Source: Chloroflexota bacterium (GTDB lineage: Bacteria > Chloroflexota > Anaerolineae > VGOG01). Taken from it: DNA of 42,884 nt. A program made the translations under genes and the position numbers. Location: positions 1 to 42,884 of the forward strand of contig VGOG01000008.1 in NCBI GenBank assembly GCA_016875995.1, read 5' to 3'. The notes beneath the pieces are model-generated. The model was not told where the DNA came from, did no database searches, and worked only from the letters and a program-made list of their open reading frames with translations. This document shows, one piece after another, positions 1-42,884 of the stretch (the stretch's first letter is position 1; each line of letters starts with the position of its first letter).

Positions 1-780
1 GTGGCCACCGAAAACGACTGCCTCAACGGGGTGGCCATGCTCTTTGGGCACCTGTTGACCAACACCGCCCAGGTCTTCGCCGATGTGAGGACCTACTGGA
101 GCCCGGCAGCGATCAAGCGGGTGACCGGCTACGAACTGACCGGCCTGGCGGCGGGTGGGATCATCCACCTGATCAACTCCGGCTCTGCCACCCTGGACGC
201 CACCGGCCGGCAGACCATTGACGGTCAGTCGGCCATGAAACCCTTCTGGGAGATCACCCCCGAGGAGGTCGGGAAGTGCCTCGACGCGACCACCTGGTAT
301 GCGGCGATCACGGAGTACTTTCGAGGAGGCGGGTTCTCGTCGAGCTTCCTGACCGTCGGCGGCATGGCGGTCACCATGTCTCGGATCAACCTGGTCAAGG
401 GGCTGGGACCGGTGCTGCAGATTGCGGAAGGGTACACGGTGGACCTGCCACAGGATGTGCACCACGCCCTGGACGAGCGCACCAACCCCACCTGGCCAAC
501 CCATTGGTTTGTCCCTAACCCGACCGGTAGCGGGCCTTTCCGGGACGTCTACGCGGTGATGTACAACTGGGGAGCCAACCACGGGGCGCTCAGTTATGGG
601 CACATCGGCGCTGACCTGATCACGTTGGCCTCCATGCTGCGCATACCGGTCTACATGCACAACGTGCCTGAGGAGAGGATCTTCCGGCCCAGTGCCTGGA
701 CCGCTTTTGGGGCGATGGACCCGCAGGGTGCCGACTTCAGGGCCTGTGCCAATTTTGGGCCGCTGTATGGCCGGTATTAG
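1..780 (+). CDS. fucI: L-fucose isomerase, C-terminal part (5' truncated by window edge)
   Basis: Motifs [36 protein letters not shown] and [17 protein letters not shown] typical of FucI C-terminal domain; frame open at base 1. Confidence 0.9.
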
Positions 781-813
781 CAGATAGACATCTTGAAGGA
801 GTAGCCGCCTGCA

Positions 814-2328
814 ATGTCTAATCAACTCGAGTTCCTGGCCCTCGATCTGGGCGCGGAGAGTGGTCGCGCGGTGCTGGGTCAGTTCGATGGGGAGAGGCTC
901 AGGCTTTCGGAAGTACATCGGTTCCCCAATGGCCCGGTGCGCTTGCCCGATGGCCTGCACTGGGACGTGCTGCGTCTGTGGACGGAGATAAAACGTGGCC
1001 TGACCCTGGCTGTCCAGGAGCACAGAGCCGACCTGGCGGGCGTTGGCCTGGACACGTGGGGGGTGGATTTCGGCCTGCTCGACCGGGACGGCGCGCTGAT
1101 CTCGAATCCCTACCACTATCGCGACAGCCGCACCGATGGCATGCTCGAAGAGGCCTTCCGCCGCGTGCCCCGTGAGGAGATCTTCGAGCAAACCGGCATT
1201 CAGTTCATGCAGCTCAATAGCCTCTATCAGTTGCTGGCGATGGTCGTCGGCCGCTCGCCAGCCCTCGACATCGCCGAGACCTTCCTGACCATGCCCGACC
1301 TGTTCAATTACTGGCTCAGCGGGCGCAAGGTGTGCGAGTTCAGCATTGCCACCACCACCCAGTGTTACGACCCGCGCCTTCCCCCCCCTGATGAGGGGGG
1401 GGGCAGGGGGGGGTGGGCCATCCCGCTGCTCGAAAAGATGGGCATCCCCACCCACATCTTCCCCGAGATCGTGCCACCCGGGACCGTCCTGGGCGAGCTG
1501 TTGCCGACGGTGGCTGAGGAGGTCGGGGTTAGCGGCCTGCCGGTCATCGCCCCCGCCTGCCACGACACTGGCTGCGCAGTGGCAGCCGTCCCCGCCGAAG
1601 GATCGGACTTCGCCTACATCAGCTCCGGCACGTGGTCGTTGATGGGCGCTGAGCTGTCGGAGCCTATCATCAACGAGCAAAGCCTGGCCTTCGACCTTAC
1701 CAACGAGGGGGGCGTGGGTGGCACCTTCCGCTTCTTGAAGAACATTACCGGGCTGTGGCTGGTACAGGAGTGCCGGCGCACGTGGGCGCGCCAGGGCGAG
1801 GAATTCTCGTACGACGATTTGACCCAGATGGCGGCTCAGGCCACCCCTTTGCAATCTATCGTTGACCCCGACTATCCTGAGTTTCTCAAGCCCGGCGACA
1901 TGCCGGCGCGCATCCGTGCCTTTTGCCATAAGACGGATCAGCCCGTGCCGCAGAGCAAGGGAGAGGTGATTCGCTGCGCCCTGGAGAGCCTGGCCCTCAA
2001 GTACCGCTGGGTATTGGAGCGGCTGGAGGAGATATTGGGCCGTCGCCTGGAACCGATCCACATCGTGGGGGGCGGGACGCAGAACTGGCTGCTCAACCAG
2101 CTCGCCGCCGACGCCACTGGTCGGCGGGTGGTGACCGGCCCTGTCGAGGCCACGGCGGCGGGCAACGTCATCACCCAGATGATGGCCCTGGGGCACATCG
2201 CCTCGCTGGCGGAGGGGCGGCGGATCGTGCGCCATTCCTTCGACGTTGTCACCTACGAGCCTGCTGGTGGGGCCGAGTGGGACGGGGCCTATGGCCGCTT
2301 CCTGGCCATGATGGAGCAGCTTGGCTAG
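814..2328 (+). CDS. rhaB: Rhamnulokinase (FGGY family)
   Basis: N-term FLALDLGAESGRAVLG..., GLHWDVLRLW, TGIQFMQLNSLYQL, GGGTQNWLLNQLAADATGRRVVTGPVEATAAGN; contains a GC-palindrome-encoded insertion. Confidence 0.92.
   Translation: MSNQLEFLALDLGAESGRAVLGQFDGERLRLSEVHRFPNGPVRLPDGLHWDVLRLWTEIKRGLTLAVQEHRADLAGVGLDTWGVDFGLLDRDGALISNPYHYRDSRTDGMLEEAFRRVPREEIFEQTGIQFMQLNSLYQLLAMVVGRSPALDIAETFLTMPDLFNYWLSGRKVCEFSIATTTQCYDPRLPPPDEGGGRGGWAIPLLEKMGIPTHIFPEIVPPGTVLGELLPTVAEEVGVSGLPVIAPACHDTGCAVAAVPAEGSDFAYISSGTWSLMGAELSEPIINEQSLAFDLTNEGGVGGTFRFLKNITGLWLVQECRRTWARQGEEFSYDDLTQMAAQATPLQSIVDPDYPEFLKPGDMPARIRAFCHKTDQPVPQSKGEVIRCALESLALKYRWVLERLEEILGRRLEPIHIVGGGTQNWLLNQLAADATGRRVVTGPVEATAAGNVITQMMALGHIASLAEGRRIVRHSFDVVTYEPAGGAEWDGAYGRFLAMMEQLG
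1378..1420. repeat. GC-rich palindromic element inserted in frame in rhaB
   Basis: C8-T-gatg-A-G8/9 then caGGGGGGGG; encodes LPPPDEGGGRGG inside an otherwise conserved kinase region. Confidence 0.7.
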
Positions 2329-2396
2329 TGAGCCATAATGCAATCTAACTAAGCTCGAGGCTACGAATGAGTAGCCCGCAGGGCTTGACTACTACG

Positions 2397-2426
2397 GCCC
2401 GATGCCTTTAGCCATCGGGCTTTTCT
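2397..2426 (+). terminator. Rho-independent terminator after rhaB
   Basis: GCCCGATG (2397-2404) / CATCGGGC (2413-2420), 8-nt loop, followed by TTTTCTGTT. Confidence 0.8.
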
Positions 2427-2478
2427 GTTACCAAGGCTAAATGGTCTCAAATTCCTTTTCATTTGCTTGCAAAAGGTC

Positions 2479-2507
2479 TTGACATCAGAAGGGAAAGATG
2501 ATATAAT
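2479..2507 (+). promoter_or_regulatory. Sigma70-type promoter for DeoR regulator
   Basis: TTGACA (2479-2484), 17 bp spacer, TATAAT (2502-2507). Confidence 0.85.
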
Positions 2508-2510
2508 ATA

Positions 2511-2540
2511 AACAAATGACAAATAAAGAAAACAAACGAA
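2511..2540 (+). promoter_or_regulatory. Putative DeoR operator, direct repeats AACAAAYGA spaced 20 bp
   Basis: AACAAATGA at 2511 and AACAAACGA at 2531 immediately downstream of the -10. Confidence 0.45.
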
Positions 2541-3334
2541 AGCAAACTAGTAGACAACAGATGAGCTTCTTCCCTGAGGAGAGACTAGATCGGATCGCTT
2601 CCTTGGTGGTGGAGAAACGGCGGGTCTCGGTTGCCGAGCTCAGCTCGCTATTCAATGTCTCCAGGGTCACCATTCGCCATGACCTGGGTGAGTTGGAGCG
2701 GCGGGGACTGCTGGTGCGCACCCACGGGGGAGCGTTGGCCATTGACCAGAATACTAAGAGAGCCGAACTCTCCTTCGATGTTCGTGAGCAACTGCAACGA
2801 AGGGAGAAAGGTCGCATCGGTCAGGCGGCGGCCAGCCTGGTCCATGACGGCGATACCATCGCCCTCGATGCTAGCACCACGGCCCTGCAAGTCGCCAGGC
2901 AGATCAAAGATCGGCGGGAATTGACGGTCGTTACCAACGGCATCCGTATCGCCCTGGAGTTCATGGATAGCCCCCACATCACCGTGGTCATGCCGGGGGG
3001 CATCCTGCGCCGTGATGCCGTCTCCCTGGTGGGGGAGCTGGGCGAGGAGGTGCTGGCCAAGTTCAACGTGCAGCGGGGTTTCTTCGGGGCCAAGGGGATC
3101 ACCCTGGAGGAGGGGCTGACCGATGTAGACAGCCGCGAGGTGCATCTGAAGCGGGCCATGGTTCACGCAGCCAAGGAGGTGATTGCCATCGTTGACCACA
3201 CCAAGTGGGGAAAGGTGGCTTTCGCCTCCTTTGCCTTTGTGGACGAGGTAGACGAGGTCATCACCGACGACGGGGCCCCGCCTGACCTCGTCGCCGCGCT
3301 CCGCCAACGCGGGGTGGAGGTGCTCCTCGTCTGA
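2516..3334 (+). CDS. DeoR/GlpR family transcriptional regulator (start possibly ATG 2561)
   Basis: ERLDRIASLVVEKRRVSVAELSSLFNVSRVTIRHDLGELERRGLLVRTHGGA HTH plus DeoR C-terminal sugar-sensor domain. Confidence 0.92.
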   Translation: MTNKENKRKQTSRQQMSFFPEERLDRIASLVVEKRRVSVAELSSLFNVSRVTIRHDLGELERRGLLVRTHGGALAIDQNTKRAELSFDVREQLQRREKGRIGQAAASLVHDGDTIALDASTTALQVARQIKDRRELTVVTNGIRIALEFMDSPHITVVMPGGILRRDAVSLVGELGEEVLAKFNVQRGFFGAKGITLEEGLTDVDSREVHLKRAMVHAAKEVIAIVDHTKWGKVAFASFAFVDEVDEVITDDGAPPDLVAALRQRGVEVLLV

Positions 3335-3376
3335 GGGGCGTCTCCAGTTTGACCTCTACCGAGCAAGGGAATCGTC

Positions 3377-4903
3377 ATGTCCGATTACATCTTGGAATTG
3401 CAGGAGATCAGCAAGAGCTTCCCTGGCGTGCAGGCCCTGGATGGAGTAGACTTCAACCTTCGCGCCGGTGAAGTGCACGCCCTGGTGGGGGAGAACGGTG
3501 CCGGAAAGTCCACCCTCATCAAGGTGGTCTCCGGAGTCCATCAGCCGGACGCGGGTGAGATCCAGTTCCAGGGGCGGTCGGTGACCTTCGCCAACCCTCT
3601 CATCGCTCAACAACACGGCATCGCCGCCATCTACCAGGAGCCGACCCTTTTCCCTGACCTTGACGTGGCTGAGAACATCTTCATGGGCCGTCAGCCGTTG
3701 CAGCCCGTGACCCGGCGGATCAACCGGAGGCAGATGTACGAGGAGGCGGGGAAGCTGTTGCGTTCGCTGGGGATGAACCTCGATCCCCACACCAGGGTGC
3801 GCGGGCTGAGTTTCGCTGACCAGCAGATGGTGGAGATTGCCAAGGCGCTCTCGGTTAATGCCCAGGTGTTGATCATGGATGAGCCGACCTCCGCGCTCAC
3901 CCTGCGCGAGGTTGCCAATCTCTTTCGTATTGCTCGGCAGTTGCGCGACGCAGGCACGGCCATCGCCTTCATCTCCCACCGCCTGGAGGAGGCGTTTGAG
4001 CTGGCCGACCGGATCACCGTCCTGCGCGACGGGCATTACATCGGCACACGCGCGGTGCATGATGTTACGCTGGACGAGGTGATCCACATGATGGTCGGCC
4101 GTACCTTAGATAACATGTTCCCGAAGCAGGAGGTAGAACAGGGTGAGGTGATGCTGCGGGTGGATGGTTTGACGAAGGAGGGGCTGTTCTACGATGTCTC
4201 CTTCGAGCTTCACCGTGGTGAGATCCTCGGCCTGGCCGGGTTAGTGGGAGCAGGGCGCACTGAGGTCGCGCGCGCCATCTTCGGGGTGGAGCCTGCTGAT
4301 CGGGGCATCATCTGGTTGAACGGCCACGAGGCACACATCAGAAGCCCCAAGGACGCGCTGGCACTGGGCATTGCCTACCTTCCCGAGAATCGGCAGCAGC
4401 ATGGGCTGGTATTGCCAATGAACATCACTCAGAATGTAACCCTACCCATCCTGCGCGAGTTCGCCCGCCTGGGCTGGGTGGACCGGGTCGCTGAGCAGCG
4501 GGCCGCGCAGAGCTTTGCTGAACGCCTGGACGTACGCGCGGCAGGACTGTGGCAGAAGGTGCGGGAGCTATCCGGCGGCAACCAGCAGAAAGTTGTGTTG
4601 GCCAAATGGCTGGCTGCGCGCCCCCAAATCCTGATCCTTGATGAGCCGACGCGGGGGATTGACGTGGGGACCAAAGCTGCGGTCCACCAGTTGATGAGCA
4701 CCTTGGTGGCGCAGGGGTTTGCCATCCTGATGATCTCCTCGGAGTTGCCCGAGATCCTGGGCATGAGCGACCGGATCGTGGTCATGTATGAGGGGCGCGT
4801 GACCGGGCGCTTTACTCGCGCTGAGGCCACCCAGGAGAAGATCATAGCCGCCGCGACAGCCAGCGCCCCCATCGCTGAAAACACTGAAATTCAGTGCTTA
4901 TGA
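3377..4903 (+). CDS. Sugar ABC transporter ATP-binding protein, duplicated ABC domain (RbsA/RhaT-like)
   Basis: GENGAGKSTLIKVVSG, MDEPTSALT, LSGGNQQKVVLAKWL, LDEPTRGIDVGTK. Confidence 0.93.
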   Translation: MSDYILELQEISKSFPGVQALDGVDFNLRAGEVHALVGENGAGKSTLIKVVSGVHQPDAGEIQFQGRSVTFANPLIAQQHGIAAIYQEPTLFPDLDVAENIFMGRQPLQPVTRRINRRQMYEEAGKLLRSLGMNLDPHTRVRGLSFADQQMVEIAKALSVNAQVLIMDEPTSALTLREVANLFRIARQLRDAGTAIAFISHRLEEAFELADRITVLRDGHYIGTRAVHDVTLDEVIHMMVGRTLDNMFPKQEVEQGEVMLRVDGLTKEGLFYDVSFELHRGEILGLAGLVGAGRTEVARAIFGVEPADRGIIWLNGHEAHIRSPKDALALGIAYLPENRQQHGLVLPMNITQNVTLPILREFARLGWVDRVAEQRAAQSFAERLDVRAAGLWQKVRELSGGNQQKVVLAKWLAARPQILILDEPTRGIDVGTKAAVHQLMSTLVAQGFAILMISSELPEILGMSDRIVVMYEGRVTGRFTRAEATQEKIIAAATASAPIAENTEIQCL

Positions 4904-4915
4904 AAGGACAACGAG

Positions 4916-5929
4916 ATGGCAAGTTCAACTGACCAGACATCTCGCCGCAGTCTGTTCTCGCTGGTCGCGGGCGTCCGTGAGACCGGCATCTTCGCCTTCA
5001 TCGTTTTGCTCATCGCGATAGTGAGTTTGCGGAGCCCCTACTTCCTCACCGTGGAAAACTTCCGCGACATCCTGCTGGACACTGCAGTGCTGATCATCGT
5101 CGCCATCGGCCAGACGATGGTCATCCTCACCCGCAGCATTGATCTCTCCGTCGCCTCAGGCCTTGCCCTGTCGGGCATGGTCGTGGGCATGACGGTGAGC
5201 AGCCATTGGGGCCTGCCGCCACTGGTGGCGCTGCTGATGGGGATTGGCATCGGCATTGCCCTGGGAGGATTCAATGGGTTGTTGGTGACGAAGGGGCACG
5301 TCCCGCCCATCATCGCCACCCTGGGCACGTTGAGCATCTACCGTGGGTTGACCTTTGTCGTCAGCGGGGGGGCATGGGTGGATGCTGCTGAGATGCCGGA
5401 CAGCTTCAAGTGGCTGGCCAGGGACACCACGCTGTGGGTCCCCAACCTGGTGCTCTTTGCCGCCATCGTCGCCATCGTCTTCTACTACTTCCTCAACCAC
5501 ACGCGGACCGGGCGTGAGATCTACGCCGTGGGCAGCAACCCTGACGCGGCCCGGGTGGCGGGCATACCTGTTGACCGCATCGTCTTTCTGGTGTACGTGT
5601 TGTCCGGTGTGCTTTTCGGCATGGCCGGGGTGCTGTGGGTGTCGCGCTACGCCTCGGCGCAAAGCGATTCGGCCATGGGGTTTGAACTGCAGACGGTGGC
5701 GGCGGCGGTGATCGGGGGGGTGAATATCTTCGGCGGCTCCGGGACCATCCCCGGGGTGCTGCTGGGCTCGCTCCTTTTGGGCATCATCATCAATGCTCTC
5801 AACCTGGTGCGGATATCCCCCTTCTGGAAACTGGCTGTGCAGGGGCTCATTATTCTCCTCGCTGTAGTGTCCGACGTGCTGATCTCGCGACGGCTACAAC
5901 GGGCGCTAACTTTGCGGAGGGCAGGGTGA
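4916..5929 (+). CDS. Sugar ABC transporter permease (RbsC/RhaP-like)
   Basis: Hydrophobic; ITRSIDLSVASGLALSGM, TRTGREIYAVGSNPDAARVAGI, GGVNIFGGSGTIPGVLLG. Confidence 0.9.
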   Translation: MASSTDQTSRRSLFSLVAGVRETGIFAFIVLLIAIVSLRSPYFLTVENFRDILLDTAVLIIVAIGQTMVILTRSIDLSVASGLALSGMVVGMTVSSHWGLPPLVALLMGIGIGIALGGFNGLLVTKGHVPPIIATLGTLSIYRGLTFVVSGGAWVDAAEMPDSFKWLARDTTLWVPNLVLFAAIVAIVFYYFLNHTRTGREIYAVGSNPDAARVAGIPVDRIVFLVYVLSGVLFGMAGVLWVSRYASAQSDSAMGFELQTVAAAVIGGVNIFGGSGTIPGVLLGSLLLGIIINALNLVRISPFWKLAVQGLIILLAVVSDVLISRRLQRALTLRRAG

Positions 5930-6918
5930 TTTTCAAGAGAGGAACATCGCAGAGACGACTCACACTGGTTGCCACGTTCCTGCGTTGGGAGTGGTTGCTG
6001 ATTTTGCTGTTTGCCGCTGCTTTTATAGTCAACGCTTTGCTCTCCCCCTACTTCCTTGACACCCGCAACCTGTTCGACATGACCTTCATCTTTATGGAGA
6101 AGAGCATCATTGCTCTGCCCATGGCGTTCATCATTATCAGCGGCAACATTGACCTGTCGGTGGCCTCGACTTTGGCCATGTCTGCCGTATTGATGGCGAC
6201 GCGCTTCCAGGCAGGCTGGAACATCTGGCTGGCGGTGCTCTTTGGGTTGGCCGTTGGTGCGCTGGGTGGGTTGCTCAACGGGATGATGGTTGCCAAAATG
6301 CGCCTCCCTTCGCTGGTGGTGACGCTGGGCACCTACGCCCTCTATCGGGGCATAGCCTTCGTGGTCCTGGGAGACCGCGCGGTGACCGGTTTTCCGTCGC
6401 AGTTCCTCCATCTTGGTCAGGGGTACGTGGGCGACACGCCGGTGCCAGTGCCACTGGTCATCTTCGCGGTGCTGGCCATACTGTTTGTCCTGCTGCTCCA
6501 CCGATCGACTTTTGGGCGCTTTGTCTACGCTATGGGCAACAACGAAGAGGCCTGTCGCTATTCCGGTGTCGCCGTTGACCGTATCAAGATCCTTCTCTTT
6601 ACCCTTTCTGGGCTGATGTCGGCGCTGGCAGCGATCTTTCTCACCGCCCGCTTCAATAGCACCCGCCCCAACATCGCTGCAGGCTTCGAGTTAGAGGTGA
6701 TTACGGCAGTGCTGCTAGGCGGGGTGAGCATCTTTGGTGGCGAGGGGACAATGCCCGGTGTAGTATTGGCACTCTTTCTCATAGGCTTGGTATCTCGTGG
6801 GATGAGGTTAAAGAACATAGCAGGCGAGATCCAGACCATTGTGATCGGCTCGCTCTTGATCCTGGCGATCCTGCTGCCGCAGTTGCTGCGGCGTCTGACA
6901 CCCCGTGTGAGGGCCTAG
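5926..6918 (+). CDS. Sugar ABC transporter permease (RbsC/RhaQ-like), GTG start overlapping upstream stop
   Basis: ISGNIDLSVASTLAMSAV, GGVSIFGGEGTMPGVVLALFLIG; 4-bp overlap with upstream permease. Confidence 0.9.
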   Translation: MIFKRGTSQRRLTLVATFLRWEWLLILLFAAAFIVNALLSPYFLDTRNLFDMTFIFMEKSIIALPMAFIIISGNIDLSVASTLAMSAVLMATRFQAGWNIWLAVLFGLAVGALGGLLNGMMVAKMRLPSLVVTLGTYALYRGIAFVVLGDRAVTGFPSQFLHLGQGYVGDTPVPVPLVIFAVLAILFVLLLHRSTFGRFVYAMGNNEEACRYSGVAVDRIKILLFTLSGLMSALAAIFLTARFNSTRPNIAAGFELEVITAVLLGGVSIFGGEGTMPGVVLALFLIGLVSRGMRLKNIAGEIQTIVIGSLLILAILLPQLLRRLTPRVRA

Positions 6919-6925
6919 CATGAGG

Positions 6926-6978
6926 TCAGGGAATCAGTGATCAGGGAATCATTGATCAGGCATGACCCTGATTCCCTG
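6926..6978. repeat. 15-bp tandem duplication with inverted copy
   Basis: TCAGGGAATCAgTGA TCAGGGAATCAtTGA TCAGG ... CCTGATTCCCTG; CAGGGAATCA (6927) inverted at 6969-6978. Confidence 0.75.
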
Positions 6979-7200
6979 CTGGAAAGGGGGTGATGTGTAG
7001 CCACGGTTTGGTGCAGGGGCAAGCACAATTGATGGCGAGGAGTTGCCCTCCGAGCCCCCGTTCGGCAGTACAACTGCCTCACATCGGTGGAGCTTTGCCC
7101 CCAGGGGGGAGCGTGTTTTGAAGCTCCTTGAAGTGTGCCCTTGCTGGCTGCGGTGCCAGCAGGGGGGAGATCAAAATTCCTGAATTAGGAGGAAAGGAAA

Positions 7201-8229
7201 ATGAGAGCCAAACTGTTTACCTTATTGATTGTTGCGGCTGTGGTTCTTGCCGCATGTGCTCCGGCGGCCACGCCAACATCTCCGCCGGCCAAGAAGGGCT
7301 TTAAGATCGCCATGGTGGTCAAGAACCTGGGCAACCCGTTCTTCGAGGCGGCCAAAAAGGGCTGCGAAGAGGCGGCCAAGGAACTGGGCGATGAGTGCAT
7401 CTTCCAGGGCCCGGCCACGCCGACCGCCGAAGGGCAGATCGAGATCATTGACGCCCTGATTGCTCAGAAGGTGGACGTCATTGCCATAACCGTCAATGAT
7501 CCCGATGCGCTGGTGCCCGTGTGCAAGAAGGCCATGGACGCCGGGATCAAGGTCGTAACCTGGGACTCGGCTGTTGCCCCAGGGGGCCGGCAGATTTTCG
7601 TCAACCAGGCCGACATGGAGCAGATCGGTCGCATCGAGGTGCAGATGCTGGGGGAGATGCTCGACTACCAGGGGCAGATTGCCGTCCTCAGCGCGGCCTC
7701 GACCATGGCCAACCAGAACACCTGGATCGAGTGGATGAAGGAGGAATTGAAGGACCCCAAGTACAAGGACATGGAGCTCGTGACCATTGTCTACGGCGAT
7801 GACCTGCGCGAGAAGAGCTACACCGAAGCGCAGGGTCTCTTCAAGTCCTACCCTGATCTCAAGGGCATCATCTCACCGACGACCGTGGGCATCGCGGCCA
7901 CCGGCCGGGCACTCACTGACGCCGGGCTGTGCGGGAAGATCGCCCTGACTGGCCTGGGCCTGCCCAGCGAGATGGCTGAGTACATCAAGAGCGGCTGCTG
8001 CAAGGAGATGGCCCTCTGGAACCCCATCGAATTGGGCTACATGGCCACCTACGTCTCGCACCTGATGGCCAGTGGCGAGATCACGGGCAAGCCTGGCGAG
8101 AAGCTCACGGCGGGTAAGCTAGGCGGGCGCACTATCGTGGACGACGGGGCTGGCGGTGGCATGGTCCTGCTGGGGCCGCCCTTTAAGTTCAATGCCGAAA
8201 ACATTGACGATTGGAAGGACGTGTACTAG
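7201..8229 (+). CDS. Sugar ABC transporter substrate-binding lipoprotein (RhaS-like)
   Basis: Lipobox VLAACAP, then FKIAMVVKNLGNPFFEAAKKGCEEAAKELG; periplasmic-binding type 1 fold; flanked by rhamnose genes. Confidence 0.9.
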   Translation: MRAKLFTLLIVAAVVLAACAPAATPTSPPAKKGFKIAMVVKNLGNPFFEAAKKGCEEAAKELGDECIFQGPATPTAEGQIEIIDALIAQKVDVIAITVNDPDALVPVCKKAMDAGIKVVTWDSAVAPGGRQIFVNQADMEQIGRIEVQMLGEMLDYQGQIAVLSAASTMANQNTWIEWMKEELKDPKYKDMELVTIVYGDDLREKSYTEAQGLFKSYPDLKGIISPTTVGIAATGRALTDAGLCGKIALTGLGLPSEMAEYIKSGCCKEMALWNPIELGYMATYVSHLMASGEITGKPGEKLTAGKLGGRTIVDDGAGGGMVLLGPPFKFNAENIDDWKDVY

Positions 8230-8245
8230 ACCCCGCCCGGCCAGG

Positions 8246-8279
8246 ATTCGGGGGAGGAATACCATCTCCTCCCCCGAAT
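8246..8279 (+). terminator. Stem-loop downstream of substrate-binding protein
   Basis: ATTCGGGGGAGGA / TCCTCCCCCGAAT, 13-bp stem, 8-nt loop. Confidence 0.5.
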
Positions 8280-8317
8280 TCAAGACCCTTGGAGGGCCAC
8301 AGCATATCCGGGACTAC

Positions 8318-8355
8318 ACAGAGGGGGAAGGAGGGTGTCCCCCTCCCTCTTTTTG
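8318..8355 (+). terminator. Likely rho-independent terminator
   Basis: AGAGGGGGAAGGAGGGtgtCCCCCTCCCTCTTTTTG. Confidence 0.6.
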
Positions 8356-8414
8356 CGCTGGCAATGCGCTTGTAAACAGGAGGAGGGAGCGAGGGAGCTG
8401 GCTTTGACGATGAC

Positions 8415-8443
8415 TTGACCGTCAGCTTACTCTGGTGTACAAT
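8415..8443 (+). promoter_or_regulatory. Putative promoter of rhaA
   Basis: TTGACC, 17 bp, TACAAT, ~37 bp upstream of the ATG at 8480. Confidence 0.55.
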
Positions 8444-8479
8444 CGTGCCAGACTCCCCATTTGTGGAGCGGAGGAAACA

Positions 8480-9760
8480 ATGATGAGCAACCACCCTACA
8501 GATAAGCAGATCCAAGACGCCTACAGATTGGCGAAAGAACGGTACGCTATGCTCAGCGTGGACACCGAGCAGGCACTGGATACCCTGGCGCATACCCCCA
8601 TCAGCCTGCATTGTTGGCAGGGCGACGATGTGCGCGGCTTCGAGTCGCCCGATGTCGAGTTGGGTGGTGGTCTGGCGGCGACGGGCAACTATCCCGGCCG
8701 GGCTCGCAACGCCAACGAATTGCGCCGCGATCTGGACAAGGCCTACAGCCTGATCCCTGGCACGCATCGTCTCAATTTACATTCAATCTACGCCGAGACC
8801 GGTGGGCAGAAAATCGAGCGCAACGAGCTAGGGCCTGAGCACTTCTCCGCCTGGATCGCCTGGGCCAAAGAAAAAGGCCACGGGATAGACTTCAACCCCA
8901 CCTGTTTCTCGCACCCGATGGCCGAAAGCGGCTTTACCCTATCCAGTTATGACGAGGGCATCCGCCGGTTCTGGATCGAGCACTGTATCGCCTGCCGCAA
9001 GATCGGTGAGCATGTCGGGCGTGAGCTCGGCACGCCGTGCGTGACCAACATCTGGGTCCCGGATGGCTTCAAGGACGTTCCCGTTGACCGCAAGACGCCC
9101 CGTATGCTGCTCAAAGATTCTCTGGACAATATCCTGGCCGAAAAGATTGACCCCAGGTACAACCTTGATTCAGTTGAGTCCAAGCTCTTCGGCATTGGCT
9201 CTGAAAGTTACGTGGTCGGCTCGCACGAGTTCTACCTGGGCTACGCCATCGCCAACCACATCCTCCTGTGCCTGGATAGCGGGCACTTCCATCCCACGGA
9301 GGTGATCTCCGATAAGCTCTCCTCAGTCCTGATGTTCCTGGATGAGGTGCTGTTGCACGTCAGCCGGGGGGTGCGCTGGGACAGCGACCACGTGGTCATC
9401 CTCTCGGACGAGCTACAGGCCCTGGCGCAGGAGATCGTGCGCGGCGATTTCCTGCCCCGCGTGTGCATCGGGCTGGACTTCTTCGACGCCAGCATCAACC
9501 GCGTGGCAGCGTGGGTCATCGGTGCCCGCAATACCATGCGAGCTCTGCTGATGGCCCTGCTGGAGCCAATCGATCATCTGCGAGAACTGGAAGTATCGGG
9601 CGACTACACGGCTCGCTTGGCGTTGCTCGAAGAGCTCAAGGGGCTGCCCTTTGGGGCAGTGTGGGACTACTTCTGCCTGCAGCAGGGTGTTCCTGTGGGG
9701 ATTGGTTTCATGGACGAGATTCGAGAATATGAAAAGCGGGAGCTTTCGAAGCGGACTTAG
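8480..9760 (+). CDS. rhaA: L-rhamnose isomerase
   Basis: [74 protein letters not shown] before ATG 8480. Confidence 0.93.
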
Positions 9761-9807
9761 GAGCCCAATGTGGGGCCACATTCATCTCAAACAAATGGGG
9801 TGATCCT

Positions 9808-10569
9808 ATGTCGAACAATATTCTGGCGCAACTCGTCACTATGTCGAACAACCTGGGCGACCCCGCCCTGGACTACGTGATTCTGGGGGAGGGCAACACC
9901 TCGGCCCGCGCCAATGCCGACACATTCTGGGCGAAGGCTAGCGGCGCGGAGTTGCGCACCATCAAGGCCATCGGCTTTGTGCAGGTGCGCTTCGACCGCG
10001 TGCTGGCTTTGCTGGATGAAGGCGACCTCAATGATGACGCCATCAAGGAAGGATTGGAGGCAGCCAAGGTAGACCCAGCCGTGACGGCTCGCCCATCGGT
10101 GGAGACCGTGCTGCACGCTCTGGCTCTTAAACTGGAGGGCGTCAATTTCGTTGGACACACCCATCCTACAGCCGTCAACGCCCTCCTCTGTTCACAGAAA
10201 GTCGAGGAAGCAATCGCCGGGCGGCTCTTCCCCGACGAGATCGTCTACTGTGGCCCAGCCCCAGTCTATATACCCTACACGGATCCTGGCGTGCCTCTGG
10301 CCTGGGCGATGCGCCAGGCCCTGGCCGATTACCAGGCAGAGCACGGCCAGCCGCCCAAGGTGATCCTGATGCAGAACCACGGCCTGCTCGCCCTGGGTAA
10401 GACAGCGTTGGAGGTCGAAAACATCACGGCCATGTACACCAAGGCAGCCCGGGTGCTGCTGGGGACCTATGCACTCGGCGGGCCTCACTTTCTCAGTCCG
10501 GTAGCCGCAGCGCGCATCCATACCCGTCCGGATGAGCAATACCGCCGCAAGAAGTGGGGCAGCCAATGA
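9808..10569 (+). CDS. Class II aldolase/adducin family protein (possible rhamnulose-1-phosphate aldolase)
   Basis: GEGNTSARA, GHTHPTAVNALL, MQNHGLLALG motifs of class II aldolases. Confidence 0.85.
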   Translation: MSNNILAQLVTMSNNLGDPALDYVILGEGNTSARANADTFWAKASGAELRTIKAIGFVQVRFDRVLALLDEGDLNDDAIKEGLEAAKVDPAVTARPSVETVLHALALKLEGVNFVGHTHPTAVNALLCSQKVEEAIAGRLFPDEIVYCGPAPVYIPYTDPGVPLAWAMRQALADYQAEHGQPPKVILMQNHGLLALGKTALEVENITAMYTKAARVLLGTYALGGPHFLSPVAAARIHTRPDEQYRRKKWGSQ

Positions 10570-11624
10570 AAGAACCTCGTACGATTCGTGCAGCGCGGCT
10601 GCACGGCATCCGCGACCTGAGGCTGGAGAACCTGCCACGACCCACACCTGGCCCCGGCGAGGTGCTCTTGAAAGTGGCCTCAGTGGGTATTTGTGGCTCA
10701 GACGTCCACTACTACCTGGAAGGCCGCATCGGCAACCAGGTGGTGACCGCACCCATCATCATGGGACACGAGTTCTCGGCCTGGGTCGCTGATTTTGGCG
10801 AGGGGGTGGAAGGTCTGGAAATTGGGCAACTGGTTGCCGTCGAGCCGGCCATCTCCTGCGGGGAGTGCGAATCCTGCCGGCACGGGCATCCCAACCTGTG
10901 CCCGAGCGTTCGCTTTTGCAGTACACCGCCGGTGGATGGCGTCTTTGCCGAGTACACCGTCATGCCTGCCAGGAACTGCTTTCCCTTGCCACAAGGACTC
11001 AGCCCTGCGGAGGGCGCGATGCTGGAACCGTTGGGCGTCGCCATCCACGCCGTTGACCTGGCCCACCTGAAACCAGGGTATACCGTCGCCGTGCTGGGGG
11101 CCGGCCCCATCGGGCTGTTGATCGCAGCGGTGGTCAGGGCCTCTGGTGCCAGCGCGATCTACGTGACCGAACCACTGGCCTACCGGCGGCAATTCGCCCT
11201 GGACTACGTGGCCGATGCCGCGTTGAACCCTGATGATATCGTCGTTGTGGCCGAGATCATGCGGCTGACCGGCGGTCGCGGGGTGGACGTGGCTTTCGAG
11301 GCCGCTGGCGCACCGGAAACCCCGCAGCAAGCCGCTGCTTTGGCGCGGCCTGGGGGCAAGGTGATCGTGGCTGGCATTCCCGCCGACGACACCATGACCA
11401 TGAACGCCTCCACCGTTCGCCACAAGGGTCTGACCATCAAGCTGGTGCGGCGCATGAAACACACCTACCCCCGCGCCATCCGCCTGGTGCAGACGGGCAT
11501 GGTGGACGTCAAATCCCTGGTCACGCACACATTTCCCCTGGAACGCATCGCCGAGGCGTTGGAGATGGTCGCTGCTTACGACGACGGGGTGTTGCGAGCG
11601 ATGATCCAGATTTCCAACGCATAA
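10566..11624 (+). CDS. Zinc-dependent medium-chain dehydrogenase (sorbitol/iditol dehydrogenase-like)
   Basis: VGICGSDVHYYLEGRIG, GHEFSAWV, structural zinc lobe CGECESCRHGHPNLC, GAGPIGLL; ATGA overlap with upstream stop. Confidence 0.9.
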   Translation: MKEPRTIRAARLHGIRDLRLENLPRPTPGPGEVLLKVASVGICGSDVHYYLEGRIGNQVVTAPIIMGHEFSAWVADFGEGVEGLEIGQLVAVEPAISCGECESCRHGHPNLCPSVRFCSTPPVDGVFAEYTVMPARNCFPLPQGLSPAEGAMLEPLGVAIHAVDLAHLKPGYTVAVLGAGPIGLLIAAVVRASGASAIYVTEPLAYRRQFALDYVADAALNPDDIVVVAEIMRLTGGRGVDVAFEAAGAPETPQQAAALARPGGKVIVAGIPADDTMTMNASTVRHKGLTIKLVRRMKHTYPRAIRLVQTGMVDVKSLVTHTFPLERIAEALEMVAAYDDGVLRAMIQISNA

Positions 11625-11657
11625 GAAACCAGGTTTTTCCGAAAAACCTGGTTTCTT
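11623..11657. repeat. 17-bp perfect inverted repeat overlapping the MDR stop codon
   Basis: AAGAAACCAGGTTTTTC-C-GAAAAACCTGGTTTCTT. Confidence 0.9.
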
Positions 11658-11695
11658 GAAAGAGGAGGGGACCAATCAACCAGCGTATTGCTAGC

Positions 11696-13156
11696 TTGGA
11701 AACGAAACTCAACGATTTTGATCCGGTTGTCCGTGCCCAAGCCCTGGCAGAACTGGTCGCTTTGGCTCAGCGAGGCGCTGTTAGCCCTCCCTTCATCCCC
11801 CCCAACATTGGGGGGGAAAGAGGGGGGGCGGACGTGGCCAACATGCACTGTCACACCTTCTTCTCTTTCAACGCCTACGGTCACTCGCCCACCTCGCTGG
11901 CCTGGTTGGCCAAATGGCGCGGCTTCAAGCTGATGGGCATCGTGGACTTCGACGTGCTGGATGGCGTGGATGAGTTCCTCGACGCCTGCGAACTGGTCGG
12001 GGTGCGCGGCAGTGCAGGGATAGAAACCCGGCTGTTTCTCCCCGAGTTTGCCACCCGCGAGATCAACTCGCCGGGCGAGCCGGGCGTTTTGTACCACATG
12101 GGCATTGGGTTTACCACCAGCCGGGTGCCCGAAACGGTGGCCAACATCCTGGCGGATCTCCGCCAGCGGGCTGCGCGGCGCAACCGGGTTGTGGTAGAGC
12201 GCGTCAACGCTTACCTTGATCCGGTCGCGATTGACTACGAACGAGACGTATTGCCTCTCACACCAGCGGGGACCGCCACCGAACGCCACATCGTCGTAGC
12301 TTACATACGAGCCGCGGAGCGCATCGTCCCCAACGTGGTTGAATTCTGGGCCGACAAACTGAACGTCGAGCCTGGTCGGGTAGCGACGCTCATGGACGAC
12401 GCTCCCCAGCTTCAGGATCTGGTTCGTGCCAAATTGATGAAACGCGGCGGCATAGGGTACGTTCAGCCCGGTCCCGACACGTTCCCCACAGTGGACGAAT
12501 TTCACAAACTGATTGTAGCGTGCGGTGCGCTACCTTGCGCTGCCTGGTTAGATGGCACCTCTGCTGGCGAGCAGGCCATTGAAGAGTTGCTAGCGCTTTT
12601 GATCAGCAAGGGCGTGGTTGCCCTCAACATCGTCCCCGACCGCAACTGGAACATCGCCGACCCTGAGATGCGTCGCCTCAAGGTGCAAAACCTGTACCAC
12701 GTCGTCCGGCTGGCGCAGGAATTGGCCCTGCCGCTGAACGTCGGCACCGAGATGAACAGCTTCGGACAGAAGCTGGTGGACGATTTTGATGCTCCAGAAC
12801 TGGCCCCCGTGCGCCAGGCGTTTCTGGACGGCGCGCATTTCATTTACGGGCACACCGTCCTCCAGCGCGCGCTGGGGTTGGGCTATCACAGCGAGTGGGC
12901 GCAGACGCATTTGCCCTCGCGGCGTGAGCGCAACGATTTCTACACCAAGGTGGGATACCAGGTATCGCCGGACAGGGCCAGCATGGCCCGGCTAAAGCAA
13001 CTTGCCCTGAGCAGTGACCCCAGCTTGTCGAAGGGCCCAGCAAAGATTCTTTCGGCCTTACCCGCTTCACCATCGTCGAGCGCAAGCCGCAGATCATTCG
13101 CCAGGTCATCGAAGACAACGACTACCCGTCGCACATCGGGGGGGCGCTGGAGCTGA
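11696..13156 (+). CDS. PHP-domain protein (putative metal-dependent phosphoesterase); authentic C-terminus unclear after ~13005
   Basis: NMHCHTFFSFNAYGHSPTSLAWLAKWRGFKLMGIVDFDVLDG typical PHP start; tail ALPASPSSSASRRSFARSSKTTTTRRTSGGRWS is the wrong frame of a downstream DUF89 remnant. Confidence 0.75.
   Translation: METKLNDFDPVVRAQALAELVALAQRGAVSPPFIPPNIGGERGGADVANMHCHTFFSFNAYGHSPTSLAWLAKWRGFKLMGIVDFDVLDGVDEFLDACELVGVRGSAGIETRLFLPEFATREINSPGEPGVLYHMGIGFTTSRVPETVANILADLRQRAARRNRVVVERVNAYLDPVAIDYERDVLPLTPAGTATERHIVVAYIRAAERIVPNVVEFWADKLNVEPGRVATLMDDAPQLQDLVRAKLMKRGGIGYVQPGPDTFPTVDEFHKLIVACGALPCAAWLDGTSAGEQAIEELLALLISKGVVALNIVPDRNWNIADPEMRRLKVQNLYHVVRLAQELALPLNVGTEMNSFGQKLVDDFDAPELAPVRQAFLDGAHFIYGHTVLQRALGLGYHSEWAQTHLPSRRERNDFYTKVGYQVSPDRASMARLKQLALSSDPSLSKGPAKILSALPASPSSSASRRSFARSSKTTTTRRTSGGRWS
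11786..11829. repeat. GC-rich palindromic element inserted in frame in PHP gene
   Basis: CCCTCCCTTCATCCCCCCCAACATTGGGGGGGAAAGAGGGGGGG; encodes SPPFIPPNIGGERGG. Confidence 0.7.
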
Positions 13157-13311
13157 GGGAGCTTGGGCGCTCTAACCTGGTCATCCTGAAGGGGGACGTG
13201 AACTATCGGCGGCTGCTGGACGACCGCCACTGGCCACACACCATGCGCCTGGAGGAGGTGGGCGACTATTTCCCCCTGCCGTTCCTGGTGCTGCGCACGC
13301 TGAGGTGTCCC
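13018..13311 (+). pseudogene. Remnant of DUF89 (ARMT1-like) gene with apparent internal deletion
   Basis: Frame 1: DSFGLTRFTIVERKPQIIRQVIEDNDYPSHIGGAL joined directly to LRELGRSNLVILKGDVNYRRLLDDRHWPHTMRLEEVGDYFPLPFLVLRTL. Confidence 0.65.
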
Positions 13312-13686
13312 GACCTACGGCGATACAGTAGGTCTTGCCGTCCTTGGTCACATCCTGCCAGTCGTGAGATTGGTCCTTGGCCTCTCGAACGTAGTTACAC
13401 AAATTCTCGGGAGGAATGGATGAAGTCGATCTGCCGCTCAGTCTTGAGGGCGTACAGGTCAGCGCCGTCATAGAAGCCTCGGCCAATCAACAGCCCCCTG
13501 AGGGTACGAGGACCGAGAATCACGTCAGTGTCGTTCAAGAGTTGGACCAAAATCTCTCGATCGTCCACATTGCCCAGGGCCACTACGACACAAAAGATGA
13601 TGTAGAGGGTCGGTCTTCTCCTCGATAGCTAACACCTCGGTCATGATCTGGGGCACTCGCATCTCCTCCAGCTCTTGGGCCATCAT
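13312..13686 (-). pseudogene. Degenerate DDE-type transposase fragment, at least two frameshifts
   Basis: Minus strand: MMAQELEEMRVPQIMTEVLAIEEKTD / ALGNVDDREILVQLLNDTDVILGPRTLRGLLIGRGFYDGADLYALKTERQIDFI / PPENLCNYVREAKDQSHDWQDVTKDGKTYCIAVGR in different frames. Confidence 0.5.
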
Positions 13687-13754
13687 TCACCTCCAAGTTC
13701 GTTGGATGGCCCATAAAAACCACATCTTCGTCATTTTGTCAAGTCCGAATGGCC

Positions 13755-15990
13755 TTAGCCTATATTTCGCACATTTCAAACCGAATAGAGAGCGAAGTTT
13801 GTCCTGTCACAGGGCATGAATGCCTCATCTGGGGCAGGTAGAGTGAAAGTTCGGCCTCGACGAGGCCGCTCCTGGTAGTATCAAGGGTGAATCAGGCTTT
13901 CCTCTTGCTCCTGGGCGCACCTCACCCTCCCCGATGGTCCGGGCCTATCCGACAACCTGCTGTTCTCTTGGCGGTGGCAAGGCTAGAGGCTGGATATCCC
14001 CAGCAGGGAGCAGCGGGTGGGGCCAGCGAGGGAGTCGGAGCTCCGCCAGGACGTGAGCCAAGATCGTCAAGAGGGCGACCTGTTCTTCATCCACCGGGAC
14101 AAGCCGGCGCAAGTGGCTTCCATCCCAGCAGAAGGTCTCCACGACGTCCAGGCTTTGGAGCTTTTCGATGATGCGTCGGGTCGTCATCTGCAACCCACCC
14201 TGGCGAACCTGGCGTTCCAGCAGGCTGTAGGCCAGCAAGGCCAGCATGTTGATGAGTAGCATGGCCTCGATGCGCTCATCCTTATGCAGGTAGATGGGCG
14301 AGACCTTCAGGTCCTTCTTGGAGACCTTGATCCGTTTCTCTACCCCGTCTTTCTGGCGATAGAGAGCCAACATCCGCTGGGGTGAGAGGGACCAGTCGTT
14401 GGTAACCAGCAAGTAACGGCCATCATGCTGCATGGCTTGCCAGAGCGCGTAGCGGTCTACCCACCAACGAAGACGAACCTGGCCCTCCTCATCGATGTAG
14501 GCCTGAGCTTGCATGAACTTGCCAGCGGGGGACTGTTTCAGTTGGGTATCGGCCCGTCTCTGCACAGACTTCACCGTTCGATAGTACGGCTGCCCAATCT
14601 TGGCCTGCACCTTCCGTAGGGCTTGTCGTAACTCCCTCAACTGGGCCGCTCGTGTCCGGCGCAGGGAAGTTCGCATCGGCCCGCTGAGCACTACCAGCCC
14701 CCGGTGAGTGACCTGGCGACCTTCATGCTCGAAGACCACCTGGCAAGGCATTCCCCAGTAGCCATTTGGCCCACGCTCTTCGGTCAAGGGGTGGGCGTAG
14801 AACTGCTTTTCAGGAACTGACACCAACAACTCGCGGTGACTCTTCTTCTGGGGTTGAAGCCCAGCCAGGTAGCGCAAGCCGTGGTCATCGTAAGTCAGCG
14901 CCAGTTCGTCGTTCACATTGGCTCGGTCACCGATGATGATCACCTCTTCCACCGGCCAGCCGTGCCGTTTCAAGAGGCGACACAGCCGCTCCATGTTCTC
15001 CTGGACGGTGGCCAAGTCGGCCGTTCGCCCCGACCACAGTTCATAGTCCGCTGGGATGTTGCCATCGGCGGCCACGTTCAGACCGGCCTTGAACTTGCGT
15101 TTGTTCATCGGCGTGTTGTGGGCAAAGCCGAAGTCGGCGTGTTGGCTGTCGGCGTAGGTCCCATGCACGATGAAAGCCGTCAGGTCGTAGAAGATGAGGT
15201 TGAGGTCTATCTCCGCCTGAACGAAGGTGCGATGGACAACATCTTGCCAAATCTCTCGACGGTGCTGGCTGATGGCGTCCAACGTTCGCTCCAGCCGGTC
15301 GTCGTTGAACTTGGCTGCGGGCACGCCCAAGGTGTAGACCAGCACCGTTTGGGCCAGCCAGTCAGCCACTTGATAGAGGGGAAGAGGCATCGTGAGCCGG
15401 TTGAGGACCAAAACCATAGCCACCGTGCCGTGGTCTACCTCGGCCTTCGTGGGACAGTGACGATTGATGATCTCCCGCACCCGCAGCACTTCCAGCAGGG
15501 CGTACAACACTGGCAGGGCACCCAGATGCCGCCGTAACTGGGAGTGGGTCACCAGATCCACCAGTTGGGCGAAAGTCAACGCCCCCGTCAACGCCAGTCG
15601 GGCCAAGTGCGCCGTCCATACGGCACGACGATGAGCTTGCCGCAAGGCACAATACCGCCGCCAAGCCCACTTGCGCCAACGGTGTCTGGGCTGCCAGGGG
15701 AACAGTGGCCCGTTTCGTGGGTCGTGCGTGACAACCCCTGCCAACGCGGGTAAGCCGATTACTGGCCCGGCACCCACGACAGCCTGTTCCGGCAACGCCA
15801 AGAACACCAGGCAGGCCATGGCCCAAATGAGCCAGACCAGGATTTGCGTTCGTCGAGATTTCGTGGCAAAATTCATTGGGAATCGCTCCGGCTAACTATG
15901 GTTTTCGCACCCTATACTTTGCCACAAAAGGGGCGATTCCGCCAGTCCAGCTCTCTATTCAATTCTCAAGGTGCGAAATGTAGGCTTAGC
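13755..15990 (-). mobile_element. Insertion sequence (IS4 superfamily, possibly IS1634-like), about 2.2 kb
   Basis: Imperfect ~38-40 bp TIRs: left TTAGCCTATATTTCGCACATTTCAAACCGAATAGAGAG (13755-13792), right reverse complement GCTAAGCCTACATTTCGCACCTTGAGAATTGAATAGAGAG (15951-15990), flanking a transposase ORF. Confidence 0.8.
13945..15876 (-). CDS. IS transposase (IS1634/IS4-like DDE), with long N-terminal extension
   Basis: GALPVLYALLEVLRVREIINRHCPTKAEVDHGTVAMVLVLNRL...IFYDLTAFI...IIGDRANVNDELAL...KDGVEKRIKVSKKDLKVSPIYLHKDERIEAMLLINMLALL. Confidence 0.85.
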   Translation of the reverse strand: MNFATKSRRTQILVWLIWAMACLVFLALPEQAVVGAGPVIGLPALAGVVTHDPRNGPLFPWQPRHRWRKWAWRRYCALRQAHRRAVWTAHLARLALTGALTFAQLVDLVTHSQLRRHLGALPVLYALLEVLRVREIINRHCPTKAEVDHGTVAMVLVLNRLTMPLPLYQVADWLAQTVLVYTLGVPAAKFNDDRLERTLDAISQHRREIWQDVVHRTFVQAEIDLNLIFYDLTAFIVHGTYADSQHADFGFAHNTPMNKRKFKAGLNVAADGNIPADYELWSGRTADLATVQENMERLCRLLKRHGWPVEEVIIIGDRANVNDELALTYDDHGLRYLAGLQPQKKSHRELLVSVPEKQFYAHPLTEERGPNGYWGMPCQVVFEHEGRQVTHRGLVVLSGPMRTSLRRTRAAQLRELRQALRKVQAKIGQPYYRTVKSVQRRADTQLKQSPAGKFMQAQAYIDEEGQVRLRWWVDRYALWQAMQHDGRYLLVTNDWSLSPQRMLALYRQKDGVEKRIKVSKKDLKVSPIYLHKDERIEAMLLINMLALLAYSLLERQVRQGGLQMTTRRIIEKLQSLDVVETFCWDGSHLRRLVPVDEEQVALLTILAHVLAELRLPRWPHPLLPAGDIQPLALPPPREQQVVG

Positions 15991-16152
15991 CAAGAAGTTT
16001 CCAAAATTCAGGGGTATATCACCCCCCCTTTTGTCAAATCATGGCTTCAAGACCCTCCGTGCCTGCACGTGGACGCGTACTCACCGTACTCTGGCTGACA
16101 TACGCCATCGCCGCATGAGGAACCACAATCCACCTCGCGATGAGATTCGATC

Positions 16153-16181
16153 TTGACAAACGCGAGAAATTGTGCTATAAT
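16153..16181 (+). promoter_or_regulatory. Consensus sigma70 promoter for SorC-family regulator
   Basis: TTGACA (16153-16158), 17 bp, TATAAT (16176-16181), TG extended -10. Confidence 0.9.
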
Positions 16182-16190
16182 TTGGACAGA

Positions 16191-16216
16191 TGTTCAATAG
16201 TGCATGTTTGTTCAAT
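16191..16216 (+). promoter_or_regulatory. Putative SorC-family operator: two TGTTCAAT direct repeats
   Basis: TGTTCAAT at 16191-16198 and 16209-16216, 18 bp apart, between -10 and the ATG. Confidence 0.6.
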
Positions 16217-16229
16217 CCTCAGAGGCGAC

Positions 16230-17189
16230 ATGGCAATCAGCAGAGAGTATCACCGACTCCTCTACCGAATCGCTCAATCTTACTACATTGACGATCTGAC
16301 CCAGCAACAAATCGCCAGGCGTTTTGGTCTTTCCAGGCCCAAAGTCTCCCGTCTGTTGCAGCGAGCCCGTGACGAAAAAGTGGTCACCTTCACTCTCTTC
16401 CCTCCCCCCAGCGGCATGGCTGACCTGGAGCGCGAACTGGAACGCAAATACGGCCTGGAAGAAGTGATCATTGTCGCCGTCAGCGACCCGCAGGACACCG
16501 CCAACGTCAAGCGTGAGCTTGGTCCCGCTGCCGCCGAGTGTCTGGTGCGCTCCATTTCCGGCGACGAGATCGTGTGCATCGCGTGGGGGCTTTCCATATT
16601 GGCCATGTCCGATGCCTTGCCCTTCAAATCCTATCCCGGCGTCAGCATCGTGCAGATGCTGGGCGGCTTGGGGCCGGTGGATGAACTGGAACACTCCGCC
16701 GAACTCACGCGCATGGTGAGCCAAAAGCTTAACGCCCGGTTGCGGTTGCTGCCCGCGCCGGGGATTGTGTCCACACGGGCGGCGGCCGAGGTGCTCAAGG
16801 CAGACAAACGGATCGCCGAGACGCTGGCCCTGGCGGCCAGGGCCGACATTGCCGTCGTGGGCCTGGGCGTGTTGCAACCCGACACCATCCTCCTGCGCGA
16901 CGGCATGATCATCACCCCAGGCGACCTGGAGACGCTGAAGGCGGCACAAGCTGTCGGCGATGTAGCGCTGCGCTACCTGGATGCCTACGGAAACCCCCTG
17001 GATATGGAGGTCAACGACCGCGTTGTCGGTCTGACGCTGGAGCAGATCAAGGCCATCCCCCGTGTCATAGGTGTTGCCGGCGGAACAGCTAAATACGACA
17101 TCATTCGTGCGGCACTGCGCGGCGGGATCCTAGATGTGCTGGTCACCGACCATGCCACTGCCCAGGCCTTGCAGGCTGAGCCGGTTTAG
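16230..17189 (+). CDS. SorC/DeoR-type sugar-binding transcriptional regulator
   Basis: LLYRIAQSYYIDDLTQQQIARRFGLSRPKVSRLLQRARDEKVV HTH plus sugar-binding domain; ATG 16230 preferred over 16140. Confidence 0.92.
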   Translation: MAISREYHRLLYRIAQSYYIDDLTQQQIARRFGLSRPKVSRLLQRARDEKVVTFTLFPPPSGMADLERELERKYGLEEVIIVAVSDPQDTANVKRELGPAAAECLVRSISGDEIVCIAWGLSILAMSDALPFKSYPGVSIVQMLGGLGPVDELEHSAELTRMVSQKLNARLRLLPAPGIVSTRAAAEVLKADKRIAETLALAARADIAVVGLGVLQPDTILLRDGMIITPGDLETLKAAQAVGDVALRYLDAYGNPLDMEVNDRVVGLTLEQIKAIPRVIGVAGGTAKYDIIRAALRGGILDVLVTDHATAQALQAEPV

Positions 17190-17211
17190 AAGGCAAAGGG
17201 TCAGACAGGGC

Positions 17212-17826
17212 ATGAAGAGCACCTCAACAGCCCAGATGATGATACAGGCCAGGGAAGTGGTCACGCGTGAGGCGCAGGCAGTTGCAGCCCTGGCCGATCA
17301 ATTCGACGAGAGCCTGGCGGAGGTGATCACCCTTTTTTTGAATTGTGCCGGCCACGTTTTGGTGACTGGAGCGGGCACCTCACACGCCATCGCTCTGCGC
17401 TTCGCTCACCTGCTCTCCTGCTGCGGCACGCCAGCTCTCTGCATCAACGCTGCTGATGGCATCCACGGCGGCTCCGGAGCCATCACGGCCAGCGACGTGT
17501 TATACATCATCTCCAAGGGCGGTCACAGCGCGGAGATCAATCAGCTTGCCCAGATCGCCCGTGCTCGTGGGGCCACGGTCATCGCCCAGACCGAGGACCC
17601 GCAGTCACCGCTGGCCCAGATGAGCGATGCCGTTTTCCACGTCAGGACCGTGGGAGATGTGGACCCCTATGGCCTGATCGCTACCGGCAGCTCCCTGGTC
17701 AACGGCGCGGCTGGCGATGCCCTTTGTGTGCTGCTGCTGCAGCTCAGGGGTTATTCCCGAGACGACTTCGGCATGACCCATCCCGGCGGGGCCGCGGGCA
17801 AGAAGCTGGCGGAAGAGGGAAAGTAG
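17212..17826 (+). CDS. SIS-domain sugar-phosphate isomerase-like protein
   Basis: [58 protein letters not shown]; no CBS domains. Confidence 0.85.
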
Positions 17827-17906
17827 GGCAGAGCCGGGTTGTCCTCCTTGTGAAGCGGCTTCTCGGAAGCACAACGAGCACAGAATCACCAACCGGAGGG
17901 ACTGTT

Positions 17907-19460
17907 GTGTCAGACTACCTGCTGGGACTCGACTATGGGACAGGCGGAGCCAAGGCGTGCATCATCACCGTCGAAGGAGACGTTCTTGGTTCCACTTTCG
18001 AAGAGTATCCGTTCTTCCACGAAAAGCCGGGGTGGTCGGAGCACGACCCTGTTCTTTATTGGACCATCGCCTGCCGCATGATCAAGGATTGCCTGGCTCA
18101 GGCGCGCATCAATCCCGCCGAGATCCGGAGCCTGGCCATCTCCTCCGCCCTCCCCTCCATGGTGATGGTAGACAAGGATCACTGTCCCATCCACCGGGCC
18201 TACAACCTGATGGACCGTCGCGCCACAAAGGAGGTGGAGTGGCTGAAGGAGCACGTGGGGGAGGAGAGGATGATGCGCCTCACGGCCAACCGGTTGGAGG
18301 ATCATCCTTCGCTTGTGAACTTGCTCTGGGAAAAGAACAACCGGCCCGATTCCTTCCTCCGTATCCACAAGGCCCTCACCATTGACGGGTTCATCGCTTT
18401 GAAACTCACCGGGAGGGCGGTAGTCAACTACCCCGCGGCGGCCTTCTACGGCGTCGCCTACGACATCCTGGGGCGGCGATTCGATGAGCAGATATTGGCA
18501 GAGATCGGGATTGACCCGGCCATCCTCCCCGATTTGGTTGACTGTGAGGAGGTCGCCGGCGTGGTCACTCCAGAGGCCGCGGCGGAGACGGGCCTGGTGG
18601 CAGGTATTCCTGTGGCCACGCAGGTGGATTTCAATGCCAGTTGCATCGCCGCCGGCGTCACCGAGGAAGGCGACATCATGAGCAACCTGGGCACCGTCGG
18701 CAACTTCGGTGTGATCTTCCGGGATGCGAACTTCATGTTCACTCCGGCGGGCCTTTCCATGATCAACCTTGGTTTCACTATCGACTCGGCCCACACGTAC
18801 ATGACGATCCCTTCGACGATGACCGGCGGCCAGTCCATCCGCTATCTGCGCGATCACCTCTCCCAGTTCGAGGCGGAGACAGAGCGTGTCCTGGGGGTCA
18901 GTTCCTACGATCTGCTCAACCTGCAGGCCCAAAAGGTGCCGGCGGGCAGTGAGGGCCTCATTATCCTGCCGTTTCTGATGGGAGAGCGAACGCCGATCTG
19001 GGATCAATATGCCAGAGGGGTGATCTTCGGCCTGTCTTTGCATCACACCAAAGGACACATTGTCAGGGCCATGATGGAGGCCGTCGCCTATGCCTTGTAC
19101 GACTCATACCGGCTGATCAAGGAAGCCGGGCTCAGGATCAACTATCCCATCGTGTTCCACGAGGGCGGAACGGTGAGCGTGCTTTGGCGCCAGATCATTA
19201 CCGATGTGTTCAACGTGCCGACGGTGTTGGTGAAGCAGCGCACCGGCGCTCCCTTGGGGGATGCCATCCTGGCCGGCGTGGTCACAGGCTTCTTCGAGGA
19301 TTTCTCGGTGGCCAAGGAGTGGGCGGAGTACACCGCGCCGGTGGAGCCCAATCGGGAGAACCACGAGCTGTACATGGAGTATTTCGATCTCTACAAAAGG
19401 CTGTACGAGCACGTGAAGGCGGACTTCAGAGAGCTGGCCCGCTTGAGGGACCGGTCATAG
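17907..19460 (+). CDS. FGGY family carbohydrate kinase
   Basis: [86 protein letters not shown] 17907. Confidence 0.9.
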
Positions 19461-19485
19461 CCGGACGGCGAAAGGGGTCCCGATC

Positions 19486-19693
19486 ATGCTAGGCAAGGCG
19501 ATTGGGGTGGCCAGGATGCGCAGCCCTGCCTCGGGACGCATCCTCACCATAACTATAGACCATGCACCGAGCTACGGTGTCCTGGAGGGGTTGGAGGACA
19601 TCCGCGGGGTGGTTGATTGCGTCGCCGTTGCCGGTCCCGATGCGGTGGTGATGATGATGATGAAGGGGGTCGCCGAACGATGCTTCCCTGAGA
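19486..19693 (+). pseudogene. N-terminal fragment of a DhnA-type class I aldolase
   Basis: MLGKAIGVARMRSPASGRILTITIDHAPSYGVLEGLEDIRGVVDCVAVAGPDAVVMMMMKG; no downstream continuation, ORF runs into next gene. Confidence 0.6.
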
Positions 19694-19724
19694 ACGGCTC
19701 AGTGGTGAGTAGGAAGGGCAGACC

Positions 19725-20585
19725 ATGCCTCTTGCGAGCCTGAAGGAAGTGCTTGGGCAAGCCCTGAGGCGGGGATATGGTGTTCCCAGTCTCCTGGCAG
19801 GCAACCTCGAAATGGTGATTGGCCAGGTGATGGCTGCGGAGGAGAAAGCATCGCCGCTCATCCTGGCCTACAACCGGGGGGTGACGCCAAAGATCCCTAT
19901 GGAGCTGGGCATTCCATTGATCGTGAATGCTGCTACAAGAGCAGGTGTTCCCGTGGTCACGATCCTGGATCACGGGCAGAATCTCGAAGAGGTGGTGAAG
20001 GCGATACACCTGGGCACTTCTTCAGTCATGTTCGATGGTTCAAACCTGTCGTTTGAGGAGAATGTTCGCCAGACGAGGGAGATTGTGCGGGTTGCTCATA
20101 GTGTCGGCGTGAGTGTGGAAGCTGAACTGGGCAGCGTGGGCAGTCCCGAGGCGGCCTCAGTAGAGAGTAACGCTGAGAGGTCTTTCACAGACCCGGATGC
20201 GGCGGCGGAGTTTGTGGAGAGAACCGGCGTGGATGCCCTAGCCGTATCCTTCGGCAATGTGCACGGGCTGTATAGAGGCGAACCCTGTCTGGATCTGGAG
20301 CGGGTGCGACGGATACACGCTCTCGTAGACGTGCCTTTGGTGATGCATGGTGCGTCGGGGCTGGATGAAGGCGCCTATGCGGGTATCGTCGGGAGCGGTA
20401 TCAGCAAGGTGTGTTACTACACGGCCATGGGCATGGGGGCGTGCCGCGATCTCAGAGAGCTGATGGCCGATGGGGGCCAAAACGTCACCGTGTACCACCA
20501 CATCATCTCCTGGGCCTTGGACTACTTCTATGCAGAGACGAAGAGACTGCTCGATCTTCTGGGGTGCTCGGGGATGGCCAGGTAG
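19725..20585 (+). CDS. Class II fructose/tagatose-bisphosphate aldolase family
   Basis: LKEVLGQALRRGYGVPSL, VTILDHGQNLEEVVKAIHLGTSSVMFDGSNLSFEENVRQTREIV, SFGNVHGLY, PLVMHGASGL. Confidence 0.88.
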   Translation: MPLASLKEVLGQALRRGYGVPSLLAGNLEMVIGQVMAAEEKASPLILAYNRGVTPKIPMELGIPLIVNAATRAGVPVVTILDHGQNLEEVVKAIHLGTSSVMFDGSNLSFEENVRQTREIVRVAHSVGVSVEAELGSVGSPEAASVESNAERSFTDPDAAAEFVERTGVDALAVSFGNVHGLYRGEPCLDLERVRRIHALVDVPLVMHGASGLDEGAYAGIVGSGISKVCYYTAMGMGACRDLRELMADGGQNVTVYHHIISWALDYFYAETKRLLDLLGCSGMAR

Positions 20586-20640
20586 TGCTGGCTGAAGAGG
20601 CGTTCGCGCTAATATTACCAACTTTCAACAGGAGAGTGTT

Positions 20641-21546
20641 ATGACCAGCAACAAACTCAAGTTTAGCTACTTCCAACTCACTTTCGGGCAGAGAGAAGCT
20701 TATCTGCATCCGGAAAAGACCTACGAGCGGCTGAAGAGGTACGGCTACGACGCCATTGAGATCACACCGCCCAAAGGGCGCTATGGGCTCGGCGTGACGA
20801 TGGAAGACTACCTGGAAACTCACAAGCGCCTGAAGGCAGACTACGGGCTGGCGGTTTCCTGCATCAACGAGTGCTGGGGCGAGGAGTGGGACCCGTTTTC
20901 GCCCACCTACAAGACCTTGACCGAGCCCAAGACGGCTGATCTGGCCGTTTCGGAGACCAGGTCCTCCATTGATTTCGCGGCCGAGTTGGGAGCGCCCTTT
21001 GTCACCGTGGCCGTGGCCATACACGGTGACATCACCCGCGACAACGTGGCTGAATGCACGGCGGTGGCGGTGGATGCACTGCGACGCATGGCGGATTATG
21101 CGCAAGGCAAGAACATCCGGCTGGTATTTGAGGCCACCAATCATCTGGAGATGGGCAAGTTCGTCAACACTGTGCTCAATCACAAACGCATGATCGAATT
21201 GACCGAGCGGGACAACATTGGGATTCAAATAGACTGGTTCCACGCCAACTTTGAGGAACTGAACCCCTACGAAGCGGTGATGGACGCCCATCCCCTGTTG
21301 TGGCACATGCACTTTCGGGATTCGAACTCTCTCACGCCGGGATACGGAACGGTGGACTTCAAGGCGGTACTTCGTGCCGTAAAGAAAATCGGGTACGACG
21401 GATATTGCACCATCGAAAGCGCGCCCATGATTCCCAACGCGGATACCGCCGCCAAGGATGGAATTGACTATCTCAAGTTTCTCGAACGCATTGTGGAATA
21501 TCAGCTCAGTCCGGAATTCCCCAATGGTTATGCCGTGAGGAGGTAG
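20641..21546 (+). CDS. Sugar phosphate isomerase/epimerase (xylose isomerase-like TIM barrel)
   Basis: YGYDAIEITPPKGRYG, NIRLVFEATNHLEMGKFVNT, IGIQIDWFHANFEE, MHFRDSNSLTPGYGTVDFKAVL. Confidence 0.85.
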   Translation: MTSNKLKFSYFQLTFGQREAYLHPEKTYERLKRYGYDAIEITPPKGRYGLGVTMEDYLETHKRLKADYGLAVSCINECWGEEWDPFSPTYKTLTEPKTADLAVSETRSSIDFAAELGAPFVTVAVAIHGDITRDNVAECTAVAVDALRRMADYAQGKNIRLVFEATNHLEMGKFVNTVLNHKRMIELTERDNIGIQIDWFHANFEELNPYEAVMDAHPLLWHMHFRDSNSLTPGYGTVDFKAVLRAVKKIGYDGYCTIESAPMIPNADTAAKDGIDYLKFLERIVEYQLSPEFPNGYAVRR

Positions 21547-21554
21547 TTAGAGGA

Positions 21555-21668
21555 GGAGGTGATGTGGGGTTTGGATGAAAACGGGTACAGGTTGTCGTGT
21601 GTGTTAGACTTCTTGGAAGGAGGTGATGTGGAATCTGAAAACAATGTGATGTAAAGACAGGTACAGGT
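21555..21668 (+). promoter_or_regulatory. Duplicated leader segment with two strong SD sequences and two short ORFs
   Basis: GGAGGTGATGTGG at 21555 and 21619, each followed later by GGTACAGGT; ORFs 21562-21654 (30 aa) and 21626-21649 (7 aa). Confidence 0.45.
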
Positions 21669-21758
21669 GGTCATCGTTTTCGACTCGGCGCAGGATGATC
21701 TGTACCCACAGCCTGTGCGGAGCTGTTTACCAAAGCATTTGCGAAAAGGAGATAGAAA

Positions 21759-23237
21759 ATGGATAGCAAGAAGTTAAGTCGGCGCGACTTTCTGCGCATG
21801 AGCGCCTTGACCGCTGCGGGCGCGGCTCTGGCTGCCTGTGCACCCAAACCCACAGTCGAGCCCACCAAGCCCCCGGTCAAAGTCGAGGCCACCCCAACCA
21901 CCGCGCCTCCAGCGGCCAAGGAGTTGACCCTGGACATTATGTCCCCTGTGGCCGAGTACGAGGGGCCCTACCGCGAGATCTGGAACGTGTATGAAGCAAA
22001 GAACCCAGGGATCAAGGTCAACCTGTTCTCGATCAACGAGGACACCGCCGCCGCTCACGAGGCCAAGGTAGCAGGTGGGTATCTCCCGTCCTTCGAGAAC
22101 ACCCAGGAGATGCAGATCTTCTTCAACAAGGACAACTACTTGATGGCGGTGGACCTGAGCACGATTGGCTTCCCGTGGTTCGACCGCTGGACCTACGATG
22201 TCGAGCACGCCTGGTCTGACCTGTTTGGCCTGCCTGGCCCCCGCTCGCTGGATATCTACCAGGGCTTTGTCATGACCTGGCAGTACAACGGCGATCTCAT
22301 GGACAAGGCTGGCCTGGATCCGTACACGGATTTCAAGATCGAGACCTTTGATGACCTGAAGCGCTGGCTCGATGAGGGCGCAAAATGGGCCGCCACCAAT
22401 CCAGAAGCAGACTACTTCTGGAACCAGGCCTGGCACAACTGGGTCTTTGGCATGTGCTACGTGGACACGATTCCATTGGCCTTCCCGGATGGCCAACGCC
22501 AGGACCAGATTGACTGTTTCCTGGGCAGAAAAAAGTTCAACGCTCCAGACTCGCCCTATCGCCACGCCTACGAGTTCTTCAAAGAGGCCAACGACAAGGG
22601 CTGGATTCCGGAGAGCTTCTGGACGCGACAGTGGGAGGGCGACATGGAGGCTGCCTACATCGCCGGGAATTCGTTCATGATGCTCCACGGCCCGTGGGTG
22701 TGGGACAAGGCGCTGGCCGCCGGTTCCACCTTCGCCCAGAGGGGGTTCCCAGCCACACCGCCAGCGGAGGGGCAGGACACCTGGATGCAGGGTGCCCTCC
22801 CGCCCTACATTGACTGCCAGTACTTCATCCGGGCGGGCAACGAGAAGACGCCTCACTGGGAGCAGACCAAGCACGCCTGGAGCTGGCTCTTCAGCCCCGA
22901 GGCCATCCCCATGCGGGCGCAGGCGGAAGGCCGCAAGCCTCTCTACAAGCTCGACAAGCCGGTCGACATCAAGGGCCCCCAGTACCAGGCGATCATCAAG
23001 CACATCGAGAACCCGGACGGAAACTTCCCGCAGGTCAAGTGGGACGAAACGACGAGCGGGCTGCAGCAGGCCGGCCCTTACCTTAAGAAGGGCGCTAAGG
23101 GCGTCTGGGACTGGCAGAGCAACGGCAATAACGCTGTGTTTGCCGACCTGCTGAGCGGTAAGATCACCGTCCAGGAAGCCCTCGATATCGCCCAGAGGAA
23201 CTGGGAAGAGAGCTACGAAGGGCTGCCCCTGGCGTAA
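21759..23237 (+). CDS. Extracellular solute-binding lipoprotein, family 1 (CUT1 ABC)
   Basis: Tat-like SRRDFLRMSALTAAGAALAACAP lipobox; DLMDKAGLDPYTDFKIETFDDLKRWLDEGAKW, EAAYIAGNSFMMLHGPWVW. Confidence 0.88.
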   Translation: MDSKKLSRRDFLRMSALTAAGAALAACAPKPTVEPTKPPVKVEATPTTAPPAAKELTLDIMSPVAEYEGPYREIWNVYEAKNPGIKVNLFSINEDTAAAHEAKVAGGYLPSFENTQEMQIFFNKDNYLMAVDLSTIGFPWFDRWTYDVEHAWSDLFGLPGPRSLDIYQGFVMTWQYNGDLMDKAGLDPYTDFKIETFDDLKRWLDEGAKWAATNPEADYFWNQAWHNWVFGMCYVDTIPLAFPDGQRQDQIDCFLGRKKFNAPDSPYRHAYEFFKEANDKGWIPESFWTRQWEGDMEAAYIAGNSFMMLHGPWVWDKALAAGSTFAQRGFPATPPAEGQDTWMQGALPPYIDCQYFIRAGNEKTPHWEQTKHAWSWLFSPEAIPMRAQAEGRKPLYKLDKPVDIKGPQYQAIIKHIENPDGNFPQVKWDETTSGLQQAGPYLKKGAKGVWDWQSNGNNAVFADLLSGKITVQEALDIAQRNWEESYEGLPLA

Positions 23238-23286
23238 ACAGGCCATGATGCTCGCGGTGGACTGCTAAATCCGCGGCCAAACGGTT

Positions 23287-23320
23287 CTGGGCGGCCCACC
23301 TTTAGACGTGGGCCGCCCAG
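23287..23320 (+). terminator. Strong stem-loop between binding protein and permease genes
   Basis: CTGGGCGGCCCAC / GTGGGCCGCCCAG, 13-bp stem, 8-nt loop, no T tract (attenuator/mRNA stabiliser likely). Confidence 0.6.
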
Positions 23321-23343
23321 ACACTTGTTTCTGGAGGGTTATC

Positions 23344-24297
23344 ATGCAATCTGCAACCACAGGACCTCTGAGCGCTGAGCTAATGAGGCGCCCGGTCAAG
23401 AGGAGACCCAGCAAACTTGAGCGCCGTCGTATACTGCAAGACTGGGCTTTCATTTCGCCTCAACTGATATTATTCGTTGGACTTACGATTGTCCCCTTGT
23501 TCATCGCTATACCTATCCTCTTTACCGACATGTCGATGTTCAACGATCCCCAGGTAAACCCGGTTGGATTCAGGAACTTCACGGCGCTCTTTACCGACCG
23601 CAGCGTCCAGCGCGATTATATGCCGGCTCTGAGTAAGACCCTGGCGTTTGTCGCGCTCAACTATACGACGGTCTACATCTTTGGGCTAAGCCTGGCCCTG
23701 CTGATGTACGAGGTTGGCTTTCGAGGTGGGTTCTTCACGGTGGTCTACCTGCCGCTGATGTTATCCGGCCTGGCGACGGGTTATACGGCGGTGATGCTCT
23801 TCGCCCGGGAATCCGGGACGGTAAATCTCCTGCTCTTAGAGCTGAACCTGATTAAGAAGGCCTTTGACATCTACTCGCCTGCGGGGACCATGTTCATCTT
23901 GCCACTCCTGGTGGGCTGGCGCTATGCCGGCTACAACATGGCGATCTTCCTGTCCGGCCTGCTAGGTATTCCTGAAGAGACCATTGAGGCGGCCATTGTA
24001 GATGGGGCGTCGTACTGGCAGCGGCTGTGGAAAGTCTATTTTCCTCAGATGATGCCAGCCTTCATCATCGCCACGATCAGTTGCTTGATCGGTTCCTTCG
24101 CGGTCTTTGATGAGCTGGTGGCCATGGGGGCCCTGTATTACAACCCGGAGGCGAAGTTGCTCAGCATCCTGTTCTTCATGTATGGCTTTCAAGTCAAGCG
24201 ACTGGCCCAGGGGATGACCTTAGCCCTGCAGACCGGAATCCCTCTGATCGCCGTGGGTATGCTACTACAGCGTCTACAGAGGCGCCTGCAATATTAG
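23344..24297 (+). CDS. ABC sugar transporter permease (MalF/UgpA-like)
   Basis: FISPQLILFVGLTIVPLFIAIPILFTDM; EAAIVDGASYWQRLWKVYFPQMMPAFIIA EAA motif. Confidence 0.9.
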   Translation: MQSATTGPLSAELMRRPVKRRPSKLERRRILQDWAFISPQLILFVGLTIVPLFIAIPILFTDMSMFNDPQVNPVGFRNFTALFTDRSVQRDYMPALSKTLAFVALNYTTVYIFGLSLALLMYEVGFRGGFFTVVYLPLMLSGLATGYTAVMLFARESGTVNLLLLELNLIKKAFDIYSPAGTMFILPLLVGWRYAGYNMAIFLSGLLGIPEETIEAAIVDGASYWQRLWKVYFPQMMPAFIIATISCLIGSFAVFDELVAMGALYYNPEAKLLSILFFMYGFQVKRLAQGMTLALQTGIPLIAVGMLLQRLQRRLQY

Positions 24298-24316
24298 GGG
24301 AGGAGGAACAACAGCA

Positions 24317-25408
24317 ATGGCGATTTCAAATAGTCTGCAAAAAACAGTGTTCACCCCTGCCCGGCAGAAGCTACTGGTCAGGGTGGTTGCGTTTGTGGTG
24401 ATGGCTATCTATACGATCCTCACGGTCTTTCCCTTCTATGCGCTCTTTGTGCGCTCTTTTGTGAGCACCAAAGTTTCTACGCAGTTGTGGCTTTGGATTC
24501 CACCAGGGGAAGAACTTCACATGGGTCAAGAAGTCGGGAACCTGGCTGTCTTCTATCAGTTGGATTTACGGGATTTTAAGGAGGCTATGGGCATTCCCCA
24601 AACCGAATTCTTAATGGCCCGCACAACGCTAAAGGAGGTTTCCGAAGAATACAACGTTCCCGAAGAGAAGATAAAGGACTACTTCAAGGATTATTACTTG
24701 TTCAATGGTTGGATCACCCTGCTGAAAAAGACGGACTTCTTTGGCTCTTTGGGGAGATCGCTGTTGATCACTGTTGCCAGTTTGATTGGCATTACCGTCT
24801 TGTCAATTTTCACGGGTTACGGGCTGGCCGGGTTGAGACGCAGATACCAGATGGCTGTTTATAACCTTTACCTCTTGCAGATGGTCATTCCCGCCATGCT
24901 CATCCTACTGCCCCAATACCAGATGATCCAGTGGTTGGTCAACATATTTCCCGGCTACGCCGTGCAAGGAAGCTTCGCGCGTCGGGCGCTCCAGCTTCTG
25001 GCGATCATTCTGATCAACATCAAAGGCACAGCGATGTCTACCATGATCTATACCTCCGCTATCAGCGCCATTCCCCGGGACCTGGAAGATTCGGCCTATA
25101 TTGACGGAGCCAGCCCGCTGCAGTACATTCGTCACATTCTGTTCCCGCTCCTGAAAGTGCCCATAATCAGCCTGATCGTTATTCAGTTGCCCGCGGTTTA
25201 TAACCAGTTCCTGGAACCCTACGTCTATTTGGATCCAGCCAACTCTACCCTGTTGCCATTAATGCAGACCGTGGCAGGCCAGTTTTCGACGAACTACCAG
25301 GTCATATATGCGTGTGTCTTTGCCTCTGTCATTCCCCTGGTTATCGTTTACATCATTTTCCGTCGCTTCTTCGTCGAAGGCGTGATGGCAGGAGCGATCA
25401 AGGGATAG
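24317..25408 (+). CDS. ABC sugar transporter permease (MalG-like) with enlarged extracytoplasmic loop
   Basis: AIYTILTVFPFYALFVRSFVSTK; DLEDSAYIDGASPLQYIRHILFPLLKVPI EAA motif. Confidence 0.88.
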   Translation: MAISNSLQKTVFTPARQKLLVRVVAFVVMAIYTILTVFPFYALFVRSFVSTKVSTQLWLWIPPGEELHMGQEVGNLAVFYQLDLRDFKEAMGIPQTEFLMARTTLKEVSEEYNVPEEKIKDYFKDYYLFNGWITLLKKTDFFGSLGRSLLITVASLIGITVLSIFTGYGLAGLRRRYQMAVYNLYLLQMVIPAMLILLPQYQMIQWLVNIFPGYAVQGSFARRALQLLAIILINIKGTAMSTMIYTSAISAIPRDLEDSAYIDGASPLQYIRHILFPLLKVPIISLIVIQLPAVYNQFLEPYVYLDPANSTLLPLMQTVAGQFSTNYQVIYACVFASVIPLVIVYIIFRRFFVEGVMAGAIKG

Positions 25409-27079
25409 TTGAGCCCCATGCCCCATCCAAAGCCTGAGCCCAAAAGCCAACGGGTCATCTTTCAGCCTGCCACCTATCGAAGCCTGCAGCAGGGCATCAA
25501 CAAAATCGTCGAGGCTATCCGCCCTACTCTGGGCCCTTTGCCCCGCGTCGTCGCCATTGATCGGATCCTCGACAACAGGATGCCGGAACTGCTCGACAAC
25601 GGCGCCGTGATCGCCCAACGCATCATCCAGTTGCCAGGTCGTGCTGAAGACGTGGGCGCGATGCTCGTCCGAGACCTCCTGGTGCGCATCAGGGATCAGG
25701 TGGGGGATGGCACCGCCACCACGGCGCTGTTGTTCCAGTTGATCTACAATGAGGGGATGCGCTATCTGACCTCCGGCGGCAACGCCATGCGCTTGCGTGC
25801 CCACCTGGAACAGGGCATGCGGCTCATCCTCGATCAGCTTTCGGAGAGCACCGTTCACCTGGAGGGCAAGGAGAAGCTCGCCCAGATCGCAGAGACCATC
25901 TGCTACGATCGGCCCATGGCCAAGCTGATGGGCGAGATCTTCGACATCATCGGCGAATATGGCCGATTGGAGATCCGAGAGGGACGCGGCCGCGGTCTGG
26001 AGCGGGAGTACGTGGAAGGGATCTACTGGGAGCGTGGCCTCGTGTCCCGGGAGATGATCACCGACCACGCCCGACTGCGCACCGAGTTCGAGAATGCCTC
26101 CATCCTGATCAGCGATCTGAAGATCGAAAAACCGCAGCAGCTCTTCCCCGTACTGGAGTTGGCGATCCGGGCCGATGTTCGCTATCTGTTCATGGTGCTG
26201 GGCGAGATCTCCGATGCGGCCATCGGTTTCCTGCTGGCCAACAAGAACCCGGAGCGGTTTCAGGCTGTGGCGGTGCCAACGCCCGGCTGGGGTGTCTACG
26301 CCCAGGCCGCAGCCCTGGAGGACCTGGCCGTGTTGACCGGCGGAAGTCCTTTCGTGCGCGCGGCTGGGGATACCCTGGAGCGAATAAGGCTGGAGGATCT
26401 CGGCCAGGCACGGCGGGTGTGGGCTGATCTCCGCAACTTCGGGATCATCGGCGGCAAAGGCGATGCGCGGGCCCTGCGCCGGCACATCGCCCACCTGCGC
26501 GCCTGCTTCGATCGAACTGATAACCCGGTCGAGCGGGAAAAGCTGCGAGAACGCATCGGCAAGCTGATGGGCGGGTCGGCGACGCTGTGGGTCGGCGGCG
26601 CTACGGAACTGGAGATCGAAAAACGCAAAGAACTGGCAGAGCGAACCGCCGCCGCCATGCGGGTGGCGATGATGGAAGGCGTGGTGCCCGGCGGCGGTGT
26701 GGCCTTGCTGTCCTGTCGCCCGGCGTTGCAGCGATTGCTGGATCAGAGCAGCGACAGCGATGCCCGCGCCGCCTACCGAATCCTGATCCAGGCGATGGAA
26801 GCACCGATGCGCACCATCATCGCCAACGCCGGGCACGATGCCAGTGAAGTCATGGCCCACGTCAAGCTGGCCGGGCCGGGGCACGTTTTCGATGTGATCT
26901 CGGAGCGCATTGTGGATGCAGCGCAGGCGGGGATCTACGACGCGACCGCCGTGCAAAAGGCGGCCGTGTACGGCGCGGTGACCGGCGCCGCCCAGGCTCT
27001 GACAATTGATGTCGTGGTTCATCGCCTGGAGCAACCGCTGGTAACCGGGCGTGAGCCGAGCAAGATCAAGCGACTGTAG
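25409..27079 (+). CDS. Divergent GroEL/Cpn60-like chaperonin paralog
   Basis: RPTLGPLPRVVAIDR, VGAMLVRDLLVRIRDQVGDGTATTALL, RLEDLGQARRVWADLRNFGIIGGKG, GGSATLWVGGATELEIEKRKE, EGVVPGGGVALL, QAMEAPMRTIIANAG; TTG 25409 or ATG 25418 start. Confidence 0.9.
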   Translation: MSPMPHPKPEPKSQRVIFQPATYRSLQQGINKIVEAIRPTLGPLPRVVAIDRILDNRMPELLDNGAVIAQRIIQLPGRAEDVGAMLVRDLLVRIRDQVGDGTATTALLFQLIYNEGMRYLTSGGNAMRLRAHLEQGMRLILDQLSESTVHLEGKEKLAQIAETICYDRPMAKLMGEIFDIIGEYGRLEIREGRGRGLEREYVEGIYWERGLVSREMITDHARLRTEFENASILISDLKIEKPQQLFPVLELAIRADVRYLFMVLGEISDAAIGFLLANKNPERFQAVAVPTPGWGVYAQAAALEDLAVLTGGSPFVRAAGDTLERIRLEDLGQARRVWADLRNFGIIGGKGDARALRRHIAHLRACFDRTDNPVEREKLRERIGKLMGGSATLWVGGATELEIEKRKELAERTAAAMRVAMMEGVVPGGGVALLSCRPALQRLLDQSSDSDARAAYRILIQAMEAPMRTIIANAGHDASEVMAHVKLAGPGHVFDVISERIVDAAQAGIYDATAVQKAAVYGAVTGAAQALTIDVVVHRLEQPLVTGREPSKIKRL

Positions 27080-27084
27080 CTGAC

Positions 27085-28029
27085 ATGGCAGAAAACACCG
27101 GAACTCAGGATATTGTCTACTCCCTGGCGGCGTCACCCGCCTTTGACCGGGATGGTCTGTGCTTCGCCGCCCGGGCGTCGGGATTGTACCGATCTGAGGA
27201 TGGTGGTCTCACCTGGCAGGACGCCTATGCCTCGCTGGAGCTGGACGCCGCCTTGCCCACGGCGGCTGTGGCCGTGTCCCCCGATTTTCCGGCCGATGGC
27301 TGCGTGTTCGCCGGGGTGTCCGGCGCCATTCTGCGTTCGCTTGACGGCGGTCACAGTTGGTTCGTCACCCGTTTGCCCTCGCCGCCGCCGTTCGTCCTGG
27401 CGCTGGCGGTATCGCCCGATTTCGCTCACGATGGCACGCTGCTCGCCGGCACGCTGGAAGACGGCGTGTTCCGCTCCGGCGACCGTGGCGCGCCCTGGGC
27501 AGCGTGGAATTTCGGCCTGTTGGATTTGAGCGTGCTCTGCCTGGCCATCTCGCCCGATTTTGCCCATGACGAGACGCTTTTCGCTGGCACCGAGAGCGGC
27601 ATTTTCCGCAGCACGAACGGCGGCCGTGCCTGGCGAGAGGTGGACTTCTCTACCGAGGCCACGCTGGTGCTCACTCTGGCCTTGTCCCCGAACTACGCCA
27701 ACGACGGTGTTCTGTTCGCGGGCATGGAATCGCGGGGACTCTTCCGTTCCGAGGACAGGGGGCACCATTGGGCGCGCCTGGGCGAGTTCATCGTGACCGA
27801 GGCCGTGAATGGCCTCATCCTCTCGCCTCGCTTCCCGGCCCAGCCGCATGTGCTGGTCGTCCAGGGTGACACGTTGCTTGTTTCACGAGATGGCGGGCAC
27901 AACTGGTCTCCCTGGCAGGCAGGCTGGTCCGCCCACCAGGATATCGCCTCCGTGATCGCGCCGCAAGGGCTTGATCCGGGTGCTCCCCTGCTGGTTGGCC
28001 TGGTCGGAGGCGACGTGTTGCGCATCTGA
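27085..28029 (+). CDS. Asp-box/BNR-repeat beta-propeller protein, apparently cytosolic
   Basis: Six Asp boxes (RSEDGGLTW, RSLDGGHSW, RSGDRGAPW, RSTNGGRAW, RSEDRGHHW, SRDGGHNW) and repeated SPDFxxDGxLFAG; no signal peptide. Confidence 0.85.
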   Translation: MAENTGTQDIVYSLAASPAFDRDGLCFAARASGLYRSEDGGLTWQDAYASLELDAALPTAAVAVSPDFPADGCVFAGVSGAILRSLDGGHSWFVTRLPSPPPFVLALAVSPDFAHDGTLLAGTLEDGVFRSGDRGAPWAAWNFGLLDLSVLCLAISPDFAHDETLFAGTESGIFRSTNGGRAWREVDFSTEATLVLTLALSPNYANDGVLFAGMESRGLFRSEDRGHHWARLGEFIVTEAVNGLILSPRFPAQPHVLVVQGDTLLVSRDGGHNWSPWQAGWSAHQDIASVIAPQGLDPGAPLLVGLVGGDVLRI

Positions 28030-28122
28030 CGGATTCGTCGTAGTCGTTCGTCCTTCGTCGGCCTGGAAAACCCTAAAGGTCTCCCCGCTCGCCGACCGTT
28101 TTCGTGATCACATCAGGAGGAA

Positions 28123-29637
28123 GTGGCTTTGATGCGCTTCATCGGCCTGGACATTGGTACAACGGGCTGTAAAGCCGTTATCTTTGATGCCGTGGGCAAC
28201 CTCTTGACCAGTGTCAGCCGCGAGTACGCGGTAGACATACCGCGCCCCAACTGGGCGGAGCAAGACGCGGAGCGCGTTTGGCGGTTGGCCCAAGACGCCC
28301 TACGCGAGGCGATTGCCGCTGCGGGACCTGAGGATATCGTCGCGTTAGGGCTGTCGGTGCAGGGCGAGGCGGTGATGCCGGTGGATGCCCAGGGGCAGGC
28401 GCTGCGTCCGGCCATCCTGGGCATGGACACGCGGACCGGTGAGCAGAATGCCTGGCTGCGGGACAAATTCGGCGCCGAGCACCTTTTCGAACGCACCGGT
28501 ATGCCGCTTCACACCATTAACACATTGCCTAAACTCTTGTGGCTGAAACAGCACGAGCCAGATATGTGGGCTTGTGCTGAGCGCTTCCTGCTGTACGAAG
28601 ATTTCCTCATCAATAAGATGACCGGCCAGGCTGTGATCAGCCGCTGCCTGGCCTCGCGTACCCAGCTCTACGATATACCCCAAGATCGCTGGTCGCCCGA
28701 GATCCTAGAGGCCCTCGAATTGGAGTCTGAGCGCCTGGCGACCGTGCAGCCGTCCGGTGTGGCGGTGGGGCCGATGTTTCCCGACCTGGCGGAGAGTCTG
28801 GGCCTGCCAGAGCCACCGTTGGTGGTGACAGGCGGCCACGACCAGGCCTGCGGCGCTTTGGGCGTGGGGCTCACCCGGCCGGGCCTGGCCATGGTCTCCA
28901 CCGGCACCGCCGAGGTGGTGGAAGTGGTCCTGGACTCGCCGGCGCTGAACGAAACGCTCTACGAGGGCAACATCTCGGTCTACGCGCACATCGTGCCCGG
29001 CCTGTACCTGGCCATGACCCTGAATCACAGCGGCGGGTTGCTGTTGCGCTGGTTCCGCGATACATTGTGCCAGGAAGAAATGCGACAGGCACGGGCGAGC
29101 GGCGATGATCCCTACGACCTGATCCTTCAGGACGCCTCAGCGGAGCCTTCACCCCTGCTGCTGCTGCCGCACTTCGCCGGCAGTGGCAGTCCTCGGTTTG
29201 ACACCGCCTCCAAGGGGGCCATCCTGGGTCTGACCTTTGCCACCAGCAAGACCGACCTGGCAAAGGCTATCCTGGAAGGGCTGACCTACGAGCTACGCGT
29301 GAACCTGGACCTGCTGAAGGAAGGGCAGGTGGACATTGACGAACTGCGGGCCATCGGCGGCGGCGCACGCTCTCCGTTGTGGCTGCAACTCAAAGCGGAC
29401 ATCACTGCCATCCCCGTGGTCGTGCCCCGCATCACCGAGGCGGCGTGCTGGGGGGCGGCCCTGCTGGCCGGTGCGGGCGCAGGGCACTTCCCCAGCGCCG
29501 CTCAGGCCGCGGCAGAGATGCTGCGTCTGGAACGCAGGTTCGAACCCGATGCGGCGCGCTCGGCGCGCTACGCGGCCCACTATGAGCTCTATCGAGAGGT
29601 CTATCCGGCCGTCGTGAGCATCCAGCAGTGCCTGTGA
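28123..29637 (+). CDS. FGGY family carbohydrate kinase (xylulokinase-like); ATG 28132 may be the true start
   Basis: [90 protein letters not shown]. Confidence 0.9.
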
Positions 29638-29659
29638 AAACCAACGAGGAAGATGACAG

Positions 29660-30679
29660 ATGAAAGCATTGCAAAAAACAGCGCAAGGCGTAGGGCATGT
29701 TGAACTGTGCGAGATGCCGGTTCCCGAGATCGGTCCCAACGACGTGCTGATGAAGGTCTATGCTGCCGGCGTCTGCGGCAGCGATCTGTTGATTCAGGAG
29801 GATCGGCACTTTTACCGGGCGCCAGTCACGTTGGGACACGAGTTTTCCGGCGTTGCATACAAGGTTGGCAAGAACGTCACTCGTGTCAAAGAGGGCGACA
29901 AATTCGTCGCCGACATCGAGTGCGGTAAAGGGGAATGGCTCGGCGTGACCATTGATGGCGCTTACGCGCCCTCTATGCGCGTGCCGGAGCACGTGATTTA
30001 TCGCGTGCCTGACCACGTGTCGCTGGATCATGCCTGCCTGGCGGAACCGATTGTCGCTACCCATCACTTGATTCAGGAACGGGCCCAGGTCAGGGTGGGC
30101 GATGACGTCGTCGTGGTCGGCCCTGGGCCGATGGGCATCATGGGCGTACAGTACGCCAGAGTGTGCGGCGCGCGCCGCGTCTTCCTCATCGGCCTCAAGA
30201 GCGACGAGAAGCGGCTGCAGGTGGGCCGGCAGGTCGGGGCGGACTACATCCTGTATTCAGAAGACGGCCCGGAGAAGGCGGTCATGGAGATCACGGGTGG
30301 AAAGGGTGCGGAGTTCGTGCTGGAGTGCTCGGCCAGCGAGAAGGGCATCCAGCACGCCATTGACTGTGCGCGCAAGGCTTACGAGGGTCCTGGCGGCAAG
30401 GGCGTGGTCGTCTTCATCAGCCTGTGGGGGCGCCAGATCACCGTCAATCTGGATCAGGTCAGCCTGGGGCAACTCGATATCCGGGGCAGTTGGAGCTGGA
30501 ACGGGCCGGAGACCTGGGCCCACGCCATTGACCTGCTGGACCGAGGCGTGTTCGACCTGGATCCGATGATCACCAACCACTACGAACTGGAGGAGTGGGA
30601 GACAGCCTTCGCTAACCTGCGGGCCAGGCAGGACGTGAAAGCGTTGATCCACCCCAACGGGCGGGGATGGGCCGACTGA
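29660..30679 (+). CDS. Medium-chain dehydrogenase (MDR) lacking the structural-zinc lobe
   Basis: AAGVCGSDLLIQ, LGHEFSGVAYKVG, VVVVGPGPMGIMG; no CxxCxxC motif. Confidence 0.85.
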   Translation: MKALQKTAQGVGHVELCEMPVPEIGPNDVLMKVYAAGVCGSDLLIQEDRHFYRAPVTLGHEFSGVAYKVGKNVTRVKEGDKFVADIECGKGEWLGVTIDGAYAPSMRVPEHVIYRVPDHVSLDHACLAEPIVATHHLIQERAQVRVGDDVVVVGPGPMGIMGVQYARVCGARRVFLIGLKSDEKRLQVGRQVGADYILYSEDGPEKAVMEITGGKGAEFVLECSASEKGIQHAIDCARKAYEGPGGKGVVVFISLWGRQITVNLDQVSLGQLDIRGSWSWNGPETWAHAIDLLDRGVFDLDPMITNHYELEEWETAFANLRARQDVKALIHPNGRGWAD

Positions 30680-30742
30680 GGCATCCCATATTCCGCTTGT
30701 TTCGCTGTTCCGTTGATCCCCAACGAAGGAGCCAAGATCAGC

Positions 30743-32080
30743 ATGGAGCTTTATGAACATTTGCAAAGATGGGAAGCAGAAGGCCGGCCTATTCGCGTCG
30801 GCCTGGTAGGGTGCGGGCAGATGGGCTCGGGGATGGTTCACGTGACGAACCAGATGGTGGGCATGGACACCATGGCCTTATCCGACCTCGACATCACCCG
30901 ACCTCTGAACACCCTGAAGGCGATGGGGGTTCCCCAATCCCAAATCCGGGTTACCAACAAGCGAGGCGAGGCCGAAGACGCGCTCAGAGCAGGCCAATAT
31001 GTGGTGACGGAGGATGCGCTGCTGCTGACCCAGTTGGAGGGTCTGGATGCAGTGGTCGAGGCTACCGGGATCACCGAAATCGGATCGAAGGTGGCCTGGA
31101 ACTGCATCCTGCACCGCAAACACGTCATCATGCTGAACGTGGAGACAGACGTGACCGTAGGGCCGCTTTTGCATCGTCTGGCCAGGCAGGCCGGCTGTGT
31201 GTACACAGCCGCCTCGGGCGATGAGCCGGGCGTGTGCAAGATGCTGTACGACTTCGCCGGCACGCTGGGTTTCGAGATCGTGTGTCTGGGCAAGGGCAAG
31301 AACAATTCCATAGACTTCAACGCCACGCCCGAATCCTGCCAGGAAGAAGCTCTGGCCCGGGGAATGAATCCCAAGATGTTGGCGGCCTTCAAGGATGGTT
31401 CCAAGACCATGGTCGAGCTGGCGGCCATGTCCAACGCCACTGGCCTCGTGCCCGATGTGCCGGGCATGCATGGCCCTCAGGTGGACGTGCCGGATTTGAA
31501 CAAGGTCCTCATTCCTCAGGAGGATGGCGGCATCCTGAGTCGCAGCGGTTGCGTGGACTACTCCACCGGCAAGGTGGCGCCGGGCGTGTTCGTCATCGTC
31601 ACCTCGCCCGACCCGCGCATCCGGGTGGATATGAAGTTCCTTTCCATGGGGGATGGTCCTTACTACACCCTCTACCGCCCCTATCATCTTTGTAACGTCG
31701 AGACGCCCGTCTCCATTGCCGAAGCGGTCATCTATGGGGAAAATACCATCGTGTCCAAGTGGCTTGTCTCCGAGGTGGCGGCCATCGCCAAACGAGACCT
31801 GAAACCGGGCGAGGTCGTGGGGGAGATTGGCTGCGCGGACTTTTTCGGCCGCATCATCCTTTACGAAGAGGCTCACGCTCAGAGGGCCATCCCCCTGGGT
31901 CTCGTGCCCGGCGGCAAGATCCTGCAGGAGATCGCCAGGGGGGAGATGCTGACGGAAGGGAACTTCGCGCCGGACTCCAGCAAATTCGTGTACAAACTGC
32001 GCCAGATGCAAGATGCCCAACTGACCATGGAAAGGCCATGGAGCAACGACAGGTGGGATAGCGGAGGAAACGAGTGGTGA
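30743..32080 (+). CDS. NAD(P)-dependent oxidoreductase, homoserine dehydrogenase-like with C-terminal SAF-type region
   Basis: [19 protein letters not shown] Rossmann; [35 protein letters not shown]-like. Confidence 0.75.
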
Positions 32081-33129
32081 AACAGACGATGAAAGCGGTC
32101 GTGGTCAGGGCGCCCATGCAGTTCGCGGTGGAAGAGGCCCCCGTTCCGCAGTGCTCGGAGAAGGGGTTTCTCCTTAAGGTTGTGGCCTGCGGGTTGTGCG
32201 GTTCGGACCTGAGGACCTTGCACAGCGGGCACCGGAAGGTGACCTTTCCTTGGATCATCGGCCATGAGATCTGTGGCGACGTGATCCAGGTGGGCAGCCA
32301 GTACCAGGGTCCCTGGGAGGTGGGTGAGCGGCTGGCTGTGGGGCCCAATGCCTATTGCGGCGTCTGCGATTTCTGCCGCGATGGCCGCTATGAGTTCTGC
32401 GAGAACCGCGTCGAGATCGCCCAGAAGTGGCTTGGCGGGTTGGCCGAGGTCATCGCCATCCCTGAGGCGTGTGTCCGTCTGGGCACCATCCACCGGCTGC
32501 CCGAGGGGCTGGATCCCGTCTATGCGGCCATCTCGGAACCCATTTCCTCCGTCGTCAACTCGCAGGAGCAAGGCCGGGTGGGGCTTGGCGACACGGTGAT
32601 GATCATCGGCAGTGGGCCTGTCGGCTGCGCGCAGGTGAGCCTGGCCCGCGCCCGCGGGGCGGATAGGATATTCATCGCCGACATCGTGGACGAGCGGCTG
32701 AGGCTGGCCGAGCCCTTCGGGCCGGACGCGATCATCAATGCCGCCAGGACGGACCTGGTGGAAGAAGCTCGTCGGCTGACCGGCGGTAAAGGCCCCGATG
32801 TGGTCATCACCGCCACGCCAGCGCCCATCGCCGTCGTGCAGGCCGTGCAGATGGCCAGGAAGACCGGCCGCATCCTTGTGTTTGGCGGGTTGCCCAAAGA
32901 CGACAGCAAGCCCGGCGTGGACATGAATATCGTGCATTACAACGCCCTTCACCTCATCGGCATCAACGGCTTTGGCCCCCGACACCAGCGGCAGGCGCTG
33001 CAGTTGCTGGCCTCAGGCCGGATTCCCGGCGACAAGCTGGTCAGCCACCGTTTCCCTCTCGCCGAATTTGAGAAAGGGGCAAAGATGGCTCTCGAGGGGA
33101 AGGTGCTGAAGGCTGTCTTCCTCCCGTAG
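32074..33129 (+). CDS. Zinc-dependent medium-chain dehydrogenase
   Basis: [28 protein letters not shown], structural zinc [31 protein letters not shown]; overlaps upstream stop. Confidence 0.9.
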
Positions 33130-33177
33130 CAACGGAGCGTTTATCCGCTTGCTCCGCTGACCCAAAAGGATGTTTTT

Positions 33178-33708
33178 ATGTGCGAAAAAGAGAACAGGCA
33201 CAGGCTGCCGTTTTTGAATAACGGCGTGGCCCAGGTGGGCCTCATCGTCGAAGATCTGGACAAAGCTGTCGAAAACTACTGGAATCTGTTCGGCATCGGC
33301 CCCTGGCACTTCTACACCTATGGCAAGCCGCTGGTCAAGAAGATGACCTATCACGGGAAACCTGCCGAGTACAAGATGAGGATCGCCCTATCTTACCTTG
33401 GCCCCCTGCGCATCGAGTTGATTGAGATGGTGGAAGGGGACACCGTCTACGCCGATTTCGTCGCCGAACACGGCTATGGCGTGCACCACTTTGGGGTGTT
33501 GGTCGAGGATATGGAGGCAGCCCTGGCCGAGGCTGCGGCGGCCGGCCTGACGATGACCATGGATGGGGCCGGCTTTGGCCGTGACGGCGACGGGCACTAC
33601 GCCTACCTGGACACCGAAGACAGGCTCGGCGTCACCATCGAGCTGATCAAGCGCCCGAAGGGTCGGATGACACCGGAGAAAGTCTTCCCCCCACAGGACA
33701 CACCGTGA
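33178..33708 (+). CDS. VOC/glyoxalase family protein
   Basis: VAQVGLIVEDLDKAVENYWNLFGIGPW, GVHHFGVLVEDMEAALAEAAAAG, DGHYAYLDTEDRLGVTIELIK. Confidence 0.85.
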   Translation: MCEKENRHRLPFLNNGVAQVGLIVEDLDKAVENYWNLFGIGPWHFYTYGKPLVKKMTYHGKPAEYKMRIALSYLGPLRIELIEMVEGDTVYADFVAEHGYGVHHFGVLVEDMEAALAEAAAAGLTMTMDGAGFGRDGDGHYAYLDTEDRLGVTIELIKRPKGRMTPEKVFPPQDTP

Positions 33709-33723
33709 AGCGCGCAGGCCGTA

Positions 33724-33745
33724 GGGGCGCAGCATGCTGCGCCCC
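33724..33745. repeat. 22-bp perfect palindrome
   Basis: GGGGCGCAGCATGCTGCGCCCC. Confidence 0.9.
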
Positions 33746-33791
33746 TTGCACGGCGAATGGGCAGTGGCTGAACAGTCGCGTGGAAATAGGC

Positions 33792-33818
33792 GTAGGACAA
33801 GTTGCCAACTTGTCCTAC
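33792..33818. repeat. 27-bp perfect inverted repeat
   Basis: GTAGGACAAGTTG-C-CAACTTGTCCTAC. Confidence 0.9.
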
Positions 33819-33936
33819 CAACTAACCAGGCGGCTGGGAGCTGCCTCTGCGGATGTGAGGAAAAGATCGCTGCCAACGTGCGGAACTGGATCGTATTCCC
33901 AAAGAGGCCAGAGCATATTATAAAGAGGGACCTCCT

Positions 33937-35004
33937 ATGGACGACAAGATCACGCGCCATCAAGTCATCGTTCGTCTGGAAGAAAACGGCATCCCCTATG
34001 GCCTGCTCCTCTTGCAGAACGACGTGTCTATCGTGATCTCGCAGCGCGGTGGACGCATCTTCGGCCCCTTTCTGTCGCCGAATGACGAGGGCATCTTCTG
34101 GATAAACCGCGCCTTCGCCCGCCCCGATTCCTTCCAGGAGTTCTTAACTTCCGGGAGTTGGAACCTGGGCGGCTCCAGAATCTGGATCGCTCCCGAGATC
34201 CAGTACGACGTTCGAGACCGTAGCAACTTCTGGGGGAGCGTCTTCTGGCCGCCACAGGTGGACCCAGGGAACTACGTGCTGGAACAGCCGCAGCCAGGTC
34301 AGTACCGCCTGTCTCAGGACATCACCCTGGAGGCGTACAACCTCGCCTGGGGCCGGAAGGAGTTGCACCTGGAGCGGGTCATCCGGCGGGCCGAAGACCC
34401 CTTGCGCAACCTGAGCGCTTACCAGGATCTGACCGCCGGGGTGCTCTTCGCCGGCTATGAGCAGATCATCTCCCTCTCCGAAAGCACACTGGACGACATC
34501 ATGAGCGAGGCCTGGAACCTGGTACAGCTCAACCCCGGCGGCGTGCTGATCATCCCTGCTTCGCCTTGCGTGGAGTTTGTGGATTACTACGCGCCTGTGG
34601 GCGATCTGCAGTCCATTCGCGCCAACCACGTTCGCCTCCAGCTTACGGGCCGTCAGCAGTACAAAGTCGGTTACAAGGCCGCGCACCTCTTCGGGCGCAT
34701 GGGCTATTTCAACCATCTCGACGATGGCCGTGCTTACCTGGTCCTGCGCAACTTCTTCAACAACCCTTCCGTGCCCTATGCCGAAGAGCCGGATCACACG
34801 CCTGGCTGCCGGGGCCATTCGGTCCACGTGTACAACGACGGCGGCCAATTCGGCGGCTTCGCCGAGATGGAATGCAACTTGCAGACCATTGGCGGCGAAA
34901 CGGGGCGGTCGGCCAGCACGGACCAACTGCTCCTCTGGCTCTACGTGGGAGCGGAGGAGAAAGTGAAAACAATTGCCCTCCACCTTCTGGGCATTGAGAT
35001 CTAA
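33937..35004 (+). CDS. Conserved hypothetical protein, DUF6786/galactose-mutarotase-like
   Basis: VSIVISQRGGRIFGPFL ... SGSWNLGGSRIWIAPEIQYDVRD ... DHTPGCRGHSVHVYNDGGQFGGFAEMECNLQTI; family name from memory. Confidence 0.55.
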   Translation: MDDKITRHQVIVRLEENGIPYGLLLLQNDVSIVISQRGGRIFGPFLSPNDEGIFWINRAFARPDSFQEFLTSGSWNLGGSRIWIAPEIQYDVRDRSNFWGSVFWPPQVDPGNYVLEQPQPGQYRLSQDITLEAYNLAWGRKELHLERVIRRAEDPLRNLSAYQDLTAGVLFAGYEQIISLSESTLDDIMSEAWNLVQLNPGGVLIIPASPCVEFVDYYAPVGDLQSIRANHVRLQLTGRQQYKVGYKAAHLFGRMGYFNHLDDGRAYLVLRNFFNNPSVPYAEEPDHTPGCRGHSVHVYNDGGQFGGFAEMECNLQTIGGETGRSASTDQLLLWLYVGAEEKVKTIALHLLGIEI

Positions 35005-35061
35005 GCGTTTCCCAACCGGTAATCCTTCACCAACTTCAGTTCAGGAAAGGAGCAAGAAACA

Positions 35062-36492
35062 ATGAGAATCATGGAAAAAGAACCCACCTTCGGTCTGATC
35101 GTCGGCACCAGAGGCTTCTTCAACCCGCAACTGGCGACGGAGGGCCGAAGACAGTTGCTGGCACGGCTGGATGAGCTGGGCTACGCCTACGTCATACCGC
35201 CGGAGGAGGCCACGCCCACCGGTGCGATCGAAACCCTGGACGACGCCAGGGTGTGTGCGGCGCTCTTCCGGGAGAACGCGGACAAGATTGATGGCATCGT
35301 CGTCGTCCTTCCCAACTTCGGCGATGAGCTGGGGATCGTTCAGACCCTGGACATGGCCAAGCTGGATGTGCCGGTGCTGGTCCAGGCCTGTGACGACGAA
35401 CTGGATAAGTTCGATTTCGCCCACCGCCGAGACGCCTTCTGCGGCAAGTTCTCAGTGTGCAACAACCTTTACCAGTACGGCATCCCCTTCACCAACACCG
35501 CCTATCACACCTATCCTCTCGCCAGCCAGGAGTTCGCCCAGGACCTGGAGTTTTTCGCCAGGGTGTGCCGGGTGGTGAATGGCCTGAGCCACGCCCGGAT
35601 TGGTGCCATCGGCGCCCGGCCGGCGGCTTTCCAGACGGTGCGCTTCAGTGAGAAGATCCTCCAGACTGCGGGCATCACGGTTGTCCCCGTGGATCTCTCC
35701 GTGATCATCGCCAGAGCCCAGTCGCTCGGTGACGACGATCCGGCGGTCAAGGCCAAGCTGGACGAGATCAGGGCTTATGGCCGGATTCCGGACTATATCG
35801 CGCCGGAAAACGTTCTCAAACAGGCCAGGCTGTCCGTGGTGATTGACCGCTGGATGGACGAGAACGAGTGCGATGCCAGCGCCGTGGAGTGCTGGGACTC
35901 GATCCAGAGGAACTACGGCTGCGCGACCTGCCTGACGATGAGCATGATGGGCGAACGGCTTCTGCCCAGCGCCTGCGAAGTGGACGTGGCCGGCGCGGTC
36001 TCAATGTACGCCCTGCTACTTGCCTCGGGCCATCCGCCAGGCTTCCTGGATTGGAACAACAACTACGGCGACGACCGGGAGATGTGCATCAACACCCACT
36101 GCAGTAACTATCCCCGGAGTTTCATGGGCAAAGAGATCGAGATCTCCAACCTGGACGTCTTGGGAGAGACGTTGGGAGCAGACCGCTGCTTTGGCGCCGT
36201 CAAGGGTCAGGTAGCCGCCGGTCCGATGACCTTCTTCCGCATTTCCACCGATGACCCCCTGGGCATCATCAAGTGCTATCTGGGAGAGGGCGAGTTCACC
36301 GACGATCCTGTGACTATTCAGGGCGGCTCCGCCGTCTGCCGGGTTCCCGGCCTGCAGGACTTGATGGACTTCATCTGCAAGGAGGGGTTCGAACATCACG
36401 TCGCCATGACGCGCAGCCATTGTGCCGATGTCCTGAACGAGGTCATCTCGACCTATCTGGGATGGGAGCTCTACTACCATAACCAGGCATAG
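35062..36492 (+). CDS. L-fucose/L-arabinose isomerase family protein
   Basis: FGLIVGTRGFFNPQLA, VVVLPNFGDELGIVQTLDMAKLDVPVLVQA, RIGAIGARPAAFQTVRFSE, GHPPGFLDWNNNYG, HCSNYPRSF. Confidence 0.8.
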   Translation: MRIMEKEPTFGLIVGTRGFFNPQLATEGRRQLLARLDELGYAYVIPPEEATPTGAIETLDDARVCAALFRENADKIDGIVVVLPNFGDELGIVQTLDMAKLDVPVLVQACDDELDKFDFAHRRDAFCGKFSVCNNLYQYGIPFTNTAYHTYPLASQEFAQDLEFFARVCRVVNGLSHARIGAIGARPAAFQTVRFSEKILQTAGITVVPVDLSVIIARAQSLGDDDPAVKAKLDEIRAYGRIPDYIAPENVLKQARLSVVIDRWMDENECDASAVECWDSIQRNYGCATCLTMSMMGERLLPSACEVDVAGAVSMYALLLASGHPPGFLDWNNNYGDDREMCINTHCSNYPRSFMGKEIEISNLDVLGETLGADRCFGAVKGQVAAGPMTFFRISTDDPLGIIKCYLGEGEFTDDPVTIQGGSAVCRVPGLQDLMDFICKEGFEHHVAMTRSHCADVLNEVISTYLGWELYYHNQA

Positions 36493-36874
36493 GGGTAAGC
36501 CTTCTCTCCGGGCTTCCGGGAGAGGTGCTCTGCACTCACGGCGGCCGTTCTGATAACGTCGTTTCAACTTCTTACACGTGCTGGGTGACCTGGCGTGCCT
36601 TTTCTTGCGAGGCGCGCCAGGCGTTCAAGGTGCTCTGCAAGGCAGCCAAGGCCATCGCCAGAACGGGCAAATTCACCCCTTATTCCGGACTTGAGTGAGG
36701 GGGCCAGTGCTCCTTCCGATCAGCCTGGACATTGCGCCTTTTCATCCTGCGCAGATAATACTTTCGGCGTTCGTCAGCGGAAAAAAGGCTGAGCTTGATG
36801 CGCATGGGCAGGGACCCCCTATGTAGCAGGAGAAAAGTTGAGAGAATTTTTGCCGACTTACTTGGGGTAATCTG

Positions 36875-38068
36875 ATGACGCAAGCGAAACAGGCGGTGAT
36901 CTTCGGCGCGGGCAACATCGGGCGAGGGTTTCTGGGCCAGCTCTTCACCGAGTCGGGCTACGAGGTGGTGTTCGTCGAGATCAACCGACGATTGGTGGAC
37001 CGCCTCAACCAGCAGGGGAGCTACACCCTGCGCATGGTGAACAATGAGCTCAGCCAGGACCTGATCATCGCCCCCGTGCGGGCCGTGGACGGGCGTGACG
37101 AGGAAGCTGTGGCCCGCGAGGTCGTGGCCGCCGATCTGTTGGCTACAGCGGTGGGAGTACGGGCCCTGCCCCAGGTGGCACCCGTTCTCGCCCTGGGCAT
37201 CGCCCGTCGGGCAGAGGCCGGCGTGGGCACGCCGCTGAATATCATCTTATGCGAGAACCTCAAGAATGCATCCCAGGTGTTGCAGGGCATGGTCCAGGAA
37301 CACCTCCCAGGAGAGCATCACCGCTACCTGGCGGAGAAGGTAGGCTTCGTGGAGGCGGTGATCGCCCGCATGGTGCCCATCCTGCCCGACGAGGTTCGAG
37401 AACAGGATCCCACCCTGGTCGTCGTCGAGCCGTACAAAGTGCTGCCCGTGGACAAAAAAGGCTTCAAGGGGGCGATCCCCGACATCGTGGGGCTGGAACC
37501 CCGCGAGGACTTCGCCGCCTACGTGGATCGCAAGCTCTACCTCCACAACGCCGGCCACGCCATGCTGGGCTACCTGGGGTATCAAAAGGGACTGGGGTAC
37601 GGCTACGAAGCCCTGGACGCCGCCCTCATCCGCCCCCTCCTCGACCAGGCCCTGGACGAGGCGGCCCAGGCCCTGGTGGCCGAGCACGGCTTCGATCCGA
37701 AGGACCTGCGCGCCCACGTGGCCGACCTGCTGACCCGCTTCGCCAACCGCCCCCTGGGCGATACCATCTTCCGCCTGGCCCGCGACCCCATCCGCAAGCT
37801 GGGGCCCACCGACCGCCTGGTGGGCGGGGCGCGAGCGGCGCTCAAGCACGGGATCGAGCCGCAAGCGCTGAGCTGGGGCATCGCCGCTGGCCTGGCCTTC
37901 GACGACCCCCGTGATCCGCAGGCCTCCCGGCTCCAGGAGATGCTCCGCGAACAGGGCCTTGACGCCGTCCTGGCCCAGGTGTGTGGTCTCGATCCGGCTG
38001 GCCGTTTGGCTGAGATGGTGCGGGAGCGGTATGGCCGGGTCGTGAGATGCCACGAATTTCACGAATGA
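36875..38068 (+). CDS. mtlD: Mannitol-1-phosphate 5-dehydrogenase-like
   Basis: AVIFGAGNIGRGFLGQLFTESGYEVVFVEIN, CENLKNASQVL, VEPYKVLPVDKKGFKG, KLYLHNAGHAMLGYLGY. Confidence 0.9.
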   Translation: MTQAKQAVIFGAGNIGRGFLGQLFTESGYEVVFVEINRRLVDRLNQQGSYTLRMVNNELSQDLIIAPVRAVDGRDEEAVAREVVAADLLATAVGVRALPQVAPVLALGIARRAEAGVGTPLNIILCENLKNASQVLQGMVQEHLPGEHHRYLAEKVGFVEAVIARMVPILPDEVREQDPTLVVVEPYKVLPVDKKGFKGAIPDIVGLEPREDFAAYVDRKLYLHNAGHAMLGYLGYQKGLGYGYEALDAALIRPLLDQALDEAAQALVAEHGFDPKDLRAHVADLLTRFANRPLGDTIFRLARDPIRKLGPTDRLVGGARAALKHGIEPQALSWGIAAGLAFDDPRDPQASRLQEMLREQGLDAVLAQVCGLDPAGRLAEMVRERYGRVVRCHEFHE

Positions 38069-38115
38069 GCACGAAGGTAGAGACGAAAATTAGTGAAATT
38101 CGTGCAATTCGTGGC
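38049..38115. repeat. Inverted repeat, 18-bp arms with 1 mismatch, spanning the mtlD stop codon
   Basis: GCCACGAATTtCACGAAT (38049-38066) and ATTCGTGcAATTCGTGGC (38098-38115). Confidence 0.85.
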
Positions 38116-38143
38116 GAAGAACTCAGACAGGGGAAACTGGGAG

Positions 38144-39079
38144 ATGATCGTCACCGTCAACCTGAACCCCGTGTTGGACCGCACCCTGGCTCTGCCGCAC
38201 CTGACCGTGGGGCAGATCAACCGCGCCCGGCTGGTGCGCCTGGACGTGGGCGGCAAGGGCTTCAACGTCTCCCGCGCCCTGCTGGAGCTGGGGGCGCCCA
38301 GCCTGGCCCTGGGCGTCCTGGGCGGGGCGACCGGGGAGCTGCTGCGGCGGGGCCTGGAGGAACTGGGCACCGCCGGCGATTTCGTGTTCGTCGAGGGGGA
38401 GACCCGTCAGAACCTGACCCTGCTGGACGAATCCACGGGCCTGTACACCAAGGTCAACGAGGCCGGGCCTCAGTGGACGCCGGACACCGTCGAGGCCCTG
38501 CTGGCCAAGGTGCGGGAGCGCGCCGCTCCCGACGACGTCTGGATAATGGCCGGGCGGCTCCCGCCCGGCGCGCCTACGGACCTTTATGCCCGCTTGATCA
38601 CCCTGGTGCAGTCCCGGGGGGCCAGGGCCTACCTGGACTCCAGCGGGCAGCCGCTGCGACTGGCCTGCCAGGCCGCGCCCTACGGGGTCAAGCCCAACGT
38701 CGAAGAAGCAGAAGAGGTGGTGGGTCATCGCCTGGCGTCCGTGGAGGATCTGGTGGGGGCGACGCGGGCCTTTCTGGACTTTGGCGTCCAGGTGGTGGCC
38801 ATCTCGCGGGGGGCACAGGGCGCCCTGGTGGCCCAGGGGCGGCGCGTCGTTCAGGCCACGCCGCCGGCGGTGGAGATCAGGAGCAGCGTGGGGGCGGGCG
38901 ACGCTTTCGTGGCTGGCCTGGTGTGGGCCCTGGAGGGCGGGCGGGATTTGGCCGAGGCTGCTCGCTGGGCAGTGGCCTGTGGTACGGCAGCAGCCCTGGA
39001 GGAAGGGACGGGGATCGGGACCAGGGAGAAGTTCGAGGCCCTGGCGCCACGGATCATCGTCGAGGACGCGGGGCAATGA
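38144..39079 (+). CDS. 1-phosphofructokinase family (PfkB, hexose-phosphate kinase)
   Basis: MIVTVNLNPVLDRTLALPHLTVGQINRA, DVGGKGFNVSRALLELG, VKPNVEEAEEVVG, SSVGAGDAFVAGLVWAL. Confidence 0.9.
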   Translation: MIVTVNLNPVLDRTLALPHLTVGQINRARLVRLDVGGKGFNVSRALLELGAPSLALGVLGGATGELLRRGLEELGTAGDFVFVEGETRQNLTLLDESTGLYTKVNEAGPQWTPDTVEALLAKVRERAAPDDVWIMAGRLPPGAPTDLYARLITLVQSRGARAYLDSSGQPLRLACQAAPYGVKPNVEEAEEVVGHRLASVEDLVGATRAFLDFGVQVVAISRGAQGALVAQGRRVVQATPPAVEIRSSVGAGDAFVAGLVWALEGGRDLAEAARWAVACGTAAALEEGTGIGTREKFEALAPRIIVEDAGQ

Positions 39080-39097
39080 AGTAACGAGGAGCCAGGG

Positions 39098-40837
39098 ATG
39101 ATGGAAGATGTCTTGCAACGCTACAAGCGTGGCGAAGGACCTCTCCCCAGGACAATGCTGGCCTGGCCGCTCTACGGCGCGGGGTTCGAGAACCTGGGAC
39201 GCGACGGGCAACCCATCGAGGTGCCCATGCCCCCATACGGCCCGGATGAGCTGCTGATCCGCCACGACGCCTGCGGCCTGTGCTTCTCCGACGTCAAGGT
39301 CATCCAGGCGGGCCAGAAACACCCTCGTATCCACCGCGACATGCGGGCCAACCCGGTAGTGCTCGGCCACGAGGTGACCCTCACCGTCGTCGGGGTGGGC
39401 GAGAACCTGCGCGATCAGTACCGAGTCGGCGACCGCTTCATCGTCCAGGCCGACATCTACGTAGGCGGTGTCGGCTACGCCTACGGCTACGAGATCCAGG
39501 GCGGGCTTTCCCAGTATAGCGTGATTGACCAGCGGGTGCTGAACTCGGACCACGGCAATCACCTCATCCCTATACAAGCCGGCATCGGCTACGCCGAGAG
39601 CGCCCTCACCGAGCCGTGGACCTGCGTCACCGCTGCTTACCGGCTAAAATACCGCACTGAGCTGAAACCAGGTGGCACAACCTGGATTATCGGGGCCGGG
39701 GGTGGGGGCTACACCATCAGTGCCGGTTTCGACGAGTCCTCACATCCCGCTCGACTGCTGTTGACCGACGTACCGACCGAATTCGCCGACTGGCTGAGGA
39801 CACGGGCCGAGGCGTTGGGCGTGGAGGTCATCGAAGTGGACGACGTCGCTGCCCCGCCCCCTCTCCTCTCCCCTCGCAGGGGAGGGGCCGGGGGAGGGGT
39901 GGACGACATCGTCCTGCTAGGCGCCGATCCCGACCTGATCGAGGCCGTCAGCCCGCGCCTGGCCTCCTTTGGCGTCCTGGCCATCGTCGCCGATACACCC
40001 CTCCATCGCAAAGTGAACGTTGACGTGGGGCGGGTGCACTACAACCGTTGGCTCTACGTTGGTGGCCCCGGCCCCGACATCGCCCGCGTCTACCGCGACG
40101 AGCTGGTTCGCACAGAGCTTAAGCCGGGTGGGCGGGCCTGGTTCGTCGGGGCGGGCGGGCCGATGGGCCAGATGCACGTCCAGCGGGCCGTCGAAGCCCC
40201 CGACGGCCCCAAAACGATCTTTTGCACCGCGTGGGGTGACCGTCGTTTGCGCATCGTGGAGTCTATCTACCGAGCTGACACCGAGGCCAAGGCCATCGCT
40301 TTCATCTGCGTCAGCCGCGAGAACGAAGAAGTGTATCGCCAGACATTGGAAGAGGTTGGAGCATCGGGCTTCGACGACATCATCGTGATGGCACCGGATG
40401 CTGACGCTATCGCTGAGGCCGCGGATTATCTTGCCCCCGGAGGCATCATGAACATCTTTGCAGGTGTGGCACGCGGCACGATGGCCAGGCTTGACCTGAG
40501 CGACGTTTATCTGAGAGATGTGCGTTTCATCGGGCACTCAGGCCTGACCACCGAGGACATGCGCCTGACGCTATCTCAGGTTGAGTCGGGCAACTTATCA
40601 CCCAACCGCTTAGTCGCGGCCATCGGCTCGCTCAACGCCGCTCGGGATGGCTTGCGGGCAGTCAAGGACGCGGTTTTCCCAGGCAAAATCGTCATCTATC
40701 CTCACATCAAAGACCTGCCCCTCACCCCCCTGCCCGACCTGAAACACAAATTGCCGACTGTTTACGCCAAACTGAAGGATGGACGGGAGTGGACTAGGGA
40801 AGCGGAAGAGGAGTTATTGAGGTTGACGTTGCCGTGA
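39098..40837 (+). CDS. SorE-like (sorbose-1-phosphate reductase-like) MDR dehydrogenase with duplicated Rossmann region
   Basis: CGLCFSDVKVIQAGQKHPRI, PVVLGHEV, GDRFIVQADIY; two copies of RTELKPGGxxWxxGAGG; C-term GFDDIIVMAPD...APGGIMNIFAGVA...DLPLTPL. Confidence 0.8.
   Translation: MMEDVLQRYKRGEGPLPRTMLAWPLYGAGFENLGRDGQPIEVPMPPYGPDELLIRHDACGLCFSDVKVIQAGQKHPRIHRDMRANPVVLGHEVTLTVVGVGENLRDQYRVGDRFIVQADIYVGGVGYAYGYEIQGGLSQYSVIDQRVLNSDHGNHLIPIQAGIGYAESALTEPWTCVTAAYRLKYRTELKPGGTTWIIGAGGGGYTISAGFDESSHPARLLLTDVPTEFADWLRTRAEALGVEVIEVDDVAAPPPLLSPRRGGAGGGVDDIVLLGADPDLIEAVSPRLASFGVLAIVADTPLHRKVNVDVGRVHYNRWLYVGGPGPDIARVYRDELVRTELKPGGRAWFVGAGGPMGQMHVQRAVEAPDGPKTIFCTAWGDRRLRIVESIYRADTEAKAIAFICVSRENEEVYRQTLEEVGASGFDDIIVMAPDADAIAEAADYLAPGGIMNIFAGVARGTMARLDLSDVYLRDVRFIGHSGLTTEDMRLTLSQVESGNLSPNRLVAAIGSLNAARDGLRAVKDAVFPGKIVIYPHIKDLPLTPLPDLKHKLPTVYAKLKDGREWTREAEEELLRLTLP
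39855..39900. repeat. GC-rich palindromic element inserted in frame in SorE-like gene
   Basis: CCCCCTCTCCTCTCCCCTCGCAGGGGAGGGGCCGGGGGAGGGG; encodes PPPLLSPRRGGAGGG. Confidence 0.7.
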
Positions 40838-40914
40838 GGCGTGAAACGTGAAACGTAAAACGTGAAGCGTAAAACGTGAGGCGTGAGGTTACGTTTTACG
40901 CATCACGCATTACG
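40834..40914. repeat. 7-bp tandem array (GTRARRC x8) followed by inverted units
   Basis: GTGAGGC GTGAAAC GTGAAAC GTAAAAC GTGAAGC GTAAAAC GTGAGGC GTGAGG then TTACGTTTTACGCATCACGCATTACG; 11-bp stem GCGTAAAACGT/ACGTTTTACGC. Confidence 0.9.
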
Positions 40915-40924
40915 AGGAGATATT

Positions 40925-41716
40925 ATGGACAAACCGTTACAAGACCGCGTTGCAATTGTAACGGGCGGCGCCCAGGGGCTCGGCGAAGCCATCTGTTACC
41001 GGCTGGCCCGCGAAGGGGCGCACGCCATCGTCGCTGATCTAAACATGGAGGGCGCAGAGCGGGTCGCAGCGGAGATTGTGGCGCAGACTGATCGCCGCGC
41101 CATCCCGGTCAGGGTGGACGTGACCGACGAGGCTCAGGTGGCGGCGATGGTGGATCGCGCTGTGCAAGAGTTCGGGCGGCTCGACATTCTCGTGGCCAAC
41201 GCCGGCATCCTCATCGCCGAGGCGGTGGATGAGTTCGCGGCTGAGAAATGGCGGGCGGTGATCGAGGTCAACTTGGTCGGCTACTTCCTGTGCGCCAAAC
41301 ACGCCGCCCGCGTGATGAAGGCGCAGCGCAGCGGGGTCATCATCCAGATCAACTCCAAGTCGGGCAAGAAGGGGAGCTACAAGAATTCGGCCTACGCTGC
41401 AAGCAAGTTCGGCGGCATCGGGCTGACCCAGAGCATCGCCCTGGAGCTGGCGGAGTACGGCGTGCGGGTCAACGCCATCTGTCCCGGCAACCTGCTCGAT
41501 TCCCCGCTGTGGGTTGACTCCCTCTACAAGCAGTATGCCCAAAAGTGGGGCATCAGCGAAGAGCAGGTGCGCCAGAGGTACGTTGACCAGGTGCCGATGA
41601 AGCGCGGTTGCACTTACGAGGACGTGTGCAACGTGGTCGTCTTTCTGGCCTCCGACCAGGCCAGCTACATGACCGGGCAGGCTATCAACGTGACCGGCGG
41701 GCAGGAGATGAGATAA
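40925..41716 (+). CDS. srlD: Sorbitol-6-phosphate 2-dehydrogenase (SDR family)
   Basis: VNLVGYFLCAKHAARVM, QINSKSGKKGSYKNSAYAASKFGGIGLTQSIALELAEYGVRVNAICPGNLLDSP, VPMKRGCTYEDVCNVVVFLAS, TGQAINVTGGQEM. Confidence 0.9.
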   Translation: MDKPLQDRVAIVTGGAQGLGEAICYRLAREGAHAIVADLNMEGAERVAAEIVAQTDRRAIPVRVDVTDEAQVAAMVDRAVQEFGRLDILVANAGILIAEAVDEFAAEKWRAVIEVNLVGYFLCAKHAARVMKAQRSGVIIQINSKSGKKGSYKNSAYAASKFGGIGLTQSIALELAEYGVRVNAICPGNLLDSPLWVDSLYKQYAQKWGISEEQVRQRYVDQVPMKRGCTYEDVCNVVVFLASDQASYMTGQAINVTGGQEMR

Positions 41717-41727
41717 GGAAAGAGAAA

Positions 41728-42884
41728 ATGTCTGACAATCCACCAAAACCATACGAACTGACCAAAGAGCGGGCCCTCGAACTCCTGCGGCAGATGTGGG
41801 AAATCCGCATGTTCGAGGACAAGGTCTACGACCTGCTGGGGCGCGACCTGATCAAGGGGGCATCGCACCTGTACGCGGGCGAGGAAGCAGTGGCGGTGGG
41901 GGCCATCTCCGCCCTGCGGGACGACGACCTCATCACCAGCACCCACCGCGGCCACGGCCACTGCCACGCCCGGGGCGCTTCCCTGGCCAAGACCGAGGAG
42001 GCGCGGCAGGAACACTACGACAAGATGATGGCCGAGCTGTGCGGTCGCGCCACCGGCTACTGCCTGGGCCGCGGCGGCTCCATGCACATCGCCGACGTGG
42101 AGAAGGGGAATCTGGGGGCCACCGGCATCGTGGGAGGCAACATCCCGGTGGCCACCGGCGCAGGACTGGCCCAGCAACTGCTGGGTACGGATCGGGTGGT
42201 ACTCTGCTTCTTCGGCGACGGGGCGTCCAACACGGGCAACTTCCACGAATCGCTGAACATGGCGGCCCTCTGGAGTCTGCCCGTGGTCTACATCGTGGAG
42301 AACAACCTGTACGGCATGTCCGTGCCCATTGAGAAAGCCACGGCCAAACTGGACATCGCCGACCGGGCCTGCGCCTACGGCATCCCTGGGGAGGTAGTGG
42401 ATGGGATGGACGTGCTGGCCGTCCGCCAGGCGGTGGGCAAGGCTGTAGAGCGCGCCCGCCGTGGCGAAGGCCCTTCCCTGATCGAGTGCCAGACCTACCG
42501 CTGGTACGGCCACTCCCGCTCCGACCCGCGCGAGTATCGCAGCAAAGAGGAGGAGGCCGCCTGGAAATCGCGCGATCCCATCCCTAAGTTTGCCGCCCGC
42601 CTGGTGGAAACGGGGATTGTCACCGAGGCGGAGATTGACGCCATCGAGAAGCGCGTCGTCCAGGAGATCGAAGAGGCGATGGAGTTTGCCCTCCATTCTC
42701 CCACCCCGCCGGTGGAGGAGCTGGAGCGGTTCGTCTACGCGCCGTTCAAGTGGACGGAAGAGGACTATGCCCGCGAGCGGGAGCTACGAGAGCGCTGCCG
42801 AAAGGGCGGCCCCGGCACGCGCAAGATCCGCTACTGGCAGGCCATCCAGGAGGCCCTGCGCGAAGAGATGCACCGTGACCCTAA
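41728..42884 (+). CDS. TPP-dependent 2-oxoacid/acetoin dehydrogenase E1 alpha, probably fused to E1 beta (3' truncated by window edge)
   Basis: [110 protein letters not shown]; then RKIRYWQAIQEALREEMHRDP resembling E1 beta N-terminus. Confidence 0.88.
   Translation, partial: MSDNPPKPYELTKERALELLRQMWEIRMFEDKVYDLLGRDLIKGASHLYAGEEAVAVGAISALRDDDLITSTHRGHGHCHARGASLAKTEEARQEHYDKMMAELCGRATGYCLGRGGSMHIADVEKGNLGATGIVGGNIPVATGAGLAQQLLGTDRVVLCFFGDGASNTGNFHESLNMAALWSLPVVYIVENNLYGMSVPIEKATAKLDIADRACAYGIPGEVVDGMDVLAVRQAVGKAVERARRGEGPSLIECQTYRWYGHSRSDPREYRSKEEEAAWKSRDPIPKFAARLVETGIVTEAEIDAIEKRVVQEIEEAMEFALHSPTPPVEELERFVYAPFKWTEEDYARERELRERCRKGGPGTRKIRYWQAIQEALREEMHRDP

Follow-up and report, generated by a model that had tools for sequence, protein, structure and literature searches.

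The window, by which we mean the whole stretch of 42,884 nucleotides that was analysed, is one entire contig of a 414-contig, 4.29-Mb Chloroflexota MAG (GC content about 60%), and three of its genes contain a short hairpin made of a C-tract followed by a G-tract (Table 1). Across the first copy, the translation of RhaB reads CYDPR-LPPPDEGGGRG-GWAIPLL. We aligned rhaB with 19 orthologs from the class: the segment is absent from all 19, each of which shows the identical net gap of 9 amino acids, and it is absent as well from the solved structure 4c23 (FucK / fuculose kinase). This bears out the proposal of the first-pass annotation that the segment is an in-frame insertion which relatives lack. 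In an AlphaFold2 model of RhaB (mean pLDDT 90), residues 191-200 average 56 and residues 192-196 fall below 50; the model places copy 1 in this low-confidence loop, ahead of helix 203-208.

The second and third hairpins, which had been taken for elements similar to the first, are both real, and each is a net insertion of 10 amino acids when compared to the closest orthologs. The gene carrying copy 2 has no match in Pfam or NCBIfam. The predicted RNA fold of this copy has an energy of -41.7 kcal/mol (z=-6.1); that of copy 3 reaches -38.7 kcal/mol, but with a z of just -1.6, and the loop hosting copy 3 varies in length among more distant relatives. Two further claims of the first-pass annotation did not stand. 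The three copies do not share a frame: the right arm opens with a G that occupies codon position 3 in copy 1, 1 in copy 2 and 2 in copy 3. Nor is there anything to be learnt from their shared orientation, since the C-rich arm leads on either strand of any C..G palindrome. Directly upstream of the gene of copy 2, one can notice a different hairpin, of which a near-identical match was found elsewhere in the genome.

Table 1. Genes, hairpin copies and neighbouring features in the window
Feature	Position	Strand	Remarks
rhaB (rhamnulokinase)	814..2328	+	TIGR02627, E=6.5e-144; 19 orthologs, 51-79% identity by tblastn; carries copy 1
Copy 1, CCTT-C8-TGATGA-G9-CA-G8	1377..1413	+	net 27-nt in-frame insertion; C8-TGATGA-G9-CA-G8 spans 1381-1413
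Different hairpin, AAGAAACCAGGTTTTT..AAAAACCTGGTTTCTT	11624-11658		
PHP-like gene	11696..13156	+	start codon uncertain; relatives 50-77% identity; carries copy 2
Copy 2, CCCTCCCTTCAT-C7-AACATT-G7-AAAGA-G7-C	11785..11829	+	net 30-nt in-frame insertion
Insertion sequence	13754-15989		40-bp inverted ends at 13754-13793 and 15950-15989
DUF4277/DDE transposase of the insertion sequence	13945-15876	-	
Alcohol-dehydrogenase-like gene	39098..40837	+	PF08240; carries copy 3
Copy 3, CT-rich variant CCCCGCCCCCTCTCCTCTCCCCTCGCAGGGGAGGGGCCGGGGGAGGGG	39852..39899	+	net 30-nt in-frame insertion

These palindromes are members of a dispersed multi-copy family. Short hairpin repeats of the C-then-G type number far more than a hundred in the host genome (G000) and a relative of the same family (G002); the majority of them lie within protein genes, and there the reading frame is nearly always preserved. 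The genome-wide search for C..G palindromes confirmed the repeated family suspected at first: C6-N2-7-G6 has 303 matches in the host, against 9 for the reversed-order control (these matches overlap, so that the number of elements is below 303), while 78 instances of the exact core CCCCCCAANNTTGGGGGG were counted in the host and 36 in G002, against 0 for the control in both. In the window itself, C7N4-6G7 is found twice, versus 0 in 100 dinucleotide shuffles. The consensus consists of an outer C-tract, a spacer of 2-6 nt, C5-8, a loop which is often AAnnTT, G5-8, a spacer and an outer G-tract. The family is about 36-46 nt long (35-45 nt for the in-gene copies found with the architecture pattern), its aligned copies end with the C-tract and the G-tract, and, taken from end to end, the element forms an imperfect inverted repeat, with terminal inverted repeats as in a MITE.

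In order to place the copies relative to coding frames, we scored codon usage in six frames on both flanks of every copy in 1.55 Mb of G000; the gene context is that given by a heuristic codon-usage classifier, not by a gene caller, for 36% of one 414-contig MAG. In this sample, the majority of the elements lie in frame within genes. The same coding frame is found on both flanks for 44 of the 61 full-architecture copies (72%), against 51% of random positions, which upholds the in-frame residence proposed by the first-pass annotation, and for 34 of the 49 copies with both outer tracts (69%, against the same 51%). When at least one outer tract is required, 56 of 90 copies keep the frame, while 5 have flanks on the same strand but in another frame; three of these five come from two loci on contig C9, where the left-hand ORF stops at most 26 nt from the element. 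In G002, 21 of 35 core copies are in frame, against 46% for the null. All three codon frames are used by the in-gene copies (10, 16 and 18 copies, p=0.31), and no orientation bias is evident among the copies of G000 when judged by their asymmetric spacers. As many as 29 of the 61 full-architecture copies are open in all six frames and 52 in at least five; this scarcity of stops is partly due to base composition. Selection against disruption does not by itself account for the slight excess of copies in coding sequence over random positions. A preference for G/C runs as targets appears weak (p=0.01-0.035) and may come from alignment bias, and we claim none.

The carriers include genes for core enzymes: atpD (two copies), leuB, polA, alaS, proS, purH, hisD, hisA and hypF, all of which exceed the NCBIfam cut-offs despite the insert. 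One insertion lies near the nucleotide-binding region of AtpD. For proS, there is one match above the cut-off in the genome, and the hits of lower score probably come from other class-II synthetases. At 18 sites in 16 genes, the element is absent from the best orthologs, the net gain being 21-48 nt and mostly 27-33 nt. Conversely, we considered ten G002 sites with an ortholog in G000: several of them (e.g. on C44, C12, C21, C7 and C32) are filled, decayed or expanded, and others are empty. This means that insertion took place both before and after the split of the two lineages. In-frame decay can be followed at one site, where G002 has PPQSWGGKRGG and G000 has PPQSWEGKREG.

We consider it very probable that the hairpins belong to a dispersed repeat, probably a parasitic one, inserted genome-wide without avoiding coding sequence. 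Such a repeat would insert across the genome, coding sequence included, and its copies would be translated as Pro/Gly-rich linkers; selection would purge the insertions which break the frame or the fold, and the surviving in-gene copies would be those which keep the frame and fall in tolerant loops. Spreading may rely on an enzyme acting in trans or on hairpin-mediated template switching. We identified no mobilising gene or candidate transposase for the element in the genome, which has two IS110 genes. No clean case of target-site duplication and no fixed insertion length were found; a few nucleotides of target seem to be lost in the clean cases, and the relatives are too diverged. Hence we call the element mobile only from its dispersal and its empty sites. 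A bolder version, in which a hairpin mobile element of a presumably free-living Chloroflexota family seeks out coding or transcribed DNA, endures because almost any of its frames can be translated and time and again adds new loops to essential enzymes, is conceivable but rather doubtful.

Other origins must be weighed against a repeat that inserts without regard to genes. The hairpins might be REP-type elements moved by RAYT (Y1) transposases encoded in this genome, as it has two Y1_Tnp genes (on C213 and C1) and as the GTAG/CGTC REPs, which are palindromes of 20-40 bp and whose GTAG type goes together with RAYT genes, are also in some cases found inside genes (PMC3733652). However, the palindromes at both Y1 loci are different ones (AGGTGCCAGGCACTT; AACCGCCTGAAGGCTCCAC) and the C/G-tract element is absent around either gene, so that we rejected the link with RAYT; the present elements also differ from REPs by lacking the GTAG/CGTC tetranucleotide tag and by not being predominantly intergenic. 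We therefore regard this origin as unlikely. That the tracts serve as slippage switches for phase variation, or as adaptive linkers of the proteins carrying them, is improbable: the G8-G9 tracts of rhaB do have slippage-prone lengths, but in atpD and leuB most tracts have a length of 5-6, the carriers have no function in common, and many of the sites are not shared by relatives. We found no evidence that homopolymer length tunes the frame.

It could also be imagined that the insert is lost from the transcript by intron-like splicing, or passed over by ribosome bypassing as it occurs at mitochondrial byp elements; the strong hairpin and the insertions in core enzymes, including the one in AtpD, would agree with it. 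But a skipped insert needs neither to keep the frame nor to be open, and both properties are kept (56 copies have the same frame on both flanks, against 5 with a different one), which makes skipping very improbable. Finally, a GC content of about 60%, long homopolymers and a MAG assembly would be the usual setting for hypervariable Pro/Gly loops or for homopolymer assembly errors. We give hardly any credit to this explanation, as neither accounts for 303 matches against 9 in the reversed control, for a conserved core recurring 78 times, for a frame which stays intact through the tracts, or for the same family in a second genome.

The family is patchy among the 249 genomes of the class: G002 has 127 matches to C6N2-7G6 and most genomes have a few, while some unrelated families reach tens to about 200 matches, but with other cores. 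In a GTDB-based collection from which the host's own genome was possibly excluded, the Chloroflexota MAG CSMAG_2462 alone had an exact match to a 27-base pattern of the family. In two genomes from other families of the class (G160 and G189), the hairpins share the CCCCCC-loop-GGGGGG core but differ in its centre (TGCTAG or GTTGAC, for instance), frequently stand two side by side and are nearly all intergenic, 1 of 23 being in the same coding frame on both flanks in these small samples. The opposite, G-first arrangement is in excess in six genomes (G100, G205, G063, G045, G046 and G078, with up to 536 matches to G6..C6), which suggests unrelated palindrome families. In G002, an element lies no more than a few hundred bases from the end of five contigs (C72, C98, C96, C91 and C80), where the assembly may have broken at the hairpins.

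In-frame insertion of palindromes is best known from Rickettsia, which is obligate intracellular, and there drift could explain the tolerance. Here a genome outside Rickettsia and of unremarkable size (4.3 Mb) shows it at a larger scale: it hits ATP synthase, DNA polymerase I, aminoacyl-tRNA synthetases and enzymes of amino-acid biosynthesis, and it would leave core enzymes with an extra proline/glycine-rich loop missing in relatives. The likeness to Rickettsia palindromic elements (RPEs) drawn by the first-pass annotation holds for behaviour and fails for membership. Both are palindromic, dispersed and in frame within conserved protein genes, where they are apparently tolerated; but RPEs are 105-146 bp long, specific to Rickettsia and known in frame in 19 reading frames (PMC2229807), whereas the present elements are C/G-tract hairpins of 36-46 nt, adding mostly about 8-13 amino acids, in a Chloroflexota MAG. 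By analogy, then, the C/G elements behave like RPEs and differ from them in sequence, length and host. Inverted repeats inside protein genes, with perfect repeats of up to 284 bp, are also described in the mitochondria of Nematomorpha, which are those of animals, and the part of that report used here describes no dispersed family with a common core (PMC6649704). No prior description of such elements in Chloroflexota was found in the open-access literature. Together with the sister genome, in which many sites are empty, this provides a natural map of where core proteins tolerate insertions, and it allows the idea that selfish DNA contributes segments to proteins to be put to the test.

Other repeats are read through as well. 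A second dispersed repeat of about 24 nt, CCCTTCGAC-N-GGCTCAGG-N-CAGGC, has 14 copies in the G000 sample. It sits within the loop of the C/G palindrome on contigs C2, C14, C21 and C27, and it adds 8 in-frame codons relative to G002 on C21 and, as a variant, on C12. On C33 (L064), several copies lie within a stretch of repeated sequence, and one of them seems to be a 23-nt insertion beside a Walker A region, and this insertion may break the frame. The reading frame also runs on through heptamer-like repeats in G000 (C29, that is L060, and C10) and in G002 (L113 and L117); an RnfC-like protein, for example, contains SNIQYPIPNTQ, and a glutamate-synthase-like protein contains LEVGSWKLEVGGW.
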